Positions 1-64,000 of a stretch of DNA of 64,000 bases are shown in pieces. The position numbers and the translations under genes were made by a program. How positions within the stretch are numbered: position 1 is the first letter of the stretch; each line of letters starts with the position of its first letter. This DNA comes from Candidatus Accumulibacter conexus (GTDB taxonomy: Bacteria > Pseudomonadota > Gammaproteobacteria > Burkholderiales > Rhodocyclaceae), in assembly GCA_017592775.1 (NCBI GenBank), contig JAGFNJ010000019.1, forward strand, positions 19,578 to 83,577. The letters run 5' to 3'. The notes under the pieces were generated by a model. The model had not been told where the DNA came from, searched no databases, and saw only the letters and a program-made list of their open reading frames with translations.

Positions 1-2088
1 CGCTGCAACATGGCCTATGCCGGTACCGTCATGATCAGCGGCCAGGGAGCCGGCGTCGTCGTGGCGACCGGCGACCATACCGAAACCGGCCGCATCTCGC
101 GGCTGATCGCCGAGACCCCTGACCTGACGACGCCGCTGACCCGCCGCATGGCGGTCTTCAGCAACTGGCTGCTGGTCGCCATCGGACTGCTGGCCGGGCT
201 GACCTTTGCCGTCGGCATCTGGCGGGGAGAGTCGGCCTTCGCCATGTTCATGGCAGCGGTGGCGCTGGCGGTTGGCGCGATTCCCGAAGGGCTGCCGGCG
301 GCGATGACGATCACCCTGGCCATCGGTGTTTCCCGCATGGCCAGGCGACGGGCGATCATTCGCAAGCTGCCGGCGGTCGAGACCCTCGGCAGCACGACGG
401 TGATCTGTTCGGACAAGACCGGCACCCTGACCGAGAACCAGATGACCGTGCGCGAGATCTACGCCGGCGGCGTGCGGAATGCGGTCAGCGGCAGCGGCTA
501 TTCGCCGACTGGCGCGGTCGGCGATGGTGGCGACGTTGCCGGTGCGTTGCGCGAATGCCTGCTGGCCGGGGCGCTGTGCAACGATGCCGGCCTGAACAGG
601 AGCAACCGCCATTGGGAGATCGTCGGCGACCCGACCGAGGGTGCGCTGCTGGTCGCTGCGCGCAAGGCGGGGCTCGACGAGCGGACCTTGCAGAAGCTGT
701 TTCCGCGTCTGGACGAGATTCCCTTCGATTCGACACGGCAGTACATGGCGACCCTGCACGACATCGAGGGGGTGCGGGTGGCCTACTTCAAGGGGGCGCT
801 CGAACAGTTGCTGTCGCGATCGCTGAGCATGCTCGACCGCAACGGCCGCAGCGTGCCGCTGCGCCGCGAGGAGATCGAGGGCGCTGCCGCGACGATGGCG
901 GCGGCGGGTCTGCGGGTGCTGGCCGTCGCTCGCCTTGCCGCCGCTTCGGCAAGCGCGCTGACCGCCAGCAGTGCCGACGCCGGCCTGGAGTTCGTCGGCC
1001 TGGTGGGGATGGTAGACCCGCCGCGACCGAAGGCAATCACCGCGGTCAGGACCTGTCATGCAGCCGGCATCACAGTCAAGATGATCACCGGTGATCACGC
1101 CACCACGGCACTTTCGATCGCCCGGCAGATGGGGATCGCCCGGGCCGGCGAGACGGCGATCAGCGGTCGCGAGTTGGCGACGCTCGATGATGAAGCCTTG
1201 CGCGAAGTGGTGCGTCGGATCAACGTCTTTGCGCGCGTCGAGCCGGCTCAGAAGCTGCGTCTGGTACGGGCGCTGCAGGCCAATGGCGAGGTGGTGGCGA
1301 TGACTGGCGACGGGGTCAACGACGCGCCAGCCCTGAAGCAGGCCGACATTGGCATTGCCATGGGCCTGGGCGGGACCGAAGTGGCCAAGGACGCTGCGGA
1401 AATGGTCCTGACCGATGACGATTTCGCTGCCATCGAGGCTGCCGTCGAGGAGGGGAGGGGTGTCTACGACAACCTGGTGAAGTTCATCACCTGGACACTG
1501 CCGACCAACTTCGGTGAGGGCCTCGTGATCGTCGCGGCGATCCTGGCCGGAGCGACGCTGCCGATCACGCCGCTGCAGATTCTCTGGATCAACATGACGA
1601 CGGCGGTCTTTCTCGGTCTCATGCTGGCCTTCGAGCCGATCGAGCATGCCGTCATGCGCCGCCCGCCGCGCCCGCCAGGAACCCCGATTCTCGACGCAGC
1701 GCTCGTCTGGCGAATCGTTCTCGTCAGCCTGCTGCTGCTTGCCGGTTCCTTCGGGCTCTTCCTGCGCGAGTTGGCGCAGGGCCACTCGCTCGCCGAGGCG
1801 CGTACCGTCGCCGTCAACGTCTTTGTCGTCGTCGAGGGAATGTACCTTTTCAACTGCCGCTCACTGAAGCTCTCGGCGCTGCGGCTGGGACTCTTCTCCA
1901 ACCCGGCGATCTGGTACGGCATCGTGGTGATGGCCCTGCTGCAGCTCGTACTGACCTACCTGCCGCTGATGAACCGGCTGTTCGCCACGGCGCCGATCGG
2001 CGGGCAGCAGTGGCTGGAGATCGGTGCGGTTGGCGTTGTCGCCTACGTCGTGGTGGGCATCGAGAAGCGACTGCGCGCGCTGCGCTGA
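1..2088 (+). CDS. P2-type cation-transporting P-type ATPase, 5' end cut by window
   Basis: Inner-membrane ATP-driven cation pump. The frame is open from base 1, and about 690 residues are visible of a family length near 900, so the first membrane pair and the actuator TGES loop lie outside the window. Seen in order: the M4 motif IPEGLPA (about 280-300), the phosphorylation motif DKTGTLT (Asp codon at 412), the nucleotide domain, the hinge motifs MITGDH (about 1081) and [10 protein letters not shown] (about 1300), then a C-terminal block of about six membrane helices. The PEGLP form of M4, with no CPC, argues for a PMR1/SERCA-like or related P2 pump and against a heavy-metal pump. The transported ion cannot be fixed from this part alone. 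Confidence 0.93.
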
Positions 2089-2317
2089 TTCGTCCGCCCG
2101 TCGCCGCCGCCTGCCTGTTTGCCGGCGCCTGTCGCGGTGCCGGGCAAGCGACATCGACGTGTCAGGACGGGCGGGCGGCGACCGGCGTGGTCGCAGACAC
2201 CTTTTCTCGCCGTGGTCGCTGAACTTCGGCCATGCCATAATGACCAAGAGCCACCGGTGCGGACGGCAGCCAGCCTCCTCCGGTTTCGCCAACCTTCATT
2301 CCCGATCAGGATCCGAC

Positions 2318-2821
2318 ATGACAAGCACAGTGACTCTGGGTGGCAAGCCCTTTCAGCTCAGTGGCAGTTTCCCGCAGCCAGGCCAGGTGGCGCCGGCGTT
2401 TTCGCTGGTCGGCAAGAACCTCGCCGACGTCACGCTGCAGAGCTTTTCTGGCCAGCGCAAGATCCTCAACATCTTCCCCAGCATCGACACGCCCACCTGC
2501 GCCACCTCGGTCCGCAAGTTCAACCAGGAGGCGAGCGCGCTGCCGGGAGTGGCGGTGCTCTGCATTTCAGCCGATCTGCCGTTCGCCCAGAGCCGCTTCT
2601 GCGGTGCCGAAGGCCTCGACAGGGTAGTGACGCTATCGACCATGCGCGGCCGGGAGTTTCTCGTCGATTACGGCGTCGCCCTGAGCGAGGGGCCGTTGGC
2701 CGGCCTTGCAGCGCGTGCGGTGGTCGTTCTCGACACCGATGATCGCGTGCTCCACAGCCAGCTCGTCGGCGAGATAAAGGACGAGCCGGACTACGCGGCG
2801 GCGCTGCAGGCGCTTGTCTGA
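2318..2821 (+). CDS. tpx: Thiol peroxidase (atypical 2-Cys peroxiredoxin)
   Basis: Reduces hydrogen peroxide and alkyl hydroperoxides with thioredoxin as electron donor. The 167-residue product is the usual Tpx length. The peroxidatic Cys61 sits in DTPTCATSV, and the resolving Cys95 in SRFCGAEG; both fall at the numbers known from E. coli Tpx, and Cys82 is also kept. The ATG at 2318 is chosen because it gives the standard Tpx N-terminus; the same frame is open further upstream but that part has no Tpx character. The stop overlaps the TTG start of the following IclR-type gene by 8 bases, so the two are probably cotranscribed. Confidence 0.96.
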
Positions 2822-3713
2822 CGCCGTCGGCAGCGACGTGCCCGAAGCCGAGGTCAGCGATCCCGTCCGGCAGAGCCAGGGTATCCAGTCGGTCGAGATT
2901 GGTACCCGGCTGCTGCAGGCACTGGCGAGTTGCGGTCGCTCGATGCTGTTGCGCGACCTGTCGCGCAGCGCCGGCATGCCGGCAGCCAAGGCGCGTCGCT
3001 ACCTGGTCAGCTTCATGCGCATGGGTCTCGTCGAACAGGACGCCAATACGGGGCGGTACGACCTTGGCGGCTTTGCCCTCGAACTGGGACTCGCCAGCCT
3101 GGCGCGGCTGGACCCGGTGCGGCTGGCGGGGCCGCTGCTCGAAGACCTCTGCGAGCGCAGCGGCGAAACCGTCGCCCTCGCGATGTGGGGCAATCGCGGC
3201 GCCACCTGCGTCCGCTGGCTGGAGGCCGGCGGTCCGGTGACGGTGACCCTGCGCACCGGTGTCGTGCTGCCGCTGATCTCGTCAGCGACCGGACTCGCCT
3301 TTGCCGCGTTCTATCGTTCGCCTTACCTGCGCAAGATGCTCGATGCGGAGATCGAGGCGGCGGCCGCCGCGCGGCAGGCGACGCCGACAGCCTTGCGCGC
3401 CGCTCTGGCGGTGCAGCTCGACGAAATCCGGCGGCATGGCATCGCCCGCGCCGCCGGCAGCGTCACGCCCGGCGTGAACGGCTTCAGTGCGCCGGTTTTC
3501 AATCACGCGGGCCGCATGGTGGCGGCGATGACCCTGCTCGGCATCATTGGCAGTTTCGACATGGACTGGGACAGCCCGACGGCGCAACTGACGAAGGAAG
3601 CGGCGGCGGCCCTGTCGCGCAGGCTGGGACATGGTGGTTGCGAGACCAGGGCCGGCGCAGCTCCGTTGGTGAACGGCGATCCGCTGCCGGGTGGTGGTGC
3701 CGCGCGCGCCTGA
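2814..3713 (+). CDS. IclR-family transcriptional regulator
   Basis: DNA-binding regulator of about 299 residues with a winged-helix N-terminal domain (residues about 25-85, including the helix-turn-helix around [19 protein letters not shown]) and an IclR effector domain to the C-terminus ([14 protein letters not shown] is the typical ligand-domain entry). The proposed start is TTG at 2814, inside the end of tpx; a GTG at 2838 in the same frame is an alternative. The ligand is unknown. Overlap with tpx suggests translational coupling, which is an unusual partnership because IclR regulators normally sit by catabolic genes. Confidence 0.85.
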
Positions 3714-3963
3714 CTGCCGCGCGGGCTGTGGCGCCTGCTGCATCGCGCCTTCGATCAGCACGCCGATGCCCGGTCACCCGTGCGGCAAGGCGGCCGGCGC
3801 GCCTTGCGCCAGCCTGGCAGCCGATTACCGCTGTCGCCTCTGGGGCAGTCCCGAACGTCCGTCGTGCTGTGCCGGGCTGCAGCCTTCGGACGAGATGTGC
3901 GGTGCCGATCGAGACGAGGCGATCGCCTGGCTGCGGGCGCTCGAACTGGCAACCCGGCCCTGA
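3691..3963 (+). CDS. Small YkgJ-type cysteine-cluster protein
   Basis: A product of about 90 residues with eight Cys, beginning CRAGCGACC and continuing with CGKAAGAPC, CRLW, SCCAG and MC. This matches the YkgJ/UPF0153 group, thought to bind zinc or iron-sulfur, with no settled function. Three consecutive GTG codons (3691, 3694, 3697) can serve as start, and the gene overlaps the end of the IclR gene by about 20 bases. A second protein of the same group is encoded at 28156. Confidence 0.75.
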   Translation: MVVPRAPDCRAGCGACCIAPSISTPMPGHPCGKAAGAPCASLAADYRCRLWGSPERPSCCAGLQPSDEMCGADRDEAIAWLRALELATRP

Positions 3964-3997
3964 GTGCTAGAATGCTCGTTTTTCTTGAAAGTCTGCT

Positions 3998-4822
3998 GTG
4001 GATCCTCTGCTGCTGCTGAAAGCCCTGATTCTCGGTATCGTCGAAGGGATCACCGAATTCCTGCCGGTGTCTTCGACCGGCCACCTGATTCTCACGGGTG
4101 ATCTGCTCGGCTTCAACGACGAGCGCGGCAAGCTGTTCGAAATCGTCATCCAGTCGGGGGCGATGCTGGCGGTCTGCTGGGAGTACCGGGCAAAGATCGG
4201 CAGCGTCGTCCGCGGGCTGCCAAATGAGCCTGCTGCGCAGCGCTTCGCGCTCAACATCCTGATCGCGTTCCTGCCGCTGGCGATCCTCGGCCTGCTGTTC
4301 GGCAAGGCGATCAAGGCGCACCTGTTCAATGCACCGGTGGTGGCAGCGGCCTTCATCATCGGTGGCCTGGTCATTCTCTGGGCCGAGCGTCGTGAGCATC
4401 GCATCCGGATCGAATCGATCGACGATCTGTCGCCCGCCGATGCCCTCAAGCTCGGCCTGGCGCAGGCGCTGGCGCTGATTCCCGGCACCTCGCGCTCGGG
4501 GGCGACGATCATCGGTGGCCTTTTCTTCGGACTCTCACGACGGGCGGCGACCGAGTTTTCCTTCTTTCTGGCAATGCCGACGCTGATCGGCGCCAGCATC
4601 TACCAGCTCTACAAGGAACGTGCGCTGCTGTCCTTCGACGATCTGGGGATGTGGGCAGTTGGTTTCGTCGCCTCGTTCATCTCGGCGTTCTGGGCGGTGC
4701 GTGGCCTGCTGCGCTACATCAGCACGCATGATTTCTCGATCTTCGCCTGGTACCGGATCGCCTTCGGTATCGTCGTCCTGCTCACCTGGCACTACGACCT
4801 GATTGCCTGGACGGCTGGCTGA
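3998..4822 (+). CDS. uppP: Undecaprenyl-diphosphatase (BacA/UppP)
   Basis: Integral membrane enzyme that dephosphorylates undecaprenyl diphosphate to recycle the lipid carrier for peptidoglycan and other surface polymers; excess gives bacitracin resistance. The 274-residue length is typical. Both signature blocks are present: [15 protein letters not shown] near the N-terminus and [10 protein letters not shown] at about residue 163. The start is GTG at 3998 ([13 protein letters not shown]), which gives the normal N-terminus. The stop lies 1 base before the ATG of the next gene. Confidence 0.96.
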
Positions 4823-4823
4823 G

Positions 4824-5399
4824 ATGGCGGCCGCATCGCGGATTCTCTACCTGCACGGCTTCTGCTCGTCGCCGGCATCGTGGAAGGCGCGCCTGCTCGG
4901 CGACTTCCTTGCCGCACGCGGCCTGGGCGATCGTTTCGCCTGCCCTGTCCTGCCGCCCGTCCCGCTGGCCGCAGTCGCCAGCGCCGAGGCCGCGCTGTCT
5001 GGCGGTGCCGGCGAGACGACACTGGTGGGGAGCTCGCTCGGCGGGTACTATGCAGCCTGGCTGGCGGAGAAGTACGGCCTGCGAGCGGTCCTGGTCAATC
5101 CGGCAGTGATGGCGCCGGAGCTTCTCGCTGGGCTGGTCGGCAAGCACAGCAATTTTCACACCGGCGAGAGCTTCGACTTCACCAACGAGCACGTCGCGCA
5201 ACTGCGTCTGCTCGAAACCCCGCAGGTCACGGCGGAGCGCTATCTGCTTCTGGTCGAGACCGGCGACGAGGTTCTTGACCATCGCCAGGCTCTGGCACGC
5301 TATGCCGGCAGCCGGCAGATCGTCATCGAGGGTGGCGATCACAGCTTCCTCAGCTTTCCCCGCCTGCTGCCGCAAATCCTTGAATTCTGCCGGTTATAA
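4824..5399 (+). CDS. yqiA: YqiA/YcfP-family alpha/beta-hydrolase (esterase)
   Basis: Soluble serine esterase of 191 residues in the YqiA family. It begins ILYLHGFCSSPASWKA, carries the nucleophile elbow GSSLGGYY at about residue 70, an Asp in ETGDEVLD and a His in GGDHSF near the end, making a complete Ser-Asp-His triad. ATG 4824 is preferred over an in-frame TTG at 4803 that lies inside uppP. Its stop overlaps the next ATG by one base (TAATG), so it is coupled to the RNase gene. The physiological substrate is not known. Confidence 0.88.
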   Translation: MAAASRILYLHGFCSSPASWKARLLGDFLAARGLGDRFACPVLPPVPLAAVASAEAALSGGAGETTLVGSSLGGYYAAWLAEKYGLRAVLVNPAVMAPELLAGLVGKHSNFHTGESFDFTNEHVAQLRLLETPQVTAERYLLLVETGDEVLDHRQALARYAGSRQIVIEGGDHSFLSFPRLLPQILEFCRL

Positions 5400-7318
5400 T
5401 GACCCCGATGCATGTACTGTTTGAAGAAGACGGGGCTTTTAGGGCGGCCACCATCCTGGCCGACAACGACAGCTCGTTGCAGGTCGAGGCGGCATCCGGG
5501 AAGCGCAGCAAGATCAAGGCCGCCAGCGTCCTGTTGCGTTACGACGAGCCGGCGCCGGCAGTGCTGCTCGAGCAGGCCGAACTGCTGCTGCCCGGCATCG
5601 AAGCCGACTTCCTGTGGGAGTGTGTCGCTGACAGCGAGTTTCATTTCGCCGATTTTGCCGATGAGTACTTCGGTCACTCCGCCAGTGCGGTCGAAGCGGC
5701 TGCGCTCCTGCTGGCGCTGCACGCAGCACCGGTCTATTTCCACCGCAAGGGCCGCGGGCGCTTCCGCAAGGCGCCGCCGGAAATTCTCGAGGCCGCTCTT
5801 GCCGGTCTCGAGAAGAAGCGTCAGCAGGCCCTGACGATCGAGCGCATGGTGAGCCAGCTCACATCGTTCACCCTGCCGCCCGAGTTCCCGCCGCTGCTCG
5901 GACAGCTGCTCTACAAACCGGATCGCAATCGCGGCGAGACGAAGGCACTGGAGGCCGCGTGCAGCGAGACCGGCCTCTCCGCGGCACACCTGCTGCACCG
6001 CTGTGGCGCAATTCGCTCGCCGTACGACTATCACCTGCAGCGCTTCCTGCTCGAGCAGTTTCCGCGCGGGACAGCCTTCCCGGCCGTCGAGCCGCCGCCG
6101 CTGCCGGTGGACCTGCCGCGTGCCGACGTGCGGGCCTTCTCGATCGACGACGCGACGACGACCGAGATCGACGATGCCTTTTCACTGCAACCGCTGCCCG
6201 GCGTCGGCTGGCGGGTCGGCATCCACATCGCGGCCCCGGGTCTCGGCATCGTACCAGGCTCGCCGCTCGACGAGATCGCGCGTGCCCGGCTGTCGACCGT
6301 CTACATGCCTGGCAGCAAGTTCACGATGCTGCCGGACGCGGTGGTGGAGCGCTACACTCTGGCGAGTGGGCGCGCGATTCCGGCGATCTCGCTCTACCTC
6401 ACGGTGACGGCGGAGCTGGAGATCGTCGGCGACGAGTCACGGCTGGAGATCGTCCCCGTCGTCGCCAACCTGCGCCATCACGACATCGAGCCGTTGTTCA
6501 ACGAACAGACGCTGGCTGGCGGACTGGCGGAGTTCCCCTTTCGCGACGAGCTGCTGACGCTCTGGCAACTGGCCAACGCCTGCGAGGGTCGGCGCGGCAA
6601 ACCATCGGCGACGCCCGACAACAAGGATTTCAACTTTCGCATCAAGGGCGATCTCGGCGACGCGGAAAGCTGTCGCGTCGAGATTTCCGCGCGCCGTCGT
6701 GGCAGCCCGCTCGACAAGCTGGTCGCCGAACTGATGATCGTTGCCAACAGCACCTGGGGTGCCCTGCTGGCCAGCCGTGGGGTGGCGGCGATCTACCGTG
6801 TGCAGGGTGGCGGCAAGGTGCGCATGAGCACCGCGCCGCAAGCGCACGAAGGACTCGGCGTCAAGCAGTATGCCTGGCTGTCGTCGCCACTGCGGCGCTA
6901 CGTGGACCTGCTCAACCAGTGGCAGCTGCTCGCCTGTCTCAAGGCCGACGCGCCGCCTTTTGCCGCCCGCTCGGACGCCCTGTTTGCCGCGCTGCGCGAT
7001 TTCGAGCTGACCTATGCGGCCTACGCCGAGTTTCAGCGCGGCATGGAGCGCTACTGGTGCCTGCGCTGGTTGCGGCAGCAGGGAATCGAGCGCATTTCGG
7101 CGACCATCGGCCGTGAGAATCTGGCGCGGCTCGATGACCTGCCGCTCGTACAGCGCGTGCCGTCGGCGCCGGAACTCAAGCCGGGGCAGCGGGTCCTCCT
7201 GCAGCTCGAGTCGGTGGACTACCTGACCCTGGCCCTCGGCTGCCGCTACCTCGAAACCCTGTCACCCACGGCGACTGATGCGGCTGTGATCGAGCGTTTA
7301 CCGGAGGCTGTCGATTGA
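5399..7318 (+). CDS. rnb: RNase II/RNB-domain 3'-5' exoribonuclease
   Basis: Exoribonuclease of 639 residues, close to E. coli RNase II length. The N-terminal cold-shock-like region is followed by an RNB domain opening with DVRAFSIDDATTTEIDDAF, whose Asp residues are the metal-binding catalytic set, and by the conserved YAWLSSPLRRYVDLLNQW segment at about residue 490. An S1-like barrel closes the C-terminus. A start at ATG 5399 overlaps the upstream stop; ATG 5408 (MHVLFEED) is also possible. The family acts in mRNA decay and RNA end trimming. The gene is followed after 1 base by a TonB-type gene. Confidence 0.9.
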   Translation: MTPMHVLFEEDGAFRAATILADNDSSLQVEAASGKRSKIKAASVLLRYDEPAPAVLLEQAELLLPGIEADFLWECVADSEFHFADFADEYFGHSASAVEAAALLLALHAAPVYFHRKGRGRFRKAPPEILEAALAGLEKKRQQALTIERMVSQLTSFTLPPEFPPLLGQLLYKPDRNRGETKALEAACSETGLSAAHLLHRCGAIRSPYDYHLQRFLLEQFPRGTAFPAVEPPPLPVDLPRADVRAFSIDDATTTEIDDAFSLQPLPGVGWRVGIHIAAPGLGIVPGSPLDEIARARLSTVYMPGSKFTMLPDAVVERYTLASGRAIPAISLYLTVTAELEIVGDESRLEIVPVVANLRHHDIEPLFNEQTLAGGLAEFPFRDELLTLWQLANACEGRRGKPSATPDNKDFNFRIKGDLGDAESCRVEISARRRGSPLDKLVAELMIVANSTWGALLASRGVAAIYRVQGGGKVRMSTAPQAHEGLGVKQYAWLSSPLRRYVDLLNQWQLLACLKADAPPFAARSDALFAALRDFELTYAAYAEFQRGMERYWCLRWLRQQGIERISATIGRENLARLDDLPLVQRVPSAPELKPGQRVLLQLESVDYLTLALGCRYLETLSPTATDAAVIERLPEAVD

Positions 7319-7319
7319 G

Positions 7320-8210
7320 GTGAGGCAGGGATCGTTGCAGCGGTTCGATCGATGGTCGGCCAACCACCGGTTAGCGTTGGCGGTCGGGTTTTCCCTGCTG
7401 CTGCACGGTCTGCTGTTGTCGCTGCATTTCAGTTTCCCCGAGGCATCGCGTACCGTCCGGGAACGGGCGCTCGACGTCGTCCTGGTCAACCGCCGTTCGG
7501 CGCGCGCACCTGAGGAAGCGACGGTGCAGGCACAGGCCAATCTCGACAGTGGCGGCAATACCGAGCACGAGCGCCGGGCGAAGACGCCGATGCCGGCCGC
7601 ACCCCGGCAGCAGCAGGGTGACGAGCTCGAACACTCGCAGAAGCGGATTCAGGCGCTCGAAGCGCATCAGCAGCGGCTGGCGGCGCAGGCGCAGAGCAGG
7701 GATTCGGTGTCACCGACGACGGCGAAGGAGGCACAGCCGGAACCGGTGCCGAATGTCAGTGGCCGTGACCTCGCCCAGAGCGCCCTGGCGATGGCGCGTC
7801 TCGAAGGCGAAATTGCCAAGGAACTCGATGAATACAGCAAGCGGCCGCGCAAGCAGTTTCTCGGCAGCAGCGCGATGGAGTATCGCTTTGCGCAGTACTT
7901 CGAGGAGTGGCGGCAGAAGGTCGAGCGGGTCGGTACCCTCAACTACCCGGCCGAGGCGCGCGGCAAGCTCTACGGCAGCCTCGTCCTGACGGTGACGGTC
8001 AGGAGCGATGGCTCGGTCGATACAGTCGAGATCAACCGTTCATCGGGCCACAAGGTGCTCGACGATGCGGCCCGCCGGATCGTCTTCATGGCATCGCCGT
8101 TCGCCGCCTTCCCGCCGGCCATCCGGCACGATACGGACACCCTGGTGATCACCCGCACCTGGAATTTCACCCAGCGCGACAGCCTGGAAACCAGGGCAGC
8201 CAAGCGATGA
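7320..8210 (+). CDS. TonB-family energy-transducer-like protein
   Basis: A 296-residue protein with one N-terminal membrane helix (about residues 18-40), a long polar linker with a likely coiled coil (EHSQKRIQALEAHQQRLAAQ), and a C-terminal TonB-type domain (YPAEARGKLYGSLVLTVTVRSDGS, then a conserved VLDDAARRIVFMASPFAAFP). It would span the periplasm from the inner membrane. No ExbB, ExbD or TonB-dependent receptor is nearby, so a direct role in energised uptake is not shown; related stand-alone TonB-C proteins occur beside aroE and mtgA in betaproteobacteria. Start is GTG 7320. Confidence 0.82.
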   Translation: MRQGSLQRFDRWSANHRLALAVGFSLLLHGLLLSLHFSFPEASRTVRERALDVVLVNRRSARAPEEATVQAQANLDSGGNTEHERRAKTPMPAAPRQQQGDELEHSQKRIQALEAHQQRLAAQAQSRDSVSPTTAKEAQPEPVPNVSGRDLAQSALAMARLEGEIAKELDEYSKRPRKQFLGSSAMEYRFAQYFEEWRQKVERVGTLNYPAEARGKLYGSLVLTVTVRSDGSVDTVEINRSSGHKVLDDAARRIVFMASPFAAFPPAIRHDTDTLVITRTWNFTQRDSLETRAAKR

Positions 8211-9043
8211 GCGACCGCTACGCCGTCTTCGGCAATCCGGTGGGCCACAGCAAGTCGCCAGCCATTCACGCTGCGTTCGCCGCGGCATGCCAGCAGGATC
8301 TGGCTTACGAGGCGATCCTCGCGCCGCTCGATGGCTTTGCCGACCGCGTGCGTGCCTTCGTCGCCGCCGGTGGTTGCGGTGGCAACGTCACGCTGCCGTT
8401 CAAACAGGAGGCCTGCCGTCTGGCAACGCGGCTGACGCCGCGGGCGCGGCTTGCGGGGGCGGTCAACACCCTGTCGTTCGACGGACCGGAGTGGCTCGGT
8501 GACAATACCGACGGCGCCGGTCTGCTGCGCGATCTGACGCACAATCTGGGCTGCCCGATCGCCGGCATGCGTGTCCTGCTGCTCGGTGCCGGTGGCGCTG
8601 CGCGCGGTGTTCTCGGCCCTCTGCTCGAGGCCGGACCGCGCCGACTGGTGATCTCCAACCGCACCGAAGCCAGCGCGCATGAACTGGCGGCGCGGCTGCC
8701 GGGCGCCGGTGCGGTCAGTGCCTGTTCGTACCCGCAACTCGCCGGGCAGAGCTTCGACCTGCTGATCAATGCCACCTCCGCCAGCCTCGCGGGTGCCCGC
8801 TTGCCCTTGCCGGATGGTCTCTTCGCTCCCGGCAGCCTGGCCTACGACATGATGTACGGGCAGGAGGAGGCCCCGTTCCTGCTCCTCGCCGGCAGTTGCG
8901 GGGCGGCGCGACTGGCAGACGGCCTCGGCATGCTGGTCGAGCAGGCGGCGGAGGCCTTCCAGCTCTGGCGTGGCGTCCGGCCCGCGACGGCGCCGGTGAT
9001 GGCGATGCTGCGCTCCGGCAGCCGGCAGACCGGGGGCAGATGA
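8207..9043 (+). CDS. aroE: Shikimate dehydrogenase (NADP+)
   Basis: Reduces 3-dehydroshikimate to shikimate in aromatic amino acid biosynthesis. The 278-residue product has the substrate motif SKSPAIH, NVTLPFK with the catalytic Lys, DNTDGAG, the nucleotide-binding GAGGAARGV, the NADP-selective NRTEAS, and the C-terminal DGLGMLVEQAAEAF. The ATG overlaps the upstream stop by ATGA, and its own stop overlaps the mtgA start in the same way, so tonB-like, aroE and mtgA form a tight operon. Confidence 0.96.
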   Translation: MSDRYAVFGNPVGHSKSPAIHAAFAAACQQDLAYEAILAPLDGFADRVRAFVAAGGCGGNVTLPFKQEACRLATRLTPRARLAGAVNTLSFDGPEWLGDNTDGAGLLRDLTHNLGCPIAGMRVLLLGAGGAARGVLGPLLEAGPRRLVISNRTEASAHELAARLPGAGAVSACSYPQLAGQSFDLLINATSASLAGARLPLPDGLFAPGSLAYDMMYGQEEAPFLLLAGSCGAARLADGLGMLVEQAAEAFQLWRGVRPATAPVMAMLRSGSRQTGGR

Positions 9044-9732
9044 AGCCCCTCCTCTGGGTGAAGCGTCTGCTGCTTGGCGGCATCGCCCTGTTGCTCCTCT
9101 ATCAGTGCTGGTTGTTCGGCTGGATTCTCTGGTGGAACTGGGCGAACCCCGATGTCACCCGCTTCATGTCCATCCGGCTCGAGGAACTGCGTCGGCAGCA
9201 ACCGGAAGCACGACTGCGCAAGCAATGGGTGCCCTACGACCGCATGTCGGTCCACCTCAAGCGCGCGATCGTCGCTGCCGAGGACGCCCGCTTCGTCGAT
9301 CACGAGGGCTTTGACTGGGACGGAATCCAGCAGGCGATCGAGAAGAACCAGAAGAAGGGCCGGATCGTTGCCGGCGGCTCGACGATCTCGCAGCAGCTGG
9401 CGAAGAACCTCTTTCTGACACCGGCGCGGACGCCATGGCGGAAGGCCGAAGAGGCGGTCATCACGCTGATGCTCGAAGCCGTGTGGAGCAAGGAGCGCAT
9501 TCTCGAGGTCTACCTCAACGTCATCGAATGGGGCAATGGCGTCTTCGGCGCCGAAGCGGCCGCCCGTCACTATTATGGCGTCACGGCGGCACAGCTTTCA
9601 CGCGAGCAGGCTGCGCGGTTGGCGGGAATGGTTCCCAGCCCGCGCTTCTACGACCGCAACCGCAATGCGCCGGGGCTGGCAAGAAAGACCGCGATCATTC
9701 TCTCCCGCATGCCGTCTGCCGACCTTCCCTGA
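9040..9732 (+). CDS. mtgA: Monofunctional biosynthetic peptidoglycan transglycosylase
   Basis: Inner-membrane glycosyltransferase (GT51) that polymerises lipid II glycan strands. The 230-residue length and the single N-terminal membrane helix (about residues 8-30) fit MtgA. The GT51 motifs are all visible: AIVAAEDARFVDHEGFDW with the catalytic Glu, GGSTISQQLAKNLFL, the second-Glu region ILEVYLNVIEWGNGVFG, and AARHYYG. There is no transpeptidase domain. ATG 9040 overlaps the aroE stop. Confidence 0.96.
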   Translation: MKPLLWVKRLLLGGIALLLLYQCWLFGWILWWNWANPDVTRFMSIRLEELRRQQPEARLRKQWVPYDRMSVHLKRAIVAAEDARFVDHEGFDWDGIQQAIEKNQKKGRIVAGGSTISQQLAKNLFLTPARTPWRKAEEAVITLMLEAVWSKERILEVYLNVIEWGNGVFGAEAAARHYYGVTAAQLSREQAARLAGMVPSPRFYDRNRNAPGLARKTAIILSRMPSADLP

Positions 9733-9858
9733 GCCGCAGGAACGCCAGGGGTCGGCGTTGGCGGAGAGTGGCCGGTGAGCGGCAAAGCCTGCGATACTAT
9801 CCGCCTGTCGCTGCCGCAATGACCGTCGGTTCCGGATACCTCAAGGAGTCATCCCCGC

Positions 9859-10374
9859 ATGAAGCTTCGTACCGTTTTTCTGCTGCTCATCTTCACTCTC
9901 GTCGCCGCCTTCTCCGCGCTCAACTGGCACGCCTTCACGACGCCGACGACGCTGTCACTGGGGGTGGCGCAGGTCGAAGCGCCGCTCGGGGTGATCATGC
10001 TCGGCGTCATCGCCTTCCTGGCCGCCTTCTTCCTGATCTTCGTCGTCTATGTGCAGGCCTCGGCGCTGTTCGATTCGCGTCGCCATGCGCAGGAACTGCA
10101 ACTCAACCGCGAGCTCGCGGACAAGGCCGAAGCCTCGCGTTTTACCGAACTGCGTTCGTTTCTCGAAGGCGAGCTGCAGAAGCTGGCCGGCCGTGGTACG
10201 ACGCCGGCGGCGAGTGACGCGGCGATCCTGGAGCGCCTCGACCGGCTCGAGAAGGTACTGCTGACCGGGATGGAGCAATCGGCAAACAGCGTTGCGGCGT
10301 GCGTCGGTGAACTCGAGGACCGGCTCGAACGGAGGGGCGATTTGCCGCCGGTGCATCGGCCGGGGAACCTCTGA
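9859..10374 (+). CDS. LapA (DUF1049) domain membrane protein
   Basis: A 171-residue inner-membrane protein with two N-terminal helices (about residues 5-22 and 43-68) of the LapA/DUF1049 type. The polar tail carries a probable coiled coil with repeated Leu-Glu-Arg patterns (ILERLDRLEKVLL, ELEDRLERR). LapA with LapB controls LpxC proteolysis and lipopolysaccharide supply in E. coli; no LapB with TPR and rubredoxin parts is adjacent here, so the family name is given without that role. ATG 9859 follows AAGGAG by about 8 bases. Confidence 0.75.
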   Translation: MKLRTVFLLLIFTLVAAFSALNWHAFTTPTTLSLGVAQVEAPLGVIMLGVIAFLAAFFLIFVVYVQASALFDSRRHAQELQLNRELADKAEASRFTELRSFLEGELQKLAGRGTTPAASDAAILERLDRLEKVLLTGMEQSANSVAACVGELEDRLERRGDLPPVHRPGNL

Positions 10375-10487
10375 CTCCCCTGGTCGGGGCGGGCGCAGGC
10401 GCGCCACCTTGCCGGCAGGCGCCGGGCGTGCCGCAGTCGGCGGGCCTTGCCGGGACCCGCCGCGGTTCGCTATTTCTTCACAACTTC

Positions 10488-11912
<1,425 letters not shown>

Positions 11913-12394
11913 GTTGTCTTTCGTATGGCTGTGCAGCCCCTCACCGACAGGCGTGCGGGGGGTGCGAATGAAGCAGGAAGGGCAACGCCAACCAACGAAA
12001 GGCTGCGAGACAGACTCTGTCGGATCAACAGGAGTCGGCACCCGTTGGCACAGAAGCTTTGTGCCGGGAAGGCGCTGAAGTGATCGACACCAGAAGGCAG
12101 GGGGGCTTGAGACTTACGGCCAGGTTCGCGATGCTCGGGGCACGCTGCAGGTCCGCTGCAACGTGCGGCGCGCATTGTAGCACGGTCGCGGGTGCGGTAG
12201 CGGTTCCTGAGCGGCATTCCTGCGAGTCGGCACGGGCCGCGATGCACCGGGAACGTGCGCGTCGCCCCGCCGGCGCACCATTCCCTTGCGTCGACCATCG
12301 GTCGGCAGCGTCGCACCGCCGGCCGGCAGGGGGTGGTCGAGGGTGGCACAGTTCCTGCTTGAAGACGTCGAGACCCATTATCGCGGTGAGCCTG
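11913..12394. other. Divergent intergenic region, rhlE / ATP-grasp gene
   Basis: About 480 bases without a supportable gene separate the two divergent starts. The rhlE side (11913-12060) is less GC-rich than its surroundings and probably holds the rhlE promoter and leader. I could not place a convincing sigma-70 pair on either strand, nor a stable terminator or known riboswitch shape. Confidence 0.5.
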
Positions 12395-13813
12395 ATGAGC
12401 GCAGCGTTCTACAACGAGATGTACGATTCGGATGCCGGCCTGCGGCCGCACTATCGCGCCTTTGCCGAATGGCTGGACGGCATGCCGGCTGAGCGGCTCG
12501 AGCGCAAGCGGGCCGAGGCGGACACGGCTTTCCATCGCGTCGGCATCACCTTTGCCGTTTACGGCGAGGAGGCAGGGACCGAACGCCTGATCCCCTTCGA
12601 CATCATTCCGCGGATCATCCCTGCGGCCGAGTGGGCGCAGCTCGAGGCCGGCCTGCGGCAGCGGGTGCAGGCGCTGAACGCTTTCCTGCACGACATCTAC
12701 CACGAACAGGCGATTCTCAAGGCCGGCTGCGTTCCCGCCGAGCAGGTGCTGAACAACGCACAGTTCCGCCGCGAGATGATCGGTGTCGATGTTCCGTCCG
12801 GGATCTACGCGCATATCGCTGGCGTCGACATTGTCCGGGCAGGGGCCGGGGAGTCATACGTTCTCGAAGACAATCTGCGGGTGCCGTCGGGCGTGTCCTA
12901 CATGATCGAGGACCGCAAGATGATGATGCGGCTCTTTCCCGAACTTTTCTCCCGGCACCTGATTGCGCCGGTGCAGCACTACCCGGACCTGTTGCTCGAC
13001 AACCTGCGAACGGTGGCGCCGAAGGGGGTCGCCAACCCCACTGTCGTCCTGCTGACGCCGGGTGCCTACAACAGCGCCTACTTCGAGCACACCTTCCTGG
13101 CGCAGCAGATGGGAATCGAACTCGTCGAGGGCCGCGATCTGTTCGTCCGTGACGAGACGGTGTTCATGCGCACGACGCAGGGGCCGCAGCGGGTCGACGT
13201 CATCTATCGCCGCCTCGACGACGATTTTCTCGATCCGCTGGTGTTCAACAAAGACTCGATGCTCGGCGTGCCAGGTCTGTTGTCGGCCTACCGTGCCGGT
13301 CACGTCACCCTGGCGAACGCCATCGGCACCGGTGTTGCCGACGACAAGTCGGTCTATCCCTACGTTCCCGAGATGATCCGTTTCTATCTCGGCGAGGAGC
13401 CGAAGCTGAACAACGTGCCGACCTGGATGCTGCGCAAGCCGGAAGACCTGCGCTACGTTCTGGCACACCTGCCCGAACTGGTGGTCAAGGAGGTGCATGG
13501 TGCCGGCGGCTATGGCATGCTGGTCGGGCCGGCGGCGAGCCGGGCGGAGATCGAGGAGTTTCGCGCCCGCATCATCGCCGCGCCGGAGAAGTACATCGCG
13601 CAGCCGACACTGGCGCTGTCGAATTGCCCGACCTTCGTCGAGTCCGGAATCGCTCCGCGCCATCTCGACCTGCGCCCCTTTGTCCTCTCCGGCAAGCGCG
13701 GCGTCGGCATGGTTCCGGGTGGGCTGACGCGTGTTGCGTTGCGCGCCGGTTCGCTGGTGGTCAACTCGTCACAGGGCGGTGGGACCAAGGACACCTGGGT
13801 GCTGGAGAACTGA
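12395..13813 (+). CDS. Circularly permuted ATP-grasp type 2 protein
   Basis: A 472-residue member of the circularly permuted ATP-grasp family. The conserved [16 protein letters not shown]-type block [22 protein letters not shown], and the [15 protein letters not shown] nucleotide-binding segment are all visible. The family is predicted to form peptide bonds with ATP and occurs with alpha-E and transglutaminase-like proteins; the product is unknown. ATG 12395 ([11 protein letters not shown]) gives the usual N-terminus although the frame is open upstream. An alpha-E gene follows after 18 bases. Confidence 0.9.
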
Positions 13814-13831
13814 GATGGATGGAGGATCGAG

Positions 13832-14767
13832 ATGCTGAGTCGCACGGCGGACCACCTGTACTGGCTGGCGCGCTATACCGAAAGGGCGGAGAACCTGGCA
13901 CGCCTGCTCGACGTGTCCTACCAGATGTCGCTGGTTCCCCAGTCCATCGCCGCACAGAACGAGAACTGGCGCGCGATTCTCGCCCTCAACAGCCTCGAGT
14001 CGGCTTTTGCCGAGACCTACAGCGGGGTCAATGTCGACAACGTGTTGCGTTTCATGGTTGCCGACGCGACGAATCCGTCATCGATCTACAGCTGCCTGCG
14101 CGCGGCGCGCGAGAACGCGCATGCGGTGCGCGGGACGCTGACCGCCGAAATGTGGGAGAGCATCAACGCCACCTGGATCGAGCTGCGGCAGCAGACCTTC
14201 GAGCAGATTCTCGCGCGTGGCATCAGCGAGTTCTTCGACTGGGTCAAACTGCGCTCGGCGGTGACGCGCGGAGTGACCTTCGGCACCATGCTCAAGGACG
14301 ATGCGCTGCACTTCATCCGTCTTGGTGGCCTGCTCGAACGGGGGGACAACACGGCGCGGATTCTCGACATGCAGTACCACATCCTGCGTCAGAGCGACGA
14401 CGAGGGGGCCAGCGACTTCTATCGCTGGGGTGCGCTGCTGCGCTCGCTGTCGGCGTTCCAGGTCTACCGCAAGGTATACCGCGATGCGATCACTCCGGCG
14501 CGTGTCGCCGAGCTCCTGATCCTGCGCATGGATCTGCCGCGATCCCTGCACGCCTGCGCCGACGGCATCGTCCGCATGCTGCAGCTGATTGCCAACGATG
14601 CTTCGGCAGAGACCCAGCGTCAGGCGGGGGTGTTGCACGCCCGGCTCCATTTCGCTCGCATCGACGATGTCCTGGCAGGCGGTCTGCACGAATACCTGAC
14701 GGATTTCATGGATCGCATCTACGAACTCGGTGACGGCATCAGCCGCGACTTCCTGATCGCTGCCTGA
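13832..14767 (+). CDS. Alpha-E domain protein
   Basis: A 311-residue, mostly helical protein of the alpha-E family, beginning with the characteristic MLSRTADHLYWLARYTERAEN. The family is an obligate neighbour of circularly permuted ATP-grasp proteins, as here, and is thought to act with them in making a peptide-like compound. The transglutaminase-like and proteasome-like partners frequently found in the cluster are not present next to it. ATG 13832 is preceded by GGAGG at good spacing. Confidence 0.9.
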   Translation: MLSRTADHLYWLARYTERAENLARLLDVSYQMSLVPQSIAAQNENWRAILALNSLESAFAETYSGVNVDNVLRFMVADATNPSSIYSCLRAARENAHAVRGTLTAEMWESINATWIELRQQTFEQILARGISEFFDWVKLRSAVTRGVTFGTMLKDDALHFIRLGGLLERGDNTARILDMQYHILRQSDDEGASDFYRWGALLRSLSAFQVYRKVYRDAITPARVAELLILRMDLPRSLHACADGIVRMLQLIANDASAETQRQAGVLHARLHFARIDDVLAGGLHEYLTDFMDRIYELGDGISRDFLIAA

Positions 14768-14846
14768 AGGAAAGGGGGGTGACGCCATCGCCGGCCGCGC
14801 CCGCTACTTGCCGTCGTGTCGCCGTGCCGGGTGGCGTGCCGTCGCA

Positions 14847-14875
14847 TTGACCGGCAAAACGACTTGTGCTCTAAT
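14847..14875 (+). promoter_or_regulatory. Candidate sigma-70 promoter ahead of tRNA-Val
   Basis: TTGACC (14847-14852) and TCTAAT (14870-14875) are spaced by 17 bases. No coding frame starts soon after it, and the next feature is tRNA-Val at 15028, so it may make a tRNA precursor with a leader of about 145 bases. Confidence 0.45.
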
Positions 14876-15027
14876 CGCGCCTTCGTCGCCGCCAGAGCGT
14901 TCCATCCGCAACCTGGGGCCGAGGCCGCCGCAGCAGATCGTGCAGGGCGGCGGGCAGGCTGCCGGCGACGGGCAAGCAGCAGCCGTTCGGCGAGAGTCCC
15001 AGCGTCGCTGTCCGGTTGCAGGCGATC

Positions 15028-15102
15028 GGGCGATTAACTCAGCGGTAGAGTGCCACCTTCACACGGTGGAAGTCAGTGGTTCGAACCCACTATCGCCCAC
15101 CA
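15028..15102 (+). tRNA. tRNA-Val (anticodon CAC)
   Basis: A complete cloverleaf can be folded by eye. The acceptor arms GGGCGAT and ATCGCCC pair fully; the D stem is ACTC/GAGT; the anticodon stem CCACC/GGTGG encloses TTCACAC with anticodon CAC; the T arm is AGTGG-TTCGAAC-CCACT. Discriminator A is followed by an encoded CCA. It reads GUG codons, which are frequent in this GC-rich window. Confidence 0.96.
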
Positions 15103-15310
15103 CCCCGAGCCGGTTGCCGGTCTGCGAGGAACGCCGCGCGGCGCGGGAGGCATCGCGGCCGTTGGCGCGGCTGGAGTGTCTCCGCGGTGGACGCATGAGC
15201 CGTCAGCGCGGTGATCTTTCTGTTAGAATCGGGGCCACGGCTTCACAGGCAGGCGGGCAACGAGCTACAGGAGCCTTTCCCGGTCCACTTCGCCACGACA
15301 TCACCGAGAC

Positions 15311-15610
15311 ATGAGCACGACGCCGCATCCCTCATTCATCATCGTCGGTCTGACCACTGGCGGCAGGAAGTTTCGTCCGAGCGACTGGGCCGAAAGGCTC
15401 TGTGGCGTCCTCTCGGTGTTTGGCGCGGAGAAGAGGATGCGCTATTCGCCCTACGTCGGTCCGCGGACGTACAAGGGAGAGAAGGCGGTTCACGTCGATG
15501 GGCAATTGTACGAAATCGAGCCGATGGCCTACCGTTTCGTTCTGCACTTCGCCGAGGACAACGACCTGCAGCTGATCCACGACGTCGCGGTGCCCGACAC
15601 ACCGGTGTAG
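15311..15610 (+). CDS. DUF3579 family protein
   Basis: A 99-residue acidic, soluble protein that I recognise as DUF3579, a short family largely limited to betaproteobacteria and relatives. Conserved features are GLTTGGRKFRPSDWAERL at the start and a YSPYVGP core. No catalytic motif or signal peptide is seen, and its function is unknown. ATG 15311 follows an ACCGAGAC stretch with only a weak ribosome-binding site. It lies alone between tRNA-Val and the convergent ybiB. Confidence 0.8.
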   Translation: MSTTPHPSFIIVGLTTGGRKFRPSDWAERLCGVLSVFGAEKRMRYSPYVGPRTYKGEKAVHVDGQLYEIEPMAYRFVLHFAEDNDLQLIHDVAVPDTPV

Positions 15611-15733
15611 CCTGAACCGGCGACGGCCGGCGTCTTGCGCCGCGCATCGTTTGCCGATCCGTGTCGCCGTGGGGCCTGCGCGCCGGCTCCGTTGCATGCC
15701 GTCCGGCGGTCCTTGACGGCTGTCAGTGATCGG

Positions 15734-16717
15734 TCAGACCACGGACAGTCCCTTGCCATCCACCGCCACCAGCGCCTTTGCTTGGTGGAGGTCGGTGGCG
15801 CGACCACAGGCGTACAGACAGCAGGCCAACTGATTGGCGAGCGGCAGCGGCAGCGGCAGGTCGCCGGCAAGGGCGCGGCGCATCCATTCGACCGTCGCCT
15901 GCGCCGCCGAACCCGCCGGCAGCTGTGGCAGGTTTCTGAGACTGTCATGCTCGGCCTCGAAGAGGATGTCGCTCCTCCCCTCATGCACATGCTCGATCGC
16001 CGGCCGACGTTTCGGATTGGCGAATGGCTCACCCTCGGTGCCGCGCAGCAGCAGGGCGTTGGCGCCGACGATGCGGAGCACGGCACGCATGCTGTCGATG
16101 TAATCGGGATGAGTCGCCGCCGCCAGGAGCAGCGAATCGCCATGAAAGGGATCGAGCATCTTGACCAGGCTGTGGGCACTGTTGCGCAGCCCCAGGCGGT
16201 CGCGCAGAGCCAGTTGCGATGCCAGTCCGGGAGAGAGGCGTGCCAGCGGCAGGTAGGCGAGGCCATTGTCGTCGATTCGCTGCTGCGCTTCCTGCACGCT
16301 GTCACACGGCGCCAGCCCGTACTCGCAGAACACCTGTTCGCTGGTGACGCGCCCGTAGTCCTGGCTCAGGCCATGCACCAGAACCGGCACACCATGCCGA
16401 CGCAGGAGCAGCGCCAGCAGCGGCGTCAGGTTGGCACCGCGGCGGGCGCCGTTGTAGCTCGGTATGACGACCGGCCGGGCACGGCTGCTGGGGCGCTGCA
16501 GAGTCGGCAGGCGCTCATTGGCGGCAGCGAGAAAGCCGACCATCTCGTCGACCGACTCGGTCTTCATGCGCAGGGCGATGGCGATCGCACCGAGTTCGAG
16601 ATCGGCAACCATGCCGTCGAGCATCGCTCCATAGAGCTGCTGCGCCTCGCTGCCGGACATGTCGCGCGCTCCCGTCGCGCCACGTCCGATCTCCCTGATC
16701 AAGAGCGCCAAGTCCAT
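15734..16717 (-). CDS. ybiB: YbiB/TrpD2-family DNA-binding protein
   Basis: A 327-residue protein related to anthranilate phosphoribosyltransferase (glycosyltransferase family 3) in both the helical N-terminal and the larger C-terminal domain. YbiB/TrpD2 of E. coli binds DNA without sequence preference and is LexA-controlled, rather than acting in tryptophan synthesis. ATG 16717 (MDLALLIREIGRG) gives the family start; the open frame continues upstream as Arg-rich filler. It is not in a trp operon here, which supports the TrpD2 reading. Confidence 0.85.
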   Translation of the reverse strand: MDLALLIREIGRGATGARDMSGSEAQQLYGAMLDGMVADLELGAIAIALRMKTESVDEMVGFLAAANERLPTLQRPSSRARPVVIPSYNGARRGANLTPLLALLLRRHGVPVLVHGLSQDYGRVTSEQVFCEYGLAPCDSVQEAQQRIDDNGLAYLPLARLSPGLASQLALRDRLGLRNSAHSLVKMLDPFHGDSLLLAAATHPDYIDSMRAVLRIVGANALLLRGTEGEPFANPKRRPAIEHVHEGRSDILFEAEHDSLRNLPQLPAGSAAQATVEWMRRALAGDLPLPLPLANQLACCLYACGRATDLHQAKALVAVDGKGLSVV

Positions 16718-17138
16718 TTTCCCTCCTCCCGTCGTCGTCGCTGCGTCTCGCCGTCGCGCACCCATTCCGCGGCGCCGGCAGCCGCAGCCGCCCAGCGCGT
16801 CGCGATCGGCAACTGCTCCCCCGCGCCGGCCGCCAATCGTCGCGCCAGCCAGCATCGTACATCACAGCCGACGGAAGAACTCGTCCGGGCTGCTGTCTTC
16901 AACTCACCATTCCCTCAAGTCCAAGCAACAGCCGTGCCATCCATCCTGGCATGGTGGCGGTCCGGGCAGGCGGGAGGCAGGCAGCAGCAGCGCCCGCCGC
17001 TCGCGCGTGCCCTCTGTCGGAGGAACCCATAGCGGCCGGGGCTATCGATGGCCGGCGGACCGCCAATGTACAATTGCCACTTCCGGTCGGCGTGCCCGGC
17101 AGTGCACGGCTGCAACACATGAAGGATTCGACAAGCAG
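16718..17138. other. Divergent intergenic region, ybiB / L,D-transpeptidase
   Basis: About 420 bases, GC-rich, with no gene supported on either strand. It must hold the starts of both divergent units. A TACAAT at 17069-17074 has no acceptable -35 partner. I see no repeat or stable hairpin of note. Confidence 0.45.
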
Positions 17139-18161
17139 ATGACGAGACTCTACACGATGGCAGTTGCCCTGTTCTTCGGCCTGGTCGGCAGCATCCAGGC
17201 CGAGCGCACACCTTTCTGGGGGGCCAGGGAGCCGGTGCCGTTCGAGACACCGGCCGACCAGTTGCGCAACGGCGAATTCACCTGGGCGCCGCAGCTCGCA
17301 CCGGCTGGTCCGATCCTGGTGCTGGTCAGTCTCGAAGAGCAGCGTGCCTACAGCTATCGCAATGGCCTGTTGATCGGCATCGCCTCAGTCAGTACCGGCA
17401 AGCCCGGCTACGAGACTCCCAGCGGTGTCTTCCAGACCTTCCTCAAGGACAAGGATCACCATTCCACGAAGTACCACAACGCCGCCATGCCCTACACGCA
17501 GAAGTTCACCCAGGATGGTGTAGCGCTGCATGCCGGTGGCGTTCCCGGATATCCGGAGTCGCACGGCTGCGTGCATCTGCCGAGCGAGTTTGCTCGCCTG
17601 CTGTTCGACGCCGCACCGAAGGGGATGACGGTGGTGATCGCCAAGGCCGGCTCGGCGCCGGAGGAGTTCCGGCATCCGGCATTCCTCAGTCCGGTCACCG
17701 ACGCTGGCGGTCGGGCGGAGCATCGCCGCCTGCCGGTCGCCAGCGGCCATCGCTGGGAGCCGGAGAAGTCGCCGTCGGGCCCGTTGTCGATCCTCCTGAG
17801 CCGCTACGATGAGCGGATCCTGGTGTTGCGCAACGGCGTCGAGATCGGCCGCGCCAAGGCGGCTTTCCGCAATCCGCAGCAACCCGTTGGCAGCCACGTC
17901 TTCGTCGCCAAGGAAGGCGCGCAGCCCGGCGGGCTGTTGCAGCATCAGTGGGTTGGCGTCGGTCTGGTCGGGCACATGGGCGATGCCGACACGCGGCCGG
18001 ACCCGAAGGTGGTGAACGAGGTGACGATTCCGGCGGACTTCAGGGCGCTTCTGGCAGCCGAGATCCGGCCGGGAACGACGCTGATGGTGACCGATGCGCC
18101 GGTACTCGAGCACACGACGGGGCTCGACATCGCCGTTCTGAGTTCCTTCCCGGATCACTGA
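17139..18161 (+). CDS. L,D-transpeptidase (YkuD) with a second degenerate YkuD-like half
   Basis: Periplasmic peptidoglycan L,D-transpeptidase or relative, 340 residues, with a signal peptide ending near IQA (residue 21). The catalytic block SHGCVHLP places Cys144, with His131 in ALHAGG upstream. The C-terminal half (about 216-340) restates the start of the first domain: ILLSRYDERILVLRNGVEIG parallels ILVLVSLEEQRAYSYRNGLLIG, but no HGC follows, so the second copy cannot be catalytic in the usual way. ATG 17139 is used because it yields the signal peptide. The gene stands alone. Confidence 0.88.
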   Translation: MTRLYTMAVALFFGLVGSIQAERTPFWGAREPVPFETPADQLRNGEFTWAPQLAPAGPILVLVSLEEQRAYSYRNGLLIGIASVSTGKPGYETPSGVFQTFLKDKDHHSTKYHNAAMPYTQKFTQDGVALHAGGVPGYPESHGCVHLPSEFARLLFDAAPKGMTVVIAKAGSAPEEFRHPAFLSPVTDAGGRAEHRRLPVASGHRWEPEKSPSGPLSILLSRYDERILVLRNGVEIGRAKAAFRNPQQPVGSHVFVAKEGAQPGGLLQHQWVGVGLVGHMGDADTRPDPKVVNEVTIPADFRALLAAEIRPGTTLMVTDAPVLEHTTGLDIAVLSSFPDH

Positions 18162-18166
18162 CGTGG

Positions 18167-18207
18167 CTGCAGCGGCGGCGCCTGCACCGGCCCGCCCGCC
18201 GCTGCAG
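18167..18207 (+). terminator. 12-bp perfect inverted repeat after the L,D-transpeptidase
   Basis: CTGCAGCGGCGG (18167-18178) and CCGCCGCTGCAG (18196-18207) form a perfect 12-bp stem with a 17-base loop, starting 6 bases after the stop codon. No T tract follows, so it would be a weak or Rho-assisted terminator or an mRNA-stabilising hairpin. Confidence 0.5.
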
Positions 18208-18306
18208 GTGACTGCCGCCCTTGACGGCCGAGTTCTCGACGCCTGCGCAACTACCGCTCACCTTCGCCGGCCGTTGGCCATTGCCGCGTCGCTACGAATG
18301 AACGGC

Positions 18307-18334
18307 TTGACTTCCGGTATCCGCCGCCTATCCT
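18307..18334 (+). promoter_or_regulatory. Candidate sigma-70 promoter of PHA depolymerase gene
   Basis: TTGACT (18307-18312) and TATCCT (18329-18334) are spaced by 16 bases in an otherwise empty 350-base region, about 180 bases ahead of the ATG at 18512. The rest of 18208-18511 shows no gene that I can support. Confidence 0.45.
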
Positions 18335-18511
18335 GAATAGTGCACTGCACCATGACCCTGCTTTAACAGAACTCTTGGCGCCGAAGCAGTGTGCTGCACT
18401 CCGTCCGTGTGCGCTCCGCGGGACCCGCGGAACGCGTTGGCCTTCTTGCACGGCCTGGGGCAGGATCAGGGGTCGTGGGTTTTCGAGGCGAAGACGAACG
18501 GGAGGAACATC

Positions 18512-19900
18512 ATGCCACGGTATTCGATCAACAAACGCAGGCCACGCTTTCTGGCGACCACTGCCGCAGCCATGCTGGCTGCCGTGCAGTGGGCGGCTGC
18601 TGCGCCATCGCTGGATGATGTCGTGGCCGGCGTCAATATCGACCCGGCCCAGATCTCGGTTTCCGGCATCTCGTCGGGTGGTTTCATGGCGCACCAGTTC
18701 CATGTCGCCCATTCGGAGTACATCATGGGCGTTGGTGTGGTCGCCGGCGGTCCTTACTACTGCTCGGCGGGCAGCATTCTGGACGCGGTAACCAAGTGCA
18801 GCCAGTTCGTCATGCTCGAATGCCGCCAACTCGGCCTCGACGCGAAGTTGTGCGGCAAGACTGATCGGGCGCCGAAGAACCGGCAGGAGGCCCGGCGCGT
18901 GGCCGCGGCATCATTCGCCGAGGCGAAGACGCAGGAAGCGGCTGGCCGCATCAGCAAGCTTGCCGGACTCAAGGGCGATCGGGTGTACCTGATCAGCGCC
19001 GAGCACGATGCCATCGTTCCGCACGGCGTGATGGATGCCGTCTTCCACTTCTATGCCGATGCCGACAAGGCTGCCATCGAGGCCGGCCATATCGACTACA
19101 ACCGGAGCTTTCCGGCCCGTCACACGATGATCCGGGATGCTTTCAACAAGCCTGCGGGCGATGTCGTCGGCAATTGCGCGCAGCCGCCGACGTTGCCGCC
19201 GCCGGTTGACAGGGACGCCTTCATCGATGATTGCGAGGCTGTGGCACGGCAGCGTCAGGCGCGGGATCAGTGCATCTGTCCGCCGGCGGCTGCCGCTGGC
19301 GCGGCGGCAGTCTGCCCGCCGGCCGGCAAACGGGCGATCTGCAAGGACCTGCAGGACGTCGATCTGGCGGGCGCCATTCTTCGGCGCATCTACGGTGCCG
19401 AGGCACTGAAAGGCGGCCGCGTGGCGGTTTCGGAAAGCGAGGTCAAGGCCTTCGACCAGCGGTCGGTCTTCAGCAAGTTCTCGGACATTCCCTACAGCGA
19501 GCTGCAGAACGCATCGATGGCCAGGGAGGGCTATGTGTTCATACCCAAGTCGTGCACGGATGGCCGCAAGTGCCGCTTGCACGTCGCCTTCCACGGTTGC
19601 CTGCAAGGCGGGGTGACCGACCGCAGGAGCGGTCAGTCGGGCAATCTCTTCGCCAAGTTCGCCGGCTACAACGAGTGGGCGCAGGCCAACGACATCGTCG
19701 TCGTCTATCCACAGGCGCAGGTGCGGAACGGCACCCTGGCGAGTCCTCCGGTCAATCCGCAGGGATGCTGGGACTGGTGGGGACAGTACTACACGCAAAC
19801 GGGGTACCATACGCAGGCTGGCAAGCAGATCCGGGCGGTGGCTCAGATGATCAACACGCTTGCCGGCGGACGCGAGCTGCTGCCGGTTCCGGCCAGGTGA
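18512..19900 (+). CDS. Secreted polyhydroxyalkanoate depolymerase-like hydrolase
   Basis: A 462-residue exported hydrolase of the short-chain-length PHA depolymerase type 2 group. A signal peptide runs to about residue 31 (AAVQWAAAAPS). The lipase box is GISSGG (Ser54), followed by an Asp candidate in SAEHDAIVPHGV and a His candidate in FHGCLQGG. The C-terminal NPQGCWDWWGQY block is typical. It would cleave PHB or related polyesters outside the cytoplasm. A Cys-rich insert (CICPPAAAAGAAAVCPP, about 255-275) looks lineage-specific. GGAGGAAC precedes ATG 18512. A phasin gene follows, which supports a PHA link, although phasins act inside the cell. Confidence 0.85.
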   Translation: MPRYSINKRRPRFLATTAAAMLAAVQWAAAAPSLDDVVAGVNIDPAQISVSGISSGGFMAHQFHVAHSEYIMGVGVVAGGPYYCSAGSILDAVTKCSQFVMLECRQLGLDAKLCGKTDRAPKNRQEARRVAAASFAEAKTQEAAGRISKLAGLKGDRVYLISAEHDAIVPHGVMDAVFHFYADADKAAIEAGHIDYNRSFPARHTMIRDAFNKPAGDVVGNCAQPPTLPPPVDRDAFIDDCEAVARQRQARDQCICPPAAAAGAAAVCPPAGKRAICKDLQDVDLAGAILRRIYGAEALKGGRVAVSESEVKAFDQRSVFSKFSDIPYSELQNASMAREGYVFIPKSCTDGRKCRLHVAFHGCLQGGVTDRRSGQSGNLFAKFAGYNEWAQANDIVVVYPQAQVRNGTLASPPVNPQGCWDWWGQYYTQTGYHTQAGKQIRAVAQMINTLAGGRELLPVPAR

Positions 19901-19996
19901 GGCTGGTGCGCAGGCAGGCATGAGAGCAAGAACTGCGGCTGCCGGTGACGAATGGGCAGCCGCTCTCTGTAGAGTAACCTGAGCGGGAGAACGACC

Positions 19997-20479
19997 ATGA
20001 CGGATATGTCGAAACAGATGGGCGACTGGCTGCGGGCGCTGAGCAGCCTGGACCCGAGCAAGGGCAGCGAGCAGTTGCTGAACGCGCTCGCCAGCCTTCA
20101 GGTGCCGGGCGTCAACATGGACGCGCTGGTGGCGAGTCAGCGCGACAACCTCGAGGCGCTGAACGCCGCCAACCGCGCCGCGATGGAAGGGGTCAAGGCG
20201 GTCGGAGAGTGGCAGTTGAAGATCCTGCAGGAGACCATCCAGGGGATGACGACTGCCGTTGGCGGCCTTGCCAAGGCGGGCTCGCCGCAGCAACTCATGG
20301 CAGCCGAAACCGAACTGGCGAAGAAGGCGTTCGAGACGGCGGTCAGCAAGATGCGCGAACTTGCCGAGATCGTCGCCAAGGCCAATCAGCAGGCTACCGA
20401 CGCGATCGTCAATCGCGTTCCCGCCAGTCTCGACGAGATCCGTGACGTGCTGAAGCTGCCAGCGCCGCCGGCTTCCTGA
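19997..20479 (+). CDS. Phasin family protein (PHA granule-associated)
   Basis: A 160-residue amphipathic, nearly all-helical protein of the phasin family. It coats polyhydroxyalkanoate granules and controls their size and number. The pattern ALVASQRDNLEALNAANRAA at about 45-65 is the phasin hallmark, and the rest is Ala/Glu/Lys-rich helix. No signal peptide is seen. A GGGAGAACG ribosome-binding site precedes ATG 19997. It lies 96 bases after the depolymerase gene. Confidence 0.92.
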   Translation: MTDMSKQMGDWLRALSSLDPSKGSEQLLNALASLQVPGVNMDALVASQRDNLEALNAANRAAMEGVKAVGEWQLKILQETIQGMTTAVGGLAKAGSPQQLMAAETELAKKAFETAVSKMRELAEIVAKANQQATDAIVNRVPASLDEIRDVLKLPAPPAS

Positions 20480-20505
20480 ATCGGCGTCCGCTGTGGTGCG
20501 GGCGG

Positions 20506-20524
20506 CCGGGCATCGGCTGCCCGG
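20506..20524 (+). terminator. Hairpin between phasin and convergent ggt
   Basis: CCGGGCA (20506-20512) and TGCCCGG (20518-20524) pair perfectly around a 5-base loop, 27 bases after the phasin stop. There is no T tract on either side, so termination is likely but not proven. Confidence 0.4.
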
Positions 20525-20636
20525 GGGCTGTGTCGTGTCAGGCCTGCAGCCCGGGCGCTGCGGCGCGTCCATGAAGCCGCTCGCGGCGCCGTTTCCCGCT
20601 CAGCCAGCCGTGCGCGGCAGCCGCGGTTTTCCGGCA

Positions 20637-22244
20637 TCAGGCGGGCAGGCCCGTCGTGCCCTTGTCGTCGGCGAACATGACGATGCCGCCGCGCCGCTGG
20701 TCGCCGGCGCCGGCGAGTTGCCCATCGATGCTGGCGACGCAGTTGACGCCGCCAAAGAACATGCTTGCCGCGTCGAAACGGGTGGCACCAGGCCAGAGCG
20801 CCTGCAGGGTTTCGGCGGCTCCGGCTGCCAGACCGCTGGTCTCGAACCACAACTGCCGGCCTTCGATGTGCTGGCGGGAGGCATTGACCGCTTCGTTGAG
20901 CGGACGTCCATAGGCCAGCACGTTGAGCAGGGTCTGCAGGATGGCGCTGCGGATGCGGTTCGAACCGCCGCTGCCGAGCGCCAGGCGAGGCCGGTCGCCG
21001 GCGAGGACGATCGTTGGCGACATCATGGTGCTCATGCGGCTGCCCGCCGCCAGGCGGTGGAATCCGGCCGGGTTGATGTCGTCCTCGCCGAGGAAGTTGT
21101 TGAGGTGAATCCCCAGCCCCGGCAGGGCGTGGCCGCAGCCCTCGCCGTTGCTGGTGGTGATCGCCGCTGCCATGCCTTCGGCGTCGATCACCGAGATGTG
21201 TGTCGTCGCCCCGAGGTTGTTCTCGCTGCAGAGTGCGCGTGCGTGGCTGGCCCACTGCGGCAGCCTGCCACCCGCGACGATCTGCCGGATCGCTTCCGGG
21301 TCGGCGTGCAGGCGGTGATCGTAGCCGGCCCGTCGCACTTCGGACACGGTTGCCAGCACCGCCGCGATCACCAGTTGATGGGCCCGCGAGAGAAACTCCT
21401 CGCGACCGAGGCCGAGTTCCTCGGCGATCCGCAGGCCGGCGCCGATCAACCCGCCGCCGGCCGACGGCGGTGGGTTCGTCAGGACCGTATGGTGCCCGAA
21501 GGGGATGCGCAGCGGCGGGCGCGTCGCCGGCGCGTAGGCCGCGACATCTTCGGCGCTGATCAGCCCGCCGTGTTCCGGACCGAAATGCTCGACGAGCGCG
21601 GCGTGGTAGGTGGCGACCTGCGCATCCGGGCTGCCATCGCCCAGTGCCTGCAGGAAATCTCCGAGTTCCGGGTTGGCCAGCCGGTCGCCGGCGCGGGGTA
21701 GCCGTTCCGCGGGCAGGAAGAGGCGGCGCACCGTCGCTGAGTGACTGGCGATCGGCGCGATCAGGCCGGCAATCATGGCGATCTGCGGGCTGACGCGGAA
21801 ACCGTCGCGCGCCCACGCCACTGCCGGCGCGACCACTTCGCGCAGCGGCAGACGGCCGGCGCGCCGGTGCAGCGCGAGCAGGCCGACGAGTTCTCCGGGC
21901 ACCGCAGCCGCTCCCTTGCCGATGTGGAAGACCTGGCTGGTCTCGCCGAAGTCGACGGTGATCGGTGCGAAATCGAGGATCGGCCAAGTGGTGAGCCCGA
22001 GTCCCGGTGCCGCGCCGAAGAAGTCGAGCACTTCGTAGCCATCGCGTGCGTCACCCCAGATGCAGGCGCCGCCGCCGCCGAGCGAGGTCAACGGCAATTC
22101 GGTGACGGTTGCCGCGAGCTTGGCGGCGACGATCGCGTCGACCGCGTTGCCGCCGCGCTGCAGCAGGCGCACCCCGGCTGCCGCCGTGTGTGCCTCCGAA
22201 GCAGCGATCACGCCACGAATTCCCATCGACGAAGGATACGCCAT
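20637..22244 (-). CDS. ggt: Gamma-glutamyltransferase family Ntn hydrolase
   Basis: A 535-residue gamma-glutamyltransferase-like proenzyme that self-cleaves before a Thr nucleophile to form two subunits. The cleavage region GATTHISVIDAEG puts the nucleophile at Thr347; EAHTAAAGVRLLQRGGNAVDA and SLGGGGACIWGD mark the large-subunit core, and GSRMSTMMSPTIV the small subunit. No clear signal peptide is present with the ATG at 22244, so it may be cytoplasmic; an in-frame ATG at 22226 is an alternative start. The substrate (glutathione or another gamma-glutamyl compound) is not fixed. Confidence 0.88.
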   Translation of the reverse strand: MAYPSSMGIRGVIAASEAHTAAAGVRLLQRGGNAVDAIVAAKLAATVTELPLTSLGGGGACIWGDARDGYEVLDFFGAAPGLGLTTWPILDFAPITVDFGETSQVFHIGKGAAAVPGELVGLLALHRRAGRLPLREVVAPAVAWARDGFRVSPQIAMIAGLIAPIASHSATVRRLFLPAERLPRAGDRLANPELGDFLQALGDGSPDAQVATYHAALVEHFGPEHGGLISAEDVAAYAPATRPPLRIPFGHHTVLTNPPPSAGGGLIGAGLRIAEELGLGREEFLSRAHQLVIAAVLATVSEVRRAGYDHRLHADPEAIRQIVAGGRLPQWASHARALCSENNLGATTHISVIDAEGMAAAITTSNGEGCGHALPGLGIHLNNFLGEDDINPAGFHRLAAGSRMSTMMSPTIVLAGDRPRLALGSGGSNRIRSAILQTLLNVLAYGRPLNEAVNASRQHIEGRQLWFETSGLAAGAAETLQALWPGATRFDAASMFFGGVNCVASIDGQLAGAGDQRRGGIVMFADDKGTTGLPA

Positions 22245-22410
22245 GCGGCGGCGGGCGAGAAGACTGCGGTCGCTGGTTGTTGCGGGGGTCCTCGGCCATG
22301 GCTGGCGCCGGGTTCCGGTGACGCAGCGCAGGCAGGCGATCGCGCATCGACGGTCCGTCGGGCCGACGCTTCAACTAGAATGAGGCCTTTTCCGACTGCG
22401 ACCAGCGACC

Positions 22411-23829
22411 ATGATCCGCACCCGCTTTGCTCCCTCGCCAACCGGCTTCCTGCATGTCGGCGGTGCGCGTACCGCACTCTTCTCGTGGGCCTACGCCCGT
22501 CGCCACGGCGGCAGCTTCATTCTCCGCGTCGAGGATACCGATCTCGTCCGATCGACTGCCGAGGCCGTGCAGGCGATTCTCGACGGCATGCAATGGCTCG
22601 GTCTCGCGCACGACGAGGGCCCCTTCTACCAGACGCAGCGCATGGCGCGTTATCGTCAGGTGATCGGCGAAATGCTCGCCGCCGGCACCGCCTACCATTG
22701 CTACATGCAGCCCGACGAACTCGACCGCCTGCGCGCGGAGCAGCGGGAACAGGGTCGCAAGCCGCGCTACGACGGCCGCTGGCGGCCGCAGCCGGACAAG
22801 CGGCTGCCGGCACCGCCGGCCGGGGTCGAGCCGGTGGTCCGTTTCCGCAATCCGGTGGACGGAGTCGTCGCCTGGGACGACATCGTCAAGGGGCGCATCG
22901 AAGTCGCCAACAGCGAACTCGACGACCTGGTGATCGCCCGCGCCGACGGTTCGCCGACCTACAACTTCTGCGTCGTCGTCGATGACCGGGATATGGGCAT
23001 CACGCACGTCATCCGCGGCGACGACCACGTCAACAACACGCCACGGCAGATCAACATCCTGCAGGCGCTCGGTGCACAGGTGCCGCTCTACGCGCACCTG
23101 TCGATGATTCTTGGCGACGACGGGCAGAAGCTGTCGAAACGCCACGGCGCGGTGAGCGTCATGCAGTACGACGATGCGGGTTACCTGCCGGAGGCGGTGC
23201 TCAACTACCTCGCCCGTCTCGGCTGGTCGCACGGCGACGATGAGATCTTCTCGATGCAGCAGTTCTGCGAGTGGTTCGACCTCGACCACATCACGCCGTC
23301 GGCGGCCCAGTTCAACAGCGAGAAGCTCAACTGGCTGAACGCGCATTACCTGCGGCGCAGCGACGCCGGTCGCCTGGCTGCCCTGGTCCGCCCGCGGCTG
23401 GCAGCGCGCGGCGTCGTCGTCAGCGAGATGCCGTCGCTGGCGGCGATCATCGAACTGCACAAGGAGCGTGTCAGCAACCTCAACGAACTGGCCGACATCG
23501 CCGAGCCGTTCTACATCGACCTGCAGCCGCCGAGCGGACTGCTGGCCCGCCACCTGACGCCCGAGACGCTGCCGCTGCTGGACGATTTCGCTGCCGCGCT
23601 CGCCGAAGTTCCCTGGCAGGCGGCGGCGATCGGCGTGCTGATCAAGGAGTGCGTCGCGCGGCATGGCGTCAAGATGCCGAAGCTGGCGATGCCGGTGCGC
23701 GTCCTCCTGACCGGTCTCGAGCAGACGCCATCGGTCGATGCGCTGATCGCGCTTTTTCCCCGCGCCACCGCCCTCGAACGGCTCGCGCGCGCCGGCCGCG
23801 TCGCGTCCTCGGCGCCGCGCAGTGTGTGA
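22411..23829 (+). CDS. gltX: Glutamyl-tRNA synthetase
   Basis: Class I aminoacyl-tRNA synthetase that charges tRNA-Glu; 472 residues, normal length. The HIGH-type motif lies in [20 protein letters not shown], and the KMSKS-type motif reads KLSKRHG. The anticodon-binding helical domain fills the C-terminal third. The Cys-rich zinc insert of some GluRS proteins is replaced here by a short [15 protein letters not shown] segment. ATG 22411. tRNA-Ala and tRNA-Glu genes follow downstream, so enzyme and substrate RNA are neighbours. Confidence 0.97.
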
Positions 23830-23913
23830 TTCCGCGCGGCTTGGGGCGCCGGCAGTGCAGGACCTTCACGCGCCAGGCGCGGGCAGGGCAGCGGCCAGGG
23901 CAGCGATTCGCGC

Positions 23914-23942
23914 TTTACAGCGGCGGGTCGACTGCCTATAAT
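23914..23942 (+). promoter_or_regulatory. Sigma-70 promoter of the tRNA-Ala/tRNA-Glu unit
   Basis: TTTACA (23914-23919) and a perfect TATAAT (23937-23942) are spaced by 17 bases, and the tRNA-Ala 5' end lies 18 bases further on. This is the best sigma-70 match I see in the window. Confidence 0.85.
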
Positions 23943-23959
23943 CGCCGCTTCTTTCGGGC

Positions 23960-24035
<76 letters not shown>

Positions 24036-24055
24036 CAAGCCGAGAGAAGTTCCGG

Positions 24056-24131
24056 GTCCCCATCGTCTAGAGGCCCAGGACACTACCCTTTCACGGTAGG
24101 TACCGGGGTTCGAATCCCCGTGGGGACGCCA
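24056..24131 (+). tRNA. tRNA-Glu (anticodon UUC)
   Basis: Acceptor arms GTCCCCA and TGGGGAC pair fully. The anticodon stem CTACC/GGTAG encloses CTTTCAC, giving TTC. The T arm CGGGG-TTCGAAT-CCCCG is complete; discriminator G precedes an encoded CCA. It lies 20 bases after tRNA-Ala, and both probably come from the promoter at 23914. Confidence 0.97.
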
Positions 24132-24319
24132 GCAGCTCGCCGCCTTCGCGATCCGGCGGATGCGCCGGCAGTGCCGCCGCGCGACCGCTCCCCAGTCAAT
24201 CTCCCATAAGTCCTTCGTTTGCCAGTGCACGCCGCGACGCGGGGTTCCTGTCGAAGACGCGAACGAGAGTGTCCGGGGGCCATTGCCGCAACACCGGTTG
24301 TGCCGTCAGCCGCTCGCCC

Positions 24320-25666
24320 TCATGTCTTCGTCAGGCACTTCAGTCGACGGTACAGCGTCCGTTCCGACAGGCCGAGGTGCCTGGCCAGCGCCTTGCGGTT
24401 GCCGCGGAAGTGACGCACCTGCTCCGCGAGCGAAACCGCTTCGCGTTCGCGGGAATCAGGTTGTGCCGGCAGGTACTGCGGCGGTGCGCCGGGGAGTGTG
24501 CACGCTGCCGTAACCAACTCGAGTGGCAGGTGCTGCAGAAGGATCTCATCACCATCGCAGAGCAGGCTGGCGCGTTCGAGAATGTTGCGCAACTCGCGCA
24601 CATTGCCGGGGTAGGCATAGCGACTCAGCCAGTCGGCCGCCTCCGGCGACAGGCGCCTGCAGGAACTCCCGCCAGCGAGCCGGGCGAGCAGGGTTTCGGC
24701 CAGCAGCAGGACATCGTCACCGCGCTGCCGCAATGGTGGCAGGTGAATCGGGAAGACGTTGAGGCGGTAGAACAAGTCCTGCCGGAAAAGGCCCTTGGTC
24801 ACCATCTCCGTCAGCGGGCGATGGGTGGCCGAGATCGTTCGCACGTCGGCCTTGCGCAGTTCCGGGGCACCCACCCGGCGATACGTGCCGCTTTCCAGCA
24901 GGCGCAGGAGCTTGACCTGGATGGAAAGCGGGATGTCGCCAAGTTCGTCGAGAAACAGCGTGCCACCGGACGCTGCCTCGACCAATCCGGTCGTCCGTGT
25001 CGTCGCCCCGGTGAAGGCGCCACGCTCATGGCCAAACAATGCGCTCTCGAACAAGGTCTCTGGCAGTCCGGAGCAATCGACCGCGACGAAGGGCGCGTTG
25101 GCGCGCGGGCTGAGTTGATGGATGGCATTGGCGACGAGTTCCTTGCCTGTCCCGGATTCACCCTGAAGCAATACGGAAGCCTCCGACGGAGCCACCCGGG
25201 AGATCAGTTCCATCATGCCGAGAAAGGCTGGCGAACGACCGATCAGACCTTGGGCATGCGAACGACTCTGCGCTCCGGGCAAGGCTTCGAGCTTCTCGAT
25301 GTAGAGAACGATGGCGCCGCTGGCATCCCGTATCGGCGATAGCTCGATGTTCTCGAAGCTCTCGCCCTGTGCCGTGTAATGGAGATGCAACACGCGCTCG
25401 CGCCGGCCGGATCGCAGGCTGCGCTGGAGCGGACAGGACTCGCCCGCCTGGTCGCAGGGCACCGTGTGTCGATGCGAAACCTCGAAGCACTTGCGGCCAA
25501 CCACCTCGATCTGGTCGACCCAGTTGGCTCGATACGCCTCGTTTGCAGCCAGTATCCGATAGTCGCGATCGCACAGGATGTGCGGTTCAGGAAGAGCTTC
25601 CAGGAACGACACCAGCTCTGCCAAGGATTTCTGATCGACTGCCACGCGATGCCCCCACTCTGCCAA
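24320..25666 (-). CDS. Sigma-54-dependent enhancer-binding regulator with N-terminal PAS domain
   Basis: A 448-residue activator of sigma-54 RNA polymerase. A PAS domain (about 15-130) precedes an AAA+ domain with Walker A GESGTGKE, the sigma-54 contact loop GAFTGA, GGTLFLDELGDIP, and a Fis-type helix-turn-helix at the C-terminus (RKALARHLGLSERTLYRRLK). There is no receiver domain, so sensing is direct. The PAS domain carries Cys60, Cys71 and Cys78 in a KCFEVSH...PCDQAGESCPL arrangement that could bind metal or report redox state. The proposed start is TTG 25666, with GTG 25645 as alternative. It faces away from a sigma-54 promoter at 25782, its probable target. Confidence 0.93.
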   Translation of the reverse strand: MAEWGHRVAVDQKSLAELVSFLEALPEPHILCDRDYRILAANEAYRANWVDQIEVVGRKCFEVSHRHTVPCDQAGESCPLQRSLRSGRRERVLHLHYTAQGESFENIELSPIRDASGAIVLYIEKLEALPGAQSRSHAQGLIGRSPAFLGMMELISRVAPSEASVLLQGESGTGKELVANAIHQLSPRANAPFVAVDCSGLPETLFESALFGHERGAFTGATTRTTGLVEAASGGTLFLDELGDIPLSIQVKLLRLLESGTYRRVGAPELRKADVRTISATHRPLTEMVTKGLFRQDLFYRLNVFPIHLPPLRQRGDDVLLLAETLLARLAGGSSCRRLSPEAADWLSRYAYPGNVRELRNILERASLLCDGDEILLQHLPLELVTAACTLPGAPPQYLPAQPDSREREAVSLAEQVRHFRGNRKALARHLGLSERTLYRRLKCLTKT

Positions 25667-25669
25667 ACG

Positions 25670-25698
25670 AACTGCCGCATGCTGCCATAGCGGCAGTT
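25670..25698. promoter_or_regulatory. Candidate enhancer (UAS) of the sigma-54 regulator
   Basis: AACTGCCGC (25670-25678) and GCGGCAGTT (25690-25698) form a perfect 9-bp dyad with an 11-base spacer. It lies about 85-115 bases upstream of the -24 element at 25783, the usual distance for an enhancer-binding site, and only 4 bases from the regulator start, which also fits autoregulation. Confidence 0.6.
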
Positions 25699-25781
25699 GG
25701 CAGTCAAAGAAGACGGCAGTGCGTGCGCACAGAAAACATCAACCAATTGATTATTTGATATTTACCTCTTTTCACAGAAAG

Positions 25782-25798
25782 CTGGCACGATCCTTGAT
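25782..25798 (+). promoter_or_regulatory. Sigma-54 (-24/-12) promoter
   Basis: CTGGCACGATCCTTGAT matches the TGGCAC-N5-TTGC consensus with only the last base of the -12 box changed, and GG-N10-GA has the right spacing. It is placed between the divergent enhancer-binding protein and the Rieske/NifX/MBL genes. The expected transcription start is near 25810. Confidence 0.85.
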
Positions 25799-25815
25799 AA
25801 GGAAGTGCTGATAGG

Positions 25816-26160
25816 TTGTTGAATGGCGTGTCAAACCTGGTCGATCCTGATTCGGCAGTAGCGCAGCAACCAGACCATGCGACCAACGAACATCGCTCAC
25901 GAAAGCCGGAGTACTTCGCGGCGGTTGGCACCTGTACGCATCTCGGTTGCTCTCCCGGCAACGCTTTCGATGCTGGCGATCAGGCTCTGGGTGCCGACTG
26001 GCCCGGGGATGTTCTCTGCCCATGCCACGGTGCAACCTTCGAGTTTGCCGGCCGCGTTTTCAAGGACAAGCCGGCGCCGACCAATCTGGGAATGCCCCCG
26101 CACACCTGCCTGACTGACAGCCGCCTGATCATCGGCAGCGACCAGAGCGGGCAGGCCTGA
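25816..26160 (+). pseudogene. petA-like: Truncated Rieske iron-sulfur protein (C-terminal half of PetA)
   Basis: A 114-residue product matching only the C-terminal cluster-binding part of the cytochrome bc1 Rieske subunit. Both cluster motifs are intact: CTHLGC and CPCHGA. The twin-arginine anchor, membrane helix and first beta sheet are missing, so it cannot be a normal bc1 subunit. CPCHGA replaces the usual CPCHGS; that Ser hydrogen-bonds the cluster and raises its potential in studied proteins. The only early start is TTG 25816, barely downstream of the predicted sigma-54 start site, with no clear ribosome-binding site. It may be a remnant or a small soluble Rieske-type protein recruited to this operon. 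Confidence 0.7.
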
Positions 26161-26175
26161 TCGAAAGGACGCATC

Positions 26176-26547
26176 ATGAAGATCGCAGTGACCAGCCAGA
26201 ACCGAAAGACCATCACCGAGCACGCGGGAAAATGCCGCAGGTTCTGGATCTACGAAGTCGAGGAGGGTCTCGTCGTTGGCAAGAATCTGATCGAGGTTTC
26301 CATGCACGAGGTCTTGCACGCCAATCGCCAGAAACTGGCCGAGCCGCTGGCCGGAATCAACGTCCTGATCGCCGGCGGTATGGGGCCCGGTCTTTTTGAC
26401 CGCCTGATGCAGGGTGGCATTCTTCCGGTCATTACACTGGAGGAAGACCCCGATGCTGCGGTAGCCGCCCTGCTCGCCAACAACCTCGATCGGTTGCCCG
26501 TTCGCCGGAGCCATCGTTGCCACGAACGGCAGCACGCATCGCCTTAG
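26176..26547 (+). CDS. NifX/NifB-C-like (dinitrogenase iron-molybdenum cofactor) family protein
   Basis: A 123-residue protein of the small NifX/NafY/Orp family, which binds iron-molybdenum or other metal-sulfur clusters. Typical elements are MKIAVTSQNRKTITEHAGKCRRFWIY and the glycine turn LIAGGMGPGLFDRL. It ends with a His/Cys-rich tail (RRSHRCHERQHASP). ATG 26176 follows AAGGAC. It lies 15 bases behind the Rieske fragment, within the unit served by the sigma-54 promoter. No nif genes are near, so a role outside nitrogen fixation is likely. Confidence 0.88.
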   Translation: MKIAVTSQNRKTITEHAGKCRRFWIYEVEEGLVVGKNLIEVSMHEVLHANRQKLAEPLAGINVLIAGGMGPGLFDRLMQGGILPVITLEEDPDAAVAALLANNLDRLPVRRSHRCHERQHASP

Positions 26548-26616
26548 CGCCCGGCAAGTTCGATCGTCACTGAAGCGGCCACATGCTTCGCAACTGACAT
26601 TTCGCGAGGTAATCAC

Positions 26617-27567
26617 ATGACCCCCGTTGCTCCCCCGTACGACATCGGCGCCCTCCGGCGCTTGCGCATTGTGTGCATCTCGGAAACCGGCTGGTTCGAC
26701 ACCACGACCGTGTTCGACGACATTCGGGCCGCCGGCGGCGTGCAGACCGATCAATACGCCATTCCGTGGCCGCCCTTCGGCCCGCTGCACGCGGAGAACG
26801 CAGCCGGCTTCTCGGCGCTCCTGGAAGCCGAGACGACCGATGGAAGCGTGCGCCACCTGTTGTTCGACACCGGCTGGAACCCCGACTGGATGGATCGTCG
26901 CTTTGCCGAGGAGGGCATCGACCGGCTGCTGCAGGAGGGGCGGATCGAGGCATTGATCGTCAGTCACGAGCATTTCGATCACTTCTGGGGGATCCGCTCG
27001 ACCCTCAGGCACTGCCCCGACATCCCGATCTACCTTCCCGAGGGCTTCCAGCCGGCGGGCCTGACGTTCATTCGTCAGCAGGGTCACACCGGAACGTTAT
27101 CCACCGTTGCCAGCGCGCAGCCGCTGGTGCTGTTTCCGGGGCTGGCCATCGTCAGTTTTCCGATGAGCACATTGCTGCAGGTGCAGGGAGAGAACGTCCT
27201 GTACGCCAACCTCGAGGATCAGGGGTTGACGATGATCACCGGTTGCGGCCACGGAGGGGTGCTCAACCTGCTGGATTACGCACGTCGGAATTTCACGGGT
27301 GGCGAGCGCATCCATGCGATCTACGGCGGGCTGCACCTCTCTCCCCTGGAGGACTGGGACGCGGCCCGGGACGAGATCGTCAAGGCCCTGGCTGGCTATG
27401 GGATCGCCAAGATGGCGTGCAATCATTGCACCGGTCGCACGGCTGTCGAGAAGATGCTGGCGAGCGGCTTGCCAGTCCTGCGCGGGACGGCCCGGCACGG
27501 CTCCCAGACGGAATTGTTCTTGGGTAACGGCGACGCCCTGAATCTGGGAGGGACCGCGTCGGACTGA
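26617..27567 (+). CDS. Metallo-beta-lactamase-fold hydrolase
   Basis: A 316-residue MBL-fold protein. The metal-binding signature is SHEHFDHFWG, with further His and Cys ligands in TGCGHGGVLN, YGGLHL and CNHCTG. It resembles the archaeal and bacterial group annotated as dihydropterin-RFA-P synthase-like, in which the TGCGHxG and GGLHL motifs recur; that name is by resemblance only. No signal peptide is seen. ATG 26617 follows GCGAGG. It is the last gene in the sigma-54 unit and is followed by a long empty region. Confidence 0.88.
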   Translation: MTPVAPPYDIGALRRLRIVCISETGWFDTTTVFDDIRAAGGVQTDQYAIPWPPFGPLHAENAAGFSALLEAETTDGSVRHLLFDTGWNPDWMDRRFAEEGIDRLLQEGRIEALIVSHEHFDHFWGIRSTLRHCPDIPIYLPEGFQPAGLTFIRQQGHTGTLSTVASAQPLVLFPGLAIVSFPMSTLLQVQGENVLYANLEDQGLTMITGCGHGGVLNLLDYARRNFTGGERIHAIYGGLHLSPLEDWDAARDEIVKALAGYGIAKMACNHCTGRTAVEKMLASGLPVLRGTARHGSQTELFLGNGDALNLGGTASD

Positions 27568-28155
27568 AGCGCCTCCTTGGCGGCCCGTTGCGGGGATTGT
27601 GCGCGTCCGCTGGCTGGATCAAGCCGTCGCCACGGCACTGCGCTTGAGTACGGAGTCCGCGAGCGCCTTGAGCGCCGGAAACGGCTTGCGACGCGCCGGC
27701 GATCGCCACTCGCCCGCGGGCGTCAACGCGCCACCGGCACCGTCGGCGTGCGCGCGCACATGCCGCCCGCGGCCCGGCTCTCCAGGAATGCGAAACGAGC
27801 GGGAGCACCGGCTTGCCGCCCAGCCAAGTTCGTCTGGCGGCACCCTGGCGGCGGGCGGCCGATGCGGCGCCGGACGGGCATGGCTTCCCTGATGGGTGAC
27901 GCCGCGTCGCGCCCTGACCGTTCGTTCCACTACAATTCGCTTGGCGCGGCGATTGACGCGGGACGGAGAACGGCAATGCAGGGAATACAAGGCGATGACA
28001 ACGCAGGCCATGGGCCAGCTGGCGACGCGATTGCGCGCTGAGCAACGCGGGTGGGCCATGGGTCGCCGTGACTGCTGGAAGGCGAATGGGCAACGGACCT
28101 GGCTGACCGCGAGCCGGACCGTCGAGCCGGTGCCACCGTCCGCGCCGGCAGAGCG
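27568..28155. other. 588-base region without a supportable gene
   Basis: Several open frames cross this stretch on both strands, but all are Arg- and Ala-rich in the manner of out-of-phase GC-rich DNA and show no family resemblance. It probably ends the sigma-54 unit and carries the leader of the Cys-cluster gene at 28156. I found no tRNA, clear repeat or strong promoter. Confidence 0.45.
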
Positions 28156-28656
28156 ATGACGCCTCTGTCCGGACTGCATCGGCAGATCGACGCGCGCGTG
28201 CTGGCGATCCGCTCGGCGCGGCCCGACTGGCAGTGCGCCCGGGGCTGCGACGCTTGCTGCCGGCGGCTCGCCGCCGAGCCGCGGCTGACGGCTGCCGAAT
28301 GGGATCTGCTGCGCGCCGGGCTGGCCGCGCTGCCTGCAGAGCGGCTGCGGCAGATCGACGCCGACGTCGCGACCCTCGACGGTCGGCCGCAGGGCCCGCT
28401 CGTCTGCCCGCTTCTCGACCAGGCGGCAGGGGCCTGCACGGTCTATGCCTGGCGGCCGGTCGCCTGCCGCACCTACGGCTTCTACGTCCAGCGCGAACTC
28501 GGGTTGTATTGCCACCACATCGAGGCACGCGTCGCGCGTGGCGCACTGGCCGATGTCGTCTGGGGCAACCACGATGCCATCGACCACTGGCTTGCCGGCC
28601 TTGGCGAAGTCCGCACGCTGAGCGAGTGGTTCGCGGGCTGGCAGGACAGACCCTGA
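28156..28656 (+). CDS. YkgJ-family cysteine-cluster protein
   Basis: A 166-residue protein of the YkgJ (UPF0153) group. It contains CARGCDACCRRL near residue 30, CPLLDQAAGACTVYAWRPVAC with CRTYGF, and a later CHH. This spacing is the standard cluster for binding zinc or an iron-sulfur centre. The biochemical role is unsettled. ATG 28156 is preceded by GCAGAGCG. It is monocistronic between an empty region and the convergent dtd gene. Confidence 0.85.
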   Translation: MTPLSGLHRQIDARVLAIRSARPDWQCARGCDACCRRLAAEPRLTAAEWDLLRAGLAALPAERLRQIDADVATLDGRPQGPLVCPLLDQAAGACTVYAWRPVACRTYGFYVQRELGLYCHHIEARVARGALADVVWGNHDAIDHWLAGLGEVRTLSEWFAGWQDRP

Positions 28657-28823
28657 GCCGCGGCGGAGTGTGCCGGACTGCGCCAGCAGGCCTTTGCCGC
28701 TGCTGACTGGCCGCCGGGGCCGGATGAGCACACCGCTACGCTGCAGCACAGCGGCGGGCTGCGCCCTGCGGCGGGCAAGCTCAGCGTGGCCGGTGCCGGC
28801 TGGACGTCGGTACGGGCGCGCTG

Positions 28824-29276
28824 CTATTCCGGTTGCCGCGAGTCGATCACGAGCGTCACCGGCCCGTCGTTCACCAGATGGACCTGCATGTCGGCGGCAA
28901 AAACGCCGGTCGGCACCGGGCGGCCGAGGACGCTCTCGAGGCGTGCGACGAAGCCGTCGAACAGCGGCTGTGCGACCGCCGGCGCTGCCGCGCGCTGCCA
29001 CGATGGCCGGTTGCCCTTGCGGGTCGACGCGAAGAGGGTGAACTGGCTGACCGCCAGCACCTCGCCGCCGATGTCGATGACGCTGCGGTTCATCAGTCCG
29101 GCGGCATCGGCGAAGATGCGCAGCCGGGCCAGCTTGCCGGCCATCCAGTCGAGGTCGCCGTCGCCGTCGCTCTCCTCGAAGCCGGCGAAGACGAGCAGAC
29201 CGGCGGCGATGGCGCCGACGGTTTCGCCGGCGACGTCGACACGCGCCGCGCCGACCCGTTGTACGACCACCCTCAT
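28824..29276 (-). CDS. dtd: D-aminoacyl-tRNA deacylase
   Basis: Hydrolyses D-aminoacyl-tRNA, keeping D-amino acids out of proteins. The 150-residue length and the motifs SQFTLFAST (catalytic region) and [11 protein letters not shown] (Gly-cisPro proofreading motif as GPV) identify it. ATG 29276 overlaps the stop of arsN2 by ATGA, so it is cotranscribed and translationally coupled with the genes upstream. Confidence 0.96.
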
Positions 29277-29731
29277 GCGGCGCCGCCGTTGGCCAGCGTT
29301 CGCCGCATGCAGACCGCCGATGCCGGACACAGGTCGCGGAACTCGCTGCATTGCGCGAGTTCGGGCGGCACCTGGCGGCGATCGAAGGGTTGAAAGCCGC
29401 GGGCGGCAAAAAAACCGGCGGCGCTCGTCGTCAGGAGAAGGATTTCGTGCTGGCCGCGGTTCCGCGCGCGCTGCACGAGTTCATCGACCAACCGGGTCGC
29501 GAGTCCGCGCTGGCGGTGACTGGGTGCCACCGCCAGCGATCGCAGCAGCGCTGCCGCAGCATGAAACTCCAGGCCGCCGCTGGCGACGATTCGCCCACCG
29601 TCACGGCAGACCAGGAAATCCGCCAGGTGTCGCTGAGCAAGGTCGGCCGTTGGCAGGGAACAGGCGGCGAGCAGCGCCAGCAGATCGGGCAGATCGCCTG
29701 CCAGCGCCGGCTCCGGCAGCAGAGCGCTCAT
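29273..29731 (-). CDS. arsN2: ArsN2-type GNAT N-acetyltransferase
   Basis: A 152-residue GNAT acetyltransferase. [19 protein letters not shown] near the start, the acetyl-CoA loop [15 protein letters not shown], then [17 protein letters not shown] and the end [18 protein letters not shown] match the ArsN2 group associated with arsenic resistance. It is flanked by a CDF metal exporter and overlaps both neighbours by ATGA. The substrate in this group is less certain than for ArsN1, which acts on phosphinothricin- or arsinothricin-like compounds. arsC lies 7 kb away. Confidence 0.82.
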
Positions 29732-30732
29732 GACGGTCGCGCTGCGCCGGGCTGCCAACCAGCGGCGCGCGGCAGCCAGCGCACCGGCGCCGAGAGCGGC
29801 TCCGGCTGCAGCGTCACGTGCGTGATGCCGCTGGCGGCCAGGGCTTCCCGGCTGGTGGCCAGCACCGTCGGCCATTGCTCCAGCGAGTCGACGACGAGGT
29901 GCGCAGACAGCGCGACGCGACTGGAAGAGAGGGTCCAGATGTGCAGATCGTGGACCGAAGCGACGCCGGGTATTCCCGCCAGCACGCGCGCCACCTCTTC
30001 GGTCGACAGACTGGCCGGTACGCCTTCCATCAGCGCCTGCAAGACCTCGCGCAGCAAGCGCAGGCTGGAGGCCAGCATCAGCGCACAGATCAGCAGCGAG
30101 AGCAGCGGGTCGGCGGTGGTCCAGCCGGTCCACATGACGACCGCACCGGAGACCAGCGCGGCGACCGAGCCGAGCAGGTCGCCGAGCACGTGCAGCAGCG
30201 CGCCGCGGGTATTCATCGTCTGTTCGCCATGCATCAGCAGCCAGGCGACGGCAATGTTGAGGAGTAGGCCGAGGGCAGCCACCAGCGCCACGGTTTCGCC
30301 CTGGACGGCGACCGGCGTCAGGATGCGCTCGACCGCCGCCACCGAGATGCCGACGACGACGAGGACCATGAAGAGGACGTTGAGGAGTGCCGCCAGCGTC
30401 TCGACGCGACCGTAACCGTAGGTGTGGCGCTGCGTCGGCGGCCGTTGCGCGAGCCAGGCGGCGAAGGCGGCGAGGGCAAGCGAGGCACTGTCGGTGACCA
30501 TGTGGCCGGCGTCGCCGAGCAGCGCCAGCGAACCCGACCAGAAGCCGGCGGCAGCCTCGACGCCAGCAAAACCGAGCGTCAGCAGCAAAGCCCAGAGCAG
30601 GCGCGGGCCGGCGTCCGGCGCGTGTCGGTGCGCATGCTCGCCGTGTCGGTGGTCGTCGTGGTCGTGTGCGTGCCCGTGCGCGCAGTTCTCATGCGCGTGC
30701 GCGTCGTGTTGCTGCAGGTGTGATCCGCTCAT
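29728..30732 (-). CDS. Cation diffusion facilitator (CzcD/ZitB-type) metal exporter
   Basis: Inner-membrane divalent cation/proton antiporter, 334 residues. The N-terminus is a His-rich metal-binding segment (HAHDHDDHRHGEHAHRH, residues about 20-38), followed by six membrane helices with GDAGHMVTDSASL (helix 2 metal site) and HVLGDLLGS (helix 5), and a cytoplasmic domain with HDLHIWTLSS. The histidine sites favour zinc, and Co2+ or Cd2+ are possible. It heads the leftward operon with arsN2 and dtd. Confidence 0.93.
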   Translation of the reverse strand: MSGSHLQQHDAHAHENCAHGHAHDHDDHRHGEHAHRHAPDAGPRLLWALLLTLGFAGVEAAAGFWSGSLALLGDAGHMVTDSASLALAAFAAWLAQRPPTQRHTYGYGRVETLAALLNVLFMVLVVVGISVAAVERILTPVAVQGETVALVAALGLLLNIAVAWLLMHGEQTMNTRGALLHVLGDLLGSVAALVSGAVVMWTGWTTADPLLSLLICALMLASSLRLLREVLQALMEGVPASLSTEEVARVLAGIPGVASVHDLHIWTLSSSRVALSAHLVVDSLEQWPTVLATSREALAASGITHVTLQPEPLSAPVRWLPRAAGWQPGAARPS

Positions 30733-30771
30733 GGTGGCGGAATTCTAACCGACATCGCCGTCCGCTCCGGC

Positions 30772-31827
30772 TCAGGGATGCGGGCGGAAGAGGCCGCCGC
30801 TGGCAACGCCGCGGATGGTTCCCGCCAGCGTCGCCAGCCAGACGACGAGCAGGAGACCCCAGCAGGCGATGCCGATCCAGTCGACGCCCGCCAGTCCCGT
30901 GGCGCCGCCGAGCCGCAGGCTGGCGGCGGCGAAGGCACCGAGTGGAAAGGTGAACCCCCACCAGGACAGCGCGAATGGCAGCAGGCCGCGACGCTGTGCG
31001 GCGGCGGTCAACAGCGTTGCCATCAGCAGCCACCAGACACCGGAGCCCCAGAAGAGCAGACCGGCGAGGAGGAGCGCACCCTGCGGCAGGGCGAACGGCA
31101 GTTGCTCGGCGAGATTGAGCAGGCTGACGGGGATGGCGCCGATCGGTGCCAGGTGAATCCAGACCGTCGGTGTCAGCATGCCGAAAGCCGGCTTGGCCAG
31201 GTACTTGCGCTGCAGGGTCAGCGCCAGCAGAGCCAGGTACAGCAGTGTCCCCGCGCCGAGCGCGACGATGTTGATCAGCAGGGCGAGGTCGCGTGTTGCG
31301 CCCATGAGCTGACCGACCAGCGGTGCGCCGGCGATGGGAATGACGACCAGGCCGACCGCCGGAATGAAGTTCGCCGGCGTCACGTGTTCGAGGCCGAGTT
31401 GCTCGCCGGCGAACGTCGTGTACAGCACCGCCAGGCCGAAAGCGAAGGTCAGCACCGCCCCCGTCCACCAGAACGCGAGCGCCAAGCCGACGTGCGGGCC
31501 GAAGGCGAGGAACTGCGCGGCGATGACCAGCATGGCGATCGGCAGGGTCGGATAGAAACTGGCCTGTACCGGATGCCGCAGCGTTGCCAGTGCGAGCTGC
31601 GGGTGCAGCAGGCAGCGCGCGAGCCAGGGAAGCAGCAGCGTTGCGAAGAGGAGCAGATTGAAGTAGTGCAGTGCCCAGGCCGGCGCCTCGAGCAACGGCC
31701 AGCGCGAGGCGAGAGTCAGCGTGTCGATGCTGAGCACGCCGCTGCCCATGACGGCAGCGAACCAGCCCGGAGCGAAGTTGCGCACGACTTCGGCAAGGTT
31801 GATCGGTGGCGAGTGGGCGGCGGCCAT
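30772..31827 (-). CDS. SLAC1/TehA-family membrane channel or transporter
   Basis: A 351-residue protein with about ten membrane helices and the opening NFAPGWFAAVMGSGVLS that marks the TehA/SLAC1/Mae1 family. Members are anion channels, tellurite-resistance proteins or dicarboxylate carriers; the substrate cannot be read from sequence. An AGLLFWGSGVWWLLMA helix near 270 is typical. It lies 39 bases upstream of the CDF gene on the same strand and could be cotranscribed. Confidence 0.87.
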   Translation of the reverse strand: MAAAHSPPINLAEVVRNFAPGWFAAVMGSGVLSIDTLTLASRWPLLEAPAWALHYFNLLLFATLLLPWLARCLLHPQLALATLRHPVQASFYPTLPIAMLVIAAQFLAFGPHVGLALAFWWTGAVLTFAFGLAVLYTTFAGEQLGLEHVTPANFIPAVGLVVIPIAGAPLVGQLMGATRDLALLINIVALGAGTLLYLALLALTLQRKYLAKPAFGMLTPTVWIHLAPIGAIPVSLLNLAEQLPFALPQGALLLAGLLFWGSGVWWLLMATLLTAAAQRRGLLPFALSWWGFTFPLGAFAAASLRLGGATGLAGVDWIGIACWGLLLVVWLATLAGTIRGVASGGLFRPHP

Positions 31828-31955
31828 GGCTCGAGTGTCCTGTCCATCAGAGAATGCTGATTATCGCTCAGGATGGGTTCCGGCGGGCGGCTGTGGCTGG
31901 GTGCCGGTGCCGCAGCCTCGCCGCCTTGCCTGCGCACGCGTCGCGCTGCTGTGCT

Positions 31956-31974
31956 TAAGCTCAGCCTAAGCTTA
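31956..31974. promoter_or_regulatory. Small inverted repeat upstream of YejM-like gene
   Basis: TAAGCT (31956-31961) and AGCTTA (31969-31974) are separated by 7 bases, between two divergent starts. It could be an operator, but it is short and no regulator is adjacent. Confidence 0.3.
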
Positions 31975-32025
31975 CATGGGCATCATTCCTGAGCTAGACT
32001 GCTGATCATCACTCGGAACGCCGCC

Positions 32026-33912
32026 ATGACCGTTCTCCCCGCACGCCACGAGATCGACCGCTTCTTCCTGCTCAGCGGGTTGTGGGTCGTGCTGCACGTG
32101 AGCGCCTTCACGACGGCCAGCGCTTACGGGACTCCGGGACTGGTCGCGTGGACGCTGGCGACGACGATCAGCCATGCCTTTCTCTACCTGTTGCCGGCAG
32201 TCGTCCCGGGCTACCTCCTGCATCACTGGTTGCGTCGGCGCCCCGCCACCAGTGGCGCACGGCTGGCGCTCGCCGGCGTCCTGATCGGCCTGACGGGCAT
32301 GGTCCAGGTGCTGCTGTTTGCCGACCGGGTGATCCATGACATGTACGGATTCCACATCAACGGCTTCGTCATCGACCTCGTCTTCTCGCCCGGCGGCATC
32401 GATTCGCTCGGCGCCAGTCGCAGCACCGAGCTGACGGCGGCGCTGATCGTCCTCGCCTTGCTGGCACTGCAGGCGGCAACCTGGTGGTGGACGACGCGGC
32501 AGGCAGAGCAGGCGTCGCCGCACCGGCGCCTGCGTCTGCGCTGGGTGCTCTTGGCGATCCTCGGCTTTGCCCTTGGCGAGCGGCTGGCCTACGGCTACAG
32601 CGCTGCCACCAACTATCAGCCGATCCTCTTTGCCAGCGAGCGCTATCCCTTCTATGTGCCGACGACTTTCCGCAAACTGGCGGCCCGCCTCGGCGTCCAA
32701 GTGGGCGACGAAGCGGCCGAGGGGGTGCAGCTCAGACATGGTGGCCTGAGTTACCCGCTTGTCCCGCTGCACGTCGACGCGCCGGCGCGGCCGCCGAACA
32801 TCGTCTGGATGGTCGCCGAGTCGTTGCGCTTCGACCTGCTCGACCCGGCGATCATGCCCAATCTGTGGCAGTTCTCGAACCAGGCGCTGCGTCTCGAGCA
32901 GCACTACAGTGGCGGCAACGGCACCCAGATGGGCATCTTCTCGATGTTCTACGGACTGTACGGCAACTACTGGTTCCCGATGATCAAGGCGGCCCGCTCG
33001 CCCTTGCTGATGGACGTGCTGCAGCAGCAGAACTACCAGTTCAGCCTGCATACCAGCACCGTGTTCACCTATCCGCAGTTCGACAGGACGGTCTTCCTGC
33101 AGATGGACCCGGCCGACATGCAGCCGATCCCGGACGGCGCACCGCCCTGGGACCGGGACCGGATGAACATCGACCGCCTGCTCGGCTTCCTCGATCGCCG
33201 TGATCCGGGCAGACCGTTCATGGCCTACATGTTCTTCGAGGGGACGCACGCCAACTACAACTTCCCGCCCGACTGCGTCATCGCCGAGCCCTATCTCGAC
33301 GACTTCAACTATCTGTCGGCCGACTTCAAGGGGCAGATGAGCCTGATCAAGAACCGCTACCTCAATGCCGCGCATCATGTCGACCGCCAGATCGGCCGGG
33401 TCACCGCCTACCTCGCCCAGAAAGGACTGCTCGACAACACGATCGTCATCGTCCTCGGCGACCACGGCGAGGAGTTCATGGAGCGCAGCGAGCGCTGGGG
33501 GCACGCCGCCGAGTTCAACCGCTACCAGACGAGCACGGTGGCGGTGGTGCGGGTTCCGGGAGCGAAACCGCAGGTGATCAGCGGCATCACGAGCCACCTT
33601 GACATCCCGGCGACGGTGATGCCGCTGCTCGGCGTGCGCAATCCACCACAGGACTACTCGCAGGGGCAGAACCTGCTGGCGCCCGACTTCCGGCGTGACT
33701 ACGCCGTTGCCGCCGACTGGCATCGCGTTGCGTATATCGGCGAGAAGTACAGGGTGGCCTTTCCGACCAACGCCCGGGGAGCGGTCCGCATGGAGGTGCT
33801 CGATGGCGACGACCGGCCGGTGGCCGATCGCGAGCGGGCCAAGGCCGAGATCCGGCAGGAGACGGTCGAGATGATGAACAACCTGACCCGCTTCAGCCGA
33901 CCGCGGGGCTGA
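32026..33912 (+). CDS. yejM: YejM/PbgA-like inner-membrane sulfatase-fold protein
   Basis: A 628-residue protein with about five N-terminal membrane helices (about residues 12-165, DUF3413) and a periplasmic sulfatase-fold domain (PPNIVWMVAESLRFD to the end). YejM/PbgA of enterobacteria senses lipopolysaccharide and controls LpxC breakdown through LapB. Here the equivalent of the nucleophile loop reads HYSGGNGTQMGIFSMFYGLYG, and a GDHGEEF block is present, so some metal ligands may persist. ATG 32026. A RatA-type gene follows after 14 bases. Confidence 0.85.
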   Translation: MTVLPARHEIDRFFLLSGLWVVLHVSAFTTASAYGTPGLVAWTLATTISHAFLYLLPAVVPGYLLHHWLRRRPATSGARLALAGVLIGLTGMVQVLLFADRVIHDMYGFHINGFVIDLVFSPGGIDSLGASRSTELTAALIVLALLALQAATWWWTTRQAEQASPHRRLRLRWVLLAILGFALGERLAYGYSAATNYQPILFASERYPFYVPTTFRKLAARLGVQVGDEAAEGVQLRHGGLSYPLVPLHVDAPARPPNIVWMVAESLRFDLLDPAIMPNLWQFSNQALRLEQHYSGGNGTQMGIFSMFYGLYGNYWFPMIKAARSPLLMDVLQQQNYQFSLHTSTVFTYPQFDRTVFLQMDPADMQPIPDGAPPWDRDRMNIDRLLGFLDRRDPGRPFMAYMFFEGTHANYNFPPDCVIAEPYLDDFNYLSADFKGQMSLIKNRYLNAAHHVDRQIGRVTAYLAQKGLLDNTIVIVLGDHGEEFMERSERWGHAAEFNRYQTSTVAVVRVPGAKPQVISGITSHLDIPATVMPLLGVRNPPQDYSQGQNLLAPDFRRDYAVAADWHRVAYIGEKYRVAFPTNARGAVRMEVLDGDDRPVADRERAKAEIRQETVEMMNNLTRFSRPRG

Positions 33913-33926
33913 ACGGGAGACGGCGA

Positions 33927-34424
33927 ATGGCGAGCCATCGCGAGACCCGGACCATCGGGCTGCCGGTGGACAGGCTGTTCGACGTCGTTGCCGATGTCGA
34001 GAGTTATCCCGACTTCGTGCCACTGATCCGTGCAGCGCGCGTGCTGCGGCGCGATCTGGCGGCCTACGAAACCGAACAGACGCTCGCCGTCGGCTTGCTG
34101 CAGCATCGTTTCCGGACGCGTACCGAGCTGTTGCGGCCGCAGGCGATCAGCATCGTTTCGCAGGATCGCTCGTTCTGCCGCTTCGACATCCGCTGGAACT
34201 TCGCGCCGCTGGCGGAAGATCGCTGCCAGGTGGACTTTGCCCTCGACTGCGAGTTGCGCTCGCTGTTCCTCATGCCGGTGCTGCAGGTGCTGGTGCTGCC
34301 GATGGCGGGCAGCATGGTGAGCGCCTTCGAGCAGCGGGCGCATCTGCTCGCGGCGCAGGCGGCTGCGCATCCCGGGTCGCAACCGCGCGACTTCCTGCCG
34401 GACGACGACCGGCGGCAGGACTGA
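33927..34424 (+). CDS. RatA/COQ10-type START-fold (SRPBCC) protein
   Basis: A 165-residue START-fold protein. VDRLFDVVADVESYPDFVPL near the N-terminus is the diagnostic sequence of the COQ10/RatA group. Eukaryotic Coq10 binds ubiquinone; E. coli RatA was described as a ribosome-association toxin, which is disputed. No partner RatB is adjacent. The C-terminus after residue 140 is polar and probably unstructured. It is likely cotranscribed with the YejM-like gene. Confidence 0.85.
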   Translation: MASHRETRTIGLPVDRLFDVVADVESYPDFVPLIRAARVLRRDLAAYETEQTLAVGLLQHRFRTRTELLRPQAISIVSQDRSFCRFDIRWNFAPLAEDRCQVDFALDCELRSLFLMPVLQVLVLPMAGSMVSAFEQRAHLLAAQAAAHPGSQPRDFLPDDDRRQD

Positions 34425-34506
34425 GCGGCAGCCGGTTGGCAGGTTGTCGAGATCTTGGGCTCGCGGGCGGGTAAAATGCCGCTCTTGTCGAAACGGGGGT
34501 TGCCAC

Positions 34507-36351
34507 GTGAGCCAGGAGTCCAACAGCAGGGCGGCGAGTTCGTCCGCACTCGTCAGTACCAACTTCATCCGCAACATCATCGAGGCCGACCTCGCCGCCG
34601 GCACGCATGCACAGCGTCGCTGGTCGGGCCGGCCCGGGCCGGGAGCACAGCAGCTTGCCGGGCCGCTCGATCCGGCGCGCATCCGCACGCGTTTCCCGCC
34701 CGAGCCGAACGGTTACCTGCACTTCGGCCACGCCAAGTCGATCTGTCTCAACTTCGGGCTGGCGCAGGATTACGGCGGTCGTTGCCACCTGCGCTTCGAT
34801 GACACCAATCCGGAAAAGGAGGAGCAGGAGTACGTCGATTCGATCATCGAATCGGTACGCTGGCTCGGTTTCTCCTGGGAGGTCGGCGCGGACGGGGCGG
34901 CGCAGGCGGAATGCAACCTCTACTACGCCTCGGATTACTTCGACTGGATGATCGCCTTCGCCGAGTACCTGATCGACAGCGGCCACGCCTATGTCGACAG
35001 CCAGAGCGCGGACGAGATGCGCGCCAGCCGCGGCACGCTGACCGAGCCCGGCACGGACTCGCCCTATCGCGAGCGCAGCGTCGCCGAGAACATGGATCTG
35101 TTCCGGCGCATGCAGCAGGGGGAGTTTCCAGATGGCGCGCATGTCCTGCGGGCGCGCATCGACATGGCGTCGGCGAACATCAACCTGCGCGACCCGGCGA
35201 TCTACCGCATTCGCCATGCGAGCCACCACAACACCGGCGACCGCTGGTGCGTCTATCCAATGTACACCTACGCGCACCCGATCGAGGATGCGCTCGAGAA
35301 CATCACCCATTCCATCTGCACGCTCGAGTTCGCCGACCAGCGGCCGTTCTACGACTGGCTGCTCGAGCGTCTCGCCGAAGGCGGCCTGTTGCAGCGTCCG
35401 TTGCCGCAGCAGATCGAGTTTTCGCGCCTCAACCTGAGCTATATCGTCCTCTCCAAACGCAAGCTGATCCAGCTCGTCGACGAGGGGCATGTGGCGGGCT
35501 GGGACGATCCGCGGTTGCCGACGCTCGTCGGTGCGCGCCGGCGCGGCTATCCGGCGGAGGGATTCCGCCGTTTCGCCGAACGGGTCGGCGCCTCGCGATC
35601 GGACTCGCTGATCGAGTACTCGCAACTCGAGGACACGATGCGCGAAGTGCTCAACGAATCGGCCGCGCGGCGCATGGCGGTGCTCGACCCGCTGCGCCTG
35701 ATCATCGACAACTATCCGGAGGGCGAAAGCGAGGAGTGCCTGGCGGCGAATCACCCGCAGCAGCCGGAGCGGGGCAAGCGCGTGCTGCCTTTCGGCCGCG
35801 AGCTGTGGATCGAGCGCGACGATTTCATGCTGCAGCCGAGCAAGGGCTACCATCGCCTCCATCCAGGCAGTCTGGTGCGCCTGCGCAATGCCTATGTCGT
35901 GCGCTGCACGGGTTGCGAGCACGACGCGAGCGGTGCCGTCAGCGCGGTGCATTGCGAATACCTGCCGGATTCCCGCAGCGGCACTGCCGGTTCCGACAAC
36001 TACAAGGTGAAGGGAAATCTGCACTGGGTGTCGATCGCCGCTGCCTGCCGCGCTGAGGTGCGCCTCTACGACCGGCTGTTCGCGGTTGCCGCTCCCGGCG
36101 CACGGCGTGAGGGCGACCCCGAGGGAGTCGAGCGCGACTTCCGCGACGACATCAACCCGGCCAGCATGCGCGTCATGGAGGCATGGGTCGAGCCCTCGCT
36201 GCGCGACACCCGCGCCGAGGAGTGCTTCCAGTTCGAAAGGCACGGCTACTTCGTCGCCGACCGGGTCGATTCGAAGCCGGGGGCACTGGTCTTCAACCGC
36301 ACGGTGACGCTGCGCGATTCGTGGACGGCGCAGGCAGGGCCGCGTCGCTGA
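34507..36351 (+). CDS. glnS: Glutaminyl-tRNA synthetase
   Basis: Class I synthetase charging tRNA-Gln, 614 residues. Motifs: the opening STNFIRNIIEADLAAG, the HIGH-type EPNGYLHFGHAKS, RFDDTNPEKEEQEYV, and the KMSKS-type VLSKRKL. An extra run of about 20 residues (RWSGRPGPGAQQLAGPLDPA, near 39-58) separates the N-terminal helix from the HIGH strand compared with E. coli GlnRS. GTG 34507 is chosen to give the standard N-terminus, with a GGGGG run 8 bases upstream; the frame is open further back without family character. Confidence 0.95.
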   Translation: MSQESNSRAASSSALVSTNFIRNIIEADLAAGTHAQRRWSGRPGPGAQQLAGPLDPARIRTRFPPEPNGYLHFGHAKSICLNFGLAQDYGGRCHLRFDDTNPEKEEQEYVDSIIESVRWLGFSWEVGADGAAQAECNLYYASDYFDWMIAFAEYLIDSGHAYVDSQSADEMRASRGTLTEPGTDSPYRERSVAENMDLFRRMQQGEFPDGAHVLRARIDMASANINLRDPAIYRIRHASHHNTGDRWCVYPMYTYAHPIEDALENITHSICTLEFADQRPFYDWLLERLAEGGLLQRPLPQQIEFSRLNLSYIVLSKRKLIQLVDEGHVAGWDDPRLPTLVGARRRGYPAEGFRRFAERVGASRSDSLIEYSQLEDTMREVLNESAARRMAVLDPLRLIIDNYPEGESEECLAANHPQQPERGKRVLPFGRELWIERDDFMLQPSKGYHRLHPGSLVRLRNAYVVRCTGCEHDASGAVSAVHCEYLPDSRSGTAGSDNYKVKGNLHWVSIAAACRAEVRLYDRLFAVAAPGARREGDPEGVERDFRDDINPASMRVMEAWVEPSLRDTRAEECFQFERHGYFVADRVDSKPGALVFNRTVTLRDSWTAQAGPRR

Positions 36352-36383
36352 TCGGGTGGCGTGGCGCACGGCAGGCGCCGCGC

Positions 36384-36746
36384 TCACTCAGCCTGCAGCA
36401 GTTCGAGCACCTTTTCCGGCGGGCGGCCGACGACGGCCCGATCGCCACGGACGACGATCGGCCGTTCGATCAGGATCGGGTGGGCGACCAGCGCGTCGAG
36501 CCACTCGTCCTCGCCCAACGTCCGACCGGCGTAGAGCTGCCGGAAGACGGCTTCGCCACGGCGGACCAGGTCGGCTGCCGGCATGCCGAGCTGGCGCAGC
36601 AACACGCGCAGTTCGTCGCGGCTTGGCGGCGTTTCCAGGTAGTCGATGATCTCGGCGGGCACACCGCTTTGCGCAACCAGCTGGCAGGCGGCGCGGCTCT
36701 TCGAGCAGCGCCGGTTGTGATAGATGCGCACGGGGGTCTGGCTCAT
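36384..36746 (-). CDS. arsC: Arsenate reductase, glutaredoxin-dependent ArsC
   Basis: A 120-residue ArsC/Spx-fold protein. The catalytic Cys lies in NRRCSKSRAA (Cys14), and the Arg-containing region LIERPIVV is the family mark for oxyanion handling. It could be either arsenate reductase or the closely related YfgD-type protein; the IERP motif and length fit both. No ArsR or ArsB is adjacent. The gene converges on glnS with a gap of 32 bases. Confidence 0.85.
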   Translation of the reverse strand: MSQTPVRIYHNRRCSKSRAACQLVAQSGVPAEIIDYLETPPSRDELRVLLRQLGMPAADLVRRGEAVFRQLYAGRTLGEDEWLDALVAHPILIERPIVVRGDRAVVGRPPEKVLELLQAE

Positions 36747-36804
36747 TGGCGTCGTCCTCGGGAGGTTGGGGTGGAGAGTCGCTCGCCGGCGGCGGCTGCG
36801 CCGG

Positions 36805-37416
36805 CTAACGCCAGAGGCTCAGCGGCGGATCGGTGATGACTGCGCGCAGCACGTCGCCGCGCGAGACGAAGCCGACCAGCGCGTCGCGGTCATTGACGAT
36901 CGGCACGCCATCGACCGCGTGCTCGAGCATGACCTGCGCGATGCGCCGGATGTCGGTGACCGGATCGGCGCTGACGACCGGAGTGGTCATGACGTCGCCG
37001 ACCTGACGCGCCATGATGTCGCGCGGGCCGTCCGTATCGAGGTTGAGCGTGGTCAGCAGATCACGTTCGCTGACGATGCCGACCAGTCGGTGGCCGGCAT
37101 CGAGCACCGGCGCCTGATGGATTCGCCGTGCGAGCAGCAGGCGCCAGGCGCGTTCGACGGCGTCCTCGCTGGACAGCGAAACGACCGGTCGCTGCATGAT
37201 CTGGTAGGCATGGTAGAGCGGGCCGCGATCGCCATCGACGCGCAGCATCTGGCGGTAGGCGCTGATCGCCTGCGCGCTCGGCGTGCCGGTCGCGGCGCGC
37301 GGCTCTTCGCCGGCGACCGGCTGCACCGGGCGACTGCGCGTGACCGCCGCCACCTCGCCGAGTCTCTCGAAGGTGCCGCGGAAGATGGGGCCGCTCAGGC
37401 CGTAGACCGCAAACAC
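36805..37416 (-). CDS. CBS-domain pair protein
   Basis: A 203-residue cytoplasmic protein with two CBS repeats in the C-terminal part: DRGPLYHAYQIMQRPVVSLS to GIVSERDLLT, then IMARQVGDVMTTPVVSA to GFVSRGDVLR. Such pairs bind adenine nucleotides and act as energy sensors. A short N-terminal region begins FAVYGLSGPIFRGTFERL. The start is placed at GTG 37416 because this N-terminus recurs in the family; the same frame is open to 37788, but that part is Arg/Pro-rich filler. The partner is unknown. Confidence 0.78.
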   Translation of the reverse strand: MFAVYGLSGPIFRGTFERLGEVAAVTRSRPVQPVAGEEPRAATGTPSAQAISAYRQMLRVDGDRGPLYHAYQIMQRPVVSLSSEDAVERAWRLLLARRIHQAPVLDAGHRLVGIVSERDLLTTLNLDTDGPRDIMARQVGDVMTTPVVSADPVTDIRRIAQVMLEHAVDGVPIVNDRDALVGFVSRGDVLRAVITDPPLSLWR

Positions 37417-37833
37417 CCTGCCGTCATCTCCGGCGTGAGGGAAAAAACACGGGGCGCGGCCGCCGGGCTTGGCGGCAGGCGGCGACCTGCGGCCGTCGTC
37501 TGCCGCGCGCAGCGGCGGCCGCAGAGCAGCAGGCAAGCTGCGCTCGTGGCCCCGTCCCGGCTCCTGCGGTCCTCCACCCTTGGTCCCTCCTCTGGTGAAA
37601 AAGCGTCGAAGACCAGCCGAGAAAATGGCCGGCCACGCTCGCGCGGCCGGCCGATCTGCCTGCACGGTCGTGCGGCAGCACTCCGGATCTTGTTGTTTCT
37701 CCAGCAGAAAGCACGAAACGTACCAGAAAGTGAAGTGTCCTGATTTAGCGCGAAACAGCGCCTTGGCGCCGGGCCTTGGTACAGCCAAGTGTAAAGGATT
37801 TCGACAGCGCGCGGTCGCCCCGCCGCGGGCGGA
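37417..37833. other. Intergenic region upstream of the CBS gene
   Basis: About 417 bases with no convincing gene. A leftward frame of about 60 codons from a GTG at 37577 has an AGGAGG ahead of it and ends just past the CBS start, so a leader peptide is conceivable but unsupported. 37690-37790 is less GC-rich and may carry the CBS promoter; no clear -35/-10 pair was found. Confidence 0.35.
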
Positions 37834-39039
37834 TCACTCGCTGCGCAGCGCATCGACGGCATTCAGTCGGGCCGCCCGCCGTGCCGGCAGAACCCCTGCC
37901 AGCAGTCCGATGACGATGGTCAGCGCTTCGGCCAGGGCAACGAAGCTGAACGGGGTGTGTACCGGCAGCGCCGGCAGCAGCAGGTGGAGGAGTTGCGCGA
38001 GGCCGATGCCGAGCAGCAGGCCGAGCAGTCCGCCGAACGCCGACAGGGCGACCGCCTCGCCGAGAAAGAGGCCGAGGATGCTGCGCCTCGACGCGCCAAG
38101 AGCAACCAGCAGGCCGATTTCCCCCGTCCGCTCGGCGACGGCGATGGTCATGATCGTGGCGATGCCGACGGCACCGACGAGCAGCGAGATGCTGCCCAGC
38201 GCGCCGACGGCCATGGTCAGGACATCGAGGATGTTCGACAGTGTGCGCAGCATGTCTTCCTGCGTCGTGATGGTGAAATCCTCGCGTCCGTGGCGGGCCT
38301 TCAGCGTTGCCGTGACCAGCGCACTGACGGCGGCGGCCGGCACGCCTTCCTCGTACGACAGGTCGATCTTCATGATGCCATCGCGGTTGTAGAGTTCGAG
38401 TGCGCGCGCGGTCGGGATGTAGGCCGCGTCGTCGAGGTCGATGCCGAGTATCTGCCCCTTCGCCTCGAGGACGCCGATGACGCGAAACTGCATGCCGCCG
38501 ATGCGCAGCTTGGCGCCCAGCGGATTCGCCGGCCCGAACAGTTCCTCCTTCAGCCGTGCGCCGAGGACAACGAAGGCGCGGGCGGAGTCGGCTTCATCGG
38601 CTGGCAGGAACTGGCCGCTGCGAACATCGATGCTGAACACCCGCAGCATCGCCGCGCTGACGCCGTTGACCGTCGTTCGCCGCAGGCGGCCGTTGGCAGC
38701 GACCTCGGTGTTGCCCCAGACGGTGGCGGTCATCCCGGTGACGTGCGGCAGGCGTTCGAGCGCACGTGCATCGTCGAGCGTCAGCGGTCGTACCGAGGTC
38801 GGGATGCCGGTCGGCGCCGGCCCGGAGGTCTTGATCCGGCCGGGTGCGACACTGATCACGTTGGTGCCGAACTGGGTGAACTCGGCGAGGACGAAGCGGT
38901 GGATCCCCTCGCCGATCGAGGTCAGCAGGATCACCGCCGCGATGCCGACGGCGATGCCGAGCAGGGTCAGGAAGCTGCGCAGCCGGTGTGCCCGCAGCGC
39001 GCGCACGGCGAACTGGAGCATGTCCTGGCTGCGGATCAT
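37834..39039 (-). CDS. MacB-type ABC transporter permease (second)
   Basis: A 401-residue FtsX/MacB-fold permease: one N-terminal helix ([21 protein letters not shown]), a periplasmic MacB core domain (about 45-245), and three C-terminal helices with the [20 protein letters not shown] coupling segment. It pairs with the next gene upstream to form the membrane part of an ABC exporter. The start is set at ATG 39039 (MIRSQDML); ATG 39021 is also possible. It is the last gene of the leftward export cluster. Confidence 0.88.
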
Positions 39040-39062
39040 CGCCTCGTTCCCGCTTGCCCGCT

Positions 39063-40271
39063 TCAGCGCCTGGCCAGCGACTGCACGGGATCGAGAAGCG
39101 CCGCGCGGCGCGCCGGCAGGACGCCAAAGGCGAGGCCGGTGACGAGCGCAGTAGCCACTCCGGCGAGCACTGCCCAATCCGGCGGCAGTGCCGGAAAGGC
39201 CGGGTACAACTGGCGGATCAGCGCGGCTGCGGCGTGCCCGAGGGCGAAGCCGAGCAGGGCGCCGGCTACCGAGAGCATCGCCGCCTCGGTCAGGAAGGCG
39301 TTGCGGATCGTCGCCCGCGTTGCGCCGAGCGCTTTCAGCAGGCCGATTTCGGCCGTTCGCTGGGTGACCGAGACCAGCATCACGTTCATCACCAGGATAC
39401 CGGCGACGGCGAGGCTGATTGCGGCGATGCCGGCGACGGCGACGGTCAGCGTGCCGAGGAGGCGGTCGAAGGTGGCGAGTACGGCATCCTGGGTGATGAC
39501 CGTCACGTCCTCTTCGCCCTCGTGGCGCAGCCTGATGATCTCGCTCACCTGTGCCTTCGCCGGCGCGATCGCTTCGCGGCTGTTCGCCTCGACGAGGATG
39601 CGGAAGAGCGTGTTGCTGTTGAACATCGCCTGCGCCAGCGCGACCGGGACGATGACGAGTTCGTCGGTATTCATTCCCAGCCCCTGGCCGGTCGCCGCGA
39701 GGACGCCGACGATGCGGAAGCGACGATCGCCGACACGGACGAGTTGCCCGAGCGCCTCATCGCGGCCGAAGAGCTCGTCGCGTATGCGCGCGCCGATGAC
39801 TGCCTCCGACGCCCCGCGGCGCCAGTCTCCGGGCGGCAGGAAGCGGCCCTGGGCGAGTGTGAGGCGGCGTACGGCGATGAAGTCGGCCGTGGTGCCGGCG
39901 ACCATCACCTCGCGCAGGCGGCCGCCGACGCTGATCTCCGAGGTGCCGACAGCCAGTGGCGCCACCCGGTGGACGGCGCTGGCGCGGCGCAGCGCCTGCG
40001 CATCGTCGATCGTCAGGTCGCGCGGGGTACTGGTGATGGCGTTGCCCGGGTTGAAGCCGCCAGTCTGCGAGCGCCCGGGGAGAACGATCACCAGGTTGCT
40101 GCCGATCGCCGAGAACTGGTTGAGGACGTAACGCCGGGCGCCGTCGGCGAGCGCCGTCAGGACGACGACGGCAGCGACGCCGATCGCCATGGCGAGGATC
40201 AGCAGGCCGGTGCGCAGGGGGTTGCCGGTTGCCGCGTCGCGCGCGAAACGGATCAGGTCGGCAGCGCGCAT
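39063..40271 (-). CDS. MacB-type ABC transporter permease (first)
   Basis: A 402-residue permease with the same layout as its neighbour: N-terminal helix ([21 protein letters not shown]), large periplasmic core, and three C-terminal helices with [19 protein letters not shown]. The ATG at 40271 overlaps the end of the ATPase gene by 19 bases. Two non-identical permeases suggest a heterodimer. The ATPase is not fused to either, unlike in MacB itself. Confidence 0.88.
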
Positions 40272-40978
40272 GTTTCGCTCCGCGTGCCGCCGCTGCGCGG
40301 GCGATCCTGCTGCAGGCTACCGTCCGCCATCAGCAGTTGCCGGCGCGCGCGCGCGCCCAGGGCGCCGTCGTGGGTGACGACGATCAGGGTGACGCCGCCA
40401 CGGTTGAGGTCTTCGAGCAGGCGCATGACATCCTCGCCGGTCGTCCGGTCGAGGTTGCCGGTGGGCTCGTCGGCGAGGACCAGAGCCGGCTGCATGATTG
40501 TTGCGCGGGCGATCGCCACGCGCTGGCGCTGTCCGCCCGAGAGCTGGTCGGGTCGGTGGTCGGCCCGGTTCTCCAGCCCGTAGTCGCGCAGCGCCTGTCG
40601 CACGCGTTCGCCACGTTGCGCCGGCGGGATGCCGGCGAGCACCATCGGCAGGGCGATGTTCTCGGCCGCGGTCAAGCGTGGAACGAGGTGAAAACTCTGG
40701 AAGACGAAGCCGATCCGCTCGCTGCGGACGCGTGCCTGCTCGTCGGCCGACAGGGTGGTGACGTCGCGGCCGGCGAGGCGGTAGCTGCCGCTGTCGGGCC
40801 GGTCGAGCAGGCCGATCAGGTTGAGCAGCGTCGACTTGCCCGAACCCGACGGCCCCATCACCGCCACATACTCGCCGGCGGCGATGCAGAGGTCGATCGA
40901 CTGCAGCGCGTGTACCTGGCTGTCACCGAGATGAAAGACCCTTTCGATTCGCGACAGCTCGATCAGCGGCGCAGTCAT
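40253..40978 (-). CDS. ABC transporter ATP-binding protein (LolD/MacB-type)
   Basis: A 241-residue ATPase subunit. Walker A is GPSGSGKST, the signature [14 protein letters not shown], Walker [10 protein letters not shown], and the D-loop/H-loop GNLD and VTHD follow. The group serves MacB- and LolCDE-like mechanotransmission exporters. Its stop region overlaps the following permease gene, and its start lies 3 bases behind the adaptor gene, so all four are one operon. Confidence 0.94.
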
Positions 40979-40981
40979 CGC

Positions 40982-42163
40982 TCACTTGCCGCCGGCCGCA
41001 GATGCACCCTCGGCCATGTAGGGTGCTCCGGCCTTGACCCCAGCCCGTTCGAGCGAGGTGACGACCCGTTCGCCCGCCTGCAGGCCTGCGCTGACCTCGG
41101 TGAACTCCCAGTTGGCGAGGCCGGTCGTGATGTGGCGTTCGGCGAGCAGGCCATCGGGCTCTGCGACCAGCACCCGGTTGCCCTCGAGAAGCGCCGATGT
41201 CGGTACGCGCAGGACAGACTCGCGGACTGCCAGGATCACCTCGACGTCGGCGCTGTAACCAACCAGCAGCCTGCCCGCAGCCGCCGGGTCGCCGAAGGTG
41301 GCCTCGATGTCGACGGTGCGCGCCTGCTTCTCGACTGCCGAAACGTAGGGCGCGACACGCCTCACCGTCCCCGGGAACGAGCGCCCGGGCAGGGCGTCCA
41401 GGCTGATTCGCACCGGCTGTCCGGCGCTGATCTTCGGCGCGTCAACTTCATCCATCGGCGCCTTGATGTAGAGGCAGGAGTCGTCGATGAGGTCGATTGC
41501 CGGCGGTGTCGGCACGCCGGGCGGTGAGGGCGTCGAGTACTCGCCGACCTCGCCGACGATCTTGGCGATGGTACCGGCGAAGGGTGCGTAGAGGACGGTC
41601 CGTCCCTGTTCGACCCGGCTCAGCCTGACCCGCGCTTCCGTCTGTCTGAGGTCGGCCTGCGCCGCCTGGCAGCCGGCGGCGCGGGCGAGCGCCTCGCTGC
41701 GCGCGCTTTCCTCGCGTGCTCCGGAGACGAAACCCTGCGCCCGCAGCGCTGCCTGCCGCGCCGCTTCGCGCTTGGCGTTGGCGGCCGTGACGCAGGCCTC
41801 GTCGACGCGCCGGCGGGCGGTCGCGACCTGCGTCAGAAGCCAGGCGCTCTGCGCCTGCTGGTCGTCGTTCCAGAGCTTCATCAGCAACTGGCCCTGGCGC
41901 ACGCGGTCTCCTTCCTTCACCGCCAGGACTTCGATCCGGCCACCGGTGATCGTCGACAGGCGGGTACGCTGACAGGCCTCCACCGTTCCCGCGCGGGTAT
42001 TCGAAATGGTGGATTCGACCAGGCCGCGGTCGATCTCCCGCAGCACGACGGCCACCGCCTGCGGTCTGCCCAGCCACCAGATGCCGCCGGCGACCAGCGC
42101 TGCGACAAGGAGGGCGGCGAGCAGGCGGCGGAGCAGGGGCGGTGGCATTGGCGCTTTCGGCAA
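40982..42163 (-). CDS. Periplasmic adaptor subunit (HlyD/MacA-type)
   Basis: A 393-residue membrane-fusion protein with one N-terminal helix (about 12-30), a lipoyl-like half motif (GGRIEVLAVKEGDRVRQGQLL), a helical hairpin (about 100-185) and a second lipoyl half (APFAGTIAKIVGEVGEY). It would link the ABC permeases to an outer-membrane channel, as MacA links MacB to TolC. No outer-membrane factor is nearby. Start ATG 42163, or ATG 42148 (MPPPLLRR). Confidence 0.88.
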   Translation of the reverse strand: MPKAPMPPPLLRRLLAALLVAALVAGGIWWLGRPQAVAVVLREIDRGLVESTISNTRAGTVEACQRTRLSTITGGRIEVLAVKEGDRVRQGQLLMKLWNDDQQAQSAWLLTQVATARRRVDEACVTAANAKREAARQAALRAQGFVSGAREESARSEALARAAGCQAAQADLRQTEARVRLSRVEQGRTVLYAPFAGTIAKIVGEVGEYSTPSPPGVPTPPAIDLIDDSCLYIKAPMDEVDAPKISAGQPVRISLDALPGRSFPGTVRRVAPYVSAVEKQARTVDIEATFGDPAAAGRLLVGYSADVEVILAVRESVLRVPTSALLEGNRVLVAEPDGLLAERHITTGLANWEFTEVSAGLQAGERVVTSLERAGVKAGAPYMAEGASAAGGK

Positions 42164-42349
42164 GAGGGCTCTGGGCCGGCTTCAGATTCGCGCGCCGGGG
42201 GCGGGCCCGGTGATTGCGCGGGTCGCTTCGCGCAAGCCTGGCATCAGCACGTATCGTGGCTGTCCGCCTGCCAGAGTGGCAAGCTGGTCGTCATCGCCGC
42301 CGCCTGTCGGCTCATCATCCGCTGCGCCGGGCAAGCTGTCGTGCGGCCC

Positions 42350-42901
42350 TCAGCGAATGGCGCCGGGCGACGGTGTGGCGTTCAACTCACGCAGGCGGGC
42401 CTGCTTGGCCTGCATCGCCTTGTTGGCAGGATCAAGTCGCAACGCTGCATCATAGGACTGGCTGGCAAGTCGCAGCAGGACGTCACCGAGGTTTTCGCGC
42501 GCGAGCGCGTAGCCCGGGTGCGCCCGGATCGCCATCTCCAGCAGCATGCGCGCGCGCTCGAACTGCTGTTGCCCGGCGTAGAGAACGGCCAGGTTGTTGT
42601 AGGGTTCGGGCAACTCGGGGTAGTCGTCGCTGATCTGCGTGAATACGGTGATGGCATCGTTGGGGCGATTCATCTCCATCAGGATCAGTCCCTTGAGAAA
42701 ACGTCCCTGCAGTTCCCGCGGCTTGCCCGCCACGTAGGCCTCGACCTTCGCCAGCGCCTGTGGTGCCTGGCCCTGCTTGAGCAGGCGCTCGGCTTCGGCG
42801 AGTTCACTGGCGACGGCAGCCGGGAGGGTGAAAGCGAAGAACAGGACGAGGATCGTCGCCGGCAGGGTTGCCGGCAAGAGCCTGCGAAGGATCGGGCGCA
42901 T
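42350..42901 (-). CDS. Exported tetratricopeptide-repeat protein
   Basis: A 183-residue protein with a signal peptide (cleavage probably after AAVAS, about residue 31) and about four TPR units, for instance EPYNNLAVLYAGQQQFERARMLL and YALARENLGDVLLRLASQSY. It would lie in the periplasm and bind partner proteins. ATG 42901 is preferred because it supplies the signal peptide, although the frame is open to 43012. It lies 186 bases upstream of the adaptor gene on the same strand; no functional link is shown. Confidence 0.8.
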   Translation of the reverse strand: MRPILRRLLPATLPATILVLFFAFTLPAAVASELAEAERLLKQGQAPQALAKVEAYVAGKPRELQGRFLKGLILMEMNRPNDAITVFTQISDDYPELPEPYNNLAVLYAGQQQFERARMLLEMAIRAHPGYALARENLGDVLLRLASQSYDAALRLDPANKAMQAKQARLRELNATPSPGAIR

Positions 42902-43172
42902 ACGGGAGGTCTTCCTGGCCAGGCAGCGGATGGCTGTCGCGTGAAGGTCGGATTCTAACAAGAAGTAGGTATGAACCAAAGCCGCGGCATGTTTGCACAG
43001 CCCGCCCGCCACCCCTCAGTCGCTCAGGAGCGCGCGTGATCCCCCGCCGCCGCTGCCTTCCGCGGGCGGGTCGTGGCCCGTGGCTGGTCGCTGCGGATTG
43101 AAATTGCAGTCTCGGGAACGATGTGTTAAAAGGTCGGTTTATCGCCACTGGATCAGCCGCTTTTTGCCAGCC

Positions 43173-44411
43173 ATGGTTTTTTCGTTCTTCAAGAAGCAGC
43201 CGGACAAGAAGATGGGCACCCGGCCAGCCGCCACTCCGCGCACCGCCGAGGAGCGCAGCGTGGTTGCCGATGTGCCGCCAGAGGACAGGGCCCGGCATGC
43301 GCCGGCGGCCCCAATCGGCTTGAACAGGGCTGACCTGCCATTCGCGACACCGGTCACGAGGACCGATGCGCCGCCGCTCGATCTGAGTGAGTTCGTGTTC
43401 AGCGCCATGGAGCCGAACTTTCAGCCCGAGGTCGAGCTTGACCCGATCGATGCCGAGGCAGAAGAAGCCGCCATGCTCTACGCCAATGGCCAGGATGCTG
43501 CCGTGCGCTTGCGGCTCGAGAACGCGACCCGCCTGTATCGCAGCGGCGCCGGCGAGCGGCTTTGGCTGATGCTTTTCGACCTCTTCCGCGTCGGCGGCCA
43601 GAAAGGCCCTTTCGAGGCACTCGGCATCGAGTACGCGCGGGCCTTCGAGAAATCGCCGCCAGGCTGGCAGGAGGCGGTTCGGGCCGCGCCCGTTCTGATC
43701 AAGGCCGGCACCGTCCTGTTCAAGGGTGATCTGACGGGTGACAACGAGGCCGCTTTCGCCACCGTGCGGCAGGCGCTTGCGACCAATCAGCACCTGCGTC
43801 TCGATCTTGCCAAGGTGCGCCGGCTCGACGATGCCGGTTGCGAACGACTTCTCTCCCTGCTGCAGCAGGCGCACAAGAGTCGTCACGAGGTCGAATTGCT
43901 CAACCGCGACCACGTTGCCGGCCTGCTGGACAGCCGTGTCGTGCCCGGTCAACAGAGTGACCGGGCCTGCTGGTTGCTCAAGCTCGAGTTCTGTCAGCTG
44001 TATGGTCAGCAGGAGGTGTTCGAAGAACTGGCCATCCAGTACGCAGTGAATTTCGAGATTTCACCTCCTTCCTGGGAAGCACAGCGGGTGGCCGCGCCCG
44101 GGCCGGATCCGTTGGTGCTGGCGGCAGCCGATGACCTGATGGCCGAGGCCTACGTCATCAAGGGCGAGGTCAAGTCCTCGCGCTTTGGTGATCTGCTCGC
44201 CTACTCGGCGGCGAATGATCCGGTGTTGATCGACTGCTCGCGGGTGACGCGAATGGACTTTCTCAGCGCCGGCGCCTTGCTCAACGTACTGACGACGATC
44301 AAGGGAACCGGCCGGCAGATCGTCTTTCGCCACCCGAATCACCTGGTGGCCGAGTTGTTCCGTGTCGTTGGCCTGAGGGCCGTCGCCGAGGTCGTTCTCG
44401 CACGGAACTAG
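43173..44411 (+). CDS. Tandem STAS-domain protein upstream of hslVU
   Basis: A 412-residue soluble protein. Residues 1-80 are a Pro/Ala-rich linker after VFSFFKKQPDKK, and two STAS-like (SpoIIAA/MlaB) halves follow: about 180-260 (LFKGDLTGDN to LLNRDHVAGLL) and about 320-412 (AYVIKGEVKSSRFGDL to VVGLRAVAEVV). The second carries an LIDCSRVTRMDFLSAGALL segment resembling the phosphoacceptor region DxSxxxxxDSSG. No anti-sigma kinase is near. It lies 21 bases ahead of hslV and is probably cotranscribed, so it may be part of the heat-shock protease unit. Confidence 0.72.
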   Translation: MVFSFFKKQPDKKMGTRPAATPRTAEERSVVADVPPEDRARHAPAAPIGLNRADLPFATPVTRTDAPPLDLSEFVFSAMEPNFQPEVELDPIDAEAEEAAMLYANGQDAAVRLRLENATRLYRSGAGERLWLMLFDLFRVGGQKGPFEALGIEYARAFEKSPPGWQEAVRAAPVLIKAGTVLFKGDLTGDNEAAFATVRQALATNQHLRLDLAKVRRLDDAGCERLLSLLQQAHKSRHEVELLNRDHVAGLLDSRVVPGQQSDRACWLLKLEFCQLYGQQEVFEELAIQYAVNFEISPPSWEAQRVAAPGPDPLVLAAADDLMAEAYVIKGEVKSSRFGDLLAYSAANDPVLIDCSRVTRMDFLSAGALLNVLTTIKGTGRQIVFRHPNHLVAELFRVVGLRAVAEVVLARN

Positions 44412-44432
44412 AAACACCCGGAGGAACAGTAT

Positions 44433-44969
44433 ATGGACCAGTACCACGGCACGACGATCCTGTCCGTACGCCGCGGCGACAGCGTTGCCATGGGCGGTGA
44501 CGGGCAGGTGACGCTGGGCAACATCGTCATCAAGGCGAGTGCGCGCAAGGTTCGGCGGATCCATCAGGGGAAGATTCTTGCCGGGTTTGCCGGCGGAACT
44601 GCCGACGCCTTCACCCTCTTCGAACGCTTCGAGGCGAAGCTCGACAAGCATCAGGGCAACCTCCTGCGTTCGGCGGTGGAACTGGCAAAGGACTGGCGCA
44701 GCGACCGTGCGCTTCGCCGGCTGGACGCGATGCTGGCGGTCGCGAACCGTGAGGCGTCGCTGATCATCACCGGCAACGGCGATGTCCTCGAGCCCGAGTA
44801 CGGCATCGTCGCGATCGGTTCCGGCGGCGCCTTCGCCCACTCGGCGGCGCGCGCGCTGCTGGAGAACAGCCCGCTCACGGCGGCGGAGGTGGTCAGCAAG
44901 TCGTTGCAGATCGCTGGTGATCTGTGCATCTACACCAATCAGAACTTCACCATCGAGGTGCTGGAGTAA
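44433..44969 (+). CDS. hslV: ATP-dependent protease HslV, peptidase subunit
   Basis: A 178-residue proteasome-like peptidase. Processing after Gly6 exposes Thr7 (MDQYHG then TTILSVRRG) as the catalytic nucleophile. GDGQVTLG and [17 protein letters not shown] are characteristic. It makes a double hexamer that pairs with HslU rings to degrade misfolded proteins in the cytoplasm. GGAGGAAC precedes ATG 44433. hslU starts 2 bases after its stop. Confidence 0.98.
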
Positions 44970-44971
44970 CC

Positions 44972-46303
44972 ATGTCGTCGATGACGCCACAGGAAATCGT
45001 TCACGAACTCGACAAGCACATCGTCGGCCAGGGAAAGGCGAAGAAGGCGGTGGCCATCGCCCTGCGCAACCGCTGGCGGCGGGCGCAGGTGGCCGAGCCG
45101 CTGCGGCAGGAGATCACGCCAAAGAACATCCTGATGATCGGTCCGACCGGTGTCGGCAAGACGGAAATCGCTCGCCGCCTGGCACGCCTGGCCAGCGCAC
45201 CGTTCATCAAGGTCGAGGCAACCAAGTTCACCGAAGTCGGCTACGTCGGCCGTGACGTCGAGACGATCATTCGCGACCTCGTCGAGATCGCCGTCAAGAG
45301 TGGTCGCGAAAAGGCGATGAAGGGCGTCAGGCTGCGCGCCGAGGACGCTGTCGAGGATCGCCTGCTCGACGCCCTGCTGCCGCCGGCCCGCGCCGGTTTC
45401 TACAATGATGCGCAGCCAGGCGAGGACGGGGCCACGCGCCAGAAGTTCCGCAAGAAGCTGCGCGAGGGGGAACTCGATGAGAAGGAGGTCGAGGTGGATG
45501 TCGCCGCGCCATCGATGCAGGCCGAAATCTTCGCCCCGCCCGGCATGGAGGAACTGACGGCGCAGATTCAGGGCATGTTCCAGAACATCGGCGGTGGCCG
45601 GCGGAAGGCGCGCAAGCTCAAGATCTGCGAGGCGCGCCGGCTGCTGATCGACGAGGAAGCAGCCAAGCTGGTCAATGACGAGGAAGTCAAGCTGGACGCG
45701 GTGCGCAACGTCGAGCAGAACGGCATCGTCTTTCTCGACGAGATCGACAAGATCGCGTCGCGCAGCGACACGCACGGTGTGGACGTTTCGCGTCAGGGGG
45801 TGCAGCGTGACCTGCTGCCGCTGGTCGAAGGGACGACGGTGTCGACCAAGTACGGCATGATCCGCACCGATCACATCCTTTTCATTGCCAGCGGAGCCTT
45901 TCATCTTTCCAAGCCATCGGACCTGATCCCCGAACTGCAGGGCCGGCTGCCGATCCGTGTCGAGCTCGAATCGCTGTCGGTGGCGGACTTCGAGTGCATC
46001 CTGACGCAGACGGACGCCTGCCTGACCAAGCAGTATCAGGCGCTGCTGGCGACCGAAGGGGTGGCGCTCGATTTTTCTGCCGACGGCATCAGGCGCCTGG
46101 CCGAGATCGCCTGGTCGGTCAACGAGCGGACGGAGAACATCGGTGCTCGCCGCCTGTACACGGTGATGGAGCGTCTGCTCGAGGAGGTCTCATTCACCGC
46201 CGGCAAGGGAACTGGCGAGCACCTCGCGATCGACGCCACGTACGTCGACCATCGTCTCGCCGAACTGGCACAGAACGAGGACCTGTCGCGCTACGTTCTC
46301 TGA
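44972..46303 (+). CDS. hslU: ATP-dependent protease HslU, AAA+ ATPase subunit
   Basis: A 443-residue unfoldase of the HslUV protease, normal length. Walker A is GPTGVGKTE, the pore loop and sensor region [14 protein letters not shown], Walker [11 protein letters not shown], and the I domain (about 110-240) is present. The C-terminus EDLSRYVL is the tail that inserts into HslV. ATG 44972 gives [20 protein letters not shown]. Confidence 0.98.
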
Positions 46304-46320
46304 GCGGGCAGCAAGCCCGC
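46304..46320. terminator. Short hairpin between hslU and convergent usp
   Basis: GCGGGC (46304-46309) and GCCCGC (46315-46320) pair around AGCAA, immediately after the hslU stop and 15 bases from the stop of the opposing usp gene. It could serve both directions but has no T tract. Confidence 0.4.
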
Positions 46321-46334
46321 GTCGTCGCGCCGGA

Positions 46335-46763
46335 CTACTTGACCACCACCACCGGCAGGTCGGTGAGATGGATGACGCGTTGCGTCACCGACCCGAGGAG
46401 CAGGCCGGCCACCGTTCCGAGGCCGCGCGCCCCCATGATGATCAGCCCGCAGTCGTGTTCGCGCGCGAAATCGACGATCGTCGGCGCGACTTCACCAATC
46501 AGGACGTGCTCGGCATGGCCGATTCCGGCTGCGTGGAGCCGGGCGCGGGCAGAGGCCAGGGCGGCGTCGCCCGTTTCGCGATGATAATCGTGGACGACGT
46601 CGGTGCTGACGAAGCGGCTGATATCGGACGGTAGCGGGTGCTGCACGTTCAGCAGCAGAATGTCGATCGTCTGTGGGGTGGCGAGCGCTTCGCCGATGAC
46701 GTGATCGACCGCGCGCAATGCCGGCAGCGACCCGTCTACGGGCAGCAGCCATCGTGCGTTCAT
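46335..46763 (-). CDS. Universal stress protein (UspA family)
   Basis: A 142-residue single-domain Usp. The nucleotide-binding signature is GARGLGTVAGLLLGSVTQRV, matching G-2x-G-9x-G-S/T, so it should belong to the ATP-binding branch. LLPVDGSLPALRAVDHV is the usual start. It overlaps the terC stop by ATGA and is the last gene of the kinase-terC-usp operon. Confidence 0.93.
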   Translation of the reverse strand: MNARWLLPVDGSLPALRAVDHVIGEALATPQTIDILLLNVQHPLPSDISRFVSTDVVHDYHRETGDAALASARARLHAAGIGHAEHVLIGEVAPTIVDFAREHDCGLIIMGARGLGTVAGLLLGSVTQRVIHLTDLPVVVVK

Positions 46764-47503
46764 GGGGGATCTCCTGGTTGAAGGGGCGGCGCCCTGTCGG
46801 CTGCCAGCTCACCATGGACAAGCCGGGTGTGCTGCCGCCGCGCCAGCCACTTGCCGACCGCGACCACCAGCAGGGCGCCAACGCCGGATGCGATTTGGGT
46901 GCTGTAGGGGACGATGTCTCGCCACGGCACGGGGAATGCGGGGTCGGTGAGCAGCATGCCGCCACCGATCCAGCCGAGGAGGCCGCCGCCGGCGGTGATC
47001 ACGACCGGAAAGCGATCCATCAGGGTCAGCACCAGCTTGCTGCCCCAGACGACGATTGGGATCGAGACGGCAATGCCGAAGACGACGAGGACGATCGATC
47101 CGTGTGCTGCGCCGGCGACGGCGATAACGTTGTCCACGCTCATGACGGCATCGGCGACGATGATCGTCTTGATCGCTCCGAGCAGCGTGTTGCTGCCCTG
47201 CACGTTGCCGTGCGCGTCCTCGTGCTCCGGCAGGATCAGCTTGATGCCAATCCAGAACAGCAGCACACCGCCGACGATCTTCAGGTAAGGGACCGCCAGC
47301 AGCTGCAGGGCGAAATAGATGAGGACGACGCGCAGGGCAATGGCGCCGAAAACCCCCCAGAAGATGCCCCTGTTGCGTTGCGCCTGCGGCAGCCGGCGGC
47401 AGGCGAGCGCGATGACCACAGCATTGTCGCCGCCAAGCAGGATGTCGATGGCGATGATCTGCAGGACGGCGATCCAAAAAGCGGCTGAGGCGAGATCGGG
47501 CAT
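46760..47503 (-). CDS. TerC-family membrane protein
   Basis: A 247-residue inner-membrane protein with about seven helices of the TerC/YkoY type. [16 protein letters not shown] and [18 protein letters not shown] contain the paired acidic metal-binding motifs of the family. Members export Mn2+ or act in tellurite and metal stress tolerance. It lies 15 bases behind the kinase gene on the same strand. Confidence 0.9.
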
Positions 47504-47518
47504 CGCGGGGCTTTCCTG

Positions 47519-48868
47519 TCAGAGCAGTTCGAGCGGCGGCGAGCCGCTGCCAAAATGGGCCGATGCACTGCCCTGGACCGCCGTCTGACCCAGTTTGGCC
47601 AGCACCTTGTTGGCTTCGCGCAGGCGTGCGAGCAGCTTGACGAGCAGCACCTTGTTGAAGCGCTCGCGCACTTCGTCCGAACTCAGGCCGAGGGCCGAGC
47701 TGTTGATCTCGAGGAAGCGGGTCGCTTCGAGGGTGACCACCGTTGCTTGGCGGCGGTCGTCTGTCGGGTGCAGGAAAGCCATCTCGCCGACGATCTCGCC
47801 CGGGCCGAGCCGGCAGATCACCCGGCCGTTGGCAGAAACCTCGACGAAGCCGTCGACGATGACGCCGAACTTGCGATGGTTCTCGCCTTCGCGAATCAGC
47901 GTCACCTTCTCCGACAGTTCACGCCAGACGCTGATGCGCAGGACCTCCCACAACTCGATGTCCTCGAACTCGGCGAAGAAATCGACCTTTCGCAAACGGT
48001 CGAAGTGCGCCAGATCCTGCTGCGTCTGGTCCTCTTCCTGCATCTGGTAGCGCACCGCCGACAGATCCTTGGCGAACTCGGCCCCGTTGCGATAGCGGCT
48101 GTAGAGATCCTTCTCGAGCGCCTTGCGGATGATCGGATCGAGGCCCGGCGGCAGGTTCGGGTTCAGTGCACAGACCGATGGGGCGTCCATGTTGACGATC
48201 TTGTACACCAGCGTCGCCGGGTTGTTGGCGCGAAAGGGCAGGCGCCCCGTCAGCAGCTGGAACAGCAGGACGCCGAGCGAGTAGAGGTCGGTCTTGTGGT
48301 TGAGCGGGTAGTTCTTGACCTGCTCCGGCGACATGTAGGCCGGCGAGCCGACGCCCATGACGAAGGTCGAGTCCTGCCCCATGTCCTTGAGGAGATTGAG
48401 GCCGAGACCGAAATCGGTGATCTTCGGATTGTCGTTGGCGTCGATCAGGATGTTTGCCGGTTTGATGTCACGATGGACCACGCCCTGGTGGAGCGCGTGG
48501 TCGAGGGCCAGGCAGCACTTGAAGATGATGCCGATGACCCGATGCATCGGCAGCAGTTTGTTGATCGTGCAGAACCGGTCGAGCGCGACGCCGTCGACGA
48601 ACTCCATCACCAGGTAGGCCTGATCGGGTTCGACCACGGCGTCGAAGATCTTGACGATGTTCGGATGATTGAGCCGGCGACCGATCGAATCCTCGGTCTG
48701 GAACAGCTTGCGCAGGCGGCGCGACATGGCTGCGTTGTCGTCATTGAAGCGAATCAGCTTGATGGCGACATGCCGGTCAAGGCCGGGATCGCGCGCCAGA
48801 TAGACGACGGCAGTCGCCCCCTTGCCCAGGGAGCGGATGACCTCGTATTTTCCTATCTTCTGCAGCAT
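47519..48868 (-). CDS. Ser/Thr protein kinase fused to a cyclic-nucleotide-binding domain
   Basis: A 449-residue cytoplasmic protein. The eukaryotic-type kinase domain (about 8-265) has the glycine loop GKGATAVV (15-22), Lys37, Glu59, HRDIKPAN with Asp134, DFG (152-154) and an SPAYMSPEQ activation end, so it should be active. A CAP_ED domain follows (about 300-420) with [13 protein letters not shown] and RRQATVV, resembling a phosphate-binding cassette. No membrane helix or PASTA domain is present. ATG 48868 ([10 protein letters not shown]) gives the normal kinase start. It is divergent from grpE and heads an operon with terC and usp. Confidence 0.92.
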
Positions 48869-48987
48869 ACGGAGCCCGATTCCGGCGACGACCGACAAAA
48901 GCGGAATGCTAGCAGCAGAAGGTGCTGCTGCAGGAAAAAAAAGCGTGCCCCGCGTCCGTTGTGCTGTCGGACTGCGGCGGCAGAAGA

Positions 48988-49016
48988 CTTGAAATCCGGC
49001 GGCGCGCCCCCAAATA
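48988..49016 (+). promoter_or_regulatory. Sigma-32 heat-shock promoter of grpE
   Basis: CTTGAAA (48988-48994), a 12-base spacer, then CCCCCAAATA (49007-49016) closely match the sigma-32 consensus CTTGAAA / CCCCATNTA. The ATG of grpE lies 30 bases further on. Confidence 0.8.
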
Positions 49017-49045
49017 GCAATTCGTTTTCCCGGAGACCACCAGCC

Positions 49046-49624
49046 ATGCAAAGCAACGAGACAGCACCTGAGGAACGAGCGGTAGCCGCAGCGGCGGCTG
49101 CGGTGGAGTCGCCTGCGGTCGGCGAAGCAGCCGCTGCCGAGCCGCCGCAGGCAGAAGACAACGGCGTCGCCCTGCAGGAGGAACTGCAGCAGGCGCGCCT
49201 GAAGGCCAACGAGTACCAGGATTTGTGGCTGCGCGCCAAGGCGGAAACCGAGAACGTACGGCGGCGAGCGCAGGAGGACATCGCCAAGGCGGCGAAGTTT
49301 GCGGTCGATCGTTTCGCTCGCGAGTTGTTGCCGGTGAAGGACAGTCTCGAAGCGGCCCTGGCGACTGAGAAGGCGACGGTCGAGAGCATGCGCGCAGGCA
49401 GCGAGCTGACGCTGAAGCAACTGATTGCGGCGTTCGAGAAATCGGCGCTGACCGAGATCAACCCGGTCGGCGAGAAATTCGACCCGAACCGGCACCAGGC
49501 CATCAGTGTCGTCGAGTCCGGCCAGGAAGCGAACACGGTGGTCACCGTTCTGCAAAAGGGCTATCTGCTCGCCGAGCGCGTGCTGCGTCCGGCGCTGGTC
49601 ATTGTCGCCAAGGCGGCGTCTTGA
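49046..49624 (+). CDS. grpE: Nucleotide exchange factor GrpE
   Basis: A 192-residue DnaK cochaperone that releases ADP. An Ala/Glu-rich N-terminal stretch (1-50) is followed by the long dimerising helix ([28 protein letters not shown]) and the C-terminal beta domain with [20 protein letters not shown] and [25 protein letters not shown] 49046 is chosen for the standard start. It lies 99 bases ahead of dnaK. Confidence 0.97.
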
Positions 49625-49647
49625 AATACGCCCGCTGACCCCCACCT
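49620..49647 (+). promoter_or_regulatory. Sigma-32 heat-shock promoter of dnaK
   Basis: CTTGAAA (49620-49626) overlaps the grpE stop; a 12-base spacer leads to CCCCCACCT (49639-49647). The box sequences and the spacing repeat those of the grpE promoter, giving dnaK its own heat-shock start in addition to read-through. Confidence 0.7.
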
Positions 49648-49723
49648 GAAGGACCATCTCGGGCATTTCGTCTGCGGGCGACGGTGCAATCAGAAAACAA
49701 GGGCATACTGAAAGGATTCAAGA

Positions 49724-51661
49724 ATGGGAAAAATAATCGGCATCGATCTCGGGACGACCAACTCGTGCGTCGCCGTGATGGAGAATGGCAAGCCGAAGGT
49801 GATCGAAAACTCGGAAGGCGCGCGCACGACACCGTCGATTGTCGCTTACGCCGAGGATGACGAGGTGCTGTGCGGTGCCCCTGCCAAGCGGCAGGCGGTA
49901 ACCAACCCGAAGAACACCCTGTACGCGATCAAGCGGTTGATCGGCCGGCGCTTCGAGGAGAAGGAGGTGCAGAAGGACATCTCGCTGATGCCGTTCCGCA
50001 TTCTCAAGGCCGACAATGGCGACGCCTGGGTCGAGGTGCGCGGCAAGAAGATTGCGCCGCCGCAGGTCTCGGCGGAGGTCTTGCGCAAGATGAAGAAGAC
50101 CGCCGAGGATTATCTCGGCGAGGAAGTCAGCGAGGCGGTGATCACCGTCCCCGCCTACTTCAACGACAGCCAGCGGCAGGCAACCAAGGATGCCGGACGG
50201 ATCGCCGGGCTCGAAGTGAAGCGGATCATCAACGAGCCGACTGCCGCTGCCCTTGCCTTCGGCATGGACAAGAAGCAGGGCGACAAGAAGATCGCCGTCT
50301 ATGACCTCGGCGGTGGCACTTTCGACATCTCGATCATCGAGATCGCCGAGGTCGAAGGCGAGCACCAGTTCGAAGTCATGTCGACCAACGGCGATACCTT
50401 TCTCGGGGGCGAGGATTTCGACCAGAGGCTGATCGACTACATCATCGACGAGTTCAAGAAAGAGACCGGAGTCAACCTGAAGGCCGACGTGCTGGCGCTG
50501 CAGCGTCTCAAGGATGCTGCGGAAAAGGCCAAGATCGAACTGTCGTCCGGGCAGCAGACCGAGATCAACCTGCCGTACATCACTGCCGACGCGTCCGGTC
50601 CGAAGCACCTGACGCAGAAGATCACGCGCGCCAAGTTCGAGTCACTGGTCGATGATCTCGTCGAGCGGACGATCGAGCCCTGCCGCATCGCTCTGAAGGA
50701 TGCCGGTTGCCGCATCGGCGACATCAACGACGTCATTCTGGTCGGTGGCCAGACGCGGATGCCGAAGGTGCAGGACAAGGTGAAGGAGTTCTTCGGCCGC
50801 GAGCCGCGGCGCGACGTCAACGCCGACGAGGCGGTGGCTGTCGGCGCGGCGATCCAGGGCGGTGTCCTGCAGGGTGAGGTCAAGGACGTGCTGCTGCTTG
50901 ATGTGACGCCGTTGTCACTCGGTATCGAGACGCTGGGTGGCGTGATGACCAAGCTGATCAAGAAGAACACGACGATTCCGACGAAGGCGACGCAGGTCTT
51001 CTCGACCGCCGACGACAACCAGTCGGCAGTCACCATCCACGTGCTGCAGGGCGAGCGCGAGATGGCCAGTGGCAACAAGAGTCTGGGTCAGTTCAATCTG
51101 TCGGACATTCCGCCGGCACCGCGCGGCATGCCGCAGATCGAGGTCACCTTCGATATCGACGCCAACGGCATCCTGCATGTTTCGGCGAAGGACAAGGCCA
51201 CCGGCAAGGAGAACAAGATCAAGATTCAGGCCTCTTCCGGTCTCAGCGAGGACGAGGTGCAGCGCATGGTGCGCGACGCCGAACTGCACGCTGAAGAAGA
51301 CCGCAAGGCACACGAACTGGCGGAAGCACGCAACCAGTGTGACGCCATGATCCACACCGTCAAGAAGTCACTTGCCGAGTATGGCAAGGAGCTTGCAGAC
51401 GGTGAGAAGGCGACGATCGAAAAAGCGATGAAGGATGCCGAAGAGGCGATCCGCGGCAACGACATCGAAGCCATTCGGGCGAAGAGCGAGGCCCTGGGAA
51501 CGGCCGCCCAGAAGCTTGGCGAGAAGATGTACGCCAAGCAGCAGGAGCATGCGGCTGCAGAGGGTGGCACGGGCGGTGCGTCCGGTTCGAGCGGCGAGGC
51601 GAGAAAGGACGACAGCGACGTCGTTGACGCCGAGTTTACCGAAGTCAAGGACAGGAAGTAG
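49724..51661 (+). CDS. dnaK: Molecular chaperone DnaK (Hsp70)
   Basis: A 645-residue Hsp70, full length. The ATPase domain opens [15 protein letters not shown], with [29 protein letters not shown] and [12 protein letters not shown]. The linker [16 protein letters not shown] leads to the substrate domain, and the C-terminus ends DAEFTEVKD. It works with GrpE and DnaJ. ATG 49724. Confidence 0.99.
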
Positions 51662-51728
51662 GCTGTTGCCTGCAGGGGGGGGCGTATAATCGCGCCTCCC
51701 TTCGCCCCCCCAAAGTGCTCACGAACCG

Positions 51729-52853
51729 ATGGCAAAACGCGACTATTACGACATTCTGGGCGTCAACCGTGACGCCGCCGATGAGGACATCAAGAAGGCC
51801 TACCGCAAGCTGGCGATGAAGTTCCATCCGGACCGCAATCCGGACAACCCCAAGGCTGAGGAACACTTCAAGGAAGTGAAGGAAGCCTACGAGATCCTTT
51901 CCGATTCCGACAAGAGGGCGGCCTACGACCAGTACGGCCATGCCGGGGTAGACCCGCAGGCAGGAATGGGTGCTGCCGGTGCCGGTGGTTTCTCCGATGC
52001 CTTCGGCGGCATCTTCGACGAGATCTTCGGCGGGCGGCGTGGCGGCGGTGGGCGCTCGAACGTCTATCGCGGTGCCGACCTGCGCTACAACCTCGAGATC
52101 AGCCTTGAGCAGGCGGCCTTCGGGACCGAGACCAAGATTCGCATCCCGACCATGGAAGTCTGTGAAGCCTGCCACGGCAGCGGCGCCAAGGCCGGAACGC
52201 AACCGAAGACCTGTCCGACGTGTCAGGGCAGCGGCCAGGTTCGCCTGCAGCAGGGATTCTTCTCGATTCAGCAGACCTGTCCCAAGTGTCATGGTACCGG
52301 CCGCTACATCGCCGATCCCTGTGGCGTCTGTCATGGAGCCGGCCGGGTCAAGCAGCACAAGACACTGGCGGTCAAGATCCCGGCCGGTGTCGACGAGGGC
52401 GACCGCATTCGTCTGTCGGGTGAGGGTGAGCACGGGATCAATGGCGGTCCTGCCGGCGACCTGTACGTCCAGATCCACCTCAAACCGCACGCCGTCTTTC
52501 AGCGCGAACAGAACGATCTGCACTGCGAGATGCCGATCAGCTTCACGACGGCGGCGCTTGGTGGCGAGATCGACATTCCGACTCTCGACGGTGCGGCAAA
52601 GATCCGGGTTCCTGCCGAGACACAGTCGGGGAAGGTGTTCCGGCTCCGCGGCAAGGGCATCAAGGGTGTGCGCAGCAACGCGCATGGCGACCTGCTTTGC
52701 CACGTGGTCGTCGAGACGCCGGTTCATCTCACCGAGCGACAGAAGGAACTCCTGCGCGAACTCGAGGATTCAAGTCGGGACAACGCCGGACACCACAATC
52801 CGCGTGCGAAATCGTGGATGGATCGCGTGCGCGACTTCTTTGCCGCGACCTGA
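51729..52853 (+). CDS. dnaJ: Molecular chaperone DnaJ (Hsp40)
   Basis: A 374-residue type A Hsp40. The J domain has KFHPDRN (HPD), then a Gly/Phe-rich region, then four zinc repeats: [24 protein letters not shown] and CGVCHGAG. The C-terminal substrate domains are complete. It lies 67 bases after dnaK. The stop codon TGA (52851-52853) runs directly into the terminal repeat of a short element. Confidence 0.99.
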
Positions 52854-52997
52854 GAGGCTGTGAAGAAATCGTCGCGAGCAGGCCGAGATGCATGGCGCGA
52901 GCGAGCGAACGACGAGACATATCAGATGGATAGGCGAGGAGTGAGCGAGTGAGCAACGCCGCAGATCGGTCGCGCAGTAGATTTATTCACAACCTCT
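52853..52997. repeat. MITE-like element with terminal inverted repeats
   Basis: A 145-bp segment flanked by AGAGGCTGTGAAGAAAT (52853-52869) and ATTTATTCACAACCTCT (52981-52997). The right end reverse-complemented matches the left at 15 of 17 positions. The first base is the last base of the dnaJ stop. The interior has no gene. A diverged relative follows at 53069. I could not identify a target duplication. Confidence 0.75.
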
Positions 52998-53068
52998 GAG
53001 CATCTAAAGCCCACGGATCCCGCGCCCGGTTTTCCATAACAAACAAGTGTTTGCGATTTTGTTTCTTG

Positions 53069-53291
53069 AGAGGAATCCTGAACACATCCTGGAGGGAGCA
53101 GTCCAGGATGCAGGGCGCGAGCGAGCGCACGACGCGGCATCGCCGGTGGATGGGCGAGGGCAAAGGCGGGCTCGCGCGCTGCATTCCGTACGCCCCGCAG
53201 AGCCAGCCGTGTGCCTGGCCGGCGGTCGGCGGCAGCACGTGCGCAACGCCGCAGGCTGTGCGGCCCGTTTCTTTCTCCACAAGCCCTGCAG
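53069..53291. repeat. Second, diverged and longer copy of the same element
   Basis: About 223 bp in the same orientation. The stretch GCGCGAGCGAGCG is shared with the first copy (near 52897 and 53116), as is GCAACGCCGCAG near the right end, and the edges AGAGGAATCCTGAACA and TCTCCACAAGCCCT correspond to the first copy's terminal repeats. It holds about 80 extra bases in the middle. The remaining 52998-53068 and 53292-53425 show no gene. Confidence 0.55.
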
Positions 53292-53425
53292 TCGGCGCGC
53301 TCGCCATGTGTCGTGAGGCGAATCCGCGCATGTAAGCACGGTGTCAGTTTGTGTCGCCATCCTGCATGCGTGGTCGGGGTCGTCGCTGCGCGGTTGCGGC
53401 CAGCGCACCACGCGGGGAGGACGGC

Positions 53426-54568
53426 ATGAAGCTTGTCAGAACACTGTTGTTGGTTGTCCTGAGCTGGGTCGGTGGGGTTGCTGCGGGCGAGGTCGGGGTC
53501 ACCGACAAGAGCATCCTGATCGGCATGACGGCGCCGTTTTCCGGTCCCAGCGGCCCTTACGGGCTGGACATGAAGATGGTCATCAACGCCTATTTTCGGC
53601 AGCTCAATGACGCTGGCGGCGTGCACGGCAGGAGACTCGATCTGCGCAGCCTCGATGATGGCTATGAAACCGAGCGGACGGTTGCCAACACCCGGGCGCT
53701 GATCGCCCAGGAGCAGGTCTTCGCACTGCTGGGGTTCTATGGCTCGAGCCCGACGACGGCGGCGATGAACGAGGTCTTCGGCGTGGCGAAGGTGCCGCTG
53801 GTGGGAACGATCTCCGGTGCCGACTCGCTGCGCCAGTCGCCGCGTGACCATCCCAACAACCGCTACATGTTCAACGTCCGCGCGAGCTACGCCAACGAGA
53901 CCGAGGCGATCGTCAACCAGCTCGTCTCGCTCGGTTTCAAGAGCATCGCCGTCTTCTACCAGAATGATGGCTTCGGCAAGTCGGGGCTCGAGGGGGTGCT
54001 GGCGGCGCTCAGGAAGCACAATCAGGTGCCGTCGGCGGTGGCCACGGTCGAGCGCAATTCCGCCGACGTCAGCGGCGCCGTGCAGACGATCGCCAAGGCG
54101 AATCCACAGGCGGTGATCATGGTGACCCTGTACAAGGCCAGCGCCGCCTTCGTCCGCGAGATGAGGAAGGCGAAACAGAATCCGCAGTTCATGACCCTGT
54201 CGCCGGTGGGCGCCGACCTGCTGGTGGAGGAACTGGGGAGCGAGGCGCGTGGCATCGGCATTTCACAGGTGATGCCTTACCCCTGGAACGACACGCTGCC
54301 GATCGTGCGCGAGTACCAGAAACTGCTGGGCAAGCAGGCGAAACCGTCGTATTACGGGATCGAAGCCTACGCCATGGCGAAGGTGCTCGTCGAGGCATTG
54401 CGCAAGGCGGGCAAGGAACCGACGCGCGAGAAACTCGTCGCAGCGCTGGAGAGCATGCAGAACCACGACCTCGGCGGCTACCGCGTCAGCTATTCGCCGA
54501 CGGACCGGACTGGTTCACGTTTTGTCGACCTGACCGTCATCGGCAGCGGTGGGCGGGTGTTGCGCTGA
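53426..54568 (+). CDS. Periplasmic binding protein, LivK/amino-acid-type (orphan)
   Basis: A 380-residue type I periplasmic binding protein with a signal peptide (LLLVVLSWVGGVAAG, about 7-21). It begins SILIGMTAPFSGPSGPYG and has NDAGGVHGRRLDL and the hinge VAVFYQNDGFG-like IAVFYQNDGFGKSG, all usual for branched-chain amino acid or related ABC receptors. No permease or ATPase genes are adjacent, so it is either an orphan receptor or serves a sensory system. GGGGAGGAC precedes ATG 53426. Confidence 0.88.
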   Translation: MKLVRTLLLVVLSWVGGVAAGEVGVTDKSILIGMTAPFSGPSGPYGLDMKMVINAYFRQLNDAGGVHGRRLDLRSLDDGYETERTVANTRALIAQEQVFALLGFYGSSPTTAAMNEVFGVAKVPLVGTISGADSLRQSPRDHPNNRYMFNVRASYANETEAIVNQLVSLGFKSIAVFYQNDGFGKSGLEGVLAALRKHNQVPSAVATVERNSADVSGAVQTIAKANPQAVIMVTLYKASAAFVREMRKAKQNPQFMTLSPVGADLLVEELGSEARGIGISQVMPYPWNDTLPIVREYQKLLGKQAKPSYYGIEAYAMAKVLVEALRKAGKEPTREKLVAALESMQNHDLGGYRVSYSPTDRTGSRFVDLTVIGSGGRVLR

Positions 54569-54779
54569 CTCGCGGCGTCGTTTCGATCATCTGAGGATTG
54601 CCGGGCGTGAGGCGGTCGGGTGCCAGGAGAAGAGATCACGGAAGTCCCCCGACCACTGCGGACTCTCCCGCTTCGGAAACCGTTGGTCCGCACCGCTTGG
54701 CTCGACAAGGCCAACCTCTGATCTCCGGGATCCCGCCCGTGCCGGGTTCCGTCAGCAGCAGCGATACCTCAGGCGACAG

Positions 54780-55544
54780 TCAGGTGCCGTCATGGGGCGC
54801 GCGCCGCGCGCCTGCGTCATCAGCACCCCACTCCTCGTGCCCGAGCGGCGCCGCGTTCAGCCGCTCCTGCGTCGCTCCCCAGCGGGGCAGGTAGCGATTC
54901 ATGAGCGCCACGAAGCGCTCGCCGTGATTCGGCTCGGCCAGGTGCAGCAGTTCATGCACGACGATGTACTCGATGCACTCGACCGGCTTCTTGGCCAGCT
55001 CGGAGTTCAGCCAAACGCGGCGGCTGGCGGGCGTGCAGCTGCCCCACTTGGTCTTCATCCGCTTCACGCCCCAGGCGCTGGCCTGGACGCCGAGCTTGGC
55101 CTGCCACGCGGTGAACATGGGCGCCAGCAAGGCCTTCAGCTGCTCCCGGTACCACCGGTCCAGCACCGCTTCGCGCTGCTTGCGGGTTGCCCCAGGGCGA
55201 ACGAAGAGATCGAGCGAAGCGATGCCTCTCACGGCCACCCGCGGCGTGCCCTCGGCCTCGTGCACCCGCAGCCGGTAGCGGCGGCCGAAGACGTAGTGGC
55301 TCTCGCCCACCGCCATCTCGCGTTCCGACTGGCGCGGCTGCTGCTCGAACTTCGAGCGCTGCAACTTGATCCAGGCCAGCTTGTCGATCACCGCCAGGCG
55401 CACCGCCTCGTCGCTGATCATCAGCGGCGCTGCCACCCGCACACGCCCCGCCGGCGGGTAGACGCCCAAGTGCAGGTTCTTGATGTCCTTGCGCACCACG
55501 TTGATCGTGAGGCCGGCCACCTTCAGCACGGTCTCAGTACTCAT
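54780..55544 (-). CDS. YgjP/M48-like zinc metallopeptidase (DUF45)
   Basis: A 254-residue protein of the YgjP (DUF45, WLM-like) group. The zinc motif HELLHLAEPNHGERF holds HExxH with a downstream His, and RMKTKWGSCTPASRRVWLN is the conserved family core. It overlaps the end of hsdR by 11 bases. This family is commonly found directly behind hsdR, but its job there is unknown. The last 20 residues are charged and probably disordered. Confidence 0.9.
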   Translation of the reverse strand: MSTETVLKVAGLTINVVRKDIKNLHLGVYPPAGRVRVAAPLMISDEAVRLAVIDKLAWIKLQRSKFEQQPRQSEREMAVGESHYVFGRRYRLRVHEAEGTPRVAVRGIASLDLFVRPGATRKQREAVLDRWYREQLKALLAPMFTAWQAKLGVQASAWGVKRMKTKWGSCTPASRRVWLNSELAKKPVECIEYIVVHELLHLAEPNHGERFVALMNRYLPRWGATQERLNAAPLGHEEWGADDAGARRAPHDGT

Positions 55545-58284
55545 GCTGGTTCTTGGCCAGTTCGAGCATCTTGTTCGTCTCGGCCACGGCCGTCTGGTTC
55601 TTGCGGATCGCGGCTGGCAGGGAATCGACCGCTGCTGCGCCCCGATCGACGATCAACTGGATCAGCGACAGGTCGTCGAAGGCCGAGATCTTCTCGCTCT
55701 CGTCGGCGCGGATGTAGGTGTCGATCAGGAACCGCATCGCCGGCTCGAAGGCCTTCAGGTCGATGCAGTCCCCACTGGCCAACCGCACTTCGTCGCGTAC
55801 CTTGCTGAAGTGCTCCACCTCGGTCTTGATCGTCTGTATCTCGGCAGGCGTGTAGCCTGCGGCTTCGAGTTCGCTGGCCAGCGCCGCGTAGGTGCGCAGC
55901 AAGGCTGCAGCGTACTTGTAGAGCTTCAGCCGCCTGGGCTCGTTGGCCTTCAGCTGCTCGGCATTGCCTGACTCCGCCGCGCAGAAGAAGCGCATGTAGG
56001 CAACGGAATCCCTGGCCTGCTGCACCGGCTCGCACAGCGCCTTGATGGCCTCGCGGGCTTCCTCCAGATCTTGCCGGCCGGAAGCCAGGCGGTCCTTGAG
56101 CAGGCCCTTCACATCCTCCTGGTCGAACGTATCGAACGCCCCGCTGGTGTAGTCGCGCACGGCGCCTTCGAGCGGCTTGAACAGATCCTTGTAGTCGATG
56201 ATGTAGCCGTAGGGCTTGTCTTCACCGTCCAGGCGGTTCACGCGGCAGATGGCCTGGAACAGGCCGTGGTCCTGCATCTTCCTGTCGATGTACAGGTAGG
56301 TGGCGGGCGGCGCGTCGAAGCCGGTGAGCAGCTTGTCGACCACGATCAACAGCTTCAGTTGGCCGGGCTGCTCGATGAAGCGCTTCTTGGCCTGCTTCTC
56401 GAACAGTTCGGCCTTCCTGGTCGCCACGTCCTCAGGCTCGTTGAACCAGTCGGCCAGCATCTGCCGGTAGACCTGGTACTTGCGCAGGCTGTCGGTCTCG
56501 CCCTCACCGGTGGCTTCGCCCTTTGCATCGGCCGTGGTGGGCATGTAGCTGGTGACGATGGCGCACTTGCCCTGCAGCGGTGTCCCTGCGAACAGTTCGT
56601 AGAACTTGCACGCCTCATAGATGCTGCCGGCCACCAGCATCGCGTTGCCGTGGCCATCCATCAGGCGTGGCCGGGTGCTCATGTCCAGCAGGATGTCGGC
56701 CACGATCATCGATAGCCGCGACTGGCTGGAGAGGACGCGCTGCATCGTCCCCCACTTCTGCTTCAGCTGCGCGCGAGCCAGATCGTTCAAACCTTTGGTA
56801 TTCGACTCGAACCAGTCGTCGACCTTCTTCGGCGAGGTGATCCGCTGGTCGATGTCCCGGGCTTCGTAGCGCAGGTCGAGCACCACGCCCTCGCGCACCG
56901 CCTGGTCGAACTTGTAGGTGTGGATGTAGCGGCCGAAGACCTCGATGCTCCGCGCCTTGTCGGCCTTCAGCAGCGGTGTGCCGGTGAAGCCGACGAACAG
57001 TGCACTCGGCAGCAGCGCCTTCATGGCCTGGTGCAGGTCACCGCTCTGCGTGCGGTGGCACTCGTCCACGAAGACATGCAGGTCGCCCTTCGCCTTCCAC
57101 CCCGGTGGCACCCTGCGCAGCGCCTCGACGAAGGCCTTTGTCCCTGCCGTGCCTTCGGCGCCGTCGTCATCGTCCTTGCCGCCGAACTTGTGCACCAGCG
57201 TGCAGATCAGCGACTCGTCGGCCTGGCCGAGCGTCGCGATCAGGTCGGCGCCGCTCTTCGTGCGGTAGATGGTCTCGCTGACGCCGAGGAAAACCTTCTC
57301 GATCTGCTCATCCAGTTCGGTGCGGTCGGTGATGATCAGCACACGAGCGCCGGGCCGGTTCTCACGGATCCACTTGGCCAGCCACACCATCGTCAGCGAT
57401 TTCCCGCTGCCCTGCGTGTGCCAGATGAGCCCGCCCTCGCGCCGGCGGATGAACGCCTGCGCCGCCACCACACCGAAGTACTGGTTCTGCCGGCACACTT
57501 TCTTGATGCCGGCATCGAAGACGATGAAGTCGTGGATCAGCTGCAGGAACCGTCGCTTCGCGCACAACTGCAGCAGGTTCCGGTCCAGCAGGTTGGGCTC
57601 GTCGGCGAACTCGCCGGTCTCTTCAACCCACGAGAGCCAGTACTTCTCGGGCGTCTCGATGGTGGCGTAGCGCATGCCCTCGGTGTCGTTGCCCGCCATC
57701 ACCCACTGCATCGTCGAGAAGAACGGCTCGATGAACTCCTTCTTCTGGTTGTCCAGGTTCTGGCGGATGCCTTCTGACACCGATACCGTCGAACGTTTCA
57801 GCTCCAGCACACCCAGCGCGATGCCGTTGACGTACAGCACGACGTCGGGCCTCTTCGCCCCTGCCTTCGTGCTGGCCTTGGCTCCACCGGCCAGATCCCC
57901 GCTGCGGACGGTCACTTCCTCGGCCACCGCGAAGTCGTTGGCCAGCGCATCCGCCCAGTTCACCAACCACACGGTGACGGTGTTTGCGCCCACCTCGGGC
58001 CGCAGCTTCACACCGTAGCGCAGCAGGCGGTACACGGCGTGGTTGCGGTCGTACAGGCTGCTGCTGGTGTCGAAGGCAGCCTTCTGCAGCTCGAACAGGG
58101 CGCGTGCTGCCAGCGTGCCGCGCACGCCTTGGCCGGCCAGCCAGGCCTTCAGGCGCTCGGGTTCGATGTTCGAGTTGGCGGGCCGGTCGATCCAGTCACC
58201 CAGGTAGGTATAGCCCAGACGCCGGCTCAGCAGCGCCAGCACCCGCTCCTGGGTCTTCTTCTCGATCTGGCCGACGCTGGGCAT
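55534..58284 (-). CDS. hsdR: Type I restriction endonuclease subunit R
   Basis: A 916-residue motor and nuclease subunit of a type I restriction system. The N-terminal nuclease shows RPDVVLYVNGIALGVLELKRS (PD-(D/E)xK type). The helicase has Walker A HTQGSGKSLT, DECH at FVDECHRTQSGDLH, and VGFTGTPL. The usual C-terminal helical tail after AVAETN is shortened to LELAKNQHEY in favour of the overlapping metallopeptidase gene. It needs HsdM and HsdS to act; hsdM is broken here. It lies 8 bases behind the AAA gene. Confidence 0.94.
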   Translation of the reverse strand: MPSVGQIEKKTQERVLALLSRRLGYTYLGDWIDRPANSNIEPERLKAWLAGQGVRGTLAARALFELQKAAFDTSSSLYDRNHAVYRLLRYGVKLRPEVGANTVTVWLVNWADALANDFAVAEEVTVRSGDLAGGAKASTKAGAKRPDVVLYVNGIALGVLELKRSTVSVSEGIRQNLDNQKKEFIEPFFSTMQWVMAGNDTEGMRYATIETPEKYWLSWVEETGEFADEPNLLDRNLLQLCAKRRFLQLIHDFIVFDAGIKKVCRQNQYFGVVAAQAFIRRREGGLIWHTQGSGKSLTMVWLAKWIRENRPGARVLIITDRTELDEQIEKVFLGVSETIYRTKSGADLIATLGQADESLICTLVHKFGGKDDDDGAEGTAGTKAFVEALRRVPPGWKAKGDLHVFVDECHRTQSGDLHQAMKALLPSALFVGFTGTPLLKADKARSIEVFGRYIHTYKFDQAVREGVVLDLRYEARDIDQRITSPKKVDDWFESNTKGLNDLARAQLKQKWGTMQRVLSSQSRLSMIVADILLDMSTRPRLMDGHGNAMLVAGSIYEACKFYELFAGTPLQGKCAIVTSYMPTTADAKGEATGEGETDSLRKYQVYRQMLADWFNEPEDVATRKAELFEKQAKKRFIEQPGQLKLLIVVDKLLTGFDAPPATYLYIDRKMQDHGLFQAICRVNRLDGEDKPYGYIIDYKDLFKPLEGAVRDYTSGAFDTFDQEDVKGLLKDRLASGRQDLEEAREAIKALCEPVQQARDSVAYMRFFCAAESGNAEQLKANEPRRLKLYKYAAALLRTYAALASELEAAGYTPAEIQTIKTEVEHFSKVRDEVRLASGDCIDLKAFEPAMRFLIDTYIRADESEKISAFDDLSLIQLIVDRGAAAVDSLPAAIRKNQTAVAETNKMLELAKNQHEY

Positions 58285-58292
58285 GGGCCGGA

Positions 58293-59477
58293 TCAGCGTT
58301 CGAACCGCGGCATCGCGCGCCGCATGAAGTCGTCGAACAGCGGCACGGTGAAAGCCATCTCGCCATGGGACGGGCTGTACACCATCCCCTTCCTGATCAG
58401 GCTGGCACGCACGGGGCCCAGCGTGTTGATCTTCACGCCGAGTTTGTCCGCGATGTCGCCGGTGCGGTACGGGCCAGGTCCCAGTTCCGCCATGGCGCGC
58501 AAATAGGTCTTCTCGCGGGGCGTCAGCCGGTCGAAGCGCACCCGGAAGAAGTTGTCATCCAGGCGCTGCGACACCAGTTCGCTGGTCTCCCGAATCACTG
58601 GCGCACCGATCGGCGAGCCGACTGCGTGGTTCCAGGCTTGGTAGCCCCACTCCTGCAAGAAGTACGGGTAGCCCTGCGTCAGCTTGAAGATCGCGTGCAA
58701 CGCCTCGGGAGCGAACTCCACTTCCTCGACACGTACCGGGTTTTGCAGCGCCCGCTCAGCCTCGGCCTCAGGCAGCGGACCGACGGCCGGAAAACTGAAG
58801 AGTCGCTCGGCGTAGGACTTCGACTCGCCGGCCAGACCGGGCAGGATCGGCAGTCCAGCCCCGACCAGAGCCAGCGGCAACTGCCGCTGCTGCATCTTGT
58901 GCATGGCCATGATCAACGCACTCAGCTCGTCCGATCTGAAGTACTGGACCTCGTCGATCAGGATGGCCACCGCCACGCCCCGCTCCTGCGCAGCCTCGCC
59001 GACCGCGACGAACAGGTAGGGCAGGTCCACTTCGAGGTCGCCGCTGTCGGCCGAGCCCGGCTCGGGTTCGATGTCCAGGCCGATGTCGAGATCGCCAACC
59101 TTGACCTTGATGGCTCCGATGAAGCTGCGCAGCACGCCCAAGCCCTTGCGCACCTTGTCGCCGGCGCCCTTCAGCCGGTCCAGGTCGAAGAGCAAACGGC
59201 GCAGGTGCGGCGCCAGCAGCACGGCCAGCGGCTTGCCTTCGTGCGCTTCGACGAGGATGGTGCGAAAGCCCTCTGCCGCAGCGATGCGCTCGATCTCGTT
59301 GAGCAGCACGGTCTTGCCAACGCCCCGCAAGCCGGTCAGCAGCAGACTCTTCTCGGGCCGCTTGGCCTGCACCCGCCCGAACAGCACGCGCGCCTGTTCG
59401 AGGATGCCCTCGCGGCCGGCCAGTTCTGGCGGCGGCGAGCCGGCGCCTGGGGAGAAGGGGTTGCGGATCTTGTCCAA
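58293..59477 (-). CDS. AAA ATPase with C-terminal winged-helix end
   Basis: A 394-residue STAND/ArchaeATPase-like protein. It opens NPFSPGAGSPPPELAGREGILEQA, has Walker A GLRGVGKT, Walker B VAILIDEVQYF and an ERLFSF sensor region. The last 80 residues (LTPREKTYLRAMAELG, PYRTGDIADKLGVKINTLGPVRASLIRKGMV) form a winged helix that probably binds DNA. Its place within a restriction operon suggests a defence role, but I do not know a named system for it. It is preceded by a 58-bp dyad. Confidence 0.82.
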   Translation of the reverse strand: MDKIRNPFSPGAGSPPPELAGREGILEQARVLFGRVQAKRPEKSLLLTGLRGVGKTVLLNEIERIAAAEGFRTILVEAHEGKPLAVLLAPHLRRLLFDLDRLKGAGDKVRKGLGVLRSFIGAIKVKVGDLDIGLDIEPEPGSADSGDLEVDLPYLFVAVGEAAQERGVAVAILIDEVQYFRSDELSALIMAMHKMQQRQLPLALVGAGLPILPGLAGESKSYAERLFSFPAVGPLPEAEAERALQNPVRVEEVEFAPEALHAIFKLTQGYPYFLQEWGYQAWNHAVGSPIGAPVIRETSELVSQRLDDNFFRVRFDRLTPREKTYLRAMAELGPGPYRTGDIADKLGVKINTLGPVRASLIRKGMVYSPSHGEMAFTVPLFDDFMRRAMPRFER

Positions 59478-59490
59478 GGTGACGTGGAGT

Positions 59491-59548
59491 ATAGCAATTT
59501 ATCTGTGTTTATACGATTCGACGCGTATACATGCGAATAGACTGCTAT
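59491..59548. promoter_or_regulatory. 58-bp nested dyad upstream of AAA ATPase gene
   Basis: ATAGCA (59491-59496) pairs with TGCTAT (59543-59548), and TATACG (59510-59515) with CGTATA (59524-59529), about one centre at 59519.5. In all, 20 of 29 half-site positions match. It is clearly less GC-rich than the surroundings and begins 14 bases upstream of the AAA start. It may be an operator or a hairpin in the leader; the rest of 59549-59643 shows nothing. Confidence 0.65.
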
Positions 59549-59643
59549 CAAACACCTCGCCAGCCGATGCCGCCGAGGCAGGCCGCCGAATCATCGGAAT
59601 CCGGCAAAGGCCGATGAACGCCAACCCGCCGTCAGTCTGTTCC

Positions 59644-61599
59644 TCAAGCCCCCGTGTCGGCCAGCACCTCCGCCCGCACGTAGGCCTTGAAGTCCGCCAC
59701 GGCGGTGAAACACCGGTAGCCCGCCTGGCTGGCCATGGCCACCATCGGCGCCTCTTCGTACAGCAGCACGGCCACCGGCTGGCTCAGCTCTTCCTGCAGG
59801 CCCTGCGGCCACGCCAGGTCGAACACCGCGCGCTGTTCGCCGGTCACCGGGTCGGCGAAATCGAAGCGGACCACGCCACGCGGCAGGCCCTGGGCTTCGA
59901 CCCAGTCGTTCAGGGCTTCGAGTTGCTCCTCTTCCTCGTCGCTCGTCACGCCGCCGAGCACCGTCGGTGCCGCGGGCGCAACGGCTGCCCGGGCTTCCAG
60001 CCAGTGCAGGTCACCGTGCAGCAGCTCTTCCATGCGCCGGTTCATCTCGGCGGCCAGCAGCGTCTTCCGCGCTTCGAGGAAGTCGCGGAAGTTCTCGATC
60101 TTCCACAGTTGCGGGTCCATCGGGATCCACTGCGACGCCAGCGCCCCAGGGTGGCTCGCCTCGAACTCGGGGAAGTACTCCTGCGGCAAGCGGTCGCTGA
60201 TCTTGAGGTTGGTGTCCTTGGTCTGGAAGGCGAAGTTGGCCAGCGCATTCACCTCCGGCCGGCGGAACCTGGCCTTGTGCTTGTAGAGCTGCGCCTTCGG
60301 GAAGATGTGGTGCACCTCCAGCTTGCTCATCCTGCCCAGCAGGCTGGCCTTCAGCGGCAGCCCGCTGCCCCAGTCGCGCGCCTCGCCCATCCGCGTCAGC
60401 AGGTACAGCACCGGGTAGAAGCGCGCGCCGACACTCCCGCCGGTGAAATGCCCCGGCTCCACGCGCAGCCCGCCATGCCACAGCCGCAACTGCTCCAGCA
60501 GCTTGTCGAGCCCGCCGTCGTCGCCTTCGAGTGCCTCCAGGTCCTGGTCGACGAACGACTCGGTCGAGCCCGAGAACCGGCCCCACATGCCGGCCTGCAG
60601 GAACCAGAACAGCAGCTTGTCGCGATCCTTCTCGTCCAGCGGGCCGGTGTGCTTGTCGAGGAAGCGCACCATCACCGGCACGCCGAAGCGGCCGAAGAAC
60701 ACCTGGTCATGGTCGAGGCCCAGCCGGCCGCCGATCAGGTTCAGCGACGCGTCGATGTGCTTGGTGGCGCGCTTCAACGCGGCCTGCACCTCGTCGGCCG
60801 TCTTGTCGTGCAGGTGCAGGAACTTGGCCTCGCCGGTGAGCACGGTGGTGATGGACCGCAGCAGCCAGTCCAGGTTGAAGTGGAAGCCGGCGCCCGTCCA
60901 GCGCTTCAGCTCGGCCGTCATCTGGTCGCGCGCCTCCGGCCAGTCGGCGCAGATCCTGGCCAGCGCGAGGTCCCCCTTCGACAGCTTGGTGCCGCCGCTG
61001 TTGACGCGGTTGAAGATGTCCACCACCACGTCCAGCGTCTTGTCGGCGCCGGTCACCTCCTCGACGTGCAGCTCGATGTCGCTCACGCTCAGCAGCCGGC
61101 TCAGCCGCGCCACGTAGTCGCCCACCTTGGGCGCCAGGGCCGGCTGCGTGCTCAGCCGGGTGACGAACTCGCCCAGGCCGGCCGTGCCCTTCTGCATCAG
61201 CGCCGTGACGTCGATCCAGCGCGCGTCGTCCTTCATCGTCACCGGCTGGTAGAAGGCGAACTTCTCGTCCTCCAGATGGAAATGCAGGCCGGTGAAGGCC
61301 TGCGCATTGCCATCGAAGAAGCGTGGCGGCTTGCCGCGGATCACGCCGTACAGCGAGGTCATGCGTTGCTGCCCGTCGAGCAGCAGCTTCACGACACCCG
61401 GCGCCAGCGGGCCTTCGCCGCGGTGCGCGGCGGTCTTGCTCTCGGTGGCCCACACCAGCAGGCCACCCACGGGGTGGCGGCGATACAGCGACTCGAACAG
61501 CCCGCGCACCTGGTCGCGGTTCCAAACATAGCCACGCTGGAATTCCGGCAGCGCCATGTGCCGGCTGTCGATGTGATCCAGGATCGTCGAGATCTTCAT
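59644..61599 (-). CDS. DUF262/DUF1524 GmrSD-like restriction nuclease
   Basis: A 651-residue protein with an N-terminal DUF262 domain (PEFQRGYVWNRDQVRGLFESL, then LLLDGQQRMTSLYG) and a C-terminal HNH-like DUF1524 part (LEVHHIFPKAQLYKHK). This is the GmrS plus GmrD layout of type IV enzymes acting on glucosylated or otherwise modified phage DNA, and related proteins occur in several defence systems. DGQQR is the predicted nucleotide site. Its ATG overlaps the hsdS stop by 4 bases, so it is embedded in the restriction operon. Confidence 0.9.
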   Translation of the reverse strand: MKISTILDHIDSRHMALPEFQRGYVWNRDQVRGLFESLYRRHPVGGLLVWATESKTAAHRGEGPLAPGVVKLLLDGQQRMTSLYGVIRGKPPRFFDGNAQAFTGLHFHLEDEKFAFYQPVTMKDDARWIDVTALMQKGTAGLGEFVTRLSTQPALAPKVGDYVARLSRLLSVSDIELHVEEVTGADKTLDVVVDIFNRVNSGGTKLSKGDLALARICADWPEARDQMTAELKRWTGAGFHFNLDWLLRSITTVLTGEAKFLHLHDKTADEVQAALKRATKHIDASLNLIGGRLGLDHDQVFFGRFGVPVMVRFLDKHTGPLDEKDRDKLLFWFLQAGMWGRFSGSTESFVDQDLEALEGDDGGLDKLLEQLRLWHGGLRVEPGHFTGGSVGARFYPVLYLLTRMGEARDWGSGLPLKASLLGRMSKLEVHHIFPKAQLYKHKARFRRPEVNALANFAFQTKDTNLKISDRLPQEYFPEFEASHPGALASQWIPMDPQLWKIENFRDFLEARKTLLAAEMNRRMEELLHGDLHWLEARAAVAPAAPTVLGGVTSDEEEEQLEALNDWVEAQGLPRGVVRFDFADPVTGEQRAVFDLAWPQGLQEELSQPVAVLLYEEAPMVAMASQAGYRCFTAVADFKAYVRAEVLADTGA

Positions 61600-62837
61600 G
61601 TGAGGCGGATCCTCCCTGTCAGCAGCGCCTGCATCATGCCCTGCTTGAGTTGGCGGGTCTTGTCGCGGCGGGTTTCGAGAGCAGCGAGTTCGGCGTCCAT
61701 GTCGGAGAGCACCTGGGCGATCGCTCGCTGTTCAGCCAGCGATGGCAGCGCAACCGGCAACCGACGAAGAATCTGCGTGTTCAACGAGGGCATCGTCTGG
61801 CCCACCGCCACTTCCCGCACACGCTGCTTGAATGGTTCGCTGTGGAACTGGTGACTCAAGAAGGCAGGATCAGCGCGGCCTCTCTTTATGCGAACTCGCA
61901 GCAGCCGCCCGGAGAACAGCCATCCTGACTCTGCATCGGTGACCAGCGCATTGCGATCAACCGAGCCCACTCGACTGAACACCACGTCACCAGCCTCCAA
62001 CGAGTAGACTCGGAGACGTCGGTAGTCCTCATCCGAGACCAATGGCAAGTTCTGCAGCGTGATCGATCGCTCCCCGAGATGCTCCACCGTAATGATCGGG
62101 GTGCCAACTTCAACGTAGTCGCTTTCGTGAAGCGACGAGCCGAACGGGCCTGTCTTCACGTCAGCAACATCTCCGATCGTCGCGCCACGCCATGCATCCT
62201 GAAAACCAGGCAACCGGGTCCGTCCGGAAAGCAACTGCTGCATCGCGGCCTGCTTGAGGTCGCGCCTTCTAGCGATCAGTTGGTTTAGCCCAGTGAGCAG
62301 GGCGTCGACATTCGACAATGCATCCGCGATCGCGGTCCTCTCGTCATGCGCCTGTGGATATGGCATCCAGAAGCCATTTAGGCTCGCGTTCGTGATCTGG
62401 TTGATCGTGGCGCCAAGGTGCGCCTCGATTTGCCGCCTCATCGCATCGGACTGCAGGTTGTAGAAGACGATACCGTGATCGGCTGTGCGAAACACCGCCA
62501 TGAAGGCACCAAAGGCCATCCGAGCGGCGCGCTCGTCAATCTTTGCGCACTTGCCGATCAGCGCTCGACTGCCGTTTCGCGCACAGATGAGGATGTCGTC
62601 CTTTCGGACCAGCGCGCGATCGGGCACAGACATCTTCACGAACACGTTGTCGTCGAACTTGAGCGCCCCGTCCTCGACGTTGGATGACCTCAAGACGAGC
62701 GTGCCCGAGCGACTCACGTTCTTCGGGCTGTAAGTCAACCCGATGAACGACTCGCCGATCTTGCCAAGTTGCGTCCACGACCAGCCCGCCGGGAGTCTCC
62801 CAAGGTCGGAAGCTAGGGTGGGAGTGAGTACCGTCAC
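61596..62837 (-). CDS. hsdS: Type I restriction specificity subunit S
   Basis: A 413-residue HsdS with two target-recognition domains separated by a helical spacer (about 175-205: DALLTGLNQLIARRRDLKQAAMQQLLSG) and closed by a second one (LAALETRRDKTRQLKQGMMQALLTG). It sets the DNA sequence recognised. Each half ends with the PSLAEQRAIAQVL-type block. It overlaps the hsdM remnant by 4 bases. Confidence 0.95.
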   Translation of the reverse strand: MTVLTPTLASDLGRLPAGWSWTQLGKIGESFIGLTYSPKNVSRSGTLVLRSSNVEDGALKFDDNVFVKMSVPDRALVRKDDILICARNGSRALIGKCAKIDERAARMAFGAFMAVFRTADHGIVFYNLQSDAMRRQIEAHLGATINQITNASLNGFWMPYPQAHDERTAIADALSNVDALLTGLNQLIARRRDLKQAAMQQLLSGRTRLPGFQDAWRGATIGDVADVKTGPFGSSLHESDYVEVGTPIITVEHLGERSITLQNLPLVSDEDYRRLRVYSLEAGDVVFSRVGSVDRNALVTDAESGWLFSGRLLRVRIKRGRADPAFLSHQFHSEPFKQRVREVAVGQTMPSLNTQILRRLPVALPSLAEQRAIAQVLSDMDAELAALETRRDKTRQLKQGMMQALLTGRIRLT

Positions 62838-63799
62838 TGGAAACCCATCGCCTTCAGGTGCCCGGCAACTCTGCCAGACAAGACTTCCACGCTCTCGGCA
62901 AGAAGCGGAATGGGCGTCACGTAGCGCTCGGCGAGGGTGCGCAGGCGCTCGGTGAGTGCATAGCTGACACGGTCCAACTCTTCGTCGATGCGGGCGATCA
63001 GGTTAGCCAGCCACTTGTCGTCGATTACCAGCACCTTGACCTCGTCGGCGGTGAGCTGCCCGAACTGCAACACCACCTTGGCGGCCAGCGCCTTCTGCGC
63101 ATCCTTCAGCTTCTTGCCAGCCGCCGCCTCTCTGTCGAACAGCGCCAGCACCTTCTCCAGCACGTCGCGCGCGTCGTCGGCATCCTTGTCACCCCGAATC
63201 TCGCGCAGCCGGTCCTTCACGCCCTTGGCCGTGACCTTGCCCCTGTCGTTCTTGGCCTCGTCCAGCGGCCCGTCGTCGGCGCCGTGCTCCTCGATCAGCT
63301 CCTCCAGTTGCAGCGTCACCGCATAGCGTTCGGCTTCCAGCGCATCCACCTGCGCCTGTTCCTTGGCGAAGTAGCGCGCGACAACCAGTTGCTCGGGGAT
63401 CAGGTCGAAATTCGGCTTGCCGTCGGCCATGGCCTGCCAGTCGTCCAGCGCGATGGCCCAGGCGTCGTCGTTCATCGTCTCGTCCCAGTAGTCCATCAGC
63501 CGCTGGTAGACGTCGTAGGCGTCGAGCAGCGGTGCGCCCTGGAAAGCGGCGAGCAAGGCCTCGGACAGCGTCTCGATCAGGTGCTTGGGTGAGTCGCCGG
63601 GCTTGAGCGCCACGAGGCCGGGGCGCTGCGCAACGCGCCAGTCCTCGAAGCGCGCCTGCACCCGCTGCCGGAAGGCCGTGAACTCCGGGTGGCCAAAGAT
63701 CGTGGCCTTCACCTGCGTGGCCTCCACCAGCAGCCGGCTGTAGCCGGGGCTGCCGGCCGATTCGAACAGTTGGGCGCGCACACCGGGCAGTACCTGCTG
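62834..63799 (-). pseudogene. hsdM: hsdM remnant: C-terminal part only of the type I methyltransferase subunit
   Basis: About 320 codons match the C-terminal region of a large HsdM: VLPGVRAQLFESAGSPGYSR, VKATIFGHPEFTAF, LLDAYDVYQRLMDYWDETM. The N6-adenine methylase core with NPPY and the FxGxG motif is absent. An in-frame TAA at 63800-63802 lies right before the first HsdM-like residues, where the sequence changes character. A GTG at 63781 could start a 315-residue product, but it would lack the enzyme. Without M, restriction by this system should be impossible unless M is supplied elsewhere. Confidence 0.85.
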
Positions 63800-64000
63800 T
63801 TACGTCTTCCTCTCCCAGAGGGCTGAGGCGCTCGCTCATCCCGGGAACGGAGAGGCCTTGAGCAGGAACGCGTCCTGAAGGAGGCTGGGACGCTTCGGGA
63901 GGAGGGAGGGCTGGAGAACCTCTGCTATCGTGGGAAGCTTGACGAGCGCCCGGATAGAAAGGAGCCCAGCCCATGCGCCGAATTGTAGCCGGCATCACCA
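63800..64000. other. Unrelated DNA joined to hsdM (possible mobile-element end)
   Basis: From 63800 the sequence no longer encodes HsdM in any frame and is probably the edge of an inserted or rearranged segment. An ATG at 63974 preceded by GAAAGGAG opens a rightward frame (MRRIVAGIT) cut by the window edge. It may be a transposase or an unrelated gene; nine residues are too few to tell. No terminal repeat could be confirmed from one side. Confidence 0.5.

Follow-up and report, generated by a model that had tools for sequence, protein, structure and literature searches.

A conserved sigma-54 module in Candidatus Accumulibacter pairs a FisR-type activator with NifX-like and MBL-fold proteins

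In the FisR regulon, as described for Cupriavidus pinatubonensis and Acinetobacter baumannii, a sigma-54 activator built from sensor, AAA+ and Fis-type domains is divergent from its target operon (pdo-sqr-tauE), and FisR-type homologues adjoin persulfide dioxygenase (PDO), sulfide:quinone oxidoreductase (SQR) and TauE. Cys53 and Cys64 have been named as the FisR cysteine pair (PMC9495516), and the Acinetobacter FisR is reported to react to sulfide without these cysteines (PMC7315123), so that the cysteine motif is not a necessary mark of such regulators. The orp operons of Desulfovibrio vulgaris likewise hold a sigma-54-controlled NifX-like protein beside metal-related genes, and they combine this control with Orp8, which is homologous to proteins that bind Mo-Cu-S (PMC6345978). 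A third point of reference is IssA of Pyrococcus furiosus, a sulfur-induced storage protein that is placed in the NifX/NifB family (PMC5524996).

We analyzed a 64-kb window of the Candidatus Accumulibacter conexus genome (i.e., the whole stretch of DNA under study), in which an activator gene on the minus strand is divergent from a plus-strand Rieske remnant and genes for a NifX-like protein and an MBL-fold hydrolase (Table 1). Accumulibacter, a phosphate-storing organism of sewage, lives through anaerobic/aerobic cycles, and sulfide is to be expected there. A preliminary description had listed an activator, a promoter, a dyad and three opposite-strand genes and had read them as a redox- or metal-responsive metal-cluster unit. 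The sigma-54 module is genuine and conserved, and that reading changes on two points, namely the Rieske gene, of which only the C-terminal half is present (all other elements stand), and the signal, for which sulfane sulfur of the FisR type is best supported. The working unit consists of the FisR-type activator, a sigma-54 promoter with CTGCCA sites, the NifX-like protein and a COG1237-type MBL hydrolase. Because the divergent targets are the NifX-like and MBL genes and not pdo/sqr, we class the locus as a FisR-type variant rather than a pdo-sqr regulon, and we think it fairly probable that it is a FisR-type regulon, triggered by sulfane sulfur, that drives the NifX-like and MBL genes.

Table 1. 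Features of the locus, in window coordinates
Feature	Position	Strand	Basis
FisR-type sigma-54 activator (PAS sensor, AAA+, Fis HTH)	24320..25666	-	domain matches, translation
Codons of C60, C71 and C78 (counted from the TTG start), sensor domain C-x10-C-x6-C	25433..25489	-	translation
Half-sites CTGCCA at 25618, 25639, 25660 and 25682 and TGGCAG at 25698, proposed enhancer (UAS)	25618..25703	+	
Dyad TGCCATAGCGGCA (TGCCA-TAG-CGGCA), core of proposed UAS	25683..25695	.	alignment, genome pattern search
ATCAACCAATTG, near-match to IHF consensus	25738..25749	+	consensus match
-24/-12 sigma-54 promoter TGGCACG-N4-TTGAT, TGGCACGATCCTTGAT	25783..25798	+	pattern match, alignment of relatives
Remnant of PetA-like Rieske gene	25816..26160	+	profile search, comparison with L042
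NifX-like protein (PF02579)	26176..26547	+	profile search
MBL-fold hydrolase, 2P4Z/TM1679 (COG1237) type	26617..27567	+	profile and structure comparison

The architecture first assigned to the activator holds: four domains (PAS_4, Sigma54_activat, AAA lid and Fis HTH) were matched by profile search on the minus strand, and GAFTGA is present in the translation. Its true start is likely the GTG at 25645, where the related locus L044 has ATG, and from this start the three sensor cysteines would be numbered 53, 64 and 71. The first two are 11 residues apart, just as are Cys53 and Cys64, which form the tetrasulfide in Cupriavidus FisR; we take the third cysteine there to be Cys71. All 40 of the best-matching homologues retrieved within the order carry the C-x10-C-x6-C motif, as do all 16 additional activators inspected, and it recurs in a C. 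metallidurans homologue (L121; 52% identical) that faces PDO and SQR genes, with TauE on the far side. In a tree that omitted C. pinatubonensis FisR, and for which the tool warned of a long outgroup branch (L106), 54 FisR-like proteins formed a single group against nine other PAS activators (100/100); this group takes in L121 (PDO, SQR) as well as L175 (PDO, SQR-like, TauE). At the level of sequence, the activator is thus a candidate FisR-type sulfane-sulfur sensor.

Both the near-consensus promoter and the upstream dyad of the preliminary description were found again. The -24/-12 pattern by itself is no rarity in the window (6 matches at ≤1 mismatch vs 5.28 expected, 2 of them exact), and the sigma-54 score of the upstream region has p = 0.037; the weight of the promoter and enhancer evidence lies in conservation rather than in the pattern match by itself. 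Eight of the 10 upstream regions from Accumulibacter, that of the window among them, have TGGCACG-N4-TTGAT without a mismatch, and four to six CTGCCA/TGGCAG half-sites occur in every one of the ten, a number matched by 0 of 300 shuffles of each. The CTGCCA half-sites stand 21, 21 and 22 bp apart, the proposed UAS overlaps the 5' end of the activator gene, and the same half-sites are common to Accumulibacter, C. metallidurans and other FisR loci. The window dyad scores 9/10 (p = 0.023, uncorrected), and its combination with the promoter at the window's spacing occurs once in the 4.87-Mb genome and 0 times in the reversed control. It should be noted that, uncorrected, only 13 of 34 upstream regions reach p < 0.05 for the sigma-54 score within 250 nt (6 of 10 in Accumulibacter), and that 11 of the 34 lack a dyad at p < 0.05. 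The near-match to the IHF consensus is present, among the aligned relatives, in L041 only.

The NifX-like ORF scores 47.5 bits against PF02579 (gathering cut-off 26.3) and has conserved H16, C20 and H48 and a short His/Arg/Cys tail. It is not the NifX of nitrogen fixation (TIGR02663, 27.6 bits vs a cut-off of 112), and the placement of the unit outside nitrogen fixation is borne out by the genome's sole other PF02579 match (E ≤0.001, contig C24), which sits in a nif-like cluster identified by eye. Many NifX-like proteins have no part in nitrogen fixation, and to our knowledge few of these have a known function. Domain family IPR003731, presumably equivalent to PF02579, is common to the window protein and IssA; however, the C-terminal tail of IssA is glycine-rich with a high pI, and the window protein has no such glycine-rich tail but a short one with His and Arg, which counts against an IssA-like role. 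By analogy with its relatives IssA, which holds thioferrate, and ORP, which holds a Mo-Cu-S cluster, its most likely role is to bind or store iron-sulfur species or other thiometallates formed at high sulfide. The position of its gene opposite a FisR-type activator suggests that NifX-like proteins of this kind act in sulfur stress and not in nitrogen fixation. If the activator works as FisR does, a rise in sulfane sulfur (persulfide, polysulfide) would link the sensor cysteines via sulfur atoms and so release the AAA+ domain; the activator, seated on CTGCCA sites two helical turns apart that overlap its own 5' end, would then act, possibly with IHF bending, on the promoter at 25783 and turn on the genes for the NifX-like protein and the MBL; the former would hold iron-sulfur or thiometallate species, and the hydrolase would work alongside. 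Only tentatively can this be extended to a sulfane-sulfur-triggered thiometallate sink, in which the NifX-like protein would store iron and sulfide (or Mo-Cu-S) and the MBL would load, release or repair it.

Linkage agrees with a shared unit. Absence of the gene order from relatives had been named as evidence against one; the order is conserved, and of 28 genomes of the genus, the 11 that have the activator are also those that have the NifX-like gene, and 10 of them have the MBL as well. A search of 300 genomes from the order gave 30 NifX-like matches, 14 of them ≤5 kb from a FisR-type gene; these linked genes are scattered over a number of distinct clades in the activator tree. The divergent partners in the best 40 FisR-type loci of the order include cydA (13), NifX-like proteins (9), PDO- or GloB-like MBLs (6), CcoG-type proteins (6), SLAC1 (4), PDO (3) and Rieske proteins (2). 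Two observations weigh against the FisR-type reading: the window-type MBL was found at 0 of these 40 loci, and next to the PDO/TauE cluster of the same genome there is neither a FisR gene nor a match to the searched promoter pattern. An unlikely alternative is that the locus serves orp-like, redox- or metal-responsive cluster assembly, with PAS cysteines that bind a metal or cluster and products that mature a metalloprotein. Besides Orp8, it can call on five loci from Desulfobacterota and related groups (L088, L092, L106, L107 and L115) that combine a PAS sigma-54 activator, an MBL homologue and a family, F14, termed NifX-like on one sub-threshold match (L115, 22.8 bits vs a cut-off of 26.3); their activators, however, have a different Cys spacing or fall outside the FisR-like group, and sulfide-related genes are frequent among FisR-like partners. 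The parallel to orp drawn earlier is a loose one: a sigma-54 activator with a NifX-like protein is shared, but the Orp3/4 ferredoxins and MrpORP were missing in a scan of the four genes of the locus and three more next to them (an MrpORP model matched over its C-terminal part only, at 40.5 bits vs a cut-off of 450), as is Orp5, and an MBL stands instead.

Of a PetA-like Rieske protein, the 114-residue ORF retains the C-terminal half. Its TIGR01416 score of 93.3 bits falls below the cut-off of 97.4, and the match covers model positions 84-176 only, compared with 211.6 bits for the full-length orthologue in L042; relative to the latter, ~97 N-terminal residues are missing, as they also are in the nearest sister, and the score and this loss speak against an intact bc1 Rieske subunit. 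Of 11 Accumulibacter loci, four have a full-length bc1-type Rieske gene, two (window and nearest sister) a truncated one and five none. With a dN/dS of 0.79, vs 0.17 for the three neighbour genes, the ORF is a decaying remnant, evolving as if under relaxed constraint, and probably has no role in this strain. This bears on a respiratory reading, in which the activator would mainly serve sulfide-resistant electron transport (Rieske, cyd, CcoG), with NifX and MBL as accessory repair of metal centres. The frequency of respiratory partners in the best 40 loci and the full-length Rieske genes (which include one in genome G112, where no MBL match was obtained) speak for it, but NifX and MBL are retained in the seven of 11 loci where the Rieske gene is lost or decaying and so do not need a Rieske target; we regard this reading as improbable.

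The MBL, to which we assign the label COG1237 and its motif set, has HxHxDH and C-x-H, GGLH and NHCTG motifs and the 2P4Z fold, and is without the Tat-like N-terminus found in distant kin. Its nearest structures are 7DCK (tw9814), 2P4Z and 3H3E (TM1679), at 21-26% identity over the structural alignment, and we know of no physiological substrate for any of them. It is probably a metal-dependent hydrolase acting beside the NifX-like protein. It has no match at E ≤0.001 to the NF040641 model of persulfide dioxygenase (Blh/ETHE1), to which the PDO of L160 scores 352.7 bits over the dioxygenase part (the cut-off of 625 being for the whole protein). That such an MBL stands in for the classical enzyme in persulfide oxidation is highly improbable: the full MBL and a strong PDO homologue (E < 1e-100) are each present in 10 of 28 genomes and coincide in G000 only (hypergeometric P = 0.04, ignoring relatedness), but G000 does carry both, weaker PDO-like matches are present in 28/28, and no dioxygenase model matched the window MBL, whose nearest structures are those named above.

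Under the FisR-type reading, the repeated position behind such activators provides a testable signal (sulfane sulfur) for NifX-like proteins and sets them beside cytochrome bd, PDO and SQR. Were the sink to prove true, they would form a widespread class of sulfur-stress effectors in aerobic and facultative bacteria. Given the life of Accumulibacter in sewage, the module may bear on the sulfide tolerance of phosphate-removing sludge. Competibacteraceae and kin have both the NifX-like gene and the MBL gene but not this activator, in some cases with a Crp-family regulator adjoining the pair, and the pair is thus not tied to FisR.

The locus is a conserved variant of the FisR-type regulon in which the predicted effectors are a NifX-like protein and a COG1237-type MBL-fold putative hydrolase (MBL). 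FisR is a sigma-54 activator that senses sulfane sulfur and governs pdo-sqr-tauE, PDO being persulfide dioxygenase and SQR sulfide:quinone oxidoreductase. The preliminary description had proposed a sigma-54 module of a PAS activator with Rieske, NifX-like and MBL-fold genes, and its PAS-AAA-Fis activator is upheld, with every domain matched by Pfam. Among named loci, those of Candidatus Accumulibacter are the nearest to the host genome. Two tRNA genes lie past the 3′ end of the activator gene.

Features of the locus (window coordinates)
Feature	Position	Strand or orientation	Pfam match or description
Activator	24320-25666	-	PAS_4, Sigma54_activat, AAA lid, Fis HTH
CTGCCA half-sites (n = 4)	within 25618-25703		successive sites 21, 21 and 22 bp apart
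Dyad	start 25683		upstream of the -24/-12 element
-24/-12 element	start 25783		TGGCACG-N4-TTGAT
ORF 1	25816-26160	divergent from activator	Rieske domain
ORF 2 (NifX-like)	26176-26547	divergent from activator	Nitro_FeMo-Co
ORF 3 (MBL)	26617-27567	divergent from activator	Lactamase_B

The activator is of the FisR type. Its cysteines 60, 71 and 78 are spaced by 11 and 7 residues and, with the protein likely starting at residue 8, would be renumbered 53, 64 and 71. In C. pinatubonensis FisR, sulfane sulfur gives rise to a tetrasulfide linking Cys53 and Cys64 (PMC9495516), residues with the same 11-residue spacing as in the window activator. A. baumannii FisR, in contrast to the window activator, is without these cysteines, yet it activates pdo-sqr-tauE under sulfide (PMC7315123). 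A sensor-domain search of 300 genomes of the host's order, Burkholderiales, gave matches in 81, and C-x10-C-x6-C is kept in 40/40 of the best homologues of the order and in all 16 further activators, C. metallidurans among them; the 52% homologue of C. metallidurans CH34 lies opposite PDO and SQR genes, with TauE on its other side. A tree of 63 activator sequences, in which one long outgroup branch was flagged, separates 54 FisR-like proteins from nine other PAS activators (support 100/100). The window activator likely responds to a sulfur signal.

Ten Accumulibacter upstream regions were compared (the window, L041-L047, L049 and L050; L048 was excluded, as the activator was not found in its locus sequence). 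Counted over the window by itself, matches to the promoter pattern are no rarer than chance predicts, and the -24/-12 promoter claimed earlier is credible because it is conserved: TGGCACG-N4-TTGAT is exact in 8 of the 10 regions, with two differences in L045 and the -12 G lost in L050. The predicted dyad is also present, and the strict dyad-plus-promoter pattern, derived from the window locus itself, occurs once in the host genome (4.87 Mb, 102 contigs) and not at all in the reversed control. Across 34 upstream regions tested, the dyad reaches p < 0.05 in 23 (and not in the other 11) and the sigma-54 score does so in 13. All 10 Accumulibacter regions carry four to six CTGCCA/TGGCAG half-sites, matched by 0 of 300 shuffles each, and half-sites are also significant at C. 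metallidurans L121 (4), L156 (4), L168-L170 (3-4) and L175 (5). Outside the window their spacing is mostly 10-12 and 21-23 bp (exceptions include 31, 34, 43 and 55), such that predicted bound dimers would share one face of the DNA. Half-sites spaced by roughly one or two turns of the helix recur in the window, L041-L050, L121, L156, L168 and L175.

The Rieske gene is not intact in the window: ORF 1 is a remnant, scoring 93.3 bits against the TIGR01416 cut-off of 97.4, with a match that begins at model position 84 and ∼97 residues missing relative to L042, whose own Rieske protein (211.6 bits) exceeds the cut-off. Among the 11 Accumulibacter MBL loci (the window and L041-L050), the Rieske ORF has at least 200 residues in four (L042, L043, L044 and L048), is truncated in two (the window and L041, where the remnant continues in frame into NifX) and is absent from five. 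When the window is compared with L041, the Rieske ORF (109 codons) has a dN/dS of 0.79, against 0.17 for the genes of the activator, NifX-like protein and MBL. Values for pairs of intact Rieske genes are 0.19 and 0.20. The host genome holds two further Rieske genes above the cut-off, one preceding apparent cytochrome b and c1 genes (named by eye). At another locus, the activator and PDO genes are separated by a short ORF (L160:5505-5747) that has a Rieske-like C-terminal end and is perhaps another remnant.

Sensor and NifX-like matches (E < 1e-40) coincide in the same 11 of 28 genomes of the genus, and 10 of these 11 have a full MBL, both counts ignoring kinship. The exception is G203; conversely, the activator and the NifX-like gene are both missing from G186, where a broken remnant of MBL is present. 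A P-type ATPase gene precedes the NifX-like gene in G203 and at a second G205 locus; the latter also encodes a Pyr_redox_2 protein that matches SQR weakly, and its activator is broken. In the 300 genomes of the order, 30 NifX-like matches fall in 27 genomes, and 14 of the 30 have a FisR-type place within 5 kb. Among the literature matches listed, with subscription journals largely outside them, we found no FisR tied to NifX-like proteins or COG1237-type MBL.

Divergent genes within 5.5 kb were recorded at the 40 best FisR-type places of the order (the window's own excluded), each label being taken from a single representative scanned with Pfam and NCBIfam. The partners are cydA (13/40), NifX-like (9), CcoG-type (6), PDO- or GloB-like MBL (6), SLAC1 (4), PDO (3), Rieske (2), and an SQR-like fusion with TauE, a weak SQR match and a Spy-like ORF named by eye (one each); the PDO label scores 352.7 bits and the SQR label 182, less than the 625 and 525 bits that the models require for whole proteins. 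Eight loci have no reference gene, and two of these have a molybdopterin oxidoreductase (by eye; one checked). The COG1237-type MBL is found at none of the 40 and is not a general feature of FisR loci. A second recurrent operon type places cydAB and then a NifX-like gene opposite the activator (L168-L170, L184, L211 and L212). In G019 and G080 the direct divergent partner is SLAC1; in the window a SLAC1/TDT transporter gene (PF03595; 30772-31827, -) lies 3 kb from the module, near which are also genes for a CxxCxxCC putative zinc/iron-chelating protein (28156-28656, +) and a cation-efflux transporter (29728-30732, -). The host's own PDO cluster (L204:3142-6193, contig C38) has no adjoining FisR gene; besides PDO it holds TauE-like and YedE/YeeE-like genes, named by eye.

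Outside Accumulibacter, the one locus found with both MBL and a FisR-like activator is L070 of Chromatiaceae, where MBL follows genes for a cytochrome b and an octaheme cytochrome of the tetrathionate reductase family. Among the loci of Competibacteraceae and their kin (L051-L069), the NifX-like gene is upstream of MBL in 13/19, a FisR-type activator is found in none of the 19 locus sequences, and a gene of cluster F13, assigned to the Crp family from L054, is present at six loci. MBL homologues at ∼40% identity form a mostly Tat-exported branch. Of their 38 loci, 27 show a Tat-like motif, 33 have a membrane protein (F2; the L115 member has no Pfam match) immediately upstream and 27 a CobW-type GTPase (F3) downstream; a sigma-54 activator occurs in 10 and a NifX-like gene (F14) in six, the F3 and F14 names deriving from one or two members. 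The unnamed F2-F1-F3 operon, F1 being the mostly Tat-exported MBL, is conserved across Desulfobacterota, Campylobacterota, Rhodospirillales and Clostridia (L085-L120, 38 loci of F1), and at some of these loci it is accompanied by genes for a NifX-like protein and a sigma-54 activator.
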